DNA from: Petrotoga sp. 9PW.55.5.1
GTDB lineage: Bacteria; Thermotogota; Thermotogae; Petrotogales; Petrotogaceae
Direction: 5' to 3'
Assembly (NCBI RefSeq): GCF_003265365.1
Contig: NZ_AUPM01000046.1
Location: forward strand, 1 to 64,000
DNA length: 64,000 nt
Position numbers and translations under genes: made by a program. This document shows positions 1 through 64,000 of the stretch, piece after piece. The stretch's first letter is position 1, and the number at the start of each line of letters is the position of its first letter. The notes below the pieces were generated by a model, which saw only the letters and a list, made by a program, of their open reading frames with translations, searched no databases and had not been told where the DNA came from.

Positions 1-115
1 CCTTCAAGGAAGGGGAATAGAACCGACTACCCCGTCTGCAGCATAAAACGTTGCATCCACCCCTTCGAGGAAGGGGAATAGAAATGACTACCCCGTCTGC
101 AGCATAAAACGTTGC
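1..115. repeat. Two tandem 61-bp copies of a palindromic repeat
   Basis: Positions 1-54 and 62-115 repeat with an exact 61-bp period and differ at only a few bases (for example CC versus AT at 23-24/84-85). Each unit holds two hairpins: CCCCTTC-GAG-GAAGGGG (63-76 in the second unit) and GCAGC-ATAAAAC-GTTGC (99-115 in the second unit). The two are separated by ACTACCCCGTC. The same module occurs in both orientations at 54518-54683. The array is cut by the left edge, so its true copy number is unknown. Confidence 0.85.
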
Positions 116-126
116 CATTAAACCAA

Positions 127-140
127 TTGACATGGGGCAG
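127..140 (-). mobile_element. Short match to an insertion-sequence end
   Basis: The 14 bases TTGACATGGGGCAG are the exact reverse complement of CTGCCCCATGTCAA at 54395-54408, which forms one end of the degenerate IS3-type element there. No transposase is visible beside it. It lies immediately inside the tandem repeats, the same association seen at 54.4-54.7 kb. The rest of 141-224 shows nothing recognisable beyond AT-rich sequence. Confidence 0.5.
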
Positions 141-224
141 CTAAAATATAAGACGGATTTTTATTTTTCTTAAATTTGTTTTTTAGATATGAAAAACAAA
201 AGGTCGTTCAAGTATTAAACAAAA

Positions 225-1769
225 TTAAAAGAACTCTCTAATATCTTTAAATACTTTTATAATTGCATTTATTATGACAAAAAATTCTAAACGTCCAAGA
301 TACATCCCTAAAGTTTGTGTCCAAATAACCCCTAATGGGGCTTGTCCAGAAGTAATTCCTACTGATAGTCCTACTGCTGATAAAGTTGAGGCATATTCAA
401 AAAGAGCTTCATGTAGAGGATATCCGTAAGCTAATAAAACAAAAACTCCAATAAAATAAGTAATAAAGTACATAGTAAATACTACTATCACATTTTTTAT
501 AGATTGCAAATCTATTTTTTTTCTTGAAACACCTTTGTAGACTTCAATATAAAAGGTGGAGCCTGATGGCTTGAAAAAGTCCTTTATTTGGTCTAATATG
601 AGTTTAAAAGCAATATAAACCCTGAAAAGTTTAAGTCCACCTGATGTTGAATCCATCATACCTCCAAGTATCATCAATATAGTAATAATTAATAACCCCA
701 AAAAATTCCATGAAGCAAAAGATACGGTCGAAAAGCCAGTTCCTGTTAAGGCTGATATAGTTTGAAATGCAGCATGAACAATTCCTTGACCGGCGTTATA
801 AATCTGGTAAGTGGTAAAACTAAAAACTAAGACGAATGAAATGATCAAAATAAAAAGCATAGTTTTTGGTTCTGGGTTTTTTAAAAATGGTTCTGATTTT
901 ATCTTTTCTCTTAACTCTAAAGAACTAATCTTGCCTGATTTGTAATCTTTTCTGTTTCTTATAAAATTTCTAACCATGATAATAGCCGCATAGTGAACCC
1001 CGAATCCTGTTCCACCGATAATCATTAATACCATGATTATTATTTCAACTTGTAAACTACCAAAACTACCGATACTAAAATTCCTGGTAGAGAATCCTCC
1101 CGTTGCAAGACCGGTTAAAGTATGATTAAAAGCATCAAAAAAAGATAGTTTTCCTATCAACATTAAGAGTATAACCCCTATTAATGCCCATGCCAAATAT
1201 ATTCTAAGTATAATTTTGGCTGATTCCCTTAAGTTAGGGACTAAATTATCTGATCTCCCTTCAGCCTGGTATATTCCTACTCCCATCGCACCAACCACAA
1301 TTACGGTTATTATTGCAAAGCCTGCACCCCCAACAAATTGCATGACTGACCGCCATATTAATACCGTTCTTGGTAATGATTCAACATCTGAAAACATAGA
1401 TAATCCTGTAGTCGTCCATCCACTTGTTGATTCAAAGACAGCTTGAGAAAAATTTAACAGTCCAGAAAAAATAAAAGGGAACGAAGACAAAAAAATTGCT
1501 AAAGTCCAAACGAAAAAAACGGTAACTACGGCATCTTGAGTATTTAATTCTTTTTTTCTTTCTCCTTTCCCAAAAAATCTAAAAACAAATGCAATTGTAA
1601 AAGTAATTAAGCTACTGCTTAGAAAAGGCAAAAAATCCTTAGGAGTGTCATAAATAAATGCAGTTAATCCTACTATTAAAATCAAAACGCCCAAACCAAT
1701 AATAATACTTCCAGTATTTCTAAAAATAGTTTTATATCTTAACTTCAAAAAATATTTATATGAAGGCAC
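225..1769 (-). CDS. trkH: TrkH/KtrB-type potassium transporter subunit
   Basis: Membrane pore subunit of a Trk/Ktr K+ uptake system, working with the cytosolic KTN/RCK proteins encoded just upstream. The 514 residues carry the four pore-loop repeats of the family with their selectivity-filter glycines: about 113-124 (STSGWTTTG), 219-228 (TGLATGGFST), 339-350 (LTGTGFST) and 462-472 (LSAVGLSVG). Multiple hydrophobic segments lie in between. Length is normal for TrkH. The start codon lies 5 bases after the stop of the upstream trkA-like gene, so the three Trk genes form one transcription unit. K+ versus Na+ coupling cannot be read from sequence. Confidence 0.93.
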   Translation of the reverse strand: MPSYKYFLKLRYKTIFRNTGSIIIGLGVLILIVGLTAFIYDTPKDFLPFLSSSLITFTIAFVFRFFGKGERKKELNTQDAVVTVFFVWTLAIFLSSFPFIFSGLLNFSQAVFESTSGWTTTGLSMFSDVESLPRTVLIWRSVMQFVGGAGFAIITVIVVGAMGVGIYQAEGRSDNLVPNLRESAKIILRIYLAWALIGVILLMLIGKLSFFDAFNHTLTGLATGGFSTRNFSIGSFGSLQVEIIIMVLMIIGGTGFGVHYAAIIMVRNFIRNRKDYKSGKISSLELREKIKSEPFLKNPEPKTMLFILIISFVLVFSFTTYQIYNAGQGIVHAAFQTISALTGTGFSTVSFASWNFLGLLIITILMILGGMMDSTSGGLKLFRVYIAFKLILDQIKDFFKPSGSTFYIEVYKGVSRKKIDLQSIKNVIVVFTMYFITYFIGVFVLLAYGYPLHEALFEYASTLSAVGLSVGITSGQAPLGVIWTQTLGMYLGRLEFFVIINAIIKVFKDIREFF

Positions 1770-1773
1770 TTAA

Positions 1774-2463
1774 TCACCTCGATTTCAAAGTTTCTTTAAC
1801 TTTTTCCACTTGCTCTTTTAAAGCAAAAACAATTAATCTATCCCCTGCTTGTATTTCTGTATTTCCTTGAGGCACCATCATCTTTCCATCTTCTCTTATT
1901 ATTATTCCTATTATAGAATTTTGTGGTAAATGCAATTCTTTCAAACTCTTGTTAACAGATGCATTATTTTCATTTATAGATAATTCCAAGATAGATAATT
2001 TCTCCATATATGGATTAAAAAAATCGGTGATCTCTTCATGTATTAAAGAAGATTCTATCAATTTCTGCATCCAAGAAATTGGTACGAGTGTTTCAACATT
2101 AATTCCTCTGAAAATAGTTTCGTTTTCTGTTGCATTGACCAAAGAGATGATTTTAATGTTTTCGTAATATTGTCTTAGTGACCAGGATACTACAAAGTTG
2201 AGGGCATCATCATCAGAAATAATTATTAGCGCTTCAACTTTCTTGCTAAGTTCTAGATTTTCTATCCATTTGATGTCTGTTGGATCCTGTTTTACAAGTT
2301 CTAATAAAGGGAAATTAACTTTTAACCCATCTAAAATCTCTAAATTGTCTTTGTTCATACTAACGTAATAGACTTCATTTCCTAATAACAACAATTTTTT
2401 TGCTAGTGAATAAGCCAAAGTTTTCCCTTCAATAATATAAAATGTTCTACTCATTTGTACCAA
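1774..2463 (-). CDS. trkA: TrkA/KtrA-like regulatory subunit (KTN plus RCK_C)
   Basis: Cytosolic regulator of the adjacent TrkH channel. Residues about 1-140 have the Rossmann-like TrkA_N fold and about 145-229 look like a TrkA_C/RCK_C ligand domain ending in a typical 'GDRLIVFAL' strand. The usual GxGxxG dinucleotide loop is replaced by EGKTLAYSL near residue 13, so nucleotide binding by this subunit is doubtful. The gene overlaps the upstream KTN gene by 17 bases. Start is TTG at 2463, or ATG at 2454. Family assignment is secure; the loss of binding is inference. Confidence 0.85.
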   Translation of the reverse strand: MVQMSRTFYIIEGKTLAYSLAKKLLLLGNEVYYVSMNKDNLEILDGLKVNFPLLELVKQDPTDIKWIENLELSKKVEALIIISDDDALNFVVSWSLRQYYENIKIISLVNATENETIFRGINVETLVPISWMQKLIESSLIHEEITDFFNPYMEKLSILELSINENNASVNKSLKELHLPQNSIIGIIIREDGKMMVPQGNTEIQAGDRLIVFALKEQVEKVKETLKSR

Positions 2464-2881
2464 CCGCCTTTTCTAACTCTTCAACTAATTCAATCACTGA
2501 ATCTTCTATGGGACAAAACAAATTTAAACCAGCTTTGATGAATATAGCTTTTTTTATAGGATCGTTAACCCTAGCCGCCAAGTTTATATTTTCTTTCATC
2601 TTTTTTATTCCATAAGCTAGCATAAAATTCAAATTATCATCTGGTGTAACTATATAAATCATATCTGCTTTTTCAACATTGACGTTCTTTAATGCTTCCA
2701 TATCGTTTGTATCAATTACTTTTGTAAAACCAATGAAATTTCTTCTTGCTAATCTTTCAAAGGAACTTTCCTCTTTATCAATTACAACCACATTATGAGT
2801 TTTACTCAATCTAATAGCTAATTCCGAACCCAACCTTCCGCAACCTATAATAATTATATTTTTAGAATTGTTAATTCTCAT
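2447..2881 (-). CDS. TrkA N-terminal (KTN) domain protein
   Basis: A 144-residue protein consisting of a single TrkA_N/KTN Rossmann domain with an intact NAD(H)-binding loop GCGRLG at residues 13-18 and an acidic residue after strand 2 (VVVIDKEE). It has no RCK_C domain, which is supplied by the next gene. Together the two genes resemble one TrkA protein split into a nucleotide-binding subunit and a C-domain subunit. It is first in the three-gene trk cluster, downstream of the hslU terminator at 2922-2950. Confidence 0.88.
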   Translation of the reverse strand: MRINNSKNIIIIGCGRLGSELAIRLSKTHNVVVIDKEESSFERLARRNFIGFTKVIDTNDMEALKNVNVEKADMIYIVTPDDNLNFMLAYGIKKMKENINLAARVNDPIKKAIFIKAGLNLFCPIEDSVIELVEELEKAVGTNE

Positions 2882-2921
2882 ATAATTCCACTTCCTATGT
2901 TATTAGATTTTGATATTTTAA

Positions 2922-2950
2922 TAAAAACAGAACACCAGAATAGGTGTTCC
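2922..2950 (-). terminator. Rho-independent terminator after hslU
   Basis: Read on the minus strand, GAACACC-TATTCT-GGTGTTC (949-943 and 936-930 of the 2.9-kb block) is followed by a run of T. It lies between the hslU stop and the trk genes and suggests that trk transcription starts separately. Confidence 0.75.
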
Positions 2951-2975
2951 GTATAATTAAGCTAATATAGAAAAT

Positions 2976-4388
2976 TTATAATATATACTCTCTGAGATCT
3001 TCATTCACATAAACCTTACCTAATCTCAAATCTACATAGTTTTTATCTATTTTTACTTCCCACTCTCCTGTTGCTGGAGCTTCATAAGATACTTCCTCAA
3101 GCACCTTTTCAACGACTGTATAAAGCCTTCTTGCACCAATATTTTCAACCTTTTCGTTCAGTTCAAAAGCTATATTTGCTATCCTTTCTATTCCATCTTT
3201 GCTAAATTCTACATTTACACCATCTGTTTCCAACAAGTATTGATACTGTTTTAATATAGCATTTTTTGGCTGAGTTAAAATTCTTACAAAATCTTCCTCA
3301 GTTAAGTCTGAAAGTTCTGCTCTTATCGGAAATCTCCCTTGTAACTCTGGAATCAAATCCGATGGTTTAGATTCACTGAATGCACCTGCTGCAATAAATA
3401 AAATATAATCAGTTTTGATTGATCCATATTTTGTTACCAAAGTTGTTCCTTCTACTATCGGTAACAAATCTCTTTGAACTCCTTCTCTAGAAACATCCGG
3501 ACCTGAACTTCCTCCTTTGGATGTAACTTTATCAATTTCATCTATAAAAATAATACCTTTATTTTCTGCTCTACTTACGCCTTCTTGAACCATCTTATCT
3601 TGATCTATTAATTTTTCTGCTTCTATAGGTTCTAAGACCTTTCTTGCTTCTGATATTTTCATCCTTCTTCTTTTTTTCTTTTTTGGCATCAGATTTTGAA
3701 ACATCTCTCCAAACTGTATCCCCATATCTTCAAACTCTGGTCCAAGCCCGGCAAACATAGGGGATGATTGTTCTTCAACTTCAACTTCGATTTCTAAGTC
3801 TTCCAACTCACCATTTTTTAGTTTTTCCCGTATTTCTTGTCTTCTTTTTTGAATATCTTCATCTTCTTTTTCATAGCTAGTACTATCTTGATTAATATAT
3901 TCATTACCTTGATTGAAAAGTTGCATTACATCCATCAGATTGGCTTGGCGTTTTGACTTTTTCTTAACTGGAACTAAAGCTTCGACTATTCTTTCTTCCA
4001 CCATCCTTTGAGAATTTTCCTTTACCTCTTCCATCATTTCTTTTTTCACCATATTAACAGATGAATCAACAAGCTCTCTGACCATGCTTTCAACGTTTTT
4101 CCCCACGTAACCCACCTCAGTGAATCTTGTTGCTTCTACTTTTACAAAAGGAGCGTTTGCTATTTCAGCTAATCTTCTTGCTATCTCCGTTTTTCCAACA
4201 CCTGTTGAACCGATCATCAGGATATTTTTTGGAATTACGTCCTTTCTTATTTCATCAGGTAAAGCTAGCCTTCTTATTCTGTTTCTTAAAGCTATGGCAA
4301 CCTGTTTTTTAGCATCATCTTGGCCAATAATATACTTATTCAATTCTTCTACAACTTTCTTTGGAGTTAATTCTTTTTTATCGTTCAT
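2976..4388 (-). CDS. hslU: HslU, ATPase subunit of the HslUV protease
   Basis: AAA+ unfoldase that feeds proteins to the HslV peptidase. Walker A (GSTGVGKT) is near residue 60, followed by the long charged I-domain insertion, Walker B (IIFIDEIDK) near residue 280 and the C-terminal AAA part with PELQGRFPIR. The protein ends in LREYIL, matching the HslU tail that docks into HslV. ATG 4388 is chosen because GAGG lies 8 bases upstream; an in-frame GTG at 4397 has no such site. hslV is not adjacent: the next gene upstream is pyk, 45 bases away. Confidence 0.95.
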   Translation of the reverse strand: MNDKKELTPKKVVEELNKYIIGQDDAKKQVAIALRNRIRRLALPDEIRKDVIPKNILMIGSTGVGKTEIARRLAEIANAPFVKVEATRFTEVGYVGKNVESMVRELVDSSVNMVKKEMMEEVKENSQRMVEERIVEALVPVKKKSKRQANLMDVMQLFNQGNEYINQDSTSYEKEDEDIQKRRQEIREKLKNGELEDLEIEVEVEEQSSPMFAGLGPEFEDMGIQFGEMFQNLMPKKKKRRRMKISEARKVLEPIEAEKLIDQDKMVQEGVSRAENKGIIFIDEIDKVTSKGGSSGPDVSREGVQRDLLPIVEGTTLVTKYGSIKTDYILFIAAGAFSESKPSDLIPELQGRFPIRAELSDLTEEDFVRILTQPKNAILKQYQYLLETDGVNVEFSKDGIERIANIAFELNEKVENIGARRLYTVVEKVLEEVSYEAPATGEWEVKIDKNYVDLRLGKVYVNEDLREYIL

Positions 4389-4433
4389 ATAATTCACCTC
4401 AATAATTATTTAAATCAATATTTTCTTACTAAT

Positions 4434-5870
4434 TTATACTTCGTGTACCTTTAAAAGATTAGTTTTACTAGAAAAACCGTAAGGGATACCTGCAGTTACA
4501 ATTATATTATCACCTGGAAGAACAACGTCCAATGATTTAACTATATTCGTTACACTCTCCAACATATTGTCTGTATCGGTGAACTTTCTCATTATTACAG
4601 GTGTTACACCCCATACCAATGCCAACCTGTGATAAGTTGTTAATCTTGGTGAAGCGGCTATGATTTTGGAGTTTCTTCTAAATCTGGATAAGGCTCTTGC
4701 GGTATAACCACTGTATGTAGTAGCAACTATTACATTTATACCAAGCTGTTCTGCCATTTTTACAGCAGACATTGTAATAGCGTTTGTTGAAGGATCTCCT
4801 CCCCCATAAGTTGAATAATCAAACTTGTACAAATATTCATCCAACATCTTTTCAGTTTCGAAAGCAACTTTGCTCATAACTTCTACTGCTTTTTCTGGGT
4901 ATTTACCTATAGATGTTTCACCGGATAACATAATTGCATCTGTTCCATCTAAAATAGCATTTGCAATATCCGTAGCCTCTGCTCTTGTGGGAAATGGATT
5001 GTTAATCATGGTTTCCAACATTTGAGTAGCAGTTATAGCTGGTTTTGCCATTGTGTTCGCTATTTCTATTATTCTTTTTTGTAGTAATGGGATCTGTTCA
5101 ACTGGCGCCTCTACTCCCAAATCTCCTCTAGCTACCATAACTCCGTCTGATTCTTTGATAATTTCTTCTAAGTTATCTAGAGCCTGCAAAGTTTCTATTT
5201 TTGCAATCACCGGAAGATCGGGCATTCCTAATCCTGCTAGAATTTTCTTTGTTTCAGTTATATCTTGAGCCTTTCTAACAAATGATTGTGCTATATATTC
5301 AACATTCCACTCCACAGCTTTGTTTAAATATTCTATATCTTTTTCAGTTAAAGGAGGCATTCCTATATCGATACCAGGAACGTTTATCCCTCTTCTACCG
5401 ACAATGGTCCCTCCTGTTATAACTTTAGTTTTTATTTCTTTTTCAGTTGTTTCTGATACTACTAGTCTAATCTTTCCATCATCTAATAATATATTATCCC
5501 CTTTATTTACTTCTTTTGGTAATTCTTTGTAATTTATGCTAACTTTATCACAACTACCAACTATATCTTCACTGGTTAAAACAAATTCTTGGCCCTCTTT
5601 TAATGTGACTTTATCCGTATCAAAAGTGCCTGTTCTTATTTTCGGGCCTTCTAAGTCCAATAATATAGCTAAAGGAATATTCAATTCTCTTCTTATTTTT
5701 TGCAATAATTTAACTCTTTTTTCGTGATCCTGGATAGAATCGTGGGACGTATTTAAACGGGCAACATTCATCCCGTTCTCAATTAAATTCTTAAGAACTT
5801 TTTCTTCCTCTGTAGCTGGTCCTATAGTGCAAACAATTCGAGTTTTTTTATTTTTGAGTTTTCTGTTCAT
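4434..5870 (-). CDS. pyk: Pyruvate kinase
   Basis: Converts phosphoenolpyruvate and ADP to pyruvate and ATP in the last step of glycolysis. The 478 residues carry the N-terminal TIM-barrel start (RKTRIVCTIGPA-like), the KIRTGTF metal/substrate segment, the signature IAKIETLQALDN followed by VARGDLGVE, and a C-terminal allosteric-type domain with STYGGYTAR-like phosphate loops. Length equals the short pyruvate kinases without the extra PEP-utiliser domain. An AGGAGG site precedes the ATG. It lies 41 bases downstream of pfkA on the same strand, so the two glycolytic genes are probably co-transcribed. Confidence 0.97.
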   Translation of the reverse strand: MNRKLKNKKTRIVCTIGPATEEEKVLKNLIENGMNVARLNTSHDSIQDHEKRVKLLQKIRRELNIPLAILLDLEGPKIRTGTFDTDKVTLKEGQEFVLTSEDIVGSCDKVSINYKELPKEVNKGDNILLDDGKIRLVVSETTEKEIKTKVITGGTIVGRRGINVPGIDIGMPPLTEKDIEYLNKAVEWNVEYIAQSFVRKAQDITETKKILAGLGMPDLPVIAKIETLQALDNLEEIIKESDGVMVARGDLGVEAPVEQIPLLQKRIIEIANTMAKPAITATQMLETMINNPFPTRAEATDIANAILDGTDAIMLSGETSIGKYPEKAVEVMSKVAFETEKMLDEYLYKFDYSTYGGGDPSTNAITMSAVKMAEQLGINVIVATTYSGYTARALSRFRRNSKIIAASPRLTTYHRLALVWGVTPVIMRKFTDTDNMLESVTNIVKSLDVVLPGDNIIVTAGIPYGFSSKTNLLKVHEV

Positions 5871-5911
5871 AATTATCCTCCTAAAAACATCATTATAAGA
5901 AATTTTATCTT

Positions 5912-6880
5912 CTAAGATAAAATATTAGCTAATTTTACTATCTCTAAGTCCAAAGATTTTTTTTCTGCTAACACCTTTTCGATAGGTGTTCTTATAAGAT
6001 CGTTTCTACTTAGCCCAATCATAACATTAAATTCGCCTTCTATAAGAGATTTTACAGATTCATTCCCCATTCTTGAAGCTAATATTCTATCAAACGCACT
6101 TGGAGACCCTCCTCTTTGAATATGTCCCAAGATTGTTATTCTAGTTTCAAAACCAATTCTATTCTCAAGATGCCTTGCAACCGTATAAGCACTTGCGGAG
6201 CCTTCTGCTACTACAACAATTGAATTAATCTTTCCGCGCTTCCTTTCTTCCCACATTTTTTCAGCAAGAGAATCATAATCTGTAGGAATTTCAGGGATGA
6301 TAACAGCCTCAGCACCTATAGCAAGTCCCGTCATCAAAGCAATGTAACCAGAGGTTCTTCCCATGACCTCAACAATAAAAGCTCTTTCATGAGATGAAGC
6401 AGTGTCTTTTAATTTTTGAAGAACATCGATAACCGTATTTAAACAAGTATCTACTCCTATACTCATATCGGTGTAAGCAATATCGTTATCAATCGATCCA
6501 GGAACTCCTACGACTGGAATTCCTTGTTCGTCAGATAAAAGTTTTCCTCCCGTCAAACTTCCTTCTCCACCAATAATAACCAATGCATCTATCCCTAAAT
6601 CTTTCAGATTATCAGCTGCTTTTTTTCTAACTTCTGGTACTTTAAACTCCGGAACTCTAGCAGTTCTTAAGATTGTTCCACCTCTTTCCATAATTCCACC
6701 AACATCTGAATAATTAAACTTTTTATAATCTTTATCTAGAATTCCTGCATAACCTCTCAAAAATCCATAAACTTCTATATTTTCAACAACGGCGCTTCTT
6801 GTAACCGCTCTAATAACTGCGTTCATGCCAGGAGCATCTCCACCACTGGTTATCAATCCAATCCTTTTTATTTTGGACAT
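5912..6880 (-). CDS. pfkA: 6-phosphofructokinase (ATP-PFK family)
   Basis: Phosphorylates fructose 6-phosphate, the committing step of glycolysis. The 322-residue length is that of bacterial ATP-PFK. Visible motifs are GGDAPGMNA near residue 13, SIDNDI and [10 protein letters not shown] in the substrate region, MGRTSGY, and GHIQRGGSP. At residues 104-108 the usual GGDGS reads GGEGS: the Mg-binding Asp is Glu, while Gly (ATP type rather than the PPi-type Asp) follows it. From memory this substitution also occurs in the Thermotoga enzyme. Good GGAGGGG site before the ATG. Heads a pfkA-pyk unit. Confidence 0.95.
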
Positions 6881-6973
6881 TGGTACCCCTCCTAAATTTT
6901 TCCAAATTCTAGATTTAATTAATTCTCCGTTTAGCGAATTTAATTATCTAATTTGAATAGGAACTACCTTCTT

Positions 6974-6979
6974 ATTATA
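6974..6979 (-). promoter_or_regulatory. Probable -10 box upstream of pfkA
   Basis: TATAAT on the minus strand, about 95 bases before the pfkA start. No good -35 box is seen at the usual spacing, so this is a weak call. Confidence 0.4.
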
Positions 6980-7046
6980 TCACTTGTTTTTTGACACTTT
7001 TGTTAATTCAAATATAAAATGAATAACTCATTTAACAATTTTGTGC

Positions 7047-7052
7047 TATAAT
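7047..7052 (+). promoter_or_regulatory. Probable -10 box of the Fur-family gene
   Basis: TATAAT lies 38 bases before the likely start. The -35 region is not convincing. The AT-rich stretch just downstream (TATAATAAATTTAAATT) loosely resembles a PerR box, which would fit autoregulation, but this is a guess. Confidence 0.45.
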
Positions 7053-7089
7053 AAATTTAAATTCAAAAGTTAAAGTTTAGGTGATGAAA

Positions 7090-7554
7090 TTGACAGTATA
7101 TGAAAAAGAAGATGTTGTTAAAATACTTAAGAATAAAAAGATAAAAGTAACACCGAACAGACTCTATATAGCAATTAAGCTTTTTAATTCCACTGATCAT
7201 CCTTCAATAGACGAACTACATCAAAATTTAATAAAAAGCGGAAAAAGAGTTTCGTTTACTTCAGTATATAATATAGTAAAACTTTTTAAAAACGCCGGTT
7301 TAGTTCAAGAAATTATGCTTCAAAATAAAATTCGATATGATGCTAATATTACACCTCATGCCCATTTTATTTGTAGAAAATGTGAAAAAATATGGGATGT
7401 ACAGATTGATGATAATTCAATTCTTAACAGAGAAGATTTAATAAATTTCAAGAACATAGTTGAAGAAAAATTATCTGGCTATAAGGTTGATTCAGTTGAA
7501 GTCAATTTAATTGGAATTTGTAAAGATTGTAGTAATAAAAATAGTGAGGCTTAA
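7090..7554 (+). CDS. Fur-family metalloregulator, PerR-like
   Basis: DNA-binding metal- or peroxide-responsive repressor. The N-terminal winged helix spans about residues 8-85. The RYDANITPHAHFIC segment follows, with two structural Cys pairs, CRKC and CKDC, for Zn. The RYD...H.H pattern is closer to PerR than to iron-sensing Fur. Start: TTG 7090 sits 8 bases after an AGG that belongs to AGGTGAT; upstream in-frame GTG 7081 and ATG 7084 lack usable spacing. It lies alone between pfkA (divergent) and gcvPB (convergent). The target metal cannot be assigned. Confidence 0.85.
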   Translation: MTVYEKEDVVKILKNKKIKVTPNRLYIAIKLFNSTDHPSIDELHQNLIKSGKRVSFTSVYNIVKLFKNAGLVQEIMLQNKIRYDANITPHAHFICRKCEKIWDVQIDDNSILNREDLINFKNIVEEKLSGYKVDSVEVNLIGICKDCSNKNSEA

Positions 7555-7567
7555 GCCTCACTATTTT
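7538..7567. terminator. Bidirectional terminator between the fur-like gene and gcvPB
   Basis: Perfect 13-bp stem AAAATAGTGAGGC (538-550) / GCCTCACTATTTT (555-567) with a TTAA loop. Both strands end in T runs, so it can serve both convergent genes. The TAA stop of the regulator lies inside the hairpin. Confidence 0.92.
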
Positions 7568-7568
7568 T

Positions 7569-9011
7569 CTAATTACCTTCCCATTTAACTTTTAATTCTT
7601 TATTTGCTTTAACATCATCCAGTCTTTTTATAGGTAATTTGGTAGGAGCTTCCTTCAGTTTTTCAGGTGAACTCTTTGCTTCTTTAAAAATTCTTTCGTA
7701 TATTTCCGCAATTCTATCAAGGCTTTCTTTACTCTCTGTTTCTGTAGGTTCAATCATCATAGCTTCATCGACTATAAGAGGAAAATAAACAGTGGGAGGA
7801 TGTATTCCATAATCTAACATCCTTTTTGCGAAATCCAAAGTCGTAACATTATACTCTTTCAAAGAACTCCCTTTAATTACAAACTCATGTTTACAAATAT
7901 CTGGATAAGCTATTTGTAAAAAGTTAGAAAGTTTCTTTCTTAAATAATTAGCGTTCAAAGTAGCTAATTCACTAACTTTTTTCAAACCCTCTTTTCCCAT
8001 ACTTAAAATATAAGCATAAGCTTTTAACATCACAATAAAGTTACCATAGAAAGATCTAACTCTGCCTATACTGTTTGGAATATTGTATTCAAAATAAAAT
8101 TCTCCGCTATCTTTTCTAGAAACAATAGGTTTTGGCAAGTAATCTTTCAGGAAGGATTTTACGGCAATAGGACCACTTCCAGGACCACCCATTCCATGTG
8201 GAGTAGAAAACGTTTTATGAAGGTTGAGATGAACAACATCAAACCCGTTGTCTCCAGGTCTAACCTTCCCCATAACAGCATTTAAATTTGCCCCATCATA
8301 GTACAGCAATGCTTTATTCTTGTGTATCATATCAGATATATCCAATATATCTTTTTCAAAAAGTCCTAAAGTATTCGGATTAGTTAACATAATTGCAGCC
8401 GTATTTTGGTTAACTAAAGATTGTAGATCTTTTAAATCAACCCTTCCCTCGTCATTTGATTTTACTTGAACTACCTTAAATCCTGCCATAACAGCAGAAG
8501 CAGGGTTAGTTCCATGAGCTGAATCAGGAATGATAACTTCATTTTTATATCCTAAATTGTTATCCTGTAGATACTTCCTAATAATCAACATGCCCGTAAG
8601 TTCACCGTGGGCACCTGCGGCGGGTTGTAAAGTAATTGCATCCATACCTGTTATTTCTCTGAGATATTCTTGTAAATCATACATTAATTCCAAAGTTCCT
8701 TGAATCGTTTCTTCTTCCTGATATGGATGTAATTTTATAAAGTTTTTGAATGAAGCTATTTCTTCATTTAAGAAAGGATTGTATTTCATTGTACAAGATC
8801 CTAGTGGATAAAACCCTTTGTCAACTGAATAATTTAAAGCTGCTAATTCATTGTAATGCCTTACTATATCAACTTCATATAATTCAGGTAGGTTAGAATT
8901 CTCTTTTCTGATTAAATGTTCCGGAATATCATATTCAGTCTTCTCAACATCTAATTCAGGTAAAGAATATGCCCTTCTACCTTCGACAGATTTTTCAAAT
9001 ATCAATTTCAT
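7569..9011 (-). CDS. gcvPB: Glycine dehydrogenase (decarboxylating) subunit 2, P-protein
   Basis: PLP-bearing half of the split P-protein of the glycine cleavage system; it decarboxylates glycine and passes the aminomethyl group to the H-protein. The PLP lysine is in [11 protein letters not shown] at about residue 266, followed by the glycine-rich GMGGPGSGP loop. AHGTNPASA and the QPAAGAHGE segment are also typical. Start is ATG 9011, with GGAGG 8 bases upstream; it overlaps the gcvPA stop as ATGA, implying coupled translation. A longer frame from 9035 has no ribosome site. 480 residues, normal for the subunit. Confidence 0.96.
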
Positions 9012-10354
9012 ACCAATCCCTCCAAAAATGAACAAAGAAAATCGATATCTCTCTTTTTAGTTAGTTCCGTTACGCAAAACAAAACTTGATCTTTCATTCC
9101 AGGATAAAATTTCATTAACGGTAATGGGCCAAAATAATTTTGCTCTAAAAGTTTATTATTTAAAAATTCAACATTTAACTTACTTTTTAAAACAAACTCG
9201 TTGAAAAAAGGTCCTTCAAACACCGGTTCAAACTTCTCACTTTCTATTAATTTTTTTGCTAAATAATGTGCTTTATAATAATTTTGTTCGGCTACTTCTT
9301 TTATCCCTTGTTTACCCATTACATTTATATATATAGAAGTCAAAAGAGCATTAAAAGCATGATTAGAACATATATTTGAAGTCGATTTTTCCCTTCTGAT
9401 ATGTTGTTCCCTTGTTTGTAAAACCATACTGAATCCTCGTTTCCCCTCTTGATCTACTGTTTCTCCTATTATTCTACCTGGCATTTTTCTTATATACTTC
9501 TTTTTTGAGGCAAAGAAACCTAGACCTGGTCCTCCAAGAGATGGATGGTTACCTAATGACTGTCCTTCTCCAACAACAATATCAGCCCCAAACTTTCCAG
9601 GAGCTTCTAAAAGTCCTAAAGAAATAGGGTACGTTGTAACTATAAAAATTACATTATCAGGAATATTTTCTTTTATTTTTTTCAAATCTTCGACTATACC
9701 AAAAAAATTGGGATAAGCAACAACAACACATGAAGTATTCTCATCAATTTTTGAATTTAAATCTTCGATATCAACCTGCCCTGTTTGAGAAATATAATTT
9801 ACTTCTTCTAGTTTCATCTCTTGAGCTTCAATATAAGTTTTGACTACTTCTTGGTATTCGGGATGTACTAATTTAGAAACCAAAGCATTGTTTTTGCCAT
9901 TAATTCTTTTTGCCATCAACACAGCTTCTGCTAATGCGCTGGCGCCATCATACATCGATGAATTAGCTACCTCCATACCAGTAAGCTCACAAATTAAACT
10001 TTGATATTCATAAAGCATCTGTAGAGTACCTTGAGAAACTTCGGCTTGATAAGGTGTATATGCAGTTAAAAAGTTTCTATTGGAAGCGATTTGATATACA
10101 ACAGAAGGTATATAGTGGTTATAAATTCCTGCGCCTCTAAATATCCCATAATCTTCTATGTTTTTATTCAATTTAGCCAAATCTTGAAGTCTTTCTTTAA
10201 CTTCTATCTCGCTCATACTAGAAGGTATATTCAATGTAGAATTGTATAAATGCGGAACATCTTCATACAACTCATCAATACTTTCTATGTTCAAAAATTC
10301 AAGCATTTGCTCTACATCTTTTTCAGTATGAGGCAAATAAGGGAATTTATTCAT
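9008..10354 (-). CDS. gcvPA: Glycine dehydrogenase (decarboxylating) subunit 1, P-protein
   Basis: The non-PLP half of the split P-protein, forming the alpha2beta2 enzyme with GcvPB. At 448 residues it has the family length. It begins with the typical [13 protein letters not shown] and has [30 protein letters not shown] and GGPGLGFFA, all characteristic of this subunit. AGAGGTG lies ahead of the ATG. It lies between gcvT (36 bases upstream) and gcvPB (4-base overlap), so T, P1 and P2 form one operon. No gcvH is present in the cluster. Confidence 0.96.
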
Positions 10355-10389
10355 AATATGTTTTCACCTCTTTCGTTTTTTGTATATTA

Positions 10390-11727
10390 CTATATTTTTT
10401 TGTTTCTAACACTGCCTTTATAGAAAGGAGTTTTTACTATTTCTGTTTCCAACATTTTATTTCTAGCTTTTATATATATCCTTGTGCCTATTTTTGAAAA
10501 ATCTTTGTCAACGTAACCCAATGCAAGATTTTTGTTCAAAGTTGGTGATTTAACACCGCTTGTTACAAAGCCAATCTTTATATCTTTAGACTCGTCGTAT
10601 ATTTCATAACCGTGTCTTACAGGCATCTTATCAAGTATTTCCATGCCAACCAACTTTCTTTTGATTCCTGTTTCTTTCTGATTTAAAAGTACATCTTTCC
10701 CTATAAAATCTTTATCAAAATCAACCGCCCATTTTAACCCCGCTTCTAATGGAGTTGTATTATCATCCATATCGTTACCATACAATAACATTTTAGGTTC
10801 AAACCTCAAAGTGTCTCTACAGCCAAGCCCACAAGGCTTACCATCAACTTGTTGAGCTAATTCTAAAAGTTTATCCCAAACGTTTACAGAAATTTCTGGA
10901 GGCAAATAAAGTTCAAAACCATCTTCTCCAGTGTATCCGGTTCTAGAGATAATAACTTTTTTATTATCTATTTCAATATCTCTAAAAGTATAATAATCTA
11001 CTTCATCCAAATTAATTTTAGTTAAATATTTTTGTAACTGCTCTTGAGCCTTTGGACCCTGAAAAGCTATCTGACAGTATTCATCACTAACATTCTGAAC
11101 ATCAACATCAAATTTATCGTCATGTTTCTTAATCCAATTAAAATCTTTTTCTGTATTAGAAGCATTTACGACCAATAAAACCTTTTGATTGCTAAACTTA
11201 TACGCTAAAAGATCGTCAATTATACCTCCATTATCGTTACACATTGGAGAGTAAATTATATCTCCTGCTTCTATTTTCTTAATGTTATTTGTTATCAAAA
11301 AATCAACAAATTCTTCAGCTTCAGACCCTTCTATAAGAATTTCTCCCATATGAGAGACATCAAAAACACCAATATTATTTCGTACTGATTGATGTTCATC
11401 TATAATAGAAGAATACCACAAAGGGAGCTCCCATCCTGCAAATTCACCTAACTTAGCGCCTAGTTCTTTATGTTTATTATATAGTGGTGTTTTTTTCATC
11501 TCGTTTAATTCTTCGCCTCCTTTTTTAAACCCTATAATTATTTGTTTAGCCTTTTCAAAATCCTCTTCTTCAACATAAATATCGTAAATTACACCTTCAC
11601 CAAAATACTCTCCGCCTATTCCTATAGAAGATTTTAAAAAAGCCTGTATACCGTTATTCTCAAGAACCTGTTTCAAAATTTGACTCCGAGAAAAATCATA
11701 AAATTCTTTGACTTTTTTCAACATCAT
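10390..11727 (-). CDS. gcvT: DUF2007 domain fused to aminomethyltransferase (T-protein)
   Basis: T-protein takes the methylene group from the H-protein-bound intermediate to tetrahydrofolate, releasing ammonia. The C-terminal 369 residues (from MKKTPLYNKH, codon at 11499) are a complete GcvT with FDVSHMGEI, GYTGEDGFELY and GCRDTLRFEP. In front, in the same frame with no stop, are about 75 residues resembling the small DUF2007 domain (FYDFSRSQILKQVLENNGIQ, then an alternating strand pattern). Start 11727 (or 11724) has GGGAGG at 5-8 bases. The only site before 11499 is GGAGG at 16 bases, too far for good initiation. The frame stays open to 11856, but that part lies upstream of the promoter. 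Confidence 0.9.
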   Translation of the reverse strand: MMLKKVKEFYDFSRSQILKQVLENNGIQAFLKSSIGIGGEYFGEGVIYDIYVEEEDFEKAKQIIIGFKKGGEELNEMKKTPLYNKHKELGAKLGEFAGWELPLWYSSIIDEHQSVRNNIGVFDVSHMGEILIEGSEAEEFVDFLITNNIKKIEAGDIIYSPMCNDNGGIIDDLLAYKFSNQKVLLVVNASNTEKDFNWIKKHDDKFDVDVQNVSDEYCQIAFQGPKAQEQLQKYLTKINLDEVDYYTFRDIEIDNKKVIISRTGYTGEDGFELYLPPEISVNVWDKLLELAQQVDGKPCGLGCRDTLRFEPKMLLYGNDMDDNTTPLEAGLKWAVDFDKDFIGKDVLLNQKETGIKRKLVGMEILDKMPVRHGYEIYDESKDIKIGFVTSGVKSPTLNKNLALGYVDKDFSKIGTRIYIKARNKMLETEIVKTPFYKGSVRNKKI

Positions 11728-11803
11728 ATAAACCTCCCAAACTTTGTTTTGAAAACTCTTGAGATTATCTTGCGGGAGAAACAAAGAAATTTTTTTCATT
11801 ACA

Positions 11804-11809
11804 ATTATA
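11804..11809 (-). promoter_or_regulatory. -10 box for the gcvT-gcvPA-gcvPB operon
   Basis: TATAAT on the minus strand, giving a start near 11797 and a leader of about 70 bases. The -35 region is AT-rich and weak. The box lies inside the extended gcvT frame, which argues against a start at 11856. I see no glycine riboswitch in the leader. Confidence 0.6.
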
Positions 11810-11915
11810 TCATTCTTTACAAACGAATAAAAATAAGAAATATCTAAATTGGTCATTTTTTCAAATAGATCGAATAGTAGTTATTTCTTAAAAAAACAAT
11901 CTTCCTTTTCTATGG

Positions 11916-11921
11916 TATAAT
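11916..11921 (+). promoter_or_regulatory. Probable -10 box for sbcDC
   Basis: TATAAT 58 bases upstream of the sbcD GTG; -35 weak. Divergent from the gcv promoter. Confidence 0.5.
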
Positions 11922-11978
11922 TTTTTATAAGATCAAAAATAACTAAATTAAAGAAATATGCAAGGTAGGTAAAAACAA

Positions 11979-13109
11979 GTGAAATTTATACATACCGCTG
12001 ACTGGCATCTTGGAAAAATAATTTACTCAAATTATATGACCGAGGATCAAAGATTTATTTTGAATAAGTTCATAAACTACCTACACAGTAATTCCCCTGA
12101 TCTTTTGATTATATCTGGTGATTTATACGATAGAGCAGTACCGCCCTCCGAGGCAGTTAGTTTGTTGAATGAAGTCCTTTCAAAGATTGTTCTTGAAATG
12201 CAAATACCGACTTTAATTATATCAGGGAATCATGATAGTTCTGAAAGGCTTGAATTCTTAAACGGTATCCTTTCAGGAATGAATCTCCACATAGAAGGAA
12301 CTTTGAAAAAAGAAGTAAAAAAGATAACCTTTGAGGATGAATATGGACCAGTTAACTTTTACTTACTTCCATACGTTGAAATGCAAAGGGCAAAAGAACT
12401 CTTTAAAACTGATTTTGAAAACAAGACACAGGTTATCGAATACTATATAGACAATATGAAGGTTAAAGATGATGAGCGAAATATTTTAATCGCTCACGAA
12501 TATGTTATGGGGGCGGAAGAAAGTGAATCAGAAAGACCGTTATCAATAGGTGGCAGTGAATATGTTGAACCTTCAGTTTTTAATAAGTTTGACTATGTGG
12601 CCTTGGGGCATCTTCACCGCCCACAAAAAGTAAAAAATGAAAATATAAACTATTCTGGTTCACTTCTTAAGTATTCTTTTAGTGAAGTAAACCACATAAA
12701 GGGCATGAATATTGTTAAAATGAAGGAAAAGGGAAATGTTGAAATAGATAAAATAAGCTTCAATCCTATCAGAGAAATGAAAATTATTAAAGGGATGTTT
12801 GAAGAAATAATCAAAAAGAATCCATCCGACAATTATTTGCAAATCGTCTTAGAAGATGAAGAACCGATTTTTGATGCGATATACAAATTAAGGGCTAAAT
12901 TTCCAAACGTTTTATCCCTTGAGTTTCCAAACCAACAAATTTCAGAAAACATATTTTCATTGGACAAAAATGTAAATGATATATCTCCTTTAGAAATTTT
13001 TGAGATTTTTTTTAAAGAAGTAAAAAAAAGAGAGTTGTCTATTCAAGAAAAAAGAAAAGTAGAAGAAATATTTGAAGAAGTAATAAAAGAGAGAAGTGAT
13101 GAAAGTTGA
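11979..13109 (+). CDS. sbcD: SbcD, nuclease subunit of SbcCD (Mre11 family)
   Basis: Mn-dependent phosphoesterase that with SbcC cleaves hairpins and blocked DNA ends. The five metal-ligand blocks are in order: TADWHLGK with D8 and H10, ISGDLYD with D48, SGNHDSSE with N84 and H85, AHEY near 172, and GHLHRPQ near 210. At 376 residues it is a normal bacterial SbcD. GTG start after AAGGTAGG. The stop overlaps the sbcC start by 4 bases, so the two subunits are translationally coupled. Confidence 0.96.
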   Translation: MKFIHTADWHLGKIIYSNYMTEDQRFILNKFINYLHSNSPDLLIISGDLYDRAVPPSEAVSLLNEVLSKIVLEMQIPTLIISGNHDSSERLEFLNGILSGMNLHIEGTLKKEVKKITFEDEYGPVNFYLLPYVEMQRAKELFKTDFENKTQVIEYYIDNMKVKDDERNILIAHEYVMGAEESESERPLSIGGSEYVEPSVFNKFDYVALGHLHRPQKVKNENINYSGSLLKYSFSEVNHIKGMNIVKMKEKGNVEIDKISFNPIREMKIIKGMFEEIIKKNPSDNYLQIVLEDEEPIFDAIYKLRAKFPNVLSLEFPNQQISENIFSLDKNVNDISPLEIFEIFFKEVKKRELSIQEKRKVEEIFEEVIKERSDES

Positions 13110-16100
13110 AACCTCTAAACTTAAAATTCCAGGCTTTTGGCCCTTTCTTGGAAGAACAAGAGATAGATTTTACAAAATTACAAAACGAAGGTTTATTTTT
13201 AATATCTGGTCCAACTGGAGCGGGTAAAACAACTATTTTTGATGCGATATGTTATGCACTGTATGGTACAGGTTCTATGGGAGAAAGAGGAGATTCTAAC
13301 GCTAGATCCGATTTTGCAGATGAAAGTAAAGATACTTATGTAGAATTTGAATTTCAGTTGAAAGATAAAAGAATTAAAGTATACAGATCACCTCGTTATG
13401 AAAGAAAGAAAAAAATAGGGGAAGGAATAACGGAGCATAGACCAGAGGCCAATATAAAAGTATACCAAAATGAGAAATTAATAGTTCAAACAGAAGGAGT
13501 TCAACAGGTTACAGAAAAAGTAGAAGAGTATTTGAGACTAAACTATTATCAATTCAAGCAAATAATGATGATACCTCAAGGTGAGTTTAGAAAATTTATA
13601 TTAGCTGATTCGAACGAAAGGGAAGAAATATTCAAAAAGATATTTGATATAAGTGTCTATGAAAAGTTTGAAAATAAGATAGATGAAGTTTATAAAGATA
13701 TTCTTGATGAACTAAAATTAAAAAAAGAAAGAATTAAAAATTATATATTAAACCTAAATATACAAGAACAGAGTTTTAAAGATCTAATCAAAGAAGAAAG
13801 TATAGACATAGAAAAGGTATTTGATTTAATATTGTTAGAGATCCAAAAAAACCAAGAGTTAATAAAAATAAAGATTCTAGAACAAAATAAAAATAAAAAA
13901 GAAGTTGATGAATTAAATACTAAACTTCAAAAAATAAAAAGAAACAACGAATTAATTGATAGAAAAGAAAACATAAAACAAGAAATAAATGAGCTTTTAA
14001 AAAACCAAGATAATATTAAAAAAAAGAAAATTGTATTAGAAAAAGTCCAAAAAGTTGAAAAAATAATTCCTTATGAAGACCAGCTTGTTGAAGCAAAAAG
14101 AAAATTAGAGAAAGCAAAAAAAGAAAGTGAACACCATAAAATTTTATTATTTGAAAAAGAAAAAGAAGAAAAAACATTAGAGAAAGTTCTTAAAACCCTT
14201 GAAAAAGATTATCAACAACTATCTGGTATTCAGAAAGAAATTGAAGAGTTAAACGACAAATTACCGAAGATAGAAGAAATGCAAAATAAACAAAAACAGT
14301 TAAAAGATTTGGAAACAGCTCTTAGCCTAAAAAATAAAAGTATATCAAAGATTAAAGAAGCGATTCTAACAGGCAAAACTTTGCTTGAGAAAAATGAAGA
14401 GTTCATAGAAAAAAACGAGGATATTCACCCGGAGATTTTAAAATTCCAAGTAGAAAATCTAAAAAAAATAATCACTTCAACAAATAAACTTTTTGAGGAT
14501 AACTCCGAATTTATAAGGGTTAAGAAAAAATACAATGACATCCTTAAAAAGATTGAAGAAAAAGATCATGAAATTAATCAACTGAAAGAAGCGTATAAAA
14601 ATAAGAATCTAGAGTTTATAAACTCACAAGCTTATATACTTGCTTCAAAACTTAAAGAAGGCGAACCTTGCCCAGTATGTGGAGCAACATTTCATCCTTC
14701 ACCAGCGAAACCTCATCATCAAACGGTAACAGAAATAGAGGTAAGAGATTTAGAAAAAGAGATACAAAAAAAAGAGGAAGAAAGAGCTAAAATTCTGTCA
14801 ATGTACGATGAAATATCAAAAAAATATTCTGAGTTATCGTCACATATTGATCATGAATACTTAAGAATATGTAAAGAGGCACAACTTTCTCCAAAGAAAG
14901 ATGAAGAAATATCTTTTCACTTACAAGATATTTTAAAAGCTAAACAGAACGAGGTATATATATTAGAAAATGAATATAAAGAAAAATTAAATATTTATAA
15001 TAAGATAAAAAAAACAAAAGAAGAAATCATCTTTATCAAGAAAAAGATAAAAGAATTAGAGATAGAAAATGAAGAATTAACAAAAACAGTTGATGAGATG
15101 AACAAAAAAAAGATAGAGCTCTCTATAGAGATAAAAAATCTTAACCAGCAAATCTTAAATAAAACTGTGGAAGATATTCAGAAAGAAATAATTCTGAAAG
15201 AAAACTTCGTTAAAAAAACTCAAACTCAATATCAAGAAAAAACAGAGAAATACAAGGTAATATCCCAAGAAATAAATACTTTAAAAGGTAACATTATAAC
15301 CCTCAAAGAATTAGTTTCTACTTATCAAGAAGAGGCAATCAGATTTGAAAAAATATTCAATCAAAAAATTGAAGAAATGAATCTTAAAAACTTTGAAGAA
15401 TACCAAATAATAAAGGACAAAATGAATGAGGTTGATCAACTAGAAAAGGTAATAAGAGAATACGAAGATGAATTAAAAGATAAACAGAGTATTCTAAAAG
15501 ATCTCGAAAATGCGACAAAGGATCTCCAAAAGATAGATGAGATTCCCATACTTCAAGAAATTAAACTTATTCAGAAGAATATAGAAAATTTAATAAGTGA
15601 ACAAACTCGCTTGGAAGAAAGAAAAAAGGGTTTAAAAGAATCTCAAAAGAGTATAGAGGAAACACAAAAAGATTTTGAAGAAGCTGAAAAAAAATATAGA
15701 ACAATTAGAGTTCTTAGAGATGTGAGTGTAGGGAACAACGATTCAAGAATAAGTTTAAGTAAATATGTTTTAACTTATTATTTTGAAGAAATATTATCAT
15801 ATGCCAACCAAAGGCTTAAAAAATTAACTGATAACAGGTACAGAATGCTGAGAACCAAAAATGTAACTGATGCCCGTAGAAAAGAAGGTTTGGAGATAAC
15901 AATTTTTGATAACTATACTGCAAAAGAAAGACCTATAAAAACACTTTCTGGGGGAGAAAGCTTTAAAGCCGCTTTGTCTTTGGCGTTAGGAATGGCAGAT
16001 GTGGTACAAAATCATTCTGGTGGTGTAACCTTAGATACTATATTTATTGACGAAGGATTTGGCAGTTTGGATACAAACTCTCTAGATAATGCCATAGAAG

Positions 16101-16228
16101 TATTGATGCAACTCAATACTTCAGGAAGAATGGTTGGAATAATTTCTCATGTGAATGAGTTAAAAGAGAGAATAAATACTAAGATAGAAGTAATACCTGA
16201 TAAGAAGGGAAGTAGAATTAAATTGTAA
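13106..16228 (+). CDS. sbcC: SbcC, SMC-like ATPase subunit of SbcCD (Rad50 family)
   Basis: Long coiled-coil ABC-type ATPase that tethers and opens DNA ends for SbcD. Walker A is GPTGAGKT at 35-42. Long Lys/Glu-rich coiled coils run from about 180 to 500 and 545 to 870. The zinc hook CPVC (Cys522 and Cys525) lies at the apex between them. The ABC signature LSGGE is at about 947-951 and Walker B DTIFIDEGF at about 976-984. At 1040 residues the protein is complete. TTG start within the sbcD stop. Lysine-rich, AT-rich coding in the coils is expected and is not a sign of transfer. Confidence 0.96.
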   Translation: MKPLNLKFQAFGPFLEEQEIDFTKLQNEGLFLISGPTGAGKTTIFDAICYALYGTGSMGERGDSNARSDFADESKDTYVEFEFQLKDKRIKVYRSPRYERKKKIGEGITEHRPEANIKVYQNEKLIVQTEGVQQVTEKVEEYLRLNYYQFKQIMMIPQGEFRKFILADSNEREEIFKKIFDISVYEKFENKIDEVYKDILDELKLKKERIKNYILNLNIQEQSFKDLIKEESIDIEKVFDLILLEIQKNQELIKIKILEQNKNKKEVDELNTKLQKIKRNNELIDRKENIKQEINELLKNQDNIKKKKIVLEKVQKVEKIIPYEDQLVEAKRKLEKAKKESEHHKILLFEKEKEEKTLEKVLKTLEKDYQQLSGIQKEIEELNDKLPKIEEMQNKQKQLKDLETALSLKNKSISKIKEAILTGKTLLEKNEEFIEKNEDIHPEILKFQVENLKKIITSTNKLFEDNSEFIRVKKKYNDILKKIEEKDHEINQLKEAYKNKNLEFINSQAYILASKLKEGEPCPVCGATFHPSPAKPHHQTVTEIEVRDLEKEIQKKEEERAKILSMYDEISKKYSELSSHIDHEYLRICKEAQLSPKKDEEISFHLQDILKAKQNEVYILENEYKEKLNIYNKIKKTKEEIIFIKKKIKELEIENEELTKTVDEMNKKKIELSIEIKNLNQQILNKTVEDIQKEIILKENFVKKTQTQYQEKTEKYKVISQEINTLKGNIITLKELVSTYQEEAIRFEKIFNQKIEEMNLKNFEEYQIIKDKMNEVDQLEKVIREYEDELKDKQSILKDLENATKDLQKIDEIPILQEIKLIQKNIENLISEQTRLEERKKGLKESQKSIEETQKDFEEAEKKYRTIRVLRDVSVGNNDSRISLSKYVLTYYFEEILSYANQRLKKLTDNRYRMLRTKNVTDARRKEGLEITIFDNYTAKERPIKTLSGGESFKAALSLALGMADVVQNHSGGVTLDTIFIDEGFGSLDTNSLDNAIEVLMQLNTSGRMVGIISHVNELKERINTKIEVIPDKKGSRIKL

Positions 16229-16264
16229 AATTAGGGATGCAGTTATCGCATCCCTAATTTTTGT
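16228..16264. terminator. Bidirectional terminator between sbcC and rny
   Basis: Perfect 13-bp stem AAATTAGGGATGC (228-240) / GCATCCCTAATTT (248-260), loop AGTTATC, with T runs in both directions. It closes the converging sbcDC and rny transcripts. Confidence 0.93.
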
Positions 16265-16278
16265 TAAATTAAAAGCTA

Positions 16279-17832
16279 TTAACTTGCATAAGATACACTT
16301 CTTTTTTCTCTAATTACAGTTACTTTAATTACTCCTGGATATTGAACCTTCTCTTCTATCTGAACTGAGATATCATGAGCTAACTTTTCAGCTATTTCAT
16401 CTTCAACCTTATCAGGTTGAACTATTATTCTTAACTCTCTCCCTGCTTGAATAGCATAGGCTTTGTCAACGTACCTAAAGGATTTTGCGATTTCTTCTAA
16501 TTGTTCTATTCTTCTTATATAATTTTCTAACGTTTCTTTCCTTGCACCAGGTCTTGATGCTGATAACGCATCACTTGCTCCTACTAACACCGCCTCAGGA
16601 GTCATAGGATCGACTTCGTTATGATGGTATTGAATAGCGTTGACAACTTCCAACTTCTCTCCATACCTCCTAGCAATCTGCCCACCTACTAAAGCGTGTG
16701 AACCTTCTACCTCGTGATCTATTGCTTTACCTAAATCGTGCAAAAGAGCTGCCCTTTTTGCTAATTCAACGTTCAAACCAAGTTCGCTAGCCATTAATCC
16801 TGCAAATTGAGATACCTCTATAGAGTGTTCCAATACATCTTGTCCATAGCTCGTTCTGAATTTGAGCCTCCCAAGAAGCTTTACAATTTCCATATGAGGC
16901 TGCTTTATTCCTACCCTCATTACTGCTTCTTTTCCTACTTCTTTAATGTATTCTTCAATTTCTTTTTTTGATTTTTCATATAATTCTTCTATTCTAGCAG
17001 GATGAATTCTTCCATCTGCAACAAGCATTTCTAAAGTTCTTTTCGCAATCTCTCTCCTCAAAGGATTAAAAGAAGATATTACCACCATTTCAGGTGTATC
17101 ATCGATTATTAAATCAGTTCCTGTTAACTTTTCAAATGTTCTAATATTTCTTCCTTCTCTTCCTATTATTCTACCTTTCATATCGTCTGTTGGCAGGGAT
17201 ACGGTAGACGTAGTAATTTCGTTAGTAATATCGGATGCGTATCTTTGAATAGCTGTAGTTATAACCCATCTAGCGTACTTTTTGGAATCTTCTTCATAAT
17301 GATCCTTTATTTCTTTAAACTTTTGAGCAATTTCTGTCTCATACTTTCCTCTAGCTTCGTTTATAACTATCTCTTTTGCCTCTTCTTCTGACATTTTTGC
17401 GATTTCATTCAATTTTGTTTCCAATTGGACTTCTAAAGTTTTTACTTTTTCATGTTGTGATTCGAGTTTTTCCTTTAATTTTTCCAAATTTTCTTCTTTT
17501 TTGTCTAAATTTTCTTCTTTTTTTATCAATCTTTCTTCAGTAGCTTTTAACTCTTCTTTTTGTTGTTTTACTTCCATATCAAACTGCTGTCTCAATTTAT
17601 GTATCTCTTCTTTTGCTTCTACAAGTTCTTTCTGTTTTAATGTTTTTGCTTCTTCCTCTGCTTTTTCTAATTTTTCTTCTATTTCTTTCTCTTTATTTCT
17701 TATCTCGCTTTCCAACTCTTCTTTTTTCTGTTTTAAGGAAGAGAGAACTCTTTTATTCCCAATGCCAATCCCTAAAAGAAAAGAAACAATAAAAATAGCA
17801 ACAGCAAGAATAATATATACCAATATTTCCAA
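16279..17832 (-). CDS. rny: Ribonuclease Y
   Basis: Membrane-anchored endoribonuclease that starts mRNA decay. An N-terminal transmembrane helix (about 4-26) is followed by a long Glu/Lys coiled coil (about 28-150), a KH domain (GRIIGREGRNIRTFE) and the metal-dependent HD domain with LLHDLGKAIDHE near residue 363. 517 residues is the family length. It is last in the minus-strand run that starts at the macrodomain gene and lies 2 bases after recX, so it is probably co-transcribed with recA-recX. Confidence 0.97.
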   Translation of the reverse strand: MEILVYIILAVAIFIVSFLLGIGIGNKRVLSSLKQKKEELESEIRNKEKEIEEKLEKAEEEAKTLKQKELVEAKEEIHKLRQQFDMEVKQQKEELKATEERLIKKEENLDKKEENLEKLKEKLESQHEKVKTLEVQLETKLNEIAKMSEEEAKEIVINEARGKYETEIAQKFKEIKDHYEEDSKKYARWVITTAIQRYASDITNEITTSTVSLPTDDMKGRIIGREGRNIRTFEKLTGTDLIIDDTPEMVVISSFNPLRREIAKRTLEMLVADGRIHPARIEELYEKSKKEIEEYIKEVGKEAVMRVGIKQPHMEIVKLLGRLKFRTSYGQDVLEHSIEVSQFAGLMASELGLNVELAKRAALLHDLGKAIDHEVEGSHALVGGQIARRYGEKLEVVNAIQYHHNEVDPMTPEAVLVGASDALSASRPGARKETLENYIRRIEQLEEIAKSFRYVDKAYAIQAGRELRIIVQPDKVEDEIAEKLAHDISVQIEEKVQYPGVIKVTVIREKRSVSYAS

Positions 17833-17834
17833 TC

Positions 17835-18305
17835 TTAATCACCTCTCAAGTTTTCTATAACACAGTTTATAATGTCTGGCTCAAAACCTCTTCTATACAA
17901 ATAATCTTTAGTTTTGAGAATGTCCCGTTTTTTCTCATAATAAAATTTTGCTAATTCCGTAGCAATTTCAATCAAATCTACTTCACTTTTAACCCTTTCT
18001 AAAGCATCGGATATTAAATAATCATCAACATCCAGTTCTCTAAGTTTGTGTTGAATAAACATTGGTCCCTTTTTATCGAGAGTTAACTTATCATAAGCAT
18101 AGAGATAAGCAAATAACTTATCATCAACAAGTCCACTTTTTTTAGCTTTTTCAATTACTTTATTAACAATATCAATACCATATCCCTTTTCAATGAGACG
18201 TTTTTTTAATTCTTCTTCTGATCGCAAACGATACTTAATTAGATTCAATGCAGTTCTCACAGCAGCTTCTTCATCAAGTTTAGTTTTCTTTCGTATCTTT
18301 TTCAT
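17835..18305 (-). CDS. recX: RecX, regulator of RecA
   Basis: Small helical protein that binds and modulates RecA filaments. The 156 residues show the tandem three-helix repeats of the family: [19 protein letters not shown], then [16 protein letters not shown], then [13 protein letters not shown]. It overlaps the 3' end of recA by 26 bases, the common recA-recX arrangement. Slightly short, as in many Thermotogota and Firmicutes RecX proteins. Confidence 0.92.
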
Positions 18306-19398
18306 TTTTCTTTATCTGTTTTTTTGATGAGGATTTTTCAAACTTCTCTATAAGGGCTTCTGGTATTGTTAACTCGTGATTCTTTCTAATAGTGTATTCA
18401 AAGTAATCAAGAATATCAGGATTTTGAACAAGATAATCTACAGAGTTGGTTTTTCCTTGTCCAATACTGATCTCTTCACCTTTTTCGTTAAAGTAAGAAA
18501 ACCAGGCCCCTTTTCTTTGAATTAAACCTTCTTGTAGAGAAAGGTTAAAGATGTCGTTTTCTTTTGCTATACCCTTACCAAATATCATATCAACTGACGC
18601 TTCTCTGAAAGGTGGAGCAACCTTATTTTTTACCACTTTTAATGTTGTTTCGTTTCCAATTTGCTCTTTTCCTTCTCTAATGGGGCTACCTTTTTTCACA
18701 TCAATTCTTATTGTTGAATAAAATTTAAGAGCAATACCTCCAGTAGTAGTTTCTGGATTCCCGTAAACTACTCCGATTTTCATTCTAACTTGGTTGATAA
18801 AAATAACTATAGATTTAGATTTGCTTATACTTCCTGCCAGTTTTCTTAAAGCTTGAGACATCAATCTAGCTTGAAGTCCCATGTGAGAATCTCCCATTGC
18901 TCCTTCTATTTCAGCCTTTGGAACTAAAGCCGCGACAGAATCTACAATGATTAAATCTACAATATTCGATCTAACTAAAGAATCAACAATTTCAAGTGCT
19001 TGTTCTCCGTAATCCGGTTGTGAAACTATTAATTTGTCGACATCTACACCTAATTTTTTTGCGTATTCTATATCCAAGGCGTGTTCAGCATCTACAAAAG
19101 CAGTTATCCCGTTCAACTTTTGGACTTCTGCTAATGATTGTAAAGCTAAGGTGGTTTTCCCCGATGACTCATTTCCATATATCTCTATAATTCTACCCCT
19201 TGGATATCCTCCTATCCCTAAAGCAATATCAAGAGAAAGAATTCCGCTGGGAATAACAGAGATATTTCTATTGTCTAAACCCTTTCCCATTATCATTACT
19301 GAACCAGAACCATGACTTTTTTCTAGTTCTTTAACTAGCTTTTCCAATAAAACTTCTTTTCCGTTTTCGTTTGTACTATTTGTATCGTTTTTATCCAT
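18280..19398 (-). CDS. recA: RecA recombinase
   Basis: Strand-exchange ATPase of homologous recombination. Walker A GNESSGKT lies at 75-82, Walker [11 protein letters not shown] at about 145-155, and the LMSQALRKL and [18 protein letters not shown] stretches bracket loops L1 and L2. 372 residues with a Lys/Glu-rich tail ([13 protein letters not shown]). The start overlaps the 3' end of thpR by 8 bases. No SOS-type operator is evident in front of it, because the upstream DNA is coding. Confidence 0.98.
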
Positions 19399-19999
19399 TA
19401 ATTATGACGCCTCCTTCAAAATCAACCGTGTAAAGTTTCTTGTATATAGGTCCTTTGCGTGTTAGTTCGGAAGAATATATTCCTATGGAATTGACATAAA
19501 CCCTAATTTGGTCAAAATTAATGGTTTTGATCAATTCTCTCCAATGATTTGGATTCGATTTAACTCTTCCAACTGTTATGTGAGGTACAAAGATATCATT
19601 TTTAAATTCTAAATTTGATATACTAAGAACTTTTTTTATTTCTTCACTTAACCCTATTAATGATTGTTCTTCTTCTATCCCTAACCACAATACCTTAGGA
19701 ATGGATGAATTTTCAAAGTATCCAATCTTATTTATATTGAAATGAAAGGTTGGAAATCCTGAAACTCTTTCCCCTATTTTGTATGCTAATTCAGCTATTT
19801 TTTCCATCTTTTGATCTCCAAGGAAAAAAAGAGTTAAATGGATATTTTTGGTTCTTGTCCAATTAGCTTTAAAGCCCATTCTTTCGAGTTTTTCAATGAG
19901 CTCATTCAACGAACTTTCTAACTCTTCGTTTGTTTCAATTGCAATAAAAGATCTAACTTTATCCATACTATGAGTATTTTTATTTTTTAACTGTGTCAT
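19391..19999 (-). CDS. thpR: RNA 2',3'-cyclic phosphodiesterase (2H superfamily)
   Basis: Member of the 2'-5' RNA ligase/cyclic phosphodiesterase family (ThpR/LigT). The two HxT motifs that define the active site are present: HLT at 54-56 (within HLTLFFLGD) and HIT at 140-142 (within PHITVGR). RSFIAIE at 16-22 is the usual N-terminal strand. Start 19999 has GGAG 8 bases upstream; an in-frame ATG at 19966 would also give a full domain. Cellular substrate unknown. Confidence 0.92.
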
Positions 20000-20041
20000 T
20001 TGTCTGACTCCTTCCTTAAATAAATAACTTAATAAAACAAA

Positions 20042-20554
20042 CTAATTAATCTGTTTGATGTTTTTTATAGTGTAATTAAATGCAGATAACAAACTTATTA
20101 TCACTGTTAAATATAATAAAAAAGTAACCAGAACCATCCAGAGATTTAAATAAATAACTATAATTAGTAAAATCTGGAGGACTGTTTTAATTTTACCAGA
20201 CATATCTGCTGGAACCACTACACTTTTACTTGCTGCAACCATCCTTAAACCACTCACATATGTATCGCGAGAAACTATAACTGCAACAAACCACGCTGGC
20301 AAAATTCCCGCTCCAAGCATAGCAATAAAAACTGTGTTTATGAGTATCTTATCAGATATTTGATCGAAAAATTTTCCTAAATCGGTAACTTGCCCTGTTC
20401 TTCTTGCTACAAGACCATCCAACCAATCTGTCAAAGAAGCAATAATAAAAAGTATCAAAGCTGTTGTATAAATAGGTTCCCCAAAGATTGTTAAAATGAA
20501 TATAGGAATAGCCAAAATTATCCTAGAAAAGCTCAATAGGTTTGGTAAATTCAT
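20042..20554 (-). CDS. pgsA: CDP-diacylglycerol-glycerol-3-phosphate phosphatidyltransferase
   Basis: Integral membrane CDP-alcohol phosphotransferase that makes phosphatidylglycerophosphate, the precursor of phosphatidylglycerol. The complete family motif D-G-x2-A-R-x8-G-x3-D-x3-D is present with D46, G47, A50, R51, G60, D64 and D68. Four or more hydrophobic helices surround it. 170 residues, normal. It overlaps the 3' end of rimO by 32 bases. Confidence 0.93.
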   Translation of the reverse strand: MNLPNLLSFSRIILAIPIFILTIFGEPIYTTALILFIIASLTDWLDGLVARRTGQVTDLGKFFDQISDKILINTVFIAMLGAGILPAWFVAVIVSRDTYVSGLRMVAASKSVVVPADMSGKIKTVLQILLIIVIYLNLWMVLVTFLLYLTVIISLLSAFNYTIKNIKQIN

Positions 20555-21860
20555 TTTGAACTACTTCCCCTTCCATATCATATTCGTAGAAATTGGTTAT
20601 TTCTACTTTAGTGAAATCTCCTAAAGACAATTCAATTTCAGATCCTCTTTTTATAAAGACATTCCCATCTATCTCTGGAGCATCTAAAAAGCTTCTTCCT
20701 ATATAAATACCGTTATCATATTCCTCTACTAGAACCTCTAAGACTTTACCCATATAACTTTCCATAATATCTTGAGAAATCTTACTTTGAACGTTCATTA
20801 ATTCTTCTTGACGCTGGTTTTTAACCTTTTCTGATACCTGTTCAGGTAATTTGTAGGCCTTTGTATTTTCTTCCTTTGAAAACGTAAAACTTCCCATTCT
20901 ATCAAACTTAACATCTTTTACAAAATCAAGTAGCTCTTCAAAATCTTCATCTTTTTCTCCAGGAAACCCGACCATCAAAGTTGTTCTTATAACAGAAGGT
21001 TTTTTTCTTATACTTTCAAAAAGCTTTGTTAGTTCTTCTTTCTTTTTTACTCTTCCCATTGCATTTAATATCTTTTCTGAAACATGCTGTATTGGAATAT
21101 CAAAGTAATTGAGCACTTTTTTGTTTAGATGTATAGAATCAATGATCTCTTGAGTTAAAAAATCTGGATGTAAATACATCACTCTTATCCAGAATTTTCC
21201 TTCAATCTTTTCCAATTCTTTCAGTAAATCTGGCAGAGCTTGTTTTTTGTAATTATCCACACCGTACAACGTGTTATCCTGAGATACCAAGATAATCTCT
21301 TTAACTCCGTTTTGAACTAAAAAATCGATTTCTTTTTTTATGTCCTCGATACTTCTGCTCTTTGGTTTCCCTTTGAAAGTAGGAATCGAACAAAACGCAC
21401 AATTTCTACTACAACCGTCGGCAATTTTAACGTATGCATAGGAAAGTTCTGGCTTTGCTCTAACTTCACAGATATAAGTACTCTCAGGTGTATCAGCCTT
21501 GAAATAATACTCTTTTTTCTTTAACTTATCAATGATTGTTTTGGGGGATAGTACTCCGAATAATCCATCAATTTCGGGAATATCTTTTAAAATTTCATCA
21601 AAGTATCTTTCTGTTAAACAACCGATAGGAATGACTTTTATATTTTTATTTATCTCTTTGAATGATACATATTCAAATATACTTTCTATATTTTCCTTTT
21701 TTGCATCTTCAATAAATCCACATGTATCTATAAATATATAATCAGCTTCTTCTGGGACTTTTTCGTAAGTATATCCTTCTTTTTCAAGTAATCCTTTCAA
21801 CACTTCCATATCCGCATCATTTTTGGGACATCCCAGTTTTACAATATGAAACTTTGACAT
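20523..21860 (-). CDS. rimO: Ribosomal protein S12 methylthiotransferase RimO
   Basis: Radical-SAM enzyme that adds a methylthio group to an Asp of ribosomal protein S12. The UPF0004 domain has Cys11, Cys47 and Cys81 for one Fe-S cluster. The radical-SAM CxxxCxxC (CSRNCAFC) has Cys150, Cys154 and Cys157. A TRAM domain follows at the C terminus (about 375-440). KLGCPKNDADME at the N terminus separates RimO from MiaB. Start ATG 21860 has GGAGG 6 bases upstream; an in-frame TTG lies 6 bases earlier. Confidence 0.95.
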   Translation of the reverse strand: MSKFHIVKLGCPKNDADMEVLKGLLEKEGYTYEKVPEEADYIFIDTCGFIEDAKKENIESIFEYVSFKEINKNIKVIPIGCLTERYFDEILKDIPEIDGLFGVLSPKTIIDKLKKKEYYFKADTPESTYICEVRAKPELSYAYVKIADGCSRNCAFCSIPTFKGKPKSRSIEDIKKEIDFLVQNGVKEIILVSQDNTLYGVDNYKKQALPDLLKELEKIEGKFWIRVMYLHPDFLTQEIIDSIHLNKKVLNYFDIPIQHVSEKILNAMGRVKKKEELTKLFESIRKKPSVIRTTLMVGFPGEKDEDFEELLDFVKDVKFDRMGSFTFSKEENTKAYKLPEQVSEKVKNQRQEELMNVQSKISQDIMESYMGKVLEVLVEEYDNGIYIGRSFLDAPEIDGNVFIKRGSEIELSLGDFTKVEITNFYEYDMEGEVVQNEFTKPIELF

Positions 21861-21963
21861 GCACAACCTCCACTCGCTGCATATTTTTGCTTAATAGATT
21901 ATATCAAATTCTCTTTAAAAAAAGAAAAAATTGTAATAATGAACTATACAAAATTATAAATAA

Positions 21964-24645
21964 TTACTTTTGCCATCTTCTACCTACGTTTATATCAACT
22001 TTTAGAGGCACATCTAAAGACACTACATTCTCCATAGAATCTTTAACGATAGTTTTAACCTTCTCTTCTAAACTTTCGGGCAATTCGACAACTACCTCAT
22101 CGTGTACCTGTAAGATGAGTTTTGCTTGTTTGGGAAGTTCTTGATATAACTTAATCATAGCTAACTTCATTATATCAGCAGCACTACCTTGAATAGGCGT
22201 ATTTATAGTTATCCTTTTCAATTCTGATTTACCGGTTTTAATACTTTTAATAAACCTCTTTCTTCCAAAGATGGTTTCTACATAACCTTCTTTTTGAGCA
22301 TTTTTTAAACATTCATCTTGGAATTTTTGGACATTTTTGTAAGTTTCAAAGTATCTTTCCATGAAATGTTTTGCATCTTCAACAGAAATAGATAAGTTCT
22401 TGGCTAAACCGTAAGGAGAGGAACCATAAACGAGAGAAAAGTTAACAACCTTTCCTGCCCTCCTCATGTTATAGTTCACCTCTTCCAACTTCACTCCAAA
22501 TATTGCAGCCGCAGTTAATGCATGTACATCTTCGTTATTTTTAAAAGCCTTTATCAATGTTTCATCTTTCGCTAGGTGAGCTAAAACTCTGAGCTCTATC
22601 TGTGAATAATCCGCACTAAGTAAAACATATTCTGATTTTTGAGCTTTTACAGTTCTTCTAATCCTTTCCCCCTCTTCTTCTCTAATAGGAAGGTTTTGCA
22701 AATTAGGATCACTGCTACTTAATCTACCCGTTGCTGTACCGGTTTGATTGAAAGAGGTATGAACTCTTCCGGTCTTTTTGTTAACCAACTTTGGAATAGC
22801 TAATATGTATGTAGATAAAAGTTTTTGATATTTTCTGTACTCCAAAAGCTTTTCTACTATTGGATGTTCATCTCTTAATGCTTCTAAAGAATCTGCATCG
22901 GTTGAGTAGGAACCGCTTTTGGTTTTTCTTTTTCCTTTTAAGCCTAATTGTTCAAAAAGCAATTCTCCAACTTGTTTTGGTGAGTTTGGATTAAATTCAT
23001 ATCCCGATATATTTTTCATTTCCAACATCAAAGAATCCAATTTAATGTTGTACTCTCCTTCCAAAGTTTTCAGCTCTTCTAAATCAAAAAAAACACCGTT
23101 CATTTCCATCTCTGATAATACATTTATGGTAGGTATTTCTATTTTTGATAATAGTTCAGATAGCTTAAATTCTTCTAACTTTGGCTTTAGCACTTCAAAA
23201 AGTCTGTAAGCTATATCCGCATCTTCACCTGCATATTCAACAACTTTTTGTTTATCGATATCTCCAAGGGTTAAAAGTTTTATATCTTTTCCCATAACTT
23301 CTTTATACTTTGTAGTTCTATAATTCAAATACTCTTTAGCCAAATCATCCATATTAAACCTGCGACTGTCAGGGTTTAGAAGGTATGCCGCTATCATAGA
23401 ATCAAAAAAAACTGATTTTAGTTCTAACCCATTTACCTTTAAAACAGAGATATCGTACTTCAAGTTTTGCCCTATAATCTTTTTTTTGTTCAATATATGT
23501 ATCAATTCACTTGTTATTTCCCATCTTTTTGGATCTTTGTATAGGTATAAAAAATATCCTTCAAAAGGTTTTACAGACAAAGCTATTCCAACTAAATCTG
23601 CTTGATATGGATCTAAAGACGAAGTTTCAAGGTCAAAGGATACTATTTCGTTTTTCTCTATAATTTCAAATAATTCTTTGTAATTTTCTGAGGTATATTG
23701 ATTGTATTTTCCTTTGTAAGAATAATCCATTTTCTTTTTTGATTTTATTTCTTCTTTTTTGGTTGAGGTATCTGTAATATCTAATTCTTTCAATATAGAA
23801 CTGAATTCTAACTCTTTTAACAGATCTTTCAGTTCGTTCATAAATCCTTTATACACTATTTCTTCGTCATTGTATATTTGCTCAATAGGGGCATCTGTCA
23901 TTAATTGAACTAACTTTTTACTAAGATACGCAAAATCTTCCCCTTCTTTTAGTTTTTTTTGAAGAGAACCCTTTATTTTATCAATATTTCTAAACACATC
24001 TTCAATAGATGTATACTCTTTCAACAATTGTTGAGCTGTTTTTATTCCTACCCCTTTTACTCCCGGTATATTATCAGCACTATCGCCCATCAATGCTAGT
24101 AAATCGACAATTTTTTCGGGAGGCACTCCCATTTTATTTTCAACTTCCTTTGCGTCGTATTTAACGATTTCAGTTATCCCCTTTTCAGGTCTTAGAATAT
24201 ACACGTTATCTTTTACAAGTTGCATCATATCTTTATCTGAAGTGATTATATATACGTTATCATATTTTTCTTTTTTTTTCTTAACTATTGTAGCAATAAC
24301 GTCGTCTGCTTCATAATTATCCATAACAACCAACTTAACACCTAAACTTTCAATTAATTTGTAGATGTAAGGGATTTGTTCAATATAATTTTCAGGAGTT
24401 TTTGGCCTTTGTGCTTTGTATGTTTCTAGTAATTCGTTCCTATATGTTGTAGTCTTTTTATCCATAACGAATATGACAGAGTCTTCACCATTTCTGACGT
24501 ACTCTTTCAGAAGTTTTAAAAGCATTCTTGTAACCCCATAAATAGCATTAGTTGGAAGTCCACTTGATGTACTCATCCAATCGCCTAAAGCAAAAAAAGC
24601 TCTATAAGCGATTCCAGAGCCGTCTATTAAGTATAAATTTCCCAA
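21964..24645 (-). CDS. polA: DNA polymerase I
   Basis: Repair and primer-removal polymerase. Three domains are complete: 5'-3' nuclease (about 1-290, with DNYEADDVIAT and MGDSADNIPGVKGVG), 3'-5' exonuclease (about 315-490, with intact SFDLETSS and EDADIAY carboxylates), and polymerase (about 500-893, motif A DYSQIELRVLA, motif B RRAGKVVNFSLVYG, motif C VHDEVVVE). 893 residues. Proofreading residues look intact, in contrast to the replicative PolC in this window. About 100 gene-free bases separate it from rimO. Confidence 0.98.
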   Translation of the reverse strand: MGNLYLIDGSGIAYRAFFALGDWMSTSSGLPTNAIYGVTRMLLKLLKEYVRNGEDSVIFVMDKKTTTYRNELLETYKAQRPKTPENYIEQIPYIYKLIESLGVKLVVMDNYEADDVIATIVKKKKEKYDNVYIITSDKDMMQLVKDNVYILRPEKGITEIVKYDAKEVENKMGVPPEKIVDLLALMGDSADNIPGVKGVGIKTAQQLLKEYTSIEDVFRNIDKIKGSLQKKLKEGEDFAYLSKKLVQLMTDAPIEQIYNDEEIVYKGFMNELKDLLKELEFSSILKELDITDTSTKKEEIKSKKKMDYSYKGKYNQYTSENYKELFEIIEKNEIVSFDLETSSLDPYQADLVGIALSVKPFEGYFLYLYKDPKRWEITSELIHILNKKKIIGQNLKYDISVLKVNGLELKSVFFDSMIAAYLLNPDSRRFNMDDLAKEYLNYRTTKYKEVMGKDIKLLTLGDIDKQKVVEYAGEDADIAYRLFEVLKPKLEEFKLSELLSKIEIPTINVLSEMEMNGVFFDLEELKTLEGEYNIKLDSLMLEMKNISGYEFNPNSPKQVGELLFEQLGLKGKRKTKSGSYSTDADSLEALRDEHPIVEKLLEYRKYQKLLSTYILAIPKLVNKKTGRVHTSFNQTGTATGRLSSSDPNLQNLPIREEEGERIRRTVKAQKSEYVLLSADYSQIELRVLAHLAKDETLIKAFKNNEDVHALTAAAIFGVKLEEVNYNMRRAGKVVNFSLVYGSSPYGLAKNLSISVEDAKHFMERYFETYKNVQKFQDECLKNAQKEGYVETIFGRKRFIKSIKTGKSELKRITINTPIQGSAADIMKLAMIKLYQELPKQAKLILQVHDEVVVELPESLEEKVKTIVKDSMENVVSLDVPLKVDINVGRRWQK

Positions 24646-24674
24646 TGTGAAACACCTTCTCTCTATTATTATTA

Positions 24675-25667
24675 TTAATTATTTACAAATTCTAAATATT
24701 TTTTTACCTCAAACTCCGAACCCATTATTAGTGGGGTGGTTTGATGTAAACTTTCAGGAAGTATCTCTAATATATCCTGCTTTCCGTCTGTGGCCATTCC
24801 ACCTACTTGTCTCATAATAAAAGCCATTGGGTTTACTTCATATACTAATCTCAATTTACCATTAGGTCTATTAATATCTGCAGGATAGAGAAATACTCCA
24901 CCTTTTAACAAATTTCGGTGAAAATCAGAAACTAATGAACCTATATATCTTAAAGTATATTTTCTTTCAGAATATTTTTTTAAAAAATCTATGTATTGGT
25001 TTATTTTATCATCCCAATATGGACTATTTGCTTCGTTTACGCTGTAAATGTTTCCGTATTCTGGAATTCTTAAATTTGGATGTGACAAAAGAAATTCTCC
25101 AACAGAAGGATCAAGGGTAAAACCATTGACTCCATTACCTGTTGTGTAGACAAACATTGTACTCGAACCATAAATAATATAACCTGCCGCTACTATATCT
25201 TTACCTCTATTTAAGAAGTCTTTCTGCGTAATATTTCCGCTAGCTGAAGATTTCCTTTTATATATACCAAATATTGTACCTATACTAATATTGACATCGA
25301 TGTTGCTCGAACCATCAATCGGATCAAAGACAACTAAATATTTTCCTTTAGAATAAATACTGGGGATCGGGATAATATCGTCAACTTCCTCTGAAGCCAT
25401 TCCGCATATTTTCCCGGTATATTCCAGAGAATTAATCAAAATTTCATTTGCGTACACATCTAGCTTTTGCTGTTGTTCTCCATGATAATTAAATGTATCT
25501 GTTTTACCTAATATTCTTACCAAACCAGCCTTATTAACTTCTTTACTAATAATCTTTGCAGCAAATCCAATTTGCTGTAAAATTAAGGTGAAATCTCCAG
25601 TTGCCTCCGGATGTTTTCTCTGTTCCTCCAAAGTAAACCTGGTTAGATTAACAAGCTCTTTTTCCAT
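24675..25667 (-). CDS. fbp: Fructose-1,6-bisphosphatase, class I
   Basis: Hydrolyses fructose 1,6-bisphosphate in gluconeogenesis. The class I metal site is visible as ASEEVDD followed by VFDPIDGSSNIDVNISIG, and the late PNGKLRLVYEVNPMAFIM block carries the substrate residues. 330 residues, the family length. It follows a run of DNA and lipid genes with only about 30 bases before polA. A second, unrelated class II FBPase is encoded at 39477-40505. Confidence 0.95.
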   Translation of the reverse strand: MEKELVNLTRFTLEEQRKHPEATGDFTLILQQIGFAAKIISKEVNKAGLVRILGKTDTFNYHGEQQQKLDVYANEILINSLEYTGKICGMASEEVDDIIPIPSIYSKGKYLVVFDPIDGSSNIDVNISIGTIFGIYKRKSSASGNITQKDFLNRGKDIVAAGYIIYGSSTMFVYTTGNGVNGFTLDPSVGEFLLSHPNLRIPEYGNIYSVNEANSPYWDDKINQYIDFLKKYSERKYTLRYIGSLVSDFHRNLLKGGVFLYPADINRPNGKLRLVYEVNPMAFIMRQVGGMATDGKQDILEILPESLHQTTPLIMGSEFEVKKYLEFVNN

Positions 25668-25723
25668 CTTCCCACCCCCATAATTATCGATATTTTTAAT
25701 CCTTCTATTTTAAATTACTATCT

Positions 25724-27064
25724 TTATTTCTTATTATAACTTATAATTAATTGAAACTTTCCAGTTTTTTTATCTGGTTTGATGTCATCTATCACTATGA
25801 TTTTATAATTTATATTTCTCATATTTTTTCTTTCTAAAATACTGTTAAGTATTTTTTTTGTATCATCAATAATTCGATTTACTGATTCGCTTTTCAAAAT
25901 TGAAATCTTAAATTCAAAAGATTGATCACTTGTCTGAACAAACTGAAATTTATCTACCCCTTTTACAAAGATCTCTGCTATAACTATTGGATGTATAAAA
26001 TCTTTTTCCCCGTCTTGGTTTATAAAAGTAGGAATTAATTCAACTCTGCCAGAGATATTTTCAATACATGTAAAAGGCCATTTATAATTTTCTTTTTTTG
26101 TAGCTTTAATTACATCCGTTAATTCGTATCTTATAAGAGGTTGGGTATAATTGTATAAATTTGTTAATAAAGTTCTATTATCTTCAATTTCAAGATAAAC
26201 CGCATCATCATATATATACATCCCTTCTAAATCTTCTCTACAAACTCCCATTGCTAAAGATTCAGATGTGGCATAGTTATCTACGATTTCCGCTTTTTTC
26301 CAGATATCTTTAATAAATACTCTATCTGATTTTAAGAGCTGTTCTCCCCCGCAAACAATCACTTTAGGATAAATATTTAAAATCTTTTCTCTTTGAAATT
26401 TTGCAAGTAATTTAATTCCATAGGGGTACCCTGTGAGATTATCTGGATTAAACTCATTGAGTTTTTCTATATAAGTTTTTATAGGTCTATTTATATCCAT
26501 CACCATAAAATCTTTGTAGAAGTATTGTTCAATTTGATGAAGAGGAGATAAAAACAAACTGATGGCCGCGTAGTGACCGTCAACCGCCCCAATAAAAGCG
26601 TATTTTTTTCTTTCTAAATTGAATTTGGGAAACATTCGTGTTGAAACTGCCTTAATAAAATCCCACTCTCTCATACTATAGAGATAAAAACCTATTTTGC
26701 CACTTGAACCAGAACTATGTATAATATAATATCTATTAAATAGCAAAGATGAAGGATGAGGATTATCCTTTAAAAACTCTGCAACTTTATTTTTAGTGAT
26801 TCTTTTATCTGCAAAGAATTTTTCAAAATTATTCATAAGAATATTTTTATTTATAATTGGTAATTCAGAAATAGGAATAAAATTCAAATCATTCTCTTTT
26901 ATTCCACGAGAAGTATAGTATTCATTATAAAAAGGAATATTTTTATACGCATATCTTATAATCTTTCTGAATTTTCTTTCTCTTAAATTAAGGATTTCGT
27001 TTCTTGACTTTTTAAGATTTTTACGTAAAGAAAAATAATAATTTAGAGTTCTTAAAAAGCTCAT
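25724..27064 (-). CDS. CapK/PaaK-like adenylate-forming enzyme
   Basis: Resembles phenylacetate-CoA ligase/coenzyme F390 synthetase-like proteins. These adenylate a carboxylate, and many members have unknown substrates. Seen: N-terminal helical segment with IPFYNEYYTSRG, nucleotide-binding loop HSSGSSGKIGFYLYS, a DNYATSES-type motif near residue 265, and RYELTDVI. 446 residues. The ATG overlaps the macrodomain stop by one base (TAATG), so the pair are probably translated together. The substrate cannot be named; CapK-like genes often sit with surface-polysaccharide genes, which are not seen here. Confidence 0.75.
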   Translation of the reverse strand: MSFLRTLNYYFSLRKNLKKSRNEILNLRERKFRKIIRYAYKNIPFYNEYYTSRGIKENDLNFIPISELPIINKNILMNNFEKFFADKRITKNKVAEFLKDNPHPSSLLFNRYYIIHSSGSSGKIGFYLYSMREWDFIKAVSTRMFPKFNLERKKYAFIGAVDGHYAAISLFLSPLHQIEQYFYKDFMVMDINRPIKTYIEKLNEFNPDNLTGYPYGIKLLAKFQREKILNIYPKVIVCGGEQLLKSDRVFIKDIWKKAEIVDNYATSESLAMGVCREDLEGMYIYDDAVYLEIEDNRTLLTNLYNYTQPLIRYELTDVIKATKKENYKWPFTCIENISGRVELIPTFINQDGEKDFIHPIVIAEIFVKGVDKFQFVQTSDQSFEFKISILKSESVNRIIDDTKKILNSILERKNMRNINYKIIVIDDIKPDKKTGKFQLIISYNKK

Positions 27065-27618
27065 TATTCTGAAAATTCTTTTTCAAAATATCCTAAGTGA
27101 TTTTCGTTATAGATGATAAATCTTATGTCTTTGAGAAAACTTGGTTTTGATTCTATAAAATCAAACACGGCCTTTTTATAAACTACTACTGCTTTTTCAA
27201 TAGGATACCCATAAATCCCTGCACTTATAGCTGGCAAAGCTATAGAAGTCAATTGCATTTCTTCCGCCTTTTTTAATGAATTAAAAACAGCTTTGTATAA
27301 TAACTTTTCTTCATTTGAACTTCCTCCATGCCAAATGGGTCCTACCGTATGGATGATATATTCGCAATTTAAGTAACCACCTGATGTAACTGCTACATCT
27401 CCTGTTTCAACAGAACCATATTTACTCAAATATTGATTGGATTCTTCTTGAATTAGCGACCCACCTTTCCTTGAAATTATTCCCGCTACTCCACCACCAT
27501 GTTGAAGATGAGAATTAGCAGCATTAACAATGGCATCAACCTTTTCAATTGTTATATCTCCAAAAACTAGCGTGATTTTTATATCTTTAATTTTATCTTC
27601 CTTAACTATTTTATTCAT
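27064..27618 (-). CDS. Macrodomain protein (YmdB-like ADP-ribosyl hydrolase family)
   Basis: Single macro domain of the group that removes O-acetyl from ADP-ribose or ADP-ribose from proteins. Seen: FGDITIEKVDAIVNAANS, the GGGVAGII loop that holds the distal ribose, and SAGIYGYP for the phosphate loop. ATG 27618 is chosen because GGGAGG lies 8 bases upstream; an in-frame TTG at 27636 overlaps that site. It is first in a two-gene unit with the CapK-like gene. No ADP-ribosyltransferase partner is visible nearby, and the target is unknown. Confidence 0.9.
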   Translation of the reverse strand: MNKIVKEDKIKDIKITLVFGDITIEKVDAIVNAANSHLQHGGGVAGIISRKGGSLIQEESNQYLSKYGSVETGDVAVTSGGYLNCEYIIHTVGPIWHGGSSNEEKLLYKAVFNSLKKAEEMQLTSIALPAISAGIYGYPIEKAVVVYKKAVFDFIESKPSFLKDIRFIIYNENHLGYFEKEFSE

Positions 27619-27689
27619 ATTTCTAACCTCCCGCAAAATTCTTTGTGTTACAAACAGAGAATTTGACCTGTGTTTTTCATACTTTAATT

Positions 27690-27718
27690 ATTATAACAAA
27701 ATCATTATTTCATTTCTA
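27690..27718 (-). promoter_or_regulatory. Probable promoter of the macrodomain-CapK unit
   Basis: -10 TATAAT at 695-690 and a weak -35 (TAGAAA, 718-713) 17 bases away on the minus strand. Confidence 0.5.
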
Positions 27719-27814
27719 AATTAAAAATAAATCAAAAAATAAGAATAACAAATATAATCGTCTTTATTTAAAAATAATTGGATATAATCATTGATAATCA
27801 AAGATAATAAGGCT

Positions 27815-27842
27815 TTGAAAATATATTTTTTTTGGTTATAAT
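27815..27842 (+). promoter_or_regulatory. Promoter of the sugar ABC transporter operon
   Basis: TTGAAA (815-820), 16-base spacer, TATAAT (837-842). The leader of about 70 bases ends in AAGGGAGG before the GTG... region of the first gene. Confidence 0.75.
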
Positions 27843-27920
27843 AAAAAGGAAATTTTCTTTTTTATTATAACTTTTAAAAATTATTTTCTAGAATCAAAAA
27901 TTAAAGGGAGGTGTTTCAAG

Positions 27921-29207
27921 GTGAAAAAACTTTTAGTAGTACTTTTAGTTATATTTATTAGTGCGATAGTTTTCACACAAAGTATTACATTTTGGCACAC
28001 TCAAGTTGAAACAGATAGGCAGCAAAGGATAAGAGCATTAGCGCAAATATTTGAAGCACAAACTGGGATAAAGGTTAATTTAGTTCCTATCGAGGAAAAT
28101 GAAATTTTAGAACAAATCCCAAGGGCTGTTCAAGCAGGTACTTTACCTGATGTTGTAGAAGGTGGTATTTCTCCAATACTATTACTTGGAAGTCAAGGCT
28201 TTATGGATACAGAGCTTAACGCAAAGATTATTGAAGATTTTGGAGATGTATATGAAGGTGTATCAAGACTTATGCGAGCCCCAGATGGAGGCTATTATGG
28301 AATTCCTTTCCACGCATGGGTTCAAGGTATCTGGTATAATAAAGATTTATTTGAAAAAAGAGATTTAGGGGCACCAACTTCTTGGTACAACATATTGACC
28401 GCCGCAAAAGCCTTAAACGATCCCGCAAACCAGTTCTATGGTTTGGTACTTCCTAAAAAAGCAGATGCTTATACCGAACAAGTATTTTCACAAGTTGCAC
28501 TTTCAAATGGTGCAATACCTATAGACAAAGATGGAAATATTCTTTTCAATACTCCTGAAATGATCGAAGCCTTCAGATTTTATAAAGAGTTGGGAAAATA
28601 TTCAAGACCTGGATTTACGGGAGTTCCGGAAGCTCTCAATGCGTATTTAAACAACGAAGCAGCGTTGGTTTTCTACTCAACTTATATTATGGATGATATC
28701 GCTGTAGAAGAAGTTCAAAAGCAAAGAGTCGAAAACTTTAATCCTCAACTTGTTGAGAATACAGGATTTGCAAATCTAATGATCAATGTCAAGCCTTCTT
28801 CCTATGGTGAAGTAGTTGGTTTGGGTATATTGAATACTTCAAAAAATAAAGATGCAGCTGAGCAATGGGTGAAATTCTTAATGACCGGTAATAATTATAT
28901 TTACTGGCTACATATGGCACCAGGAGGTATGAACCCAACAAGGAGTTCTATAGCTGAAATGGATGAATTTTTAGACAATCCGGTCTTAGAAAGATATGGT
29001 AAAGATCAAATAACAACGATTATATCTGCTTTGGATACTGTTGAAAGATTCGAGTTTGTGGAAGGTCAGATAATCGAAGAAATGAGCGTATTATCGGGTA
29101 ACTTTGTAGTAGGTAGAGCTATCAACAGAATGTTTGCAAATGATTGGACTCCTCAACAAACTGCTCAATGGGCCCAAGAAGAAGCGGAAAAATTGTTAGG
29201 TAAGTAA
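27921..29207 (+). CDS. Sugar ABC transporter substrate-binding protein (MalE family)
   Basis: Extracytoplasmic binding protein of a carbohydrate importer. The first 20 residues are a signal peptide (MKKLLVVLLVIFISAIVFTQ); no lipobox cysteine follows, so it is either cleaved by signal peptidase I or stays as a membrane anchor. The mature part begins with SITFWHTQVETDRQ, the usual first strand of family-1 solute-binding proteins, and has the GIPFHAWVQGIWYNKDLF hinge region. 428 residues. Strong GGGAGG site. The two permeases follow; no ATPase gene is in the operon, as is common when a shared MsmK-type ATPase is used. Substrate not determinable. Confidence 0.93.
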   Translation: MKKLLVVLLVIFISAIVFTQSITFWHTQVETDRQQRIRALAQIFEAQTGIKVNLVPIEENEILEQIPRAVQAGTLPDVVEGGISPILLLGSQGFMDTELNAKIIEDFGDVYEGVSRLMRAPDGGYYGIPFHAWVQGIWYNKDLFEKRDLGAPTSWYNILTAAKALNDPANQFYGLVLPKKADAYTEQVFSQVALSNGAIPIDKDGNILFNTPEMIEAFRFYKELGKYSRPGFTGVPEALNAYLNNEAALVFYSTYIMDDIAVEEVQKQRVENFNPQLVENTGFANLMINVKPSSYGEVVGLGILNTSKNKDAAEQWVKFLMTGNNYIYWLHMAPGGMNPTRSSIAEMDEFLDNPVLERYGKDQITTIISALDTVERFEFVEGQIIEEMSVLSGNFVVGRAINRMFANDWTPQQTAQWAQEEAEKLLGK

Positions 29208-29242
29208 TAATTAATTGACGCTTTATGGTAAGCAGATAAGTA

Positions 29243-29275
29243 AAAAGGGGAATAATTCTATTCCCCTTTTTTTTG
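29243..29275 (+). terminator. Intra-operon attenuator-like terminator
   Basis: AAAAGGGGAAT (243-253) / ATTCCCCTTTT (260-270) followed by TTTT, between the binding-protein and first permease genes. It should let the binding protein be made in excess over the permeases. Confidence 0.88.
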
Positions 29276-29297
29276 AAAAGAGGGAAGGAGGGAAAGG

Positions 29298-30182
29298 ATG
29301 ACAAAATATAAAGAATTATCTTCCTTAAAAAGAAAAGAAGCTGTCTTCGGATGGAAGTTAGTGTCTCCAGCAGTTATACTGATCGGAGTTTTTATCTTAT
29401 ACCCTGTTCTTTATAATATTTATTTAAGTTTTTTTGAAGTATCTTTAACTCCTGGTCAATCTAATAAGTTTGTTGGTTTAGAGAATTATAGAAGGTTATT
29501 AACTGATCCTACTTTTTGGAACTCTTTCGGAATTACTTTGTTATTCGTTGCAATAACTGTTGCAGGTAGTATTTTGGTTGGTTTAGGTGTAGCTTTACTT
29601 ATGAATAAAGAGTTTCCTGGTAGAGGTATAGTGAGAGCCCTTATTCTATTTCCTTATGTGGCTCCTGTTATTTCAACGGTTTTTGCCTGGCAATACGTAC
29701 TAATGCCATTGAATGGGCCTCTAACAATCCTATTAAGTAACTTTGGAATAATGGATATAACTCAGGACGTTGTTAACAATCCAAATAATGCATTCTTAGT
29801 TGTATCGTTTTACAGTATCTGGAAAAACTTCCCATTTATATATTTAATGATCTTATCAAGATTACAATCTATTTCTCAAGATTATTATGAAGCTGCTGAT
29901 ATTGATGGAGCAAATGGGTGGCAAAAATTCAGACATATAACCCTTCCAGAATTATATTATGTATTGGGCTCTTTAGTTCTTTTAAGAGGTATTTGGAATT
30001 TCTATAAATTTGAAGAGGTATATCTTTTATCTAAAGAAGCTAGAACATTACCTATATATCTTTATCAAACTGCATTCACTGGTATTCCTGATCTAGGTGT
30101 TGCCGCTGCTATAGCAACGGTTCTTTTCATTGTGATGATGGCCTTAATTACCGTCTATGTAAAGAAGGTGTTAAAATGGTAG
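29298..30182 (+). CDS. Sugar ABC transporter permease (MalF-like)
   Basis: Inner-membrane permease with about six hydrophobic helices. The cytoplasmic EAA loop, where the ATPase docks, reads EAADIDGANGWQKFRHITLP near residue 196. The N-terminal segment VSPAVILIGVFILYPVLYN is typical of the MalF/UgpA group. 294 residues, so it lacks the large periplasmic domain of E. coli MalF. Start after GGAAGGAGGGAAAGG. Its stop overlaps the next permease start (ATGGTAG). Confidence 0.94.
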   Translation: MTKYKELSSLKRKEAVFGWKLVSPAVILIGVFILYPVLYNIYLSFFEVSLTPGQSNKFVGLENYRRLLTDPTFWNSFGITLLFVAITVAGSILVGLGVALLMNKEFPGRGIVRALILFPYVAPVISTVFAWQYVLMPLNGPLTILLSNFGIMDITQDVVNNPNNAFLVVSFYSIWKNFPFIYLMILSRLQSISQDYYEAADIDGANGWQKFRHITLPELYYVLGSLVLLRGIWNFYKFEEVYLLSKEARTLPIYLYQTAFTGIPDLGVAAAIATVLFIVMMALITVYVKKVLKW

Positions 30183-31150
30183 TAAGGAAAAGATCTTTTA
30201 TAAAAACATTTTTCTTTTGGTTTTTTATCGCTCTTGTTATAATATTTGTTGCATATCCATTTGCTTACATGGTATCCGTTTCTTTTAGATATGATTCTGA
30301 TGCTTTTGATTCGTCGTTAATTCCAAAAAATCCAACTTTGTCTCAATATGCACAACTTTTAGGTTTTCAAGAATCCATAAGACAAGAAATGAGCCAAGAA
30401 GAACAACAATTGATTAAATTATTAGAATCACTTCCTGAAGAGCAAAGAGAACAAGTAATGCAAAACATTCAATCACAAAGGCGTAGAGAATCGTTCCCAT
30501 TTTTAAGATGGTTTGGTAATAGTTTGCTATTAGCTGGACTAAGTGCTTTAACTAGTTTAATAATAGGAATTTTTGGGGCATATTCATTTAGCAGAGTATG
30601 GTACCCTGGTAGAAACATGGTTCAAAGAAGCGTCTTACTTGTATATTTAGTTGGAGGAGTAATATTATCTGTCCCGCTTTATGATATGTTCGTAAGAATC
30701 GGCTTAACCAACACTGCTGGGACATCTATGTTCTCGCTATATATAATTTATGTTATTCAAACTTTACCGGTTTCTATGTATATGCTTGGAAATTATTTTA
30801 GAACTATCCCTGAATCTATAGAAGAAGCAGCCTTGATAGATGGAAGTACGAGGTTTGGAACTATTATGCGAATTATTATTCCACTATCAATGCCGGCAAT
30901 AATAACGGTATTCATTTACGCATTTATGATTGGTTGGAACGAGTATCTATTTGCATCAATTTTTATAAGACCATTTCCTGGATCTTATACTTTACCTGTA
31001 GGTTTGAGAGAAATCTTTTTTTCAGCACATGCGGTTTGGGCTAAAATGATGGCAGCTTCTGTTTTAACTGCCGTTCCTGTTATCGCAATGTTTATGGCTG
31101 TAGAAAAATATCTCACGGCGGGATTAACTGCTGGAGGAGTTAAAGAGTAG
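30176..31150 (+). CDS. Sugar ABC transporter permease (MalG-like) with loop insertion
   Basis: Second permease of the importer, with the EAA loop EEAALIDGSTRFGTIMRIII. The protein ends in LTAGLTAGGVKE, the family-typical GLTAGAVKG-like tail. At 324 residues it is longer than most MalG-type permeases. About 40 extra residues (64-106), rich in Glu, Gln and Arg (QEEQQLIKLLESLPEEQREQ), sit in the first extracytoplasmic loop after TM1 and look helical. The function of the insertion is unknown. Confidence 0.93.
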   Translation: MVVRKRSFIKTFFFWFFIALVIIFVAYPFAYMVSVSFRYDSDAFDSSLIPKNPTLSQYAQLLGFQESIRQEMSQEEQQLIKLLESLPEEQREQVMQNIQSQRRRESFPFLRWFGNSLLLAGLSALTSLIIGIFGAYSFSRVWYPGRNMVQRSVLLVYLVGGVILSVPLYDMFVRIGLTNTAGTSMFSLYIIYVIQTLPVSMYMLGNYFRTIPESIEEAALIDGSTRFGTIMRIIIPLSMPAIITVFIYAFMIGWNEYLFASIFIRPFPGSYTLPVGLREIFFSAHAVWAKMMAASVLTAVPVIAMFMAVEKYLTAGLTAGGVKE

Positions 31151-31194
31151 AATATTAAATTTTTTAAATTAGTAAAAAAAGGAGGAAATATAAC

Positions 31195-32376
31195 ATGCCA
31201 AACTTCTTTGATGGAAAATTGTTACAGAAATCTCCTGAAAAAGTAAGGATTGTTGTGGGTATCCCAAGTTATAATAATGCAGATACCATTTCTTTTGTGA
31301 CCGAAACCGCTGCAAAGGGAATAAAAGAATATTTTAATTCTGATGGAATAATAGTTAACTCCGACGGTGGTTCAAAAGATGGGACCAAAGATGCATTCAT
31401 GAAAACCGATACTGAGAATATTCCAAAATTAGCTTTTGATTATATAGGAATTCCAGGTAAAGGGAGTGCAATGTTATCAGTTATAGAACTCGCAAAATAT
31501 CTAGATGCCGAAGTAGTTGTGTTTTTGGATTCGGATCTAAAAAGTGTAAGACCATGGTGGATAGAAAGGTTAACAACCCCTATAATAAAAGGAAATTCTG
31601 ATTATGTGACACCCTATTATGTGAGGCATAAATACGACGGAACAATTACAAACCAGGTCTGTTACCCATTAACATCATCCTTACTGGGACAATCTGTGAG
31701 ACAACCTATAGGAGGTGATTTTGGAGTAGGGAAATATATGTTTGATATCTATTTGAACAATGTTAACGAAGTTGCCAAAACGGATGTAGCAAAGTTTGGT
31801 ATAGATATCTGGATGACCACAAACGCTATGTTGAATTCAGACAAAAAAGTTTATCAGGCGGCGTTAGGTGCAAAAGTCCACGATCCTAAAGACCCAGGTT
31901 CCGACTTGTCTCCAATGTTTAAGCAGGTAGTAGGCACTTTATTTGAAATTCTCGTAGAAAATTTTTCAAAGTGGAAAGAGATAAAAACCGTAGAAGAAGC
32001 CCCAATATATGGTGAAATCCCAAAAGTTACCGTTGAACCAATAAATATAAACATAGATAACTTAAAAAAACAGCTTTTAGAAGGTTTGAAAATAGAAGAA
32101 ACCAAAAGGTTAGCAGGAAATTATCTTGAAACAATTAAAGAAGAAAAAAAGATTTCACTAAAAATATGGGTAGATATTTTATACAATGCCTTATTAGAGT
32201 ATTCAAAGAATAAAGATAAAAATATTGTTGAGTCTTTGGTCCCTTTATATTTTGGGAGAGTAGCAGATTTTGCTGAAATAACAAAAGATATGGATGAAGA
32301 TGCCGCTGAAAAAATCATAAGAAACCAAATAGAAATATTTAATAAAAAAAAGAGAATGTTAATAGACAGCTTGTAA
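31195..32376 (+). CDS. GT-A glycosyltransferase, GT2/GT81-like
   Basis: Nucleotide-sugar-dependent glycosyltransferase of the GT-A fold. Residues about 18-130 form the nucleotide-binding domain with [22 protein letters not shown] and the metal-binding [11 protein letters not shown] further block, [11 protein letters not shown] near 180, resembles the glucosyl-3-phosphoglycerate synthase group. The C-terminal 120 residues are helical. 393 residues. No transmembrane helix. It lies between the permeases and the RpiR gene. Compatible-solute synthesis (Petrotoga makes mannosylglucosylglycerate) is a reasonable but unproven role. Confidence 0.75.
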
Positions 32377-32386
32377 AAATCAAGAG

Positions 32387-33202
32387 GTGAAGAAGTTGGT
32401 AACTTCAAAAATTAAAGGACTATATAATTCACTAACAGAAAAAGAAAAGCTAGCAGCCCAATATATAATAGAGCGACCTGGAGACGTTATACATTATAGC
32501 ATTACAGAATTATCTAACTGGGCAGGAACGAGTGAAACTACCATATATCGTGTTTTAAAAAAAGCTGGTTACTCTGGATATCAAAGATTCAAATTAGAAT
32601 TGGCTAGAGAATTAAGCATACCTGCACTAGAACCAAAAGAAACACTAGATATTTTTGACCTAGTGTTTAATAAAACTATAAATTCTTTATCAGATATTCA
32701 AAGTCAAATAGATAAAAATAAAATCAATCAAATTTCTGATATTATATTAAAGAGTAAAAAATTATTATTCTATGCTGTTGGAAGGTCTTTTCCTGTTGCA
32801 CTAGATGCATCTTTAAAATTTGCAGCACTTGGTTTTTCCACAAATGCATATTCGGATCCACACATGCAGGTAATCGTAGGATCAAATCTGGAAAAAGATG
32901 ATACTGTTATAGCAATAAGCCATTCAGGAGTAATAAGAGATACATACAAATCAGCACAGGTAGCAAAAGAAGCTGGAGCTTATACAATAGGAATTACAGC
33001 GGGAGTTAATTCCCCATTATCTAGAATAGTAAATACTGTTTTATATACCTCTGCAGAAATGCCTGAAGAAAGTGAGTTCACAGTAAGCAGAATTGGTGAA
33101 ATGTTTATGATTGAACTTTTGTATAATTATGTATCTTCAAAAATGTCTCTAGAAAAAAAAGAAAGTAGGATCAGCGAAGCTATGAAGACCAAGAAATTTT
33201 GA
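32387..33202 (+). CDS. RpiR-family transcriptional regulator (HTH plus SIS)
   Basis: Sugar-phosphate-responsive regulator. Residues about 1-77 form the HTH_6 domain (ITELSNWAGTSETTIYRVLK), and about 105-245 form a SIS sugar-isomerase-like domain with AVGRSFPVALDASLKF and VIAISHSGVIRDT binding loops. Start: GTG 32387, or TTG 32396, which has GAGG 9 bases upstream. It is the last gene of the transporter operon, followed by a strong terminator, and probably senses a phosphorylated sugar derived from the imported substrate or from the glycosyltransferase pathway. Confidence 0.93.
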   Translation: MKKLVTSKIKGLYNSLTEKEKLAAQYIIERPGDVIHYSITELSNWAGTSETTIYRVLKKAGYSGYQRFKLELARELSIPALEPKETLDIFDLVFNKTINSLSDIQSQIDKNKINQISDIILKSKKLLFYAVGRSFPVALDASLKFAALGFSTNAYSDPHMQVIVGSNLEKDDTVIAISHSGVIRDTYKSAQVAKEAGAYTIGITAGVNSPLSRIVNTVLYTSAEMPEESEFTVSRIGEMFMIELLYNYVSSKMSLEKKESRISEAMKTKKF

Positions 33203-33221
33203 ATCCTGTTCAGTTCTGATT

Positions 33222-33250
33222 CCCCTTCTTAGAAGGGGTTTTTCTTTTTT
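33222..33250 (+). terminator. Terminator of the transporter/RpiR operon
   Basis: CCCCTTCT (222-229) / AGAAGGGG (231-238), then TTTTTCTTTTTT. Its CCCCTTC...GAAGGGG arms resemble the first hairpin of the palindromic repeats at 1-115 and 54518-54683. The remaining 33251-33481 holds AT-rich sequence and a probable -10 box (TATAAT, 33430-33435) for lspA. Confidence 0.9.
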
Positions 33251-33481
33251 ACTGTCTCTTTCTAAGTAAGATTTATTTTAATAGCGGAAAACATATCTTC
33301 AAGCATCTTTATTAAGTTTTGTAGAAATGACCCACAGTAACAAGGCTTATCTTTCACTTTTAAAATCATTAATATGATCTATTATTTTGATTTTAACGCT
33401 GAAATAAGAAAATTTTTTTCATACTATGTTATAATCGATTTCAGAGATATTTAGTCTTTTTAAAAGGAGAGATATTGTTTT

Positions 33482-33937
33482 ATGACCTGGATTATCCCCA
33501 TTATCATTTTTTTTGATCAAATTACAAAAAAACTTTCAGAGATTTACTTGATTAATAATACTATAAAAGTCGGCTTTTTCCAATTGACCTATGTGAAAAA
33601 TACTGGAATTGCCTTCGGCCTTTTTCAGGGAAAAGCTTTATTTCATGCTATAATTTCTACAATTGTAGTTATTTTTCTTTTTTCTTTCAGAGAAATATAC
33701 AAGAAGAAGACCCAGCCTTTTTTTAAATCTTTTGATTTAGGTATGTCTTTTATTCTAGGAGGAGCTTTAGGGAATATATTTGATAGAGTCAGACTTGGTT
33801 ACGTTGTTGATATGATTTATTGGCCAAACTTTTCAATATTCAATGTGGCAGACATGTTTGTTACTTTTGGGGCATTGATATTACTGTACCATCTTTTACG
33901 AAGGAGTTCATATGAAAAAAAGAATAATCAAGGTTAA
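33482..33937 (+). CDS. lspA: Lipoprotein signal peptidase (signal peptidase II)
   Basis: Membrane aspartic protease that removes lipoprotein signal peptides. Four hydrophobic helices; the two catalytic aspartates are D110 (GYVVDMI) and D124 (FNVADM). The conserved TYVKNTGIAFGLF near 37-49 and GALGNIFDRV near 94-103 fit the family. 151 residues. An AAAGGAGAG site lies upstream. It overlaps the next gene by 26 bases. Confidence 0.95.
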   Translation: MTWIIPIIIFFDQITKKLSEIYLINNTIKVGFFQLTYVKNTGIAFGLFQGKALFHAIISTIVVIFLFSFREIYKKKTQPFFKSFDLGMSFILGGALGNIFDRVRLGYVVDMIYWPNFSIFNVADMFVTFGALILLYHLLRRSSYEKKNNQG

Positions 33938-34853
33938 AAGTGAAGAACAACAAAAACGGCTAGATGTTTTTGTGGTTGAGAATTCATTCGAAGGAGTTTC
34001 GAGAAACCTCCTTAAAAATGCCATTAGTGAAGGAAATATAAAAGTCAATGGTAACATAAAAAAAGCCCATTATACCGTGAAAATTGGTGATGAAATAGAA
34101 ATAGATTTAGATAATCTTAAAGAAGATAGAAATGAAAAAGATATTTTACCTGAAAACATTCATTTAGATATTCTATATGAAGACGAAGACCTCATTGTTA
34201 TTAACAAACCAGCCGGATTGATTGTACATCCAACCCCAACTATTAAAAGTGGTACTTTAGTTAATGGTTTACTTTATCATATAGAAGATTTCAAAAGTTT
34301 TTCACAAAACTCAGAGCGATTGGGTATAGTTCACAGGCTTGATAAGGAAACCTCTGGTGTATTAGTGGTTGCTAAAAACCCCATAACTCTTCACCTTTTA
34401 TCAAAACAATTCAAAGAAAGAAAGACAAAAAAATATTACTTAACAATTGTAGAAGGCTTATTAAAAGAAAAAGAAGGAGAAATTAATTTACCGTTAGGAA
34501 GACATCCAACCTTAAGACAAAAAAGAGCTGTTGTGTACAATGGAAGAGAAGCAATAACTGAGTATAAGGTTTTAAAAGAGTTTGATAATTTGGCATCTCT
34601 TGTTTGGATAAGACTCAAAACAGGCAGAACTCATCAAATAAGGGTGCATTTCAAATATTTAGGCAACCCTGTAGTTGGTGATTCCCTTTATGGGAAAAAT
34701 AAAATAGAGAAAAATTACGGCATTACTGCTGATAGGCAGATGCTTCATGCATTAAAACTGGGCTTTTATCATCCCATGAAAAAAACTTGGGTGGAATTTT
34801 TAGCGCCTCCACCTTCTGATTTTAAAAATTTACTGGTAGAGTTGAATAAATAG
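33912..34853 (+). CDS. RluD-like ribosomal large subunit pseudouridine synthase
   Basis: Converts uridines of 23S rRNA to pseudouridine. An N-terminal S4 RNA-binding domain (about 15-65, QKRLDVFVVEN onward) is followed by the RluA/RluD catalytic domain with INKPAGLIVHPT and HRLDKETSG, whose D144 is the catalytic aspartate. LKTGRTHQIRVHF is also typical. 313 residues. lspA-rluD adjacency is very common in bacteria. Target positions cannot be inferred, so no gene symbol is given. Confidence 0.93.
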   Translation: MKKRIIKVKSEEQQKRLDVFVVENSFEGVSRNLLKNAISEGNIKVNGNIKKAHYTVKIGDEIEIDLDNLKEDRNEKDILPENIHLDILYEDEDLIVINKPAGLIVHPTPTIKSGTLVNGLLYHIEDFKSFSQNSERLGIVHRLDKETSGVLVVAKNPITLHLLSKQFKERKTKKYYLTIVEGLLKEKEGEINLPLGRHPTLRQKRAVVYNGREAITEYKVLKEFDNLASLVWIRLKTGRTHQIRVHFKYLGNPVVGDSLYGKNKIEKNYGITADRQMLHALKLGFYHPMKKTWVEFLAPPPSDFKNLLVELNK

Positions 34854-34872
34854 TAGAATCGGAGGTCTTTTT

Positions 34873-37317
34873 TTGAAAATATTAGGACCCATTGTTACAT
34901 CAAAAACGATAGGAAAATCTTACATACAACTAAGGGATCTCTTTCCAATAGCTAAAAGATATGGATTTGAAGGAATAATTCTATCAGAACCTCATCCAAA
35001 GTCTTGGATAAGTTTTATTAATTATGCTATAAAGTATAGAATAAAACCTTTTATTATTTACGAAACAAACGAAGATAACTTCTTAATTCAAACAAACAAA
35101 GATATTCAGAATGGAATTTCTTATTACAATGGATTAAATAAAGATTTAAATTTAAAGAAACTAAAAATAAAACTTCCTCATGTAATCTATCCATCTACCG
35201 CATTTAAAAAAATATTTCAAAATGAAGAAGCACTTACTATAAAAGATCTTTTAAAGTATCAAAACGAATTATCTATCTTTAAAGATATTGATACTCAATA
35301 TAATCTCAAAGAGTACAAATTTAAAGAATATGAACTTATTAATAATAAAATTGAAGGATATATTTCTACAAACAATTTGACGCCTGAAGAGAAAAAAAGA
35401 CTAATCTACGAATTAAAAATAATTAAGAAACTCAAAGTAGAAAACTATATATTAACAGTAAAAAAGATAGTAGATACAGCTACTAAGAATAATATCCCCA
35501 TTGGTCCTGGAAGAGGTTCTGCAGTAGGCTCATTTTTAGTATACAAACTTGGTATAACAAAAATTGATCCTCTAAAGTACGATTTAATATTTGAAAGATT
35601 CCTAAATGAATACAGACATGAACTACCAGATATAGATCTTGATGTTGATGCAGAAAAAAGAATCGATCTAATAAAAGCCCTTCAAAATGAGATAGGTCAA
35701 AACAACATAGCCCAAATAAGAACCTATTCAACTATGAAAATCAAATCCGTATTAAAAAAATCAGAAGAGCTACTAGGTTATAAAAGTAATATAAATTTCC
35801 ATTCTCCATTAAGATCAAAAGAAAATGTTGTTAAATTCAAATCATTATCGAAAGAAGACAAATTATTTTACACTCTTTCTTATTATTTAGAAGGTTTAGA
35901 AATAGCTGAATCAACTCATGCAGCTGGTCTAATCATATCACAAAATGATTTACGAAGATTTTCACCTATTGAAAAAAAGGATATTCCTATCTTAGAATGG
36001 GAGATGTCTGATTTAAAATTATTGGGAGTAGAAAAGTTCGATGTTTTAGCTCTCGATACATTAACTTTTTTAAGAAAACTCAATGTAAAAGAAGAATATG
36101 AAAATTTAAACGACGATAAAACTTACCATTATCTATCTAAAGGTTTAACAAAAGGCATTTTTCAACTTGATTCTAAACTTGGGAAACGTTTAAGTATAAA
36201 AATAAAACCTAAAAATTTTGAGGAATTGGCTTTGTTATTAGCAATAAACCGCCCTGGACCACTTGAATCAGGAATGATAGATCAGTACATTGAAACCACC
36301 TCTCCAGATTACATGAAAAAAATATTACCAGAAACAAAGGGCGTTTTGGTTTATCAAGAGCAGATAATGAAAGTAGCTCAAATCTTAGGTGGATTCACTT
36401 CTCAGGAATCTGATTTACTAAGAAAAGTAGTATCTAAAAAAAGGAAAGATGAGATTACTAATTTTAAAAACAAATTTATCATAACAGCTTCAAAGCAAAT
36501 TGGAAAAGAGCAAGCAACTTCGTTATTTTTACAGATAGAAAACTTCGCACAATATGCGTTCAATAAGTCACATGCAGTTGCTTATGCACATATAACGTAT
36601 TGGTTAGCGAAGGAGAAGTTTAAAAATCCGTCCCGTTTCTTCTTTGAATATATAAACCTAAAAGGGTTGGATCTTGATATATTAAATGAGAGTTCTTTTT
36701 TAGGTATAAGAATAAAGTTACCTGATATCAGTTCTCCAATCGGTTTATATACTGAATCAGAAATCACATTACCCATGTATGTTATAAAAGGTGTAGGTAA
36801 AAACATAACAGAGACATTTCAGGATAGTAAAATTAATGGTGTTGATGATTTTTTTGATTTTGTAATTGCTAATAATATAAATAGAAATATCATCGAATTA
36901 CTAATAAAAAGCGGTTCATTAGATAAGTTCCAGCCAAATAGAAAAAAATTATTAAAAGAATCTGCACAAAGACTAAAAGGCAAGATCCAACAACTAGAAG
37001 AAATAAAAAGTTCTCTATTTGGTGAATTAGAAAAAAGTTCAAAAAAAGAAAATGAAACAACTTTACAAGACCTCGCAAAGTACGAAATAGAAACTATAGG
37101 ATACCCTCTATCTCTTATGCACCAAAAAGGGCTTTCAAAAAGTTTGATAAATAAATATTTTAATAATGAAAAAATTAATTTTAATGGATATGCTTATCAC
37201 AATTATTTAATAGATAATTCTTCGATTATATATAGTAAAATATATAATAAAAGTTTGAATAAAATTAATAAAAAAAATAATAAAAAAATATTGATTACAA
37301 ACATAATTATATTCTAA
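34873..37317 (+). CDS. dnaE: DNA polymerase III alpha subunit, DnaE type, short and PHP-degenerate
   Basis: C-family DNA polymerase. Palm motifs are intact: GPGRGSAVGSF near 212, PDIDLDVD with D253 and D255, and KFDVLAL with D390. A clamp-binding-like IKSSLFG lies near residue 715. The N-terminal 85 residues align in layout with a PHP domain but lack its histidines, so it is probably inactive. At 814 residues the protein is much shorter than E. coli DnaE. The C terminus after GYPLSLMHQ is only about 70 residues, very Asn/Lys/Ile-rich, with no recognisable OB fold. TTG start after GGAGG. A PolC-type enzyme is also encoded here (54843-57734). Confidence 0.88.
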   Translation: MKILGPIVTSKTIGKSYIQLRDLFPIAKRYGFEGIILSEPHPKSWISFINYAIKYRIKPFIIYETNEDNFLIQTNKDIQNGISYYNGLNKDLNLKKLKIKLPHVIYPSTAFKKIFQNEEALTIKDLLKYQNELSIFKDIDTQYNLKEYKFKEYELINNKIEGYISTNNLTPEEKKRLIYELKIIKKLKVENYILTVKKIVDTATKNNIPIGPGRGSAVGSFLVYKLGITKIDPLKYDLIFERFLNEYRHELPDIDLDVDAEKRIDLIKALQNEIGQNNIAQIRTYSTMKIKSVLKKSEELLGYKSNINFHSPLRSKENVVKFKSLSKEDKLFYTLSYYLEGLEIAESTHAAGLIISQNDLRRFSPIEKKDIPILEWEMSDLKLLGVEKFDVLALDTLTFLRKLNVKEEYENLNDDKTYHYLSKGLTKGIFQLDSKLGKRLSIKIKPKNFEELALLLAINRPGPLESGMIDQYIETTSPDYMKKILPETKGVLVYQEQIMKVAQILGGFTSQESDLLRKVVSKKRKDEITNFKNKFIITASKQIGKEQATSLFLQIENFAQYAFNKSHAVAYAHITYWLAKEKFKNPSRFFFEYINLKGLDLDILNESSFLGIRIKLPDISSPIGLYTESEITLPMYVIKGVGKNITETFQDSKINGVDDFFDFVIANNINRNIIELLIKSGSLDKFQPNRKKLLKESAQRLKGKIQQLEEIKSSLFGELEKSSKKENETTLQDLAKYEIETIGYPLSLMHQKGLSKSLINKYFNNEKINFNGYAYHNYLIDNSSIIYSKIYNKSLNKINKKNNKKILITNIIIF

Positions 37318-37333
37318 TATTGGGGATGATTTA

Positions 37334-38410
37334 ATGAACAAAAAATCAAAGATAGTTATTAGTATGTTTTCTTCTTCTGAAAAGATTAAAGGGCAGGGGG
37401 TAGATTCGGCTTATCAAGAATTGATAAAGGCTTTAGAAGACTTTTCTGATGACTTTGAAATAGTTTTTAAAAAAAAGAGTTTTATAGATATAGCCCATTT
37501 TCATACAGTTGATTTTAGACATTTTTTATTTCAACTCATTTCAAAAGGACGGATTATAACAGTAGTTACTGTTCATTTTCTTCCACAAACATTAGAAAAT
37601 AGTCTTAATTTACCTTTTTTTCTAAAACATATCTTTTATAACTATCTAATTAACTTTTATAAAAGCGTAGATTATTTGGTAGTAGTTAACCCCAATTTCG
37701 TAAAAGAGCTAGAAAGTTATGGCATTGCTGAGGAACGAATAACTTATATACCAAATTTCGTATCAGATGAAAGCTTTTATCCTTTTACTCAGGAACAAAT
37801 AGAAACCGAAAGAAAAAATTTAGGAATTTCTCTTGATAAGTTTGTAATCTTTGGAAATGGACAAGTTCAAATAAGAAAAGGGGTACAAAATTTCTTAGAG
37901 GTTGCAAAAAAAATGCCAGATACCGAATTCTTGTGGGCGGGAGGGTTTTCTTTTGGAAAGATAACATCTGGTTATGAAAATCTAAAAAAAATGGTCGAAA
38001 ACCCACCAACAAATGTAAAATTTCTAGGAATAATAGATCGCAAGAAAATGAATTTATATTACAACATATCTGACCTTTTTTTTCTTCCTTCATACAACGA
38101 ATTGTTTCCAATGTCTATTTTAGAAGCCATGGCTTGCCATAAACCATTGCTTTTACGGGATTTACAAGAATATAAAGATATATTAAACGGATATTACCTA
38201 AAAGGTAATGAGGTGAATGATTTTATAAGTGAAATCAAAAAGTTAAGAATAAACAAAGATTATTATGAACAAGCAAAAGAAAATTCCATTTTAGGAGGCC
38301 AATTTTATTCAAAAAATAACGTTACTTCGAAATGGAGAGAATTTTATTTAAATCTTTACGAATCCAAAAAACAAAATAGGAAAAACCCATCTCATAAATT
38401 CAATGGTTAA
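37334..38410 (+). CDS. GT4-family glycosyltransferase
   Basis: GT-B fold glycosyltransferase. The C-terminal half has the nucleotide-sugar site typical of GT4: FGNGQVQIRKGVQNFLE, then FLPSYNELFPMSILEAMAC with the E-x7-E pattern. The N-terminal half includes VDYLVVVNPNFVKELESYG. 358 residues, cytoplasmic or membrane-peripheral. It lies 16 bases after dnaE and 20 bases before a flippase-like membrane protein, which suggests the pair act together on a lipid-linked sugar. In similar gene pairs the product is a glycolipid; the actual product here is unknown. Confidence 0.88.
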   Translation: MNKKSKIVISMFSSSEKIKGQGVDSAYQELIKALEDFSDDFEIVFKKKSFIDIAHFHTVDFRHFLFQLISKGRIITVVTVHFLPQTLENSLNLPFFLKHIFYNYLINFYKSVDYLVVVNPNFVKELESYGIAEERITYIPNFVSDESFYPFTQEQIETERKNLGISLDKFVIFGNGQVQIRKGVQNFLEVAKKMPDTEFLWAGGFSFGKITSGYENLKKMVENPPTNVKFLGIIDRKKMNLYYNISDLFFLPSYNELFPMSILEAMACHKPLLLRDLQEYKDILNGYYLKGNEVNDFISEIKKLRINKDYYEQAKENSILGGQFYSKNNVTSKWREFYLNLYESKKQNRKNPSHKFNG

Positions 38411-38430
38411 AAATAATTCCGGAGGTAAAA

Positions 38431-39483
38431 ATGTCTGAAAGCACTGGATCTAATAAAGCTTTAAGCAGAAAAAGAATCATAATAAACGTAATTATTGCTC
38501 TTATCATAGGCTTTGCTATCAACATTTTGATTGCCTTTTTTGCGGATTTTCAAGAAACAATAGCTACAATTAAAACAATCGATTTAACTTTTATTATAAA
38601 AATTTTTGGTGTCTTTGCATTTGCTTATATTATAGATTTAGTTAGACTATATATAGTAACTTTTAGTTTCAACAAAAGATTAAGATTCAAAGACGCCCTT
38701 CACAACACTTTTTCTTACTATTTTATGTCTAATATTACCCCCATGGCAAGTGGAGGCCAGCCATACCAGATATACCATCTCACAAAATTAGGGATCGAAT
38801 CAACACTTGCAACGAATATAGTGATGTCTAGATTAGCTGAAAATCTCTTGTTTTCAGCAGCAATGATATTAATCTTTATTAGAAGAGTTTTAAAAATTAT
38901 AGCGAATGTTGGGGTTGGAAAATATATTCTTGTAATAGGAATTATATCCGCTTTAGGCTTTTCAGCTTTAGTAGTTATCTTATTTTTGAACCCTAAGATA
39001 TTCTACAAATTTTTCAACTTTCTTTTAAAGATATTACCGATAAAAAACAAAACTAAAATGGAGAATAGAATGGAAAAACTTAAAAATTGGCTTGAAGATC
39101 TGAAAGCTAGCATTAATTTACTCTGGATTAAAAAAGCTTATATATTGGCGATTGATTTCATCTTGGGAGGTTTTATAGTCTTCTTTCATTCATTAGGGTT
39201 ATATATAGCTTTGACTTCTGTTACAACATTAAATTACAACATTTTAGATGTTCTTATATTATTCATAATTATGAATTTTGTAATATATTATATACCCACA
39301 CCAGGTTCCTCAGGAGGAGTAGAAACACTATATGGTATTGTACTGGCTGGCCTTATACCAGCAAAATTCTTATCTTCAATAGTGCTTTTATGGAGATTTG
39401 CAACTTATTATCTGCAAATAGCTTTTGAAGCTATAATAATGCTTTTTACAAGGTCAAAAGTAAAAAACGAATCTTCTCAATAG
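38431..39483 (+). CDS. Flippase-like (UPF0104/LPG_synthase_TM) membrane protein
   Basis: Integral membrane protein of the AglD/MprF-transmembrane family, with about eight hydrophobic helices. Family features seen: SYYFMSNITPMASGGQPYQIYHL near 90-115, and YIPTPGSSGGVETLYG near 287-302. 350 residues. Members are proposed to move lipid-linked substrates or are fused to glycosyl or aminoacyl transferases. The adjacent GT4 gene fits a glycolipid role. Its stop overlaps the 3' end of the convergent glpX by 7 bases, so there is no terminator between the two. Confidence 0.85.
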   Translation: MSESTGSNKALSRKRIIINVIIALIIGFAINILIAFFADFQETIATIKTIDLTFIIKIFGVFAFAYIIDLVRLYIVTFSFNKRLRFKDALHNTFSYYFMSNITPMASGGQPYQIYHLTKLGIESTLATNIVMSRLAENLLFSAAMILIFIRRVLKIIANVGVGKYILVIGIISALGFSALVVILFLNPKIFYKFFNFLLKILPIKNKTKMENRMEKLKNWLEDLKASINLLWIKKAYILAIDFILGGFIVFFHSLGLYIALTSVTTLNYNILDVLILFIIMNFVIYYIPTPGSSGGVETLYGIVLAGLIPAKFLSSIVLLWRFATYYLQIAFEAIIMLFTRSKVKNESSQ

Positions 39484-40505
39484 ATTTTGTTCTTTTTTAA
39501 ATCCATCAATTTTATATCTTTTTCTAAAGACTTTAATCTAATAGTTTTATTCTTTAAATTGTGCATAGTTTCTATCTTTCTAATAGTTGCACTTTTACTT
39601 CTCATAGTTAGTGTTTGGGTATAGGCAAACCCTTTTATAAACTTAACGCCTTTTAATAGATCCCCATCCGTTATTCCTGTTGCTGAAAATATAACGTCTT
39701 CACCACTTACCAATTCATCTGTGTAAAATACCTTTTCCAACTCCCAACCTTTTTCATTTATCGATTCTTCCTCTATCCGGTCTCTAGCCCACATTTTCAT
39801 CTGTATTTCGCCGCCTAAAGTTTTTAGAGCTGCAGCTGCTAAGGTTCCTTCTAAAGTCCCTCCAATGCCAAGGTAAATATCCACTCCGCTTTCCTCAATA
39901 GAGGTTGCTATTGATGCTGTTATATCTCCATCACTAATCAATTTTATTCTAGAACCAACCTCTTTTATCTCCTCTATAATTTCTTCGTGCCTTTGTCTGT
40001 TTAAAATAACAAAAGTAATTTCACCAGGTAAAACCTTCAAAGTATCACTTGCTATCTCTATATTTTCTCTAATCGATTTTTTAATATCAAGTTTTCCTTT
40101 TAACTCAGGACCAACAGCTAACTTTAATGAATAATAAGTTGGTAAAACTTTGATCCCTCCCTTAATTGTAGATGCAACCGCACTTATAGCATTAGGCAAA
40201 CCAAAAGCTGCTAACTTAACACCATCTATAGGATCAACAGCTAAATCCATTTCTGTAGTTCCATCATCCCAAATCCCCAACTTCTCACCAACGTACAACA
40301 TTGTTGCATTCTCTTTTGTTAATTTGCTAAGAACTATATTTCCTTTAAAATCAATATAATCAAACATACCTCTCATAGCATCGATAGAGTTACGATTGAT
40401 CATATCAAGATTCCCGCTTCCTAAGAAAAGGCTCCCTATTAATGAGGAAGCTTCGGTAACTCTAACAAAATCCATCGTCAACTCTGGATAAATCTTTTTA
40501 TCCAT
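39477..40505 (-). CDS. glpX: Fructose-1,6-bisphosphatase, class II (GlpX)
   Basis: Second gluconeogenic FBPase, unrelated in fold detail to the class I enzyme at 24675. Typical GlpX features are VTEASSLIGSLFLG at the N terminus, EMDLAVDPIDGVKLAAFG near 80-97, GIGGTLEGTLAAAALK near 215-230, and FSATGITDGDLL near 268-279. 342 residues. Some GlpX enzymes also act on sedoheptulose 1,7-bisphosphate. It is a single gene; a TATAAT lies on the minus strand at 40546-40541 without a good -35. The gap 40506-40721 holds nothing else recognisable. Confidence 0.94.
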   Translation of the reverse strand: MDKKIYPELTMDFVRVTEASSLIGSLFLGSGNLDMINRNSIDAMRGMFDYIDFKGNIVLSKLTKENATMLYVGEKLGIWDDGTTEMDLAVDPIDGVKLAAFGLPNAISAVASTIKGGIKVLPTYYSLKLAVGPELKGKLDIKKSIRENIEIASDTLKVLPGEITFVILNRQRHEEIIEEIKEVGSRIKLISDGDITASIATSIEESGVDIYLGIGGTLEGTLAAAALKTLGGEIQMKMWARDRIEEESINEKGWELEKVFYTDELVSGEDVIFSATGITDGDLLKGVKFIKGFAYTQTLTMRSKSATIRKIETMHNLKNKTIRLKSLEKDIKLMDLKKNKIY

Positions 40506-40721
40506 ATTATTTATCCCTCCTTAAAAAGTATGCCATCTATATTATAATACTTTTAATTTCTTTTTAAAAACATAAAATCGAGAGAAAACAAGAGTATAGA
40601 GCACTTAATTAGGACTATAGATAATTATTTGTCTTTAATTATCTTTAAATGGATTTAGTGATATTAATTACTTTTTCATATTTTCAAAAAAATATGGTAA
40701 AATTTTATTGGAGGTGATCTA

Positions 40722-42137
40722 ATGAATTTGTCAGAGTTAGAAAAAAAATTAACAAGAAAACAAAAAAACGTATGGAGCAAAAGGAACAAAGAAGATATAG
40801 AAAAATATTCTAGGCAGTACAAAGCATTCATTGACTTTTCTAAAACAGAAAGAAAAGCGGCAAAATATGCAGTACAAATGCTTGAAAAATACGATTTCAA
40901 ACCTCTTTCTTACTATGAAGAAAAAGGTAAGATAGAAAAGGGTGACAAAGTCTATTACTTAAATAGGGATAAGTCATTGTTCGCATTAAAGTACAATAGC
41001 TCTTTAAAAGATGGGATTAATATTGTGGGTGCACACATAGACTCACCTAGGTTTGATTTAAAGCCTGAACCAATAATTGAAGATGAAAACATTGCAATGG
41101 CAAAGACTCACTATTATGGCGGAGTAAAAAAATATCAATGGTTCAACATTCCTCTTGAACTTCATGGAGTTGTTATTAAAAGCGACGGAAGTAAGATAGA
41201 AGTATCTATAGGAGAAGACGAAAACGATCCTATCTTTGTTATATCAGATTTACTGCCACATCTAGATAGTGATTTAAGCAACAAGAAAGTATCAGATGCA
41301 TTTGAAGCAGAAAAAATGAACCTCCTACTCGGAACAATCTCTATTAGCTACGATGAGGATAATAATGTAAAAAACCCAATCAAACTCAATATATTAAATA
41401 TCTTAAACGAAAAATATGGTTTGGTAGAAGAAGATTTAATAAGTGCTGAATTAGAAGCAGTACCTGCTCTAAAAGCTAGAGATGTTGGGTTAGATAGAAG
41501 CTTAATGGCTTCATATGGACACGATGATAGAGTTTGCGCTTACACAGCTTTAACAGCTCTACTAGATTCAAAAGAATCTGTTAAAAATCCAGCCGTATTA
41601 CTTGTTGATAAAGAAGAGATAGGAAGTACAGGAAATACTGGAGCACGAAACCATTTTTGGATGTATGCGTTAAGTAAGCTTGCGACTATTAGTGAAAAGA
41701 TGCTGCCAATCGAAATTGAAAATATCTTCATCAATTCAACGTTGTTATCTGCAGACGTATCTGCGGCCATTGATCCAAATTACAAAGAAGCACACGATCT
41801 ATCTAATGCACCAAAATTAGGATACGGTATAACCCTAATGAAATATACAGGCTCAAGGGGTAAAGGCGGTACTAACGACGCCAATGCTGAACTTGTTGGT
41901 AAAATAAGAAATCTTTTCAACCTGGAGAATATTTCCTGGCAAATTGGTGAATTAGGTAAAGTTGACAGAGGTGGAGGAGGTACAATAGCCTTGTTCTTCT
42001 CTGATAAAGGATTAGATGTTTTGGATGCTGGTGTTCCGCTTTTGGGAATGCACTCCCCATACGAAGTTGCATCAAAAGCGGATATTTATGAAACTTATTT
42101 GGCTTATAAGACATTTTTTGAAAAATTTGGAAAATGA
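40722..42137 (+). CDS. M18-family aminopeptidase
   Basis: Dinuclear zinc aminopeptidase of the M18 (aspartyl aminopeptidase-like) family. Metal-site segments seen in order: GAHIDSPRFDLKPEP near 102-116, SYGHDDRVCAYTAL near 265-278, DKEEIGSTGNTGA near 294-306 and SADVSAAIDPN near 345. 471 residues. AGGTGATCT site ahead of the ATG. Stop and next start overlap as ATGA, so the unknown gene that follows is translationally coupled to it. Confidence 0.92.
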   Translation: MNLSELEKKLTRKQKNVWSKRNKEDIEKYSRQYKAFIDFSKTERKAAKYAVQMLEKYDFKPLSYYEEKGKIEKGDKVYYLNRDKSLFALKYNSSLKDGINIVGAHIDSPRFDLKPEPIIEDENIAMAKTHYYGGVKKYQWFNIPLELHGVVIKSDGSKIEVSIGEDENDPIFVISDLLPHLDSDLSNKKVSDAFEAEKMNLLLGTISISYDEDNNVKNPIKLNILNILNEKYGLVEEDLISAELEAVPALKARDVGLDRSLMASYGHDDRVCAYTALTALLDSKESVKNPAVLLVDKEEIGSTGNTGARNHFWMYALSKLATISEKMLPIEIENIFINSTLLSADVSAAIDPNYKEAHDLSNAPKLGYGITLMKYTGSRGKGGTNDANAELVGKIRNLFNLENISWQIGELGKVDRGGGGTIALFFSDKGLDVLDAGVPLLGMHSPYEVASKADIYETYLAYKTFFEKFGK

Positions 42138-42697
42138 AATTATTTGTTGGGAACCCCTTAAATTCTTTAGAGTTTACGGATCTTGACATATTAATATCAA
42201 CCTCAGACTGGTCTTTAAATGACCAATCTGAGGTTGTTGCTATCCTTAACAAATATTCAGTAGAATGTTATATAAAAAGGAATAAAACGATGTTAAACAA
42301 AGAGAATAGGTTTATAACTTGTCAAAACTTTTTATTGTCTTTTGGTTACACAAATGATGCGATGAATTTTGAATTTTACTTCTTAAATCTTTTGTATCAA
42401 ACTGACTTGATCATTCTGTCACTTAACTTTTCTGAAACTCTCTTAGAAAAGGTTTTATCTCACATTCATTCAAATTTAAGAAAAGTAAAAATACCCGCAT
42501 TAATTGTAAATATGATGAACGATAGACCTAAAATTTCTTATATAGTGCCAAACTATAAGAATAGTTATGAAATAAAAGACGCCTTGTATTTTTATCTTGA
42601 AATAAATAAAAATGGTAACTTCTTCTATTCTTTTGGAAAGTATCTTTCAGACCTTAAAGAATCTGTAAAAAGTTTTGAAGTTAAGGTTTTGAGATAA
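42134..42697 (+). CDS. Unrecognised protein of 187 residues
   Basis: I do not recognise this protein. It is soluble in appearance, starts in the aminopeptidase stop (ATGA) and ends 1 base before the next gene, so it is in a three-gene unit. It alternates short hydrophobic strands (DLIILSLNF, IPALIVNMM) with polar helices, as in an alpha/beta fold. Codons 22-34 lie in a 39-base inverted repeat (see 42198-42236). The gene shows the same AT-rich codon use as its neighbours. No signal peptide or cysteine motif. Confidence 0.7.
   Translation: MKLFVGNPLNSLEFTDLDILISTSDWSLNDQSEVVAILNKYSVECYIKRNKTMLNKENRFITCQNFLLSFGYTNDAMNFEFYFLNLLYQTDLIILSLNFSETLLEKVLSHIHSNLRKVKIPALIVNMMNDRPKISYIVPNYKNSYEIKDALYFYLEINKNGNFFYSFGKYLSDLKESVKSFEVKVLR
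42198..42236. repeat. Near-perfect hairpin inside a coding region
   Basis: Arms 198-213 and 221-236 match at 15 of 16 positions (CAACCTCAGACTGGTC against its inverse), loop TTTAAAT. It lies about 65 bases after the start of the 187-residue gene. Because it is palindromic and in frame on both strands, both strands encode TSDWSxxDQSEV. No T run follows, so it is not a standard terminator. Confidence 0.9.
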
Positions 42698-42698
42698 A

Positions 42699-43400
42699 AT
42701 GAAAAACTATAATTTTTTATTAAAGCTTCAATATTCTTTTCTTAAAAAACATATTTTTAGTTCTCTAGAAAATATCTCTGATACGAGGGAAAGCATCAAA
42801 GATAGTTTGGGAATATACATTTTAGAACAAATATCCCCCAAAAAATTAATAAAATCCTTTACTTCAGGTGTAAGCAAAGGATTTTACATATTCTTCTATT
42901 CTTCAAATAAAAATGTTCCATATAGAAAACTAAAACTTATAAACGAAATAGCAAACATATATGGAATACATTTAATCTTATTTTTAAAAAACGTTTCTTT
43001 AAGCATTTTCAATAACAATGTAATTGTCATAAACACAGAAAAAACACTAGCTAATAGAATTTTCACCATAAACTCATATAAAATATCTTTTGTGCTCCCA
43101 CAAGAGATAACTAACCCAGCTGTTGCTATGACTTTAAATATACAAGGGATTGATGTCGTTTTTATTAGAAGCTCTTCTTATTATGAAATGCAGGATTTTT
43201 CCAACAATATACTTGCCTACGCTCTTACAGATAAAAACATATTTGCTCCAACTATATTAGACAAACATAAAGCTCTTCTCAAAGAGAAAAATCTTTTATG
43301 GCTCAATATGAAGGATTTAAAAATTATTAAAAATAACTATCTTGAGAATAATTCAAGCGATCTTTTAAGAATAAAAAACAAACTTGATCTACTAAGATAA
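42699..43400 (+). CDS. Unrecognised protein, possibly a degenerate nitrilase-like fold
   Basis: 233 residues, not confidently recognised. The middle, KLKLINEIANIYGIHLILFLKN, then FVLPQEITNPAVAMTLNIQG, then VVFIRSSSYYEMQ, has the order and spacing of a carbon-nitrogen hydrolase (nitrilase) core. However, the catalytic cysteine position is not a cysteine and no convincing Glu/Lys pair is seen. If that resemblance is real, it is an inactive relative. It is last in the aminopeptidase unit and converges on atpC with only 13 bases between. Confidence 0.6.
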   Translation: MKNYNFLLKLQYSFLKKHIFSSLENISDTRESIKDSLGIYILEQISPKKLIKSFTSGVSKGFYIFFYSSNKNVPYRKLKLINEIANIYGIHLILFLKNVSLSIFNNNVIVINTEKTLANRIFTINSYKISFVLPQEITNPAVAMTLNIQGIDVVFIRSSSYYEMQDFSNNILAYALTDKNIFAPTILDKHKALLKEKNLLWLNMKDLKIIKNNYLENNSSDLLRIKNKLDLLR

Positions 43401-43413
43401 TGGTCTAGAAAAA

Positions 43414-43821
43414 TCACTTTCTTTTTGAAATGTTAACCCGTAAAAGATTTTTTTCAATCTTAGTTTGTAATTTGGCCTTTGTGAACTTATCTTGAGACTC
43501 TTTTAGTTCCTCTTCGGCTCTTTCCATAGCCCTTCTAGCTGTTTCTACATCAATATCTTCTGGTTTCTCAGCAGCTGTAGTTATTATTGACATTTCATCA
43601 CCTGTCATTTCAACAACTCCTCCGTGAACCGCAAAAGATTCAGAAGAATTATCGCTTTTTTTTACCCTTACAGGCGCGATCTTTAAACTACTCACTATAG
43701 GCAAACGTTCCGTAAGAGTTCCCATGGAACCTTCTTTAGTAGTAAATTCAACATATTGAACTTCTTCTTCAAATTTTATCCCTTCAGGGGTTATAATTCT
43801 GAACTTGAAAATTTCTACCAC
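43414..43821 (-). CDS. atpC: ATP synthase F1 epsilon subunit
   Basis: Central-stalk epsilon subunit, 135 residues. N-terminal beta-sandwich (FRIITPEGIKFEEEVQYVEF, FAVHGGVVEMTGDE) and C-terminal two-helix region (ARRAMERAEEELKESQDK). Last gene of the atp operon, 14 bases after atpD. No clear terminator lies between it and the convergent gene. Confidence 0.95.
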   Translation of the reverse strand: MVEIFKFRIITPEGIKFEEEVQYVEFTTKEGSMGTLTERLPIVSSLKIAPVRVKKSDNSSESFAVHGGVVEMTGDEMSIITTAAEKPEDIDVETARRAMERAEEELKESQDKFTKAKLQTKIEKNLLRVNISKRK

Positions 43822-43834
43822 CCGCCTTTAATGA

Positions 43835-46080
<2,246 letters not shown>

Positions 46081-46092
46081 TAATCACCACTC

Positions 46093-47607
46093 TTATTTGA
46101 AAACATTAAGGAATTTGGTAATCGTTTCATCCAACATCTTCTTTATTTCATCGGTTAAATCTTTTTTCTCTTTTATTTCACTTAATACTTCTGGATTATT
46201 TTCTTTAAGATACGCAAGAAATTGTTTTTCAAAATCGCCAATCCTTTCGGTGTCGATTTGGTCTAAATAACCTTCAGTAGCCGCATATATTACAACAACC
46301 TGATCTTCAATCTCCATCGGTGAATATTGAGGTTGTTTCATTAATTCCGTCAACTTTTCACCTTTTATTAACTGCTTTTTAGTTGCTTCATCAAGATCAG
46401 CTGCAAACTGTGTAAAAGACTCAAGCTCCCTATACTGAGCTAAATCTAATTTTAAAGAACCAGCTACCTTCTTCATTGGTTTTGTTTGGGCATCTCCACC
46501 AACCCTTGAAACAGACAAACCAATATTAACAGCAGGCCTTACACCAGCGTTAAACAAACCTGATTCAAGATATATTTGTCCGTCAGTTATAGAAATAACG
46601 TTTGTAGGAATATATGCTGAAATATCATTTGCTTGAGTTTCTATTATAGGTAGAGCTGTTAATGAACCATTACCATAATTTTCGTTTAACCTAGAGGCTC
46701 TTTCTAGTAATCTGGAATGAAGATAAAAAATATCCCCGGGGTATGCTTCTCTTCCAGGTGGCCTTCTGAGCAAAAGAGAAATTTCTCTGTAAGCTGCGGC
46801 ATGTTTTGATAGATCATCATATATAACTAAGGCGTCCTTACCGTTAAACATAAAATATTCTCCTATTGCAGCTCCAGCGTAAGGAGCTATATACTGTAAT
46901 GAAGCAGGATCTGAAGCATCAGCAGCTACAACAACAGTATAATCTAAGGCCCCAAACTTTTCAAAATTATCTATAGTTCTTGCTAAGGCAGAAGACTTTT
47001 GACCTATTGAAACATAAATACAAAAAACATCTTTACCTTTTTGATTTATAATAGTATCTATCGCAATTGCGGTTTTACCCGTTTGTCTATCACCAATTAT
47101 CAATTCTCTTTGTCCTCTACCTATAGGAATTAAAGAGTCTAAAACTTTAAGTCCCGTTTGTAAAGGAGTATCTACAGATTTTCTTGTAACAACCCCCATA
47201 GACTTTCTCTCTAAAGGATAAAAATCATTCGTTTTTATTTCTCCTTTTCCATCAAGGGGTATCCCTAAAGGATTCACTACCCTTCCAAGCATAGCCTCTC
47301 CCACAGGCACTTCTATAATTCTATTGGTTCTAACTAGTTTGTTTCCTTCTTTTATATCTTTGTAATCTCCTAAAGTTATAATACCAACATTATCTTCTTC
47401 AAGGTTCATAGCTATACCATATACCTTTTCTCCTGCTGAACTTTCAATCTCCACTAATTCGTTTGTCATGACGTCTTTAAGACCATAGGCTCTAACTATC
47501 CCATCGCTAACTTGCATTACCCATCCAATCTCTTTAATTTCTCCACTTTCATAACTTTTTATTCGCTCTTCTATTACCTTTGTAAGTTCATCTGGATTAA
47601 CTCTCAA
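46093..47607 (-). CDS. atpA: ATP synthase F1 alpha subunit
   Basis: Non-catalytic nucleotide-binding subunit. P-loop [13 protein letters not shown] near 168-180, [20 protein letters not shown] near 285, and [14 protein letters not shown], the family signature, near 358-371. 504 residues. The start overlaps the end of atpH by 4 bases (ATGA-type), so stalk and ring subunits are made together. Confidence 0.98.
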
Positions 47608-48170
47608 AAAATGTCACCTCCACCAGTGGGTGCATAGGCAGATTGTATATTATCTAAAAAGCCTTTAACAGAGTAATCAAAAAACTTATCTCCAATATAC
47701 AACTGCAACCCGCCTATAATTTCTTCTTCTATCTCTGTAATCAGTTTAATCTCTCTTCCTGTTTTGCTTTGAATAGCTTTCTTTATCTGATCAATTATAT
47801 TTTTTGAAGCCTTCTTTGGAAGAATTAATCTTACTTCTACAACTCTTTCTCTTTCTAAATTTTGTTGATATAAAATATAAGAAATCAACGGTATCAAATT
47901 CTGTCTTCTTTTCTTTGCCAAAAATTCTAAAAATTTGACAAATATCTTCTCTTCAAACTCTGTTACTTCAACAAACTTTTTGACGATATAATCAGGTGAT
48001 ATAAGAGGACTATAAACCGTATCTCTTAAAGTTTCGTCCTCCTCTAAAACGCTTTTTAACTTCCTGAAGGCTTCAACATATTTATCTAAATTACCTATCT
48101 CTCCTATATCTTCCAAAGTTTTTATAAGTGCTTCAGAATATTTAGAAGCTAAAAAGTAAGAAGCTTTCAT
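47604..48170 (-). CDS. atpH: ATP synthase F1 delta subunit
   Basis: Connects the top of F1 to the peripheral stalk. N-terminal helical bundle ([39 protein letters not shown]) and C-terminal beta part with [20 protein letters not shown], which is the delta signature. 188 residues. It overlaps atpF by one base and atpA by four. Confidence 0.95.
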
Positions 48171-48661
48171 TACAATTCTCCTTTGTCTTTCAAACTATCT
48201 ATAGCCCTTCTTATAATCTCTTCATTCTTTCTTTTATCTATCTGCTCTTTCAATATCATAGAAGAAATTGCTACAGCCAAAGAAACTATTTTTGTCTGCA
48301 ATTCCCTAGAGGCCCTTTCCTTAATTTCTTCAGCCTCTTTTTCTGCCTTATCTAGAATATTCTTTCTTTGTTCATTTGCTTCTTGTTGAGCTGCCTTTAC
48401 TATATTCTGAGCTTGTTCGTTAGCCTTTTCTATTATCTTTCTTCTTTCGTCATCTATCTCAGACAATCTTCTATCTAAATCTTCTTTTCCCTTTTGAGTT
48501 TCTAACCTAAGCTTTTCAGCCTCGTTCAAATTCTTTTCAACTTCTTGCTTTCTCTTGTCGGTCATATCAAAGTACGGCTTATACAACAACCTGTACATAA
48601 GTAGCATAAAAGCAAGAAAACCTAACAAATTAACTATTGAAGTTAAATTAAAAGATAACAT
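48170..48661 (-). CDS. atpF: ATP synthase F0 b subunit
   Basis: Peripheral-stalk subunit: one N-terminal transmembrane helix (residues about 9-28, VNLLGFLAFMLLMYRLLYKP) followed by a long Lys/Glu/Arg coiled coil to the end. 163 residues, normal for a single-b enzyme. Lies 57 bases after atpE. Confidence 0.95.
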   Translation of the reverse strand: MLSFNLTSIVNLLGFLAFMLLMYRLLYKPYFDMTDKRKQEVEKNLNEAEKLRLETQKGKEDLDRRLSEIDDERRKIIEKANEQAQNIVKAAQQEANEQRKNILDKAEKEAEEIKERASRELQTKIVSLAVAISSMILKEQIDKRKNEEIIRRAIDSLKDKGEL

Positions 48662-48718
48662 AAACTCACCTCTTTGAGGAAAAACTAAAATTTCAAAAAA
48701 ACATAAAAATATATAACA

Positions 48719-49009
48719 CTATGGAAGAACAAACAATAAAATCAATGCTACAACTAATGAATAAAGCCCTGTGGATTCAGTAACAGCCATAGCCAAAAGC
48801 ATTCTTGTTGTCAAGTTTCCGCTCATCTCTGGTTGCCTTGCCATAGCATCCATAGCGTGTGCGCCAACGTTACCTTCTCCAACACCTGGACCTATAGCCC
48901 CAATACCCATAGCAACACCTGCACCTAACAACTTACCTAAATAATACAAACCCCATCCAATAGCGCCACCTTCAGTAACCAAATTTTGAAGCATAGTAGC
49001 TAAATCCAT
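48719..49009 (-). CDS. atpE: ATP synthase F0 c subunit, Na+-type residues
   Basis: Rotor-ring proteolipid: two transmembrane helices with the polar ARQPE loop at 57-61. Helix 1 has GPGVGEG with E45, and helix 2 has TESTGLYS with the ion-carrying E78, S79, T80 and Y83. In known Na+-coupled rings (for example Ilyobacter) the ligands are Gln, Glu, Ser and a Tyr on these positions. E45 replaces that Gln, a pair of carboxylates I recall for Thermotogota. This points to Na+ coupling, but it is inference. 96 residues, with a longer N-terminal extension than E. coli. Confidence 0.96.
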   Translation of the reverse strand: MDLATMLQNLVTEGGAIGWGLYYLGKLLGAGVAMGIGAIGPGVGEGNVGAHAMDAMARQPEMSGNLTTRMLLAMAVTESTGLYSLVVALILLFVLP

Positions 49010-49051
49010 TTTCTTTCCTCCTTAGCTTTTTTTATATTTATTTAAAAGTCT

Positions 49052-49879
49052 TTATTCTAACAATGAACCTATATATGCTATTGTCAACAAAGCAAAAACA
49101 AATGCCTGAATGAGCCCGATGAACCAACCAAAAAAGCCCCACAAAAAAACAGGTAGTAGAAAATACTTAAGCATATAGCTTATAATTAAAACAAGTATAC
49201 CTCCCCCCATAATGTTACCAAACAACCTTAATGAATGGGAAATTGGTTTTGCTATCTCACTAATTAGGTTTATTGGAAATAGTAGTGGATTCGGTTCAAA
49301 AAAAGATTTGAGCCACTTCAAAACACCTTTCGCCCTTGCTGCATAAAAGTGGCTAATTACTAAAACCATTAAAGCGTAAGTTAAATTAACGTTTAAATCA
49401 GAGGTAGGCGTGTACCATGTGTTTGTAAACAATTGAACATTCAACCCATTCTCAACAGGGACAACGTCAATCCCTGGGATTCCACCTAAAACATTAGAAA
49501 CAGCTATATACAAGAAAAAACTCATAGCAATTACGAAAGTAGATTTCCTATACTTAGGATTGGGAACTGAATCCTCAACCATTTCCCAAAAATAATCAAA
49601 AAAGGTTTCAACAGAAGCCTGTAATCTACCAGGAATTCTCTCCCAGCGAATACTTCTTGCGACTAAAAGTAAAAGTGTCATAACACCAAAAGACATAATC
49701 AATGTCATCGGATTTATTTGACCAAAGAAACCTCCGTCTCCGAAATAAACAATCCATCTATCCCCAACACCTTCTAAACTCATTTCAAAAACAAAAAAAT
49801 TAACAAACCCTAAAACAATATAAGCTACAAAAAGAAAAATCAAAATCTTTTTTGATCTATCGTTAGACTCACTAGTCAA
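49052..49879 (-). CDS. atpB: ATP synthase F0 a subunit
   Basis: Stator channel subunit next to the c ring. The essential arginine is in SHSLRLFGNIMGG, and FEPNPLLFPINLISE is also typical. Several hydrophobic helices. TTG 49879 is chosen because GGAGGAGGTG lies 5 bases upstream; the in-frame ATG at 49903 lies before that site and has none of its own. About 275 residues. Second part of the operon, 38 bases after the small atpI-like gene. Confidence 0.94.
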   Translation of the reverse strand: MTSESNDRSKKILIFLFVAYIVLGFVNFFVFEMSLEGVGDRWIVYFGDGGFFGQINPMTLIMSFGVMTLLLLVARSIRWERIPGRLQASVETFFDYFWEMVEDSVPNPKYRKSTFVIAMSFFLYIAVSNVLGGIPGIDVVPVENGLNVQLFTNTWYTPTSDLNVNLTYALMVLVISHFYAARAKGVLKWLKSFFEPNPLLFPINLISEIAKPISHSLRLFGNIMGGGILVLIISYMLKYFLLPVFLWGFFGWFIGLIQAFVFALLTIAYIGSLLE

Positions 49880-49917
49880 AAAAACACCTCCTCCAAAGAT
49901 CAAATAAATTATTACCC

Positions 49918-50256
49918 TTATTTATACGAAATAAAAGGAACAATTTTCAAATTAAATAAACCAACAAAAGAAAGCATAAGGGCATAACCAGAATTAAAAG
50001 CAGCTACCCCCAATACAACCCCGTACAACAAATATCTCATATAAAAACCAGGAAGAACTTTCTTTGGTTTGGTACCAACAGTCATCTTTTTTATCTCTTC
50101 AGCTAGCGAATAAAAACCAATAATTGCTCCCAAACCTCCCCACAAAACCCATAAAGATTGAAAAGAAAAGAAAAAAGAAAAAAACACACACTCAATCACC
50201 GTTATTATTACTGTTTTTATCTCTATCTCTCTTAGCTTCTTTTTCAGCTCTCTCAT
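49918..50256 (-). CDS. atpI: ATP synthase assembly protein I (AtpI-like)
   Basis: Small membrane protein with three or four hydrophobic helices (TVIITVIECVFFSFFFSFQS, WGGLGAIIGFYSLAEEI, YLLYGVVLGVAAFNSG). Such AtpI proteins precede atpB in many bacteria and help assemble the c ring or Mg2+/Na+ handling. ATG 50256 is supported by AGAGAGG 9 bases upstream; a TTG at 50265 is in frame but overlaps it. The gene overlaps the previous one by 65 bases, an unusually long overlap. Family level is inference from position and topology. Confidence 0.75.
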   Translation of the reverse strand: MRELKKKLREIEIKTVIITVIECVFFSFFFSFQSLWVLWGGLGAIIGFYSLAEEIKKMTVGTKPKKVLPGFYMRYLLYGVVLGVAAFNSGYALMLSFVGLFNLKIVPFISYK

Positions 50257-50470
50257 GTTTCTCAACCTCTCTCAAAAGCTCCTTGATACCAGAATACAAA
50301 CCCGACACAATACCCAAAAACATAAGAATAACCATCCAAATTTGTTGGCCAGTAAATTTATATATTAAATATCCTATCAAAAGACCAACAAATATATTTG
50401 ACAAAACTATTACAGCAAAATAAATTACCATGTTCAAATAACTAAAAGAGCGTAAATCAAACCTCTTCAC
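50192..50470 (-). CDS. AtpQ/AtpZ-like small membrane protein
   Basis: First gene of the atp operon, 92 residues with two hydrophobic helices (YFAVIVLSNIFVGLLIGYLI and IWMVILMFLGIVSGLYSG) and a charged tail (EKHERAEKEAKRDRDKNSNN). The GLLIGYLI...LG..SG pattern matches the AtpQ/AtpZ ('F0F1 gene 1') family, which with AtpI is suggested to form an Mg/Ca channel or assembly factor. GTG start? The frame begins ATG/GTG at 50470 after GGAGG. Downstream gene overlap is 65 bases. Confidence 0.75.
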   Translation of the reverse strand: MKRFDLRSFSYLNMVIYFAVIVLSNIFVGLLIGYLIYKFTGQQIWMVILMFLGIVSGLYSGIKELLREVEKHERAEKEAKRDRDKNSNNNGD

Positions 50471-50500
50471 AGTATTGCCTCCAAAAAATTAACCTTAATA

Positions 50501-50530
50501 ATTATACTATATAATACGTTACATTTTCAA
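50501..50530 (-). promoter_or_regulatory. Promoter of the atp operon
   Basis: On the minus strand TTGAAA (530-525), 18-base spacer, TATAAT (506-501). Transcription would start near 50494, about 24 bases before the first gene, with GGAGG in the short leader. Confidence 0.8.
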
Positions 50531-50629
50531 TAAAAATTCTCAGAAGATTTTAACTCTATGTTCTATGAGAAGTTCTACTTATATTAGCGAAAAACTGGAG
50601 AAGAACTTGAAAAAAAGAAATTTGCATGG

Positions 50630-50658
50630 TTGACTTTATTATAAAAATATGCTAGTAT
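50630..50658 (+). promoter_or_regulatory. Promoter of the methionine operon
   Basis: TTGACT (630-635), 17-base spacer, TAGTAT (653-658), about 15 bases upstream of the riboswitch aptamer. The 50531-50629 stretch before it shows nothing I recognise. Confidence 0.85.
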
Positions 50659-50673
50659 TTAGAAAATAAATAT

Positions 50674-50841
50674 CCTTATCGAGAGCGGCTGAGGGACTGG
50701 CCCTATGAAGCCCGGCAACCTAACATAATATAGACATTTTATTATGATAAAGGTGCTAAATCCTGCGATAAGAAATTCGAGAGATAAGGAGAGGATATTA
50801 AAAATTTAAGACCTCTTTCTGTTTTCGAAAGAGGTCTTTTT
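50674..50841 (+). ncRNA. SAM-I (S-box) riboswitch
   Basis: The aptamer is bounded by P1 CCTTATC (674-680) / GATAAGG (783-789) and carries the S-box core GAGAGCGGCTGAGGGACTGG, then GAAGCCCGGCAACC and GGTGCTAAATCC. The expression platform is a terminator: AAGACCTCTTTC (808-819) / GAAAGAGGTCTT (827-838), then T residues. AGAGG at 790-794 could pair with CCTCT at 812-816 as the antiterminator. High SAM should therefore stop transcription before metY-metA. Confidence 0.96.
50808..50841 (+). terminator. SAM-controlled terminator hairpin
   Basis: A 12-bp stem with a 7-base loop and a T run, forming the OFF state of the riboswitch. It lies 31 bases before the metY start. Confidence 0.92.
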
Positions 50842-50871
50842 GATTTTAAAAAACCAATTGGAGGGATTGTT

Positions 50872-52164
50872 ATGGAAGAAAGAAAATATCATTTTGAAAC
50901 TTTGATGGTTCATGCAGGGTATAAAGGAGATCCGACTACAGGAGCAAATGTTGTTCCAATATATCAAACTGCTTCGTACAATTTCAAGGATTCAGATCAT
51001 GCTTTAAGACTCTTTAATTTGGAAGAATCAGGAAATATCTATACAAGAATAATGAATCCTACTACAGATATTTTAGAAAAAAGGATAGCAGCTTTAGAAG
51101 GAGGAGTAGGTGCGTTAGCTACATCATCTGGGCAAGCTGCAGAAACAATATCTGTCCTAAATATCTCAGAAGAAGGTGACGAAATACTTGCTTGCGGATC
51201 TTTATACGGCGGGACATTCACACTTTTTAAAAATACTTTGAGCAGACTGGGAAGAGAAGTTGTACTCTTTAAAGTTGATGATTTGAATGATTTTAAATCT
51301 AAACTAAATGTCAAAACAAAAGCCATTTATCTTGAAACTATTGGGAATCCCGAACTTTCTGTTCCTGATTTTGAAGCTATTTCAAAAATCGCTCATGAAA
51401 ATGGAGTTGCTTTAATTGTTGATAATACATTTGCAACTCCATATTTATTTAAACCCTTTGAATTTGGTGCTGATGTTGTAGTACATTCTTTAACTAAGTA
51501 TATGAATGGGCACGGTAATTCTATTGGAGGTATTATAGTAGATAGTGGAAAATTTGATTGGGGCAAAGGAAAATACCCTATGATAGCAGAACCGGATCCT
51601 GCATACCATGGTGTTAGCTTTTATGAAAGATTTAAAGAATCTGCCTATATAGCAAAAGCACGTTCTCAATGGCTAAGAGATTTAGGTAGCTCTATTAGTC
51701 CTTTTAATTCTTTTTTAATATTACAAGGCATAGAAACTTTAAGTTTGCGAATGGAAAGACATTGCTCTAACGCTATGAGTATAGCAAAATTTTTACAAAA
51801 CGATAAAAGAATTAATTGGGTAAATTATCCAGGTTTAGAAAACAATACAACGTATAAAAACGCAACGAAATATCTTAAAAATGGTTTTGGTGGCATGGTT
51901 TCCTTTGGAGTAAAGGGGAAAGTGGAATCAGGTAAAAGATTCATTGAAAGTTTAAAGATTATTTCTCATGTAGCAAACGTTGGTGATGTAAGATCACTAG
52001 CAGTACATCCAGCTAGCACAACTCATGGACAGTTAAGTGAAGAAGAGCAACTGTTATCCGGAGTTTCGCCAGATATGATTAGATTGTCTGTTGGAATAGA
52101 AAACACCGAAGATTTAATCTGGGATATAGATCAAGCATTGGATCAAGCTATTAGATTAAGATAA
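50872..52164 (+). CDS. metY: O-acetylhomoserine sulfhydrylase (MetY family)
   Basis: PLP enzyme that makes homocysteine from O-acetylhomoserine and sulfide. The PLP lysine is in [17 protein letters not shown] near residue 208. [20 protein letters not shown] at the N terminus and [19 protein letters not shown] near 380 are typical of the Cys/Met PLP family. 430 residues favours MetY over shorter MetB proteins (about 380). GGAGGGATTGTT lies ahead of the ATG. Regulated by the SAM riboswitch; the next gene makes its substrate. Confidence 0.92.
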
Positions 52165-52183
52165 AAATAAAGGAGGAACATAA

Positions 52184-53101
52184 GTGCCTATTAAAATACC
52201 TGAAAAACTACCCGCATTTGATACATTAAAAAATGAAAATATATTTGTAATGACTGAAAATAGAGCTATTCATCAAGATATTAGACCCTTAGAAATTGTT
52301 ATTTTAAACCTCATGCCCGATAAGATAGCTACTGAAACTCAATTATTACGTTTATTAAGTAACACCCCTTTACAGATTAATATTGTCTTGTTGAGAATGA
52401 TTTCCCATGATCACAAGAATGTCTCTGAAAAGTACCTTCAAACATTTTACCAATCATTTCCAGAGATAGTGCATAGGAAGTTTGATGGTTTAATCATCAC
52501 CGGTGCCCCAGTAGAAACATTAAATTTTGAAGAAGTTGATTATTGGGAAGAGTTAAAAGAAGTTATGGAGTGGTCTAAAACCAATGTATTTTCCTCACTA
52601 CATATTTGTTGGGGATCACAAGCCGGTTTGTATTTTCATTATGGAATAAATAAATACAAGGTTTCAAAAAAAATTTTTGGCGTTTTTCAGCATACTGTGG
52701 TTGAAAATAATTCTCCTTTAGTAAGAGGGTTTGATGATTTATTTTGGGTTCCACATTCCAGACACACTGAAATAAAAAGAGAGGATATAGAACCTATTAA
52801 GGATCTATTTATTTTAGCCGAATCTAAAGAAGCTGGAGTATATTTAATAGAGAAAAAAGGAGGAAGGCAAGTTTTTGTTACAGGCCATCCCGAATACGAT
52901 CCTGAAAATTTAAAGAGAGAATACCATCGAGATATAAAAAAAGGTATGGATGTCGATATCCCAGTTCATTATTTTCCTCAAGATGATCCCATGAAAGATC
53001 CTGTTGTAAGGTGGAGAAGTCATGCATACCTATTATTCAACAACTGGCTCAATTACTGTGTTTATCAAGAAACACCATATAAGCTTGAAAATATTCAATA
53101 G
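52184..53101 (+). CDS. metA: Homoserine O-acetyltransferase (MetA family)
   Basis: Acylates homoserine, first step of the methionine branch. Catalytic Cys142 is in [10 protein letters not shown]. At position 111, in TGAPVE, the residue is Glu, which studies of MetA enzymes link to acetyl-CoA use; succinyl-CoA enzymes have Gly there. The protein is therefore predicted to be an acetyltransferase, matching MetY. 305 residues, family length. GTG start after AAAGGAGG. Nineteen bases after metY, in the same SAM-controlled unit. Confidence 0.93.
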
Positions 53102-53190
53102 AATTAGAAAGAACTATTTTTTAAGATAAATTTATAAAACTTTTTTTACCATATATCACAAAAAAATATTAAAACGCAATTAAATTTATA

Positions 53191-53199
53191 TGTTATAAT
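53191..53199 (+). promoter_or_regulatory. Extended -10 promoter of the BMP gene
   Basis: TGT followed by TATAAT (194-199), an extended -10. No good -35 is seen. The GGAGG before the ATG follows about 40 bases later. Confidence 0.55.
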
Positions 53200-53254
53200 A
53201 AATATGCAAAACTCTTTTCTTCATTACTAACTTTTTCAAAGGAGGTAAAAACTA

Positions 53255-54355
53255 ATGAAAAGGTTTTTAGCAATGATTTTTATTATGATTTTGTTAATCT
53301 CTACATCCTTAGCATTTAAAGTAACAATGGTTACAGATGTAGGTGGCCTAGGAGATAAATCTTTCAATGATGGTACTTGGGAAGGAGTACTAAGAGCAAA
53401 AGACGAATTGGGAGTCGAGATAGCTGTTGTTCAGTCTTCTGAGCAAACAGATTATTTACCCAACTTATCAAACGCAGCTAGAAATTCAGATGTGGTAATA
53501 GCTGTTGGTTTTATGATGACTGATGTTCTATTCAACGTGGCACCTCAATTCCCCGATGTATATTTTGTCGGAATAGATATTGAACCATCACCAGGTCAGG
53601 TAGTGCCCTCAAATGTTGTTTGTTATGTTTTTAATGAACACGAATCTAGTTTTCCAGCAGGGTATTTGGCAGCTATGATGACTAAAACAGGAACAGTAGG
53701 ATTTATTGGAGGAGTGCCAGTGCCTGCAGTTACAAAATTTGAAGCAGGTTTTATAGCCGGGGTTAAAACTTATAACGAACTCCATAATACTGATGTAAAA
53801 GTTATTTCAGGATATGCCAACACTTTTAACGATCCCGCTCTAGGTAAAAATTTGGCTTTAACACAAATGGATAACGGCGCTGATATAGTTTTCCATGCTG
53901 CAGGTCCAACTGGTAATGGGGTTATCGATGCTGCTAAACAGAGAGGATCGAATCTTTTTCAATTACCAGATAATGCGCCTTTGGAAAATATTATTGATAA
54001 ATATTTTGAGTTAGAAAGAGGATTCTTTGCTATAGGAGTGGACGTTGATCAAGATTATATGGCCCCTGGCTATGTACTTACAAGTTCTATGAAAAGAGTT
54101 GACACAGCCGCTTTTGAAGGTATACAAAATGCCATGTCAGTAAGAACTTTTCAATCAGGTGTTTATAGACTTGGTCTGAAAGAAAATGGAGTAAGTATAT
54201 CTCCTATGAAATACACAAGAAGCATGGTCCCAATTAGATACTTTGTAGAAATTGAATACCTTAACAAACTTATAAGGGAAGGACAATTGTTAATACCAAC
54301 TGATCCTGCTAAAGTCGGTTCTTTTGAAATACCAGATATCACTTTCCCATATTAA
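53255..54355 (+). CDS. BMP/PnrA-family substrate-binding protein
   Basis: Periplasmic or surface binding protein of the basic membrane protein family, whose known members bind nucleosides. A signal peptide of about 20 residues (MKRFLAMIFIMILLISTSLA) lacks a lipobox Cys. The family hallmarks are VTDVGGLGDKSFNDGTWEG and FPAGYLAAMM, then GFIGGVPVPAVTKFEAGF. 366 residues, complete. Relatives normally lie just ahead of an ABC ATPase and two permeases. Here none follows; instead a repeat/IS scar begins 18 bases after the stop. Either the transporter is elsewhere or it was lost. Confidence 0.9.
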   Translation: MKRFLAMIFIMILLISTSLAFKVTMVTDVGGLGDKSFNDGTWEGVLRAKDELGVEIAVVQSSEQTDYLPNLSNAARNSDVVIAVGFMMTDVLFNVAPQFPDVYFVGIDIEPSPGQVVPSNVVCYVFNEHESSFPAGYLAAMMTKTGTVGFIGGVPVPAVTKFEAGFIAGVKTYNELHNTDVKVISGYANTFNDPALGKNLALTQMDNGADIVFHAAGPTGNGVIDAAKQRGSNLFQLPDNAPLENIIDKYFELERGFFAIGVDVDQDYMAPGYVLTSSMKRVDTAAFEGIQNAMSVRTFQSGVYRLGLKENGVSISPMKYTRSMVPIRYFVEIEYLNKLIREGQLLIPTDPAKVGSFEIPDITFPY

Positions 54356-54431
54356 AAGTTTGAGATAATCTACATAAATTCCCCTTCATGTGAACTGCCC
54401 CATGTCAAGTAGACACAAAAATTAATAAAAA

Positions 54432-54530
54432 CTATATACATTTGGATGCTTGGTTTCTGAACTCAACAGGAGCCAAGCATCCGAGTTTTTTCTGGAACCT
54501 ACGGTTGTTATAAAATCGGTTTAATTCCCC
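54432..54530 (-). pseudogene. C-terminal fragment of an IS3-family transposase
   Basis: About 30 codons read LNRFYNNRRFQKKLGCLAPVE then FRNQASKCI, the end of an IS3/IS150-group OrfB integrase, where FYNN.R.Q.KLG..sPVE is conserved. The frame upstream (to 54659) is repeat-derived and not transposase. So the gene was interrupted by the palindromic element, and the rest is lost. Confidence 0.72.
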
Positions 54531-54683
54531 TTCCTCGAAGGGGTGGATGCAGCGTTTTATGCTGCAGACGGGGTAGTCACTCTTTAATTTGCTTTTAACA
54601 AATTGAAAATCCAATTCAAAAGCAACTACCCCGTCTGTGACAATAATCGTCACAGCCACCCCTTCAAAAAGGGGAATTAAACC
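54518..54683. repeat. Two head-to-head palindromic repeat copies
   Basis: Outer arms GGTTTAATTCCCC (518-530) and GGGGAATTAAACC (671-683) are exact inverses. Copy one has hairpin CCCCTTC/GAAGGGG, then TGCAGC-GTTTTAT-GCTGCA (548-565). Copy two has instead TGTGAC-AATAATC-GTCACA (636-654). GACGGGGTAGT and ACTACCCCGTC flank the middle. The second hairpin has a different sequence from copy one and stays fully paired. The spacer 578-624 also has TTGCTTTT...AAAAGCAA arms. Confidence 0.85.
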
Positions 54684-54758
54684 TCCAAAGTAGTTTTGTA
54701 ATTTTTATTAATTACGTGTCTACTTTGGAGGTATCATATCATAGAAGGGGAATTTATG

Positions 54759-54842
54759 TTTAATTCAAAATCAGCTCTCTTTCTTGTGACCACACCCCAG
54801 CCGCGATAAAAACTTCACATCATATCCTCTCAAGAAGAGAAT
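54759..54842. other. Spacer between the scar and the polC stop
   Basis: On the minus strand this is directly downstream of the polC stop codon. I translated all three frames and found no PolC C-terminal sequence. It contains a GC-richer stretch (CCCCAGCCGCGA on the plus strand) unlike its surroundings. No feature recognised. Confidence 0.5.
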
Positions 54843-57734
54843 TCAAAGTGTAATTATTTCATCAATATATACTTGTTTTTCTCTTTTTTTTGTTATTTTT
54901 TCAGCACTTTTATCACCTATATTTTTAACTTTTTTTAGAGGAATTCTTAAATATCTTCCTTCTATTTTAAAGGTATTTGCTTCACTTTTGTAAAGATCAG
55001 CTCTTAAAAAATCATATCCTCTTTTTCTCATCTCATAAGCGGTTTTAAGTGTGGAATAAAAATTAGATTCTTCATAATTGTGCTGATATTCGTTTTTTGA
55101 TAATTTTTTTATTTCGTTTAGTGTTGAATCTTCATCCATTATTATATCGATATCAAAAAATCTTCCTCTAACTGTGAAGTATACACTGTAAAATTCAAGT
55201 GGATAGTAAAGCTTATAATATGCTATCTTATATGCCATTATCATATAAGCGATTGCGTGAGCCTTTGGGAATAAATAATGAATTTTTTTTAGAGAATCAA
55301 GGTACCAGTTTGGAGCTTTTGAATTTTTTATCGCATTTAACTCTTCATCTGTAAGTGCCTTACCTTTTCTTACTTTTTCCATAATTTGAAACGCTGTTTT
55401 AGCTTCTACACCGAAGTGCTCCAACATGATTAATATGTCATCTCTGCAACTAACGATTTGTTTTATATCTGCCATGTTTTTAAAAACTATTTCCCTAGCG
55501 TTATTGAACCATATATTTGTACCATGAGCCAGTGAGTTAGTTCTACATAGGTCGTAGAAAGTTTTTGGTTTTGTTTCACTGAGCATTTTATGAGAAAACG
55601 GTGTCCAGACTTCTGGAACTCCCAGAGTTCCTATTTCCGTGTTTATATCAGAAAGATCTACACCAAGTTCTTTTGTGGAAGCAAAGAGCGAAAGAACCTT
55701 CTCATCATTCATCGTTATATTGTTATAATTATAATCTGTTAAGTCTCTAAGCATTTTTAAAAAAGTTGGGCCATCATGAGATAAAACATCTATTTTCAAA
55801 AGATCATTTTCTAAGACTTTAAAGTCATAGTGAGTAGTAACGATTCCTATTTCTGGGGAGTTAGCTGAGTATTGATATGGAGTAAAATCATGAACATCAT
55901 ACTCTTTTGGAATTACTATCATTGCTGAAGGGTGCTGACCTGTATTCAATTTTACTCCTTTGATTCTTTGGGAAACCCATATTAGTTGTGCTAAATTCAT
56001 CTCTTCGTTTTTGAAATAGTTGTAGGCAATTTTTAAAGCATTATATCTCGATATTGTACTTATTGTTCCTGCTTTGTAGCAGCGGTCTTGTCCAAACTTT
56101 TTTTCCAAAAATCTTTGCATTTCGTTGAAGATATCGGCAGAAAAGTTAATGTCTATATCTGGGATCTTTTCTCCGGAGTATCCCATGAAAACTTCAAAAC
56201 TGATGTTATGACCATCCGAACTTAAAATAAAATCGCATTTTGGGCATCCTTTTTCTTTTAAATCAAATCCACTCAAATTAAGATCTTCACTGAATTCTAT
56301 ATAGCCACATCTTCGACAGTAATAATGCGGAGGTAGTGGATTAACTTCTGTTATACCTAAAAGGAAAGCCACAAAAGAAGATCCTACTGAACCTCTTGAT
56401 CCTATAGGGTATCCAATTTCAAGTGATTTCTTTGCCATTTCTGCTGATGTAAGAAATATTACTGAGTATCCATTTCCTATTATGCTGCTTAATTCCTTTT
56501 CAATTCGTTCAATAATTTTATGATGTAATTTTTCACCATATATCTTTTTAGCGTTTAAATATACCGTTTCTTTCAAGTTTTTATCGATTTTAGGAATTTT
56601 TGGCACTTTCAACTTAAAATCAAAAGGTGCAATTTGTTCTATCTCATCTGCAATTTTATTTGTATTTTTTACTACTATTTCTTTGGCTATCCCTCTTTTT
56701 TTGAAAATTTTAATGGCTTCATCCAACATTTCCGAGGTATTTCTTAAATAGTTTATATTTTGACTAGGTTTTTTTGGATTGTTTTTGTTAGAGGTTCCAA
56801 TTATCATGGCATCTAGATATTCTTTATCTTCTTTCATTAAATAATGTACATCTCCAGACATTACAAGAGGTTTTTTAAGATTTTTAGAAAGTTTATATAT
56901 TGTATTAGAAAAATCAATTATTTTAGATCTTTTTAAGTTTAAATCGTTGTAGCAATCTATTGGGAAAATTTCTATATAATCAAAAAAAGAAATCCAATCA
57001 TTTAAATTATCTGATGGAAGATTGTTTAAATAGCTGTACAACAAAAATCCATCCAATGAAGAACCAATCAACAACCCTTCCCTTAAGTTTTTTAAATCAG
57101 AAAACGATATTACCGCTTTTTTATTTACAACGTTCATATGAGATATAGTTATTATTCTGTATAGATTTTTTAATCCTTCTTTATTTTTAACCAATACGTT
57201 TATGTTTTTTGTTATACCTTTTTTCCCTTCATGTACGTTCAATTCACACCCGAATATCGCTTTAATTCCTTTCTTTTTTGCATATTCGTAAAAATATGGA
57301 ATAATATGAATATTTTCATTATCGGTTATAGCGACCGCTTTTTGCCCATAATAAGAAATTTGGTCCACTAACTCTTGCATATCTAAAATTGAAGTTTTTG
57401 TACTCATCTTTGAATGCGTGTGAAGTTCAACTCTTTTATCAACAGAAAGATCATGGTTTATTATTGGAACCGCTGGTTTTATTTTTTCAATATTTAAATA
57501 AAAAGTTCCTAATTCGATATCGTATTCTAACCTACCTTCAAATCTAAACCATTTGCCTTTTGTTAATTCATTTTCGGATTTACAAATAAAAGAATAAGTG
57601 TAATCAGTTATAATTAGGGAATAAATACCTTTATTTTCCTCAATACGGAATATCTTACCTTTTATGCTTATTTGCTTATTTTGAAACTCAGATTCCCTAC
57701 CTTTTATCTCTAAAAGATTTTCAAAACAGTACAT
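54843..57734 (-). CDS. polC: PolC-type DNA polymerase III alpha subunit lacking the exonuclease domain and C-terminal tail
   Basis: C-family replicative polymerase. Residues about 15-90 form an OB domain and about 97-300 a PHP domain starting RVELHTHSKMST. In usual PolC a DnaQ-type exonuclease of about 170 residues is inserted right after the GCELNVHEG-like position (167-170). Here the chain runs straight on to KKGITKNINVLVKNKEG. Palm: PDIDINFS with D526 and D528, and D649 in KIDVLSHDG. Zn knuckle Cys473/476/497/500. The protein stops at about the last helix-hairpin-helix, some 28 residues before the usual QLSLF clamp-binding end. 963 residues versus about 1,370-1,440. It may be the main or a secondary replicase. 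Confidence 0.85.
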   Translation of the reverse strand: MYCFENLLEIKGRESEFQNKQISIKGKIFRIEENKGIYSLIITDYTYSFICKSENELTKGKWFRFEGRLEYDIELGTFYLNIEKIKPAVPIINHDLSVDKRVELHTHSKMSTKTSILDMQELVDQISYYGQKAVAITDNENIHIIPYFYEYAKKKGIKAIFGCELNVHEGKKGITKNINVLVKNKEGLKNLYRIITISHMNVVNKKAVISFSDLKNLREGLLIGSSLDGFLLYSYLNNLPSDNLNDWISFFDYIEIFPIDCYNDLNLKRSKIIDFSNTIYKLSKNLKKPLVMSGDVHYLMKEDKEYLDAMIIGTSNKNNPKKPSQNINYLRNTSEMLDEAIKIFKKRGIAKEIVVKNTNKIADEIEQIAPFDFKLKVPKIPKIDKNLKETVYLNAKKIYGEKLHHKIIERIEKELSSIIGNGYSVIFLTSAEMAKKSLEIGYPIGSRGSVGSSFVAFLLGITEVNPLPPHYYCRRCGYIEFSEDLNLSGFDLKEKGCPKCDFILSSDGHNISFEVFMGYSGEKIPDIDINFSADIFNEMQRFLEKKFGQDRCYKAGTISTISRYNALKIAYNYFKNEEMNLAQLIWVSQRIKGVKLNTGQHPSAMIVIPKEYDVHDFTPYQYSANSPEIGIVTTHYDFKVLENDLLKIDVLSHDGPTFLKMLRDLTDYNYNNITMNDEKVLSLFASTKELGVDLSDINTEIGTLGVPEVWTPFSHKMLSETKPKTFYDLCRTNSLAHGTNIWFNNAREIVFKNMADIKQIVSCRDDILIMLEHFGVEAKTAFQIMEKVRKGKALTDEELNAIKNSKAPNWYLDSLKKIHYLFPKAHAIAYMIMAYKIAYYKLYYPLEFYSVYFTVRGRFFDIDIIMDEDSTLNEIKKLSKNEYQHNYEESNFYSTLKTAYEMRKRGYDFLRADLYKSEANTFKIEGRYLRIPLKKVKNIGDKSAEKITKKREKQVYIDEIITL

Positions 57735-57766
57735 ATATGTCCCCCTTTATTATACATATATATATT

Positions 57767-57795
57767 ATTATACATAATTTTACTTACAATGTCTA
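57767..57795 (-). promoter_or_regulatory. Promoter of polC
   Basis: On the minus strand TAGACA (795-790), 17-base spacer, TATAAT (772-767). A further TATAAT at 754-749 is too near the start to act. Confidence 0.7.
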
Positions 57796-57839
57796 GAAAT
57801 TATAAAAATTTTTATAAAAATTTAAAGGGGATTTTTTAA

Positions 57840-57869
57840 TTGACAAGTTCTGAAGTTATGTTGTATAAT
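57840..57869 (+). promoter_or_regulatory. Promoter of tRNA-Val
   Basis: TTGACA (840-845), 18-base spacer, TATAAT (864-869): near-consensus. Transcription would start only about 5-7 bases before the mature tRNA. Confidence 0.9.
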
Positions 57870-57880
57870 ATAGAAAGATT

Positions 57881-57955
57881 GGGCGCTTAGCTCAGTGGGA
57901 GAGCGTCTGCTTCACGCGCAGAAGGCCGTAGGTTCAAACCCTACAGCGCCCACCA
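57881..57955 (+). tRNA. tRNA-Val (anticodon CAC)
   Basis: The 7-bp acceptor stem GGGCGCT / AGCGCCC, D-arm GCTC/GAGC, anticodon stem TCTGC/GCAGA with loop TTCACGC (anticodon CAC, for GUG), and GTAGGTTCAAACCCTAC T-arm are all present. CCA is encoded at 953-955. A single tRNA, followed by a terminator shared with nfo. Confidence 0.96.
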
Positions 57956-57959
57956 AATA

Positions 57960-57990
57960 AAAAAGAGGCTTAAAGCCTCTTTTTTATTTT
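57960..57990. terminator. Bidirectional terminator between tRNA-Val and nfo
   Basis: AAAAGAGGCTT (961-971) pairs with AAGCCTCTTTT (973-983) around a one-to-three-base loop, with T runs in both directions. It ends the tRNA transcript on the plus strand and, overlapping the nfo stop region, the nfo operon on the minus strand. Confidence 0.9.
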
Positions 57991-58844
57991 TTCAAACCTT
58001 CAAAAATTTCTTTTATAGTTTTTATGTCTTGACTGTGTTCTGGATCGTCTCCAGGTGTTTCTAATAGCAGTGGAAGTTTATTGAACTCGTTAAAAGAAAG
58101 AAAGGTTTCGAATCCTTTTCTTCCGATGTATCCTTTTGCGATAAATTCATGCCTATCTTTTCCTGCCCCAACTTCATACTTTGAATCGTTTAAATGTATC
58201 ATTTTTAATTTCTCTAACCCCATATTCCTTTCAATATCGTTGATTAATCTTTTCACATCATCTTTTTCTCTTATATCATAGTTTGAGTCAAAACCGTGAC
58301 ATGTGTCGTAAGTTATTCCCAGCCTTTCTTTCCAGTAAGAAGTGTTTATTATTTTTCCTAATTGCTCCATTGAATAACCTATATTAGATCCTTTTTTAGC
58401 AACGTTTTCTAATAAAACTATAACGTTGGTAGCTTCTACTTCTTTAAAGATTAAATCTAACGCTTTGAGTATTCTATTTATCCCAAATTCTTCTCCTTCA
58501 TTTAAATGACTGCCAGGATGAAAATTATAGTGAATTATCCCTAAATCATTTGTTGCTTTAATTTCTTCTATCATCGTTTTTATTGATTTTTCCCATACAT
58601 CTTCCTTGGGAGAAGCTAAATTTATTAAATAACTAGAATGAACTAAAACATCTTCAAAATTAATGTTTAATTTATTCATATTTTCTTTGAACCCTTTTAC
58701 ATCATTTTCTTTTAACTTTGTTATCCGCCATACTCTTGGTGAATGAGTAAAGATTTGGAATGTATTTCCACCGATATTTATTGTAACTTCAGGCACTTTG
58801 CTGAATCCTTTAGATATTTTCATGTGCGCACCAATTTTTAGCAT
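57984..58844 (-). CDS. nfo: Endonuclease IV (AP endonuclease)
   Basis: Zn-dependent AP endonuclease that cuts at abasic sites in base-excision repair. TIM barrel with metal-ligand segments HSSYLINLASP, NFHPGSHL, LLENVAKKGSNIG, ITYDTCHGFDSNYD and HLNDSKYEVGAGKDRHE in the order of the Nfo family. 286 residues, normal. Last gene of the operon that begins beyond the right edge (sirtuin, asnS, ruvB, yggS), 19 bases after yggS. Confidence 0.96.
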   Translation of the reverse strand: MLKIGAHMKISKGFSKVPEVTINIGGNTFQIFTHSPRVWRITKLKENDVKGFKENMNKLNINFEDVLVHSSYLINLASPKEDVWEKSIKTMIEEIKATNDLGIIHYNFHPGSHLNEGEEFGINRILKALDLIFKEVEATNVIVLLENVAKKGSNIGYSMEQLGKIINTSYWKERLGITYDTCHGFDSNYDIREKDDVKRLINDIERNMGLEKLKMIHLNDSKYEVGAGKDRHEFIAKGYIGRKGFETFLSFNEFNKLPLLLETPGDDPEHSQDIKTIKEIFEGLKK

Positions 58845-58862
58845 GATATCACTCCTATAAAA

Positions 58863-59549
58863 CTAGACTCGTTTTCCAAAAATTCTAGTTCCTATCCTTA
58901 AGAATGTTGCCCCTTCCTCAATAGCTATTTTATAATCGTTGGTCATCCCCATTGATAATTCTTTTATTGACGGATAACTTTTAATTAAATCATTTTTTAT
59001 CTCTCTCAATGTTGAAAATGTATTTCTTATAATGTTTGTATCCTTTGTAAAAGGAGCCATTGTCATAAGCCCAACTACTGAAATGTTTTTATAGGTTGTA
59101 GCCATTTCCAAAAAGTCTTTTAATTGATGTGGAGTTAATCCTGCTTTACTTTCTTCCCCAGATACATTCACTTCTAAAAATATTTTTTGTGTTTTTTTTA
59201 TTGATTCTACCCTTTTTTGTATTTCGTCTAGCTCTTTTTTTCTACAAACAGAATGTATGTATTCTGCAATAGGAACTATGTATTTAATTTTATTAGTTTG
59301 AATTCTTCCCAAGAAATGCCAAGTTATATTTAAATCTTTTAATTGTTTGCATTTATCTATTAATTCTTGAGCCTTATTTTCTCCAAAATCTATTTGTTCA
59401 ACATCGTAAATACTTTTTATATATTCTGATGGAAAATTTTTGGAAACTGCTACCAGTGTGATTTCATCTTTATTTCGTCCACATTTTTCTGATATTTCTT
59501 TTATTTCTTTTTTTAAAGAAAGATAATTTTCTATTAAAAAGTTACTCAT
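58863..59549 (-). CDS. YggS/PROSC-family PLP homeostasis protein
   Basis: Single-domain alanine-racemase-like fold that binds PLP without a known reaction and keeps vitamin B6 pools balanced. The PLP lysine is in [10 protein letters not shown], and [22 protein letters not shown] and [21 protein letters not shown] are typical. ATG 59549 has GGAG 8 bases upstream; an earlier in-frame GTG (59558) lies inside that site. It starts within the ruvB stop region, so they are coupled. Confidence 0.94.
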
Positions 59550-60597
59550 CAACTTCACTCCATAAACTTATGTTCTGTTTTTCAGTTTTAAAGGGATAAT
59601 TTAACCTTTGATAAGCTTTTTTTGTAGCAACCCTTCCACGAGGAGTTCTTATTATAAATCCAGATTGTAATAAAAAGGGTTCGTACACTTCGCTTATTGA
59701 ATCTGGTTCTATTCCAATAGAAGAGGCTAAAGCGTTTATTCCTACAGGTCCACCTTCGTAGTTTTCTATTATGGTTCTTAAAATCTTTCTATCCATTTTA
59801 TCTAAACCATCTTCGTCCATTTCTAACAATTTCATCGTACTGTACACATCTTCAACTTTTATAATCTTTTTTTTAGAAACTTGGACATAATCTCTTACCC
59901 TTCTGAGTAGACGATTTGCTATTCTAGGTGTTCCTCTAGATCTTTCTGCCAAAACAATTGAAGCCTCATCTTCTATTTCTATGTTAAGTAAATCAGAGCT
60001 TCTTTTGATAATTTGGGTTAAATCCTCGGGAGTGTAAAAATCAACCTCTAATATTATTCCAAACCTACTTCTTAATGGGGGAGCTATAAGTCCCAACCTT
60101 GTCGTTGCTCCAACTAATGTGAAAGGTTGTAAATCTATTCTTATAGACCTCGCTGATGGGCCTTTGCCTATTACTATATCAAGTTGAAAATCTTCCATTG
60201 CTGAATACAATATCTCTTCTACTGTTCTATTCAGCCTATGGATTTCGTCTATAAATAATATGTCTCCCTTTTCCAAGTTAGTTAAAATAGCAGCAAGATC
60301 TCCTGCTTTTTCTATCACAGGACCACTGGTTATTTGAAGGTTAGCACCCATTTCATTAGATATTATGTATGCAAGTGTGGTCTTGCCTAAACCTGGAGGT
60401 CCAGCTAAAATAATATGGTCCATAGCTTCTTTTCGAATTTTTGCAGCTTGGATAGCTACTTTTAACTTTTCTTTTATGTTTTTTTGACCTATGAATTCTT
60501 CTAAATAATTTGGTCTTAATTTTTTTGCACCATAATCTTCATTTGTTTGAGATGGATCAATTATTCTTTTCTGACTAGTGTTGGTATTTTCTGACAT
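59542..60597 (-). CDS. ruvB: RuvB, Holliday junction branch-migration ATPase
   Basis: AAA+ motor of the RuvABC complex. Walker A GPPGLGKT at 66-73, Walker [11 protein letters not shown] near 113-122, sensor GATTRLGLI, arginine-finger region RSRFG, and C-terminal winged-helix [13 protein letters not shown]. 351 residues. ruvA and ruvC are not in the window. In a run with asnS (22 bases upstream) and yggS (overlapping). Confidence 0.97.
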
Positions 60598-60618
60598 TAA
60601 AAAAACTCCTTTGACAAG

Positions 60619-61923
60619 TTAAGGATATACTCTATATAATGTTCTTGCAAATGGGATTGCTTCTCTTATATGCTCTAATCCACATATCCATGCTACTGTC
60701 CTTTCTATTCCAAGACCAAATCCACTATGAGGAACACTTCCGTACTTTCTTAAGTCTATATACCATTGATACTGATCAACGGGCAAATTAAATTCTTTTA
60801 ATCTTTCTATCAGTAAACTTTCTTCCCAAATCCTTTCAGACGCTCCTATAATTTCACCATATCCTTCAGGAGCTAGTAAATCATCACATAATACTACATC
60901 AGGATTATCTTCATCAGGTTGCATGTAGAAGGCTTTAGCTCTTCGGGGGTACTTTTCTATAAAAACGGGTTTCTCAAACTGAGATGCTATGGTGCTTTCT
61001 TCATCAGCTCCAAAGTCTTCTCCCCATTTTATGTCAAATCCTTTTTTGTTTAAGAACTTGATAGCATCTGTATAGGTTAATCTTTCAAATGGAACTTCTA
61101 TCTTTTGGAGTCTGTCAATATTTCTACCAAGTTCAGTTAGATTTTCATTGGCATTTTCTAAGACTCTTTTTACAATAAAGGAAACGAGTTCTTCCTGTAA
61201 TCGTATATTATCATCATGCTTGTAAAAAGCAACTTCTGCTTCATTCATCCAAAATTCTATCAAATGTCTTCTGGTTTTTGATTTTTCTGATCTGAATGTA
61301 GGCCCTAAGTTATAAACTTTTCCTAAAGACATTGCTGCCGCTTCCAAATAAAGTTGTCCAGTTTGAGCTAAATAAACTTCTCCATAGTCAAAGTATTCAA
61401 GTTTAAAAGTATTTCCAGCTGACTCACCTATAGATCCTGTAAAAATAGGAGTATCAATTAGTGTAAAATCATTGTTGTTATAAAAATCTCTTATAGCTTT
61501 TAGTATTTCATTTCTAACTTTTAATATATGAAACTGTCTTCGAGATCTTATCCATAGATGTCGATTATCCATCAAAAAATCTATACCATGGTCTTTTTTT
61601 GATATGGGATAGTCTTCATTTGGTTCGTGAATTATTTTGAATGATGTTACGTGTAATTCGACGTTTTTAGAGGATCTTTCGTCTTTTTTTACAACACCTT
61701 CCAATATAATACTACTTTCCATCTTGATCTTTCTGATTCTTTCAAACGCCTCATCATCGAAATTCTTTTTTTCAACAACTCCTTGTACAATCCCTGTCCC
61801 ATCTCTTAATTGAAGAAATGCAATTTTTCCACTACTTCTTTTATTCCATACCCATCCTCTAAATTCAACAACCTGTTCTATATGTTCTTTAAAATCTTTT
61901 ATATAAACCCATTGTGGATCCAT
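60619..61923 (-). CDS. asnS: Asparaginyl-tRNA synthetase
   Basis: Class IIb aminoacyl-tRNA synthetase charging tRNA-Asn. N-terminal OB anticodon-binding domain (VEFRGWVWNKRSSG...FLQLRDGTG, about 17-100). Class II motif 2 is FRSEKSKTRRHLIEFWMNEAE, with the last part typical of AsnRS, and motif 3 is GFGLGIERTVAWICGLEHIR. The R-HL-E-FW-xx-E-A-E pattern separates it from AspRS. 434 residues, complete. Lies 16 bases after the sirtuin gene. Confidence 0.96.
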   Translation of the reverse strand: MDPQWVYIKDFKEHIEQVVEFRGWVWNKRSSGKIAFLQLRDGTGIVQGVVEKKNFDDEAFERIRKIKMESSIILEGVVKKDERSSKNVELHVTSFKIIHEPNEDYPISKKDHGIDFLMDNRHLWIRSRRQFHILKVRNEILKAIRDFYNNNDFTLIDTPIFTGSIGESAGNTFKLEYFDYGEVYLAQTGQLYLEAAAMSLGKVYNLGPTFRSEKSKTRRHLIEFWMNEAEVAFYKHDDNIRLQEELVSFIVKRVLENANENLTELGRNIDRLQKIEVPFERLTYTDAIKFLNKKGFDIKWGEDFGADEESTIASQFEKPVFIEKYPRRAKAFYMQPDEDNPDVVLCDDLLAPEGYGEIIGASERIWEESLLIERLKEFNLPVDQYQWYIDLRKYGSVPHSGFGLGIERTVAWICGLEHIREAIPFARTLYRVYP

Positions 61924-61939
61924 TAAACACCTCCGACTT

Positions 61940-62704
61940 TTATTTCTTTTTTAATTTATTATACTCGTCAGCAACTTCTTTAAAAAAAGTATCTAGTTCT
62001 TCATTTACAATGAAGGCTAATTTTTCTTCAGTCAGGTACCAATTTGACACTTCTCCTTTATTAACAACAATTACCTTTCCTTTTGTTAAAGAGGGTAACA
62101 TAGCAGCGGGAACAACTGCTAAGGAAGATCCTAGAACCAGTACTAAATCAGAATGCTTCATCAAATTTTCTGATTCGGTTAAATATTTAACAGGTTCTCC
62201 AAAAAAAACTAGATCAGGTTTTATAACTTCTCCACATTTATCGCATTTTGGAATTTCTTCTATTTCAATTTTCTGATAAATCTCTTGTTGTGAATATTCT
62301 TTTTGACATTTTATACAATGATTTTTCCAACAACCACCATGAATTTCATATACCTTTTTTGAACCAGCCTTTTGATGCAATGAATCGATGTTTTGAGTAA
62401 CTATTCCTTTTAATTTCCCGTCTATCTCTAGTTGAACTAAAAATTTATGTGTGAAGGTGGGTTCGGCTTGAGTAATATAATTTAGAAATTTTTTATGAAA
62501 TTTATAAAATAAAGAAGGATCCTTATAAAAATAATCTATGTCAAAAATTTTTTCTGGATTATCTATCTCCGCTTTTTTATAAATGCCATTGGGACCTCTA
62601 AAATCAGGTATTCCTGCATTTGTTGACATCCCTGCTCCACTTAATACCGCAATTGAATTAGATTCAATTATTAGTTGAGCCGTTCTTTTTACTAAATCAT
62701 TCAT
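61940..62704 (-). CDS. cobB: Sirtuin NAD-dependent protein deacylase
   Basis: Removes acyl groups from lysines using NAD+. GAGMSTNAGIPDFRGPNG, TQNIDSLHQKAGS with EIHGGC (catalytic His), and four Zn cysteines (CIKC, CDKC) are present. GSSLAVVPAAML lies near the NAD site. 254 residues. It overlaps the upstream P-loop gene by 8 bases, so the two are translated together. Targets unknown; acetyl-CoA-using enzymes are common candidates. Confidence 0.94.
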   Translation of the reverse strand: MNDLVKRTAQLIIESNSIAVLSGAGMSTNAGIPDFRGPNGIYKKAEIDNPEKIFDIDYFYKDPSLFYKFHKKFLNYITQAEPTFTHKFLVQLEIDGKLKGIVTQNIDSLHQKAGSKKVYEIHGGCWKNHCIKCQKEYSQQEIYQKIEIEEIPKCDKCGEVIKPDLVFFGEPVKYLTESENLMKHSDLVLVLGSSLAVVPAAMLPSLTKGKVIVVNKGEVSNWYLTEEKLAFIVNEELDTFFKEVADEYNKLKKK

Positions 62705-64000
62705 TTTTTTCGCCTTTCAAAAATTTTAAAAGATTTTGAGCTGCTATTAAAGGTCCATCTTCTTCATAACCAGTTATTCCCAATTGCGTACGAAGAACGC
62801 CAACTTTTACATTAGAATTGATCATTGTTTCCATAAAAGATCTGGCAATTTTTTCATGTTTTTCTTTCCTTTGTATCGCACCAAATGGGTTAGCAAAATA
62901 GCTGTATGTCAAACCTTTTTCGGCAGTTGTACCCTTAGCCATTCTGGCACCTTTTGAAAATATATCAAGGGCTTTTTCTACATCATCAAAAAATTCTATT
63001 ACTGGTTTATTTTCATCTATTTTTTCGTAGTTATTAGCATAAAAAAAGTAATTAATCTTTGTTGGTTTTATAATATCTTCATAGTTAGAATAAGGTACTA
63101 TAACACGTGCATTTATTTCATTGGGATTCATAAATATACTTCTGTCCATGGCAGAATACGCATATCCTGGTTGCAAATCATCGAGTCTTACAAAAGCCCC
63201 AGTCTCTGTACCATACGCTACAACTGTACCATCCCCTAAAATATCTAAAGAACCCATATCATCTATGAGTATATTCACCTCTGAAACTTGTTTCTTTATC
63301 CTGTTTAATGCATCTAAGGTTTCTGATTTTCCTGCTCCACTATCGCCAATTATCATTACGTTATAACTTTTTCCATCTCTTAATTTTATCTCAGCCAAGG
63401 CTCCGTGTATAGGAAGTCTGTCTTCATCGATAACGATTAAATTATGAATGGTTAATATCATCTTTTTCATATATCCAAAATAATCAATTGACGGATCGTT
63501 ACCTACTAATCCTACATATGTTCCGTCGTTTTCTTTATAAATTATTCCATTATAGTCTTCTTCATTTTCAAAAAAAGATTTGTCTATGCCCAATATATAA
63601 ATTCCATCTGGTTTAACTTCTTCTAAAATTTCAAAATTCGCAAACTCAAAAAGGTTTGCCAATCCAGTTGCTAAAGCAAAATATTCTTTGTAAACAACGA
63701 CAAATATTAATTTGTCATTTACATGAATTGGAAATACAATCCAATCATCTGGATTATCTATGTTAATTTTATCGAGAATTGGTTTATCTACTACTTTAAA
63801 AATCCCTCTTCTTTTATTTGATTGTGTATAAAATATAACAGGAGGTTCTAAAACTACGCTCCAAACAAAACTCATATCGTACAAAAAATCTGCATTCTTT
63901 ATTTTAATGTCTTCTTTAAATTGAGGTTTATCGACAATAAACCCTGCTTGCGCTCCACTTGGTAGTTGTCTTAGAACTTTGACTCTAGAAGCAGAAATAT
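62697..64000 (-). CDS. P-loop protein, C-terminal part (truncated by the window edge)
   Basis: The reading frame is open to the right edge: past the TTG at 63884 it continues as SASRVKVLRQLPSGAQ onward. So the real start is outside the window and the protein is at least 434 residues long. It has a P-loop, MIIGDSGAGKSETL, followed by LIDDMG (Walker-B-like). The later GARMAKGTTAEKG, SYFANPFGAI and GTETGAFVRLDD blocks suggest the PEPCK/HPr-kinase-like P-loop superfamily. I cannot name the substrate. It overlaps the sirtuin gene and heads, or lies near the head of, that operon. Confidence 0.7.
   Translation of the reverse strand, partial: ISASRVKVLRQLPSGAQAGFIVDKPQFKEDIKIKNADFLYDMSFVWSVVLEPPVIFYTQSNKRRGIFKVVDKPILDKINIDNPDDWIVFPIHVNDKLIFVVVYKEYFALATGLANLFEFANFEILEEVKPDGIYILGIDKSFFENEEDYNGIIYKENDGTYVGLVGNDPSIDYFGYMKKMILTIHNLIVIDEDRLPIHGALAEIKLRDGKSYNVMIIGDSGAGKSETLDALNRIKKQVSEVNILIDDMGSLDILGDGTVVAYGTETGAFVRLDDLQPGYAYSAMDRSIFMNPNEINARVIVPYSNYEDIIKPTKINYFFYANNYEKIDENKPVIEFFDDVEKALDIFSKGARMAKGTTAEKGLTYSYFANPFGAIQRKEKHEKIARSFMETMINSNVKVGVLRTQLGITGYEEDGPLIAAQNLLKFLKGEKNE

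Follow-up and report, generated by a model that had tools for sequence, protein, structure and literature searches.

An exonuclease-less second PolC in Petrotoga: a pared-down paralogue of within-family origin

The window analysed here is a stretch of 64,000 nucleotides of the Petrotoga sp. 9PW.55.5.1 genome (contig NZ_AUPM01000046.1), and it carries on its reverse strand a second PolC gene, which we name polC2 (Table 1). PolC is normally a high-fidelity replicative enzyme. The start codon of polC2 is preceded by a Shine-Dalgarno sequence (GGGGGA), and the upstream DNA of the orthologues has a sigma-70-like promoter with the same position and spacing as its own. Between polC2 and a bmp gene lies a MITE-like element whose ends are perfect 16-bp inverted repeats (ACATAAATTCCCCTTC), with a further 15-bp pair nested inside. 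Pfam matches were obtained for the PHP (PF02811, residues 103-225), the PolIII core (PF07733) and the fingers (PF17657), and PF14579 (HhH) gave a truncated match of 25.4 bits, just below the cut-off. Among models of the whole protein, the NCBIfam PolC model NF001688 is passed with 1036.8 bits (cut-off 873), but TIGR01405, which expects an exonuclease, is missed (960.6 against 1043.45) because of the absent parts. The hallmarks of PolC are nevertheless kept, namely an OB domain N-terminal to the PHP, the zinc module and the palm aspartate triad. On comparing polC2 with 45 other PolCs, the four cysteines C473, C476, C497 and C500 as well as D526, D528 and D649 were found to be invariant, and together with the domain matches this bears out the initial annotation, made from the sequence alone, in which OB, PHP, palm and zinc-knuckle were present with the catalytic aspartates intact. 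Also, sequence comparison showed Y820, F822, H826 and Y830 to be the counterparts of all four residues (Y1274, F1276, H1280 and Y1284) given for the dNTP/inhibitor pocket of E. faecium PolC (PMC12592400).

Table 1. Coordinates of polC2, its parts and the other features discussed (positions in the window unless a contig is given)
Feature	Position	Strand	Remark
polC2, exo-less second PolC, 963 aa	54843..57734	-	ATG start; the ORF matches these bounds exactly
Probable promoter, TAGACA-17-TATAAT	57767..57795	-	-35 at 57790-57795, -10 at 57767-57772
OB domain, residues ~18-92	57459..57683	-	Model strands 21-87
Continuous PHP domain, residues ~100-300	56835..57437	-	Metal-site His139 replaced by Asn
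Junction, residues 169-175	57210..57230	-	Short hairpin turn; ~200 exonuclease residues here in full-length PolC
Zinc-binding cysteines C473, C476, C497, C500	56235..56318	-	By residue comparison; zinc in 3f2b
Palm catalytic aspartates D526 and D528 (PDID)	56151..56159	-
Third catalytic aspartate D649 (KIDVL)	55788..55790	-
Fingers segment Y820-F822-H826-Y830	55245..55277	-	Sequence compared with PMC12592400
Truncated HhH region	54870..55013	-	In other PolCs an HhH tail and a C-terminal clamp motif follow; polC2 stops before them
MITE-like element, 388 bp	54372-54759
DnaE, short, 814 aa	34873-37317	+	Same window
Pol I with 3'-5' exonuclease	21964-24645		Within the window
DnaQ-like protein, 210 aa, intact DEDDh motif	G000:C3:13782-14411 (L057)		Contig differs from that of polC2

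Set against the full-length PolC encoded by this genome, polC2 has nothing to match a stretch of 201 residues, and in the alignment the break comes after its residue 175. An exonuclease HMM run over all six frames around polC2 gave zero matches, and elsewhere in the genome PF00929 had just two matches, to the full-length PolC and to a DnaQ-like ORF that stands alone. The AlphaFold model (mean pLDDT 88.3, pTM 0.82) has a continuous PHP in which strands 158-168 and 175-182 are linked by a short hairpin turn at 169-174. This turn coincides with the place, between the third and fourth PHP strand, where the exonuclease is inserted in PolC (PMC12592400). Alignment and predicted structure thus agree with the clean loss near residue 170 proposed initially, and with all six frames negative the description of polC2 as a PolC without its proofreading exonuclease stands. 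The best solved relative is Geobacillus kaustophilus PolC (3f2b), which has the same fold without the exonuclease (TM 0.92 by Foldseek). It may be noted that in 3f2b the exonuclease was taken out for crystallisation (PMC12592400), whereas polC2 lost its own by evolution.

The distribution of polC2 was determined by scanning 103 Thermotogota genomes with a profile of the exo-less junction. Orthologues, with contiguous matches above 230 bits, were found in 11 genomes and all remaining matches were at or below 112 bits. The carriers are all six Petrotoga genomes, including P. mobilis SJ95 (G002, recognised by its glycogen-branching-enzyme gene, whose coordinates are exactly those given in PMC6629080), and five genomes from three other Petrotogaceae genera (all that were examined there), while four sister genera of the family are without polC2. 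The 11 copies have a single origin, as they form one clade in a tree of 88 proteins. In a more careful tree of 34 proteins the polC2 clade (support 100/100) is nested within the Petrotogaceae full-length PolCs (100/98) as sister to the full-length PolC of genus g6 (99/96). The tree set includes 46 exo-less PolCs of Clostridia and Negativicutes, and a clade shared with the clostridial ones was rejected (log-likelihood 614 worse, p-AU 7e-8), so that a transfer of polC2 from exo-less Clostridia is ruled out. The nesting and the AU rejection argue that polC2 arose by duplication within Petrotogaceae and then lost its exonuclease independently of the clostridial exo-less PolCs. A phage origin was also rejected, since phage matches stay below 60% identity (best 34-39%) and none was placed in a tree as a close relative. 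On comparing two g3 species (G007 and G013, loci L041 and L044), the first ~9.4 kb including polC2 is 93-99.9% identical, as opposed to 81% for full-length polC and 84% for the gyrA-lexA region, and we read polC2 and its neighbours there as a recent recombination tract. A milder contrast of this type is seen between G003 and G004 (98.6% versus 91.4%).

The exonuclease is not the only part missing. Beyond what had been noticed initially, the NTD and the last ~35-40 residues (the second HhH half and the QISLF-type clamp motif) are absent and the PHP site is damaged. No polC2 copy whose N-terminus is available has the NTD; nothing NTD-like precedes the OB domain of polC2, as against more than 200 residues ahead of it in the full-length paralogue. 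At the other end, the copy of genome G008 ends in QIPLF and that of G015 in KLKLF, whereas the Petrotoga and g3 copies stop earlier and were found to have no pentapeptide-type clamp motif. The tail was lost later than the NTD and exonuclease. Two causes of the tail loss, a recent frameshift and the repeat element next to polC2, were considered and rejected, as there is no remnant of the tail downstream of polC2 and the other Petrotoga and g3 copies have the same truncation. Clamp binding through an unrecognised motif is possible. In the PHP the changes differ by sub-lineage, being N139 in Petrotoga, N139 and R297 in g3, N295 in G008 and S139 in G015; the polC2 of the window keeps Asp295. His139 and Asp295 are both intact in 45 of 45 clostridial exo-less PolCs, so that these may still proofread via the PHP, which the Petrotogaceae copies probably cannot. 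The PHP damage strengthens the earlier suggestion of low fidelity, which is a reasonable inference. Also, about 17 positions that are invariant in other PolCs are altered in Petrotoga polC2, some of them adjoining the active site (G604A, G652S), and this could mean weakened catalysis. The most divergent polC2 copies are those of genus g8 (G012 and G015), in which even the GSRGSVGSS motif, invariant elsewhere, has changed. A separate set of exo-less PolCs comes from Candidatus Fermentithermobacillaceae and related Bacillota MAGs (L059, L060, L062 and L071), whose open frames of ~1145-1160 aa suggest that the N-terminus is reduced there too.

The genome (2.08 Mb, 99.9% complete) encodes three C-family polymerases, which are polC2, DnaE and a full-length PolC. 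The last of these (1389 aa, contig C18) has an intact DEDDh exonuclease and a tail ending in QISLF. Therefore the replicative PolC of the organism is normal and polC2, as its paralogue, is not the replicative enzyme. Of the two findings that would have changed the initial reading, the exonuclease was not found in another frame, but a full-length PolC is indeed present and makes polC2 a paralogue; a need for a separate proofreader hence does not follow, while the reading as a specialised polymerase stands. The DnaE of the window has no Pfam PHP match at 1e-8, in agreement with the reduced PHP reported for Thermotogae DnaE3 (PMC3919608). The idea that polC2 substitutes for an absent Pol I was rejected, as Pol I is encoded in the window. 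One Petrotoga genome has in addition a second family-A DNA polymerase (G004:C3:165362-166549, open frame of 663 aa). The proofreading-type exonucleases identified in the genome of the window are those of full-length PolC and Pol I and the stand-alone DnaQ-like protein. If polC2 were a second replicative polymerase at the fork, for example taking over part of DnaE's job in primer extension, its largely intact PolC core and its presence in every Petrotoga genome would be expected. Yet we consider this unlikely, since DnaE is present as well, Petrotoga polC2 has neither NTD nor clamp motif, polC2 has evolved at about three times the rate of full-length PolC, and half of the genera of the family are without it.

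The genome search for a stand-alone DnaQ-like gene, also proposed initially, returned one candidate, which is followed downstream by a PIN-domain-like and then a PhoH-like gene. With its intact DEDDh motif this protein might be thought to form a two-subunit proofreading polymerase with polC2, as DnaE does with epsilon, but such a pairing seems improbable. Clear orthologues of the DnaQ-like protein occur in 19 of 21 family genomes, including members without polC2, so the two distributions do not match, and nothing else ties the gene to polC2, which sits on another contig. Its matches include not only epsilon but also DinG-type exonucleases and the exonuclease of PolC, and polC2 has no part that takes the place of the insertion it lost.

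polC2 is under purifying selection. Its dN/dS is 0.12-0.16 among close relatives; in the comparison with the sister genus it is 0.07, the value also obtained for full-length PolC. The domain losses, the PHP damage and the changes at otherwise invariant positions could be taken to mean that it is no longer a working polymerase and is either in decay or kept as a scaffold that binds DNA. We regard this as quite improbable given these dN/dS values, the conserved promoter, the catalytic aspartates that are invariant in all copies and the reading frame that is undamaged in 11 of 11 genomes. An assembly or frame error in the window as the source of the missing exonuclease is practically negligible, since 10 other genomes, the complete one of P. 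mobilis among them, have the identical architecture and junction and no frame contains an exonuclease.

Across the lineages compared, no conserved operon, fixed neighbours or mutasome-like partner was found beside polC2; ImuA/ImuB-type partners do not adjoin it and the genome has no Y-family homologue. Repair-type genes lie beside polC2 in three lineages: the window has nfo, coding for a TIM barrel like that of AP endonucleases, g3 has a gene for an SbcD-like phosphoesterase and G008 an HhH-GPD (nth-like) gene. These are suggestive of a repair role, though chance may account for them. A TTATACATACGTATA-like stretch spans the promoter of polC2 and is conserved among the orthologues. As a shared operator it was rejected, since repair genes are not preceded by it and its counts equal those of the reversed-pattern control. 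LexA is encoded in the genome, behind a gyrA-like sequence, but no operator shared between polC2 and DNA-damage genes was found and damage control of polC2 was not detected. Among family members, a clear Y-family polymerase was seen only in G012 and G015 (both g8). Its absence from Petrotoga, g3 and G008 makes gap filling or lesion bypass a plausible niche for polC2. However, most relatives without polC2 also have no Y-family polymerase, and therefore the absence alone is no proof of replacement.

We consider the best explanation, and a reasonably probable one on present sequence evidence, to be that polC2 is an old within-family PolC paralogue pared down to a proofreading-free accessory polymerase for gap filling, repair or lesion bypass. 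PolC would have been duplicated inside Petrotogaceae and the copy reduced stepwise. The NTD and exonuclease are missing from all checkable copies; the PHP metal site would have been damaged independently in the sub-lineages, and a further loss, that of the HhH tail and beta-clamp motif at the C-terminus, is confined to Petrotoga and its sister genus g3. With the C-family polymerase site retained whole (palm aspartates, fingers pocket, zinc module and OB), polC2 would be an active polymerase that does not proofread. It would not be tethered to the clamp or tau in the usual manner and so would act distributively, filling gaps, repairing DNA or bypassing lesions, leaving chromosome replication to full-length PolC and DnaE. 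As no shared operator and no conserved mutasome-like partner were found, the case for repair or bypass is built on the architecture and on what is missing from the genome. A bolder version, which we offer as tentative, is that in this one thermophile family PolC has been turned into a translesion or gap-filling enzyme that does Y-family work, having shed both proofreading sites, NTD and clamp tethering while keeping and retuning its active site. If true, polC2 would be the PolC counterpart of DnaE2 by a separate evolutionary route. Like polC2, the error-prone accessory polymerases of the DnaE2 (ImuC) type are an extra C-family copy with a damaged PHP and no known DnaQ partner, but the likeness is in the way of working only, as polC2 is of the PolC and not the DnaE lineage and has no ImuA/ImuB-like neighbours.

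PolCs without an exonuclease have been described before. According to Timinskas et al. 2013 (PMC3919608), 6% of PolCs are without Exo, all from Clostridia or Negativicutes save an extra Thermotogae copy, and one Thermotogae genome is tabulated as 2xPolC + DnaE3. By elimination this genome is probably that of Petrotoga mobilis, and the case resembles ours in being a second exo-less PolC beside PolC and DnaE3. There the extra copy is counted in one clause, whereas here it is a clade of four genera with PHP damage and loss of NTD and clamp motif; the independent origin, PHP damage, clamp-motif loss and four-genus range are not in the portions consulted of that paper. The exo-less PolCs of Clostridia and Negativicutes (Moorella, Anaerovibrio and others) lack the exonuclease at the very position in the PHP where polC2 does. 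They are of separate origin, however, and unlike Petrotoga polC2 nearly all of them have a C-terminal clamp motif and most have N-terminal sequence. As the existence of an extra exo-less Thermotogae PolC has been known since 2013 (PMC3919608), the surprise is limited. As a natural thermostable PolC without both proofreading sites, it can serve as a probe of the share that the polymerase site has in PolC fidelity. Loss of the PolC exonuclease has happened independently and with different outcomes, the PHP residues being kept in Clostridia and damaged in Petrotogaceae, where polC2 would be a case of a replicative polymerase made accessory.
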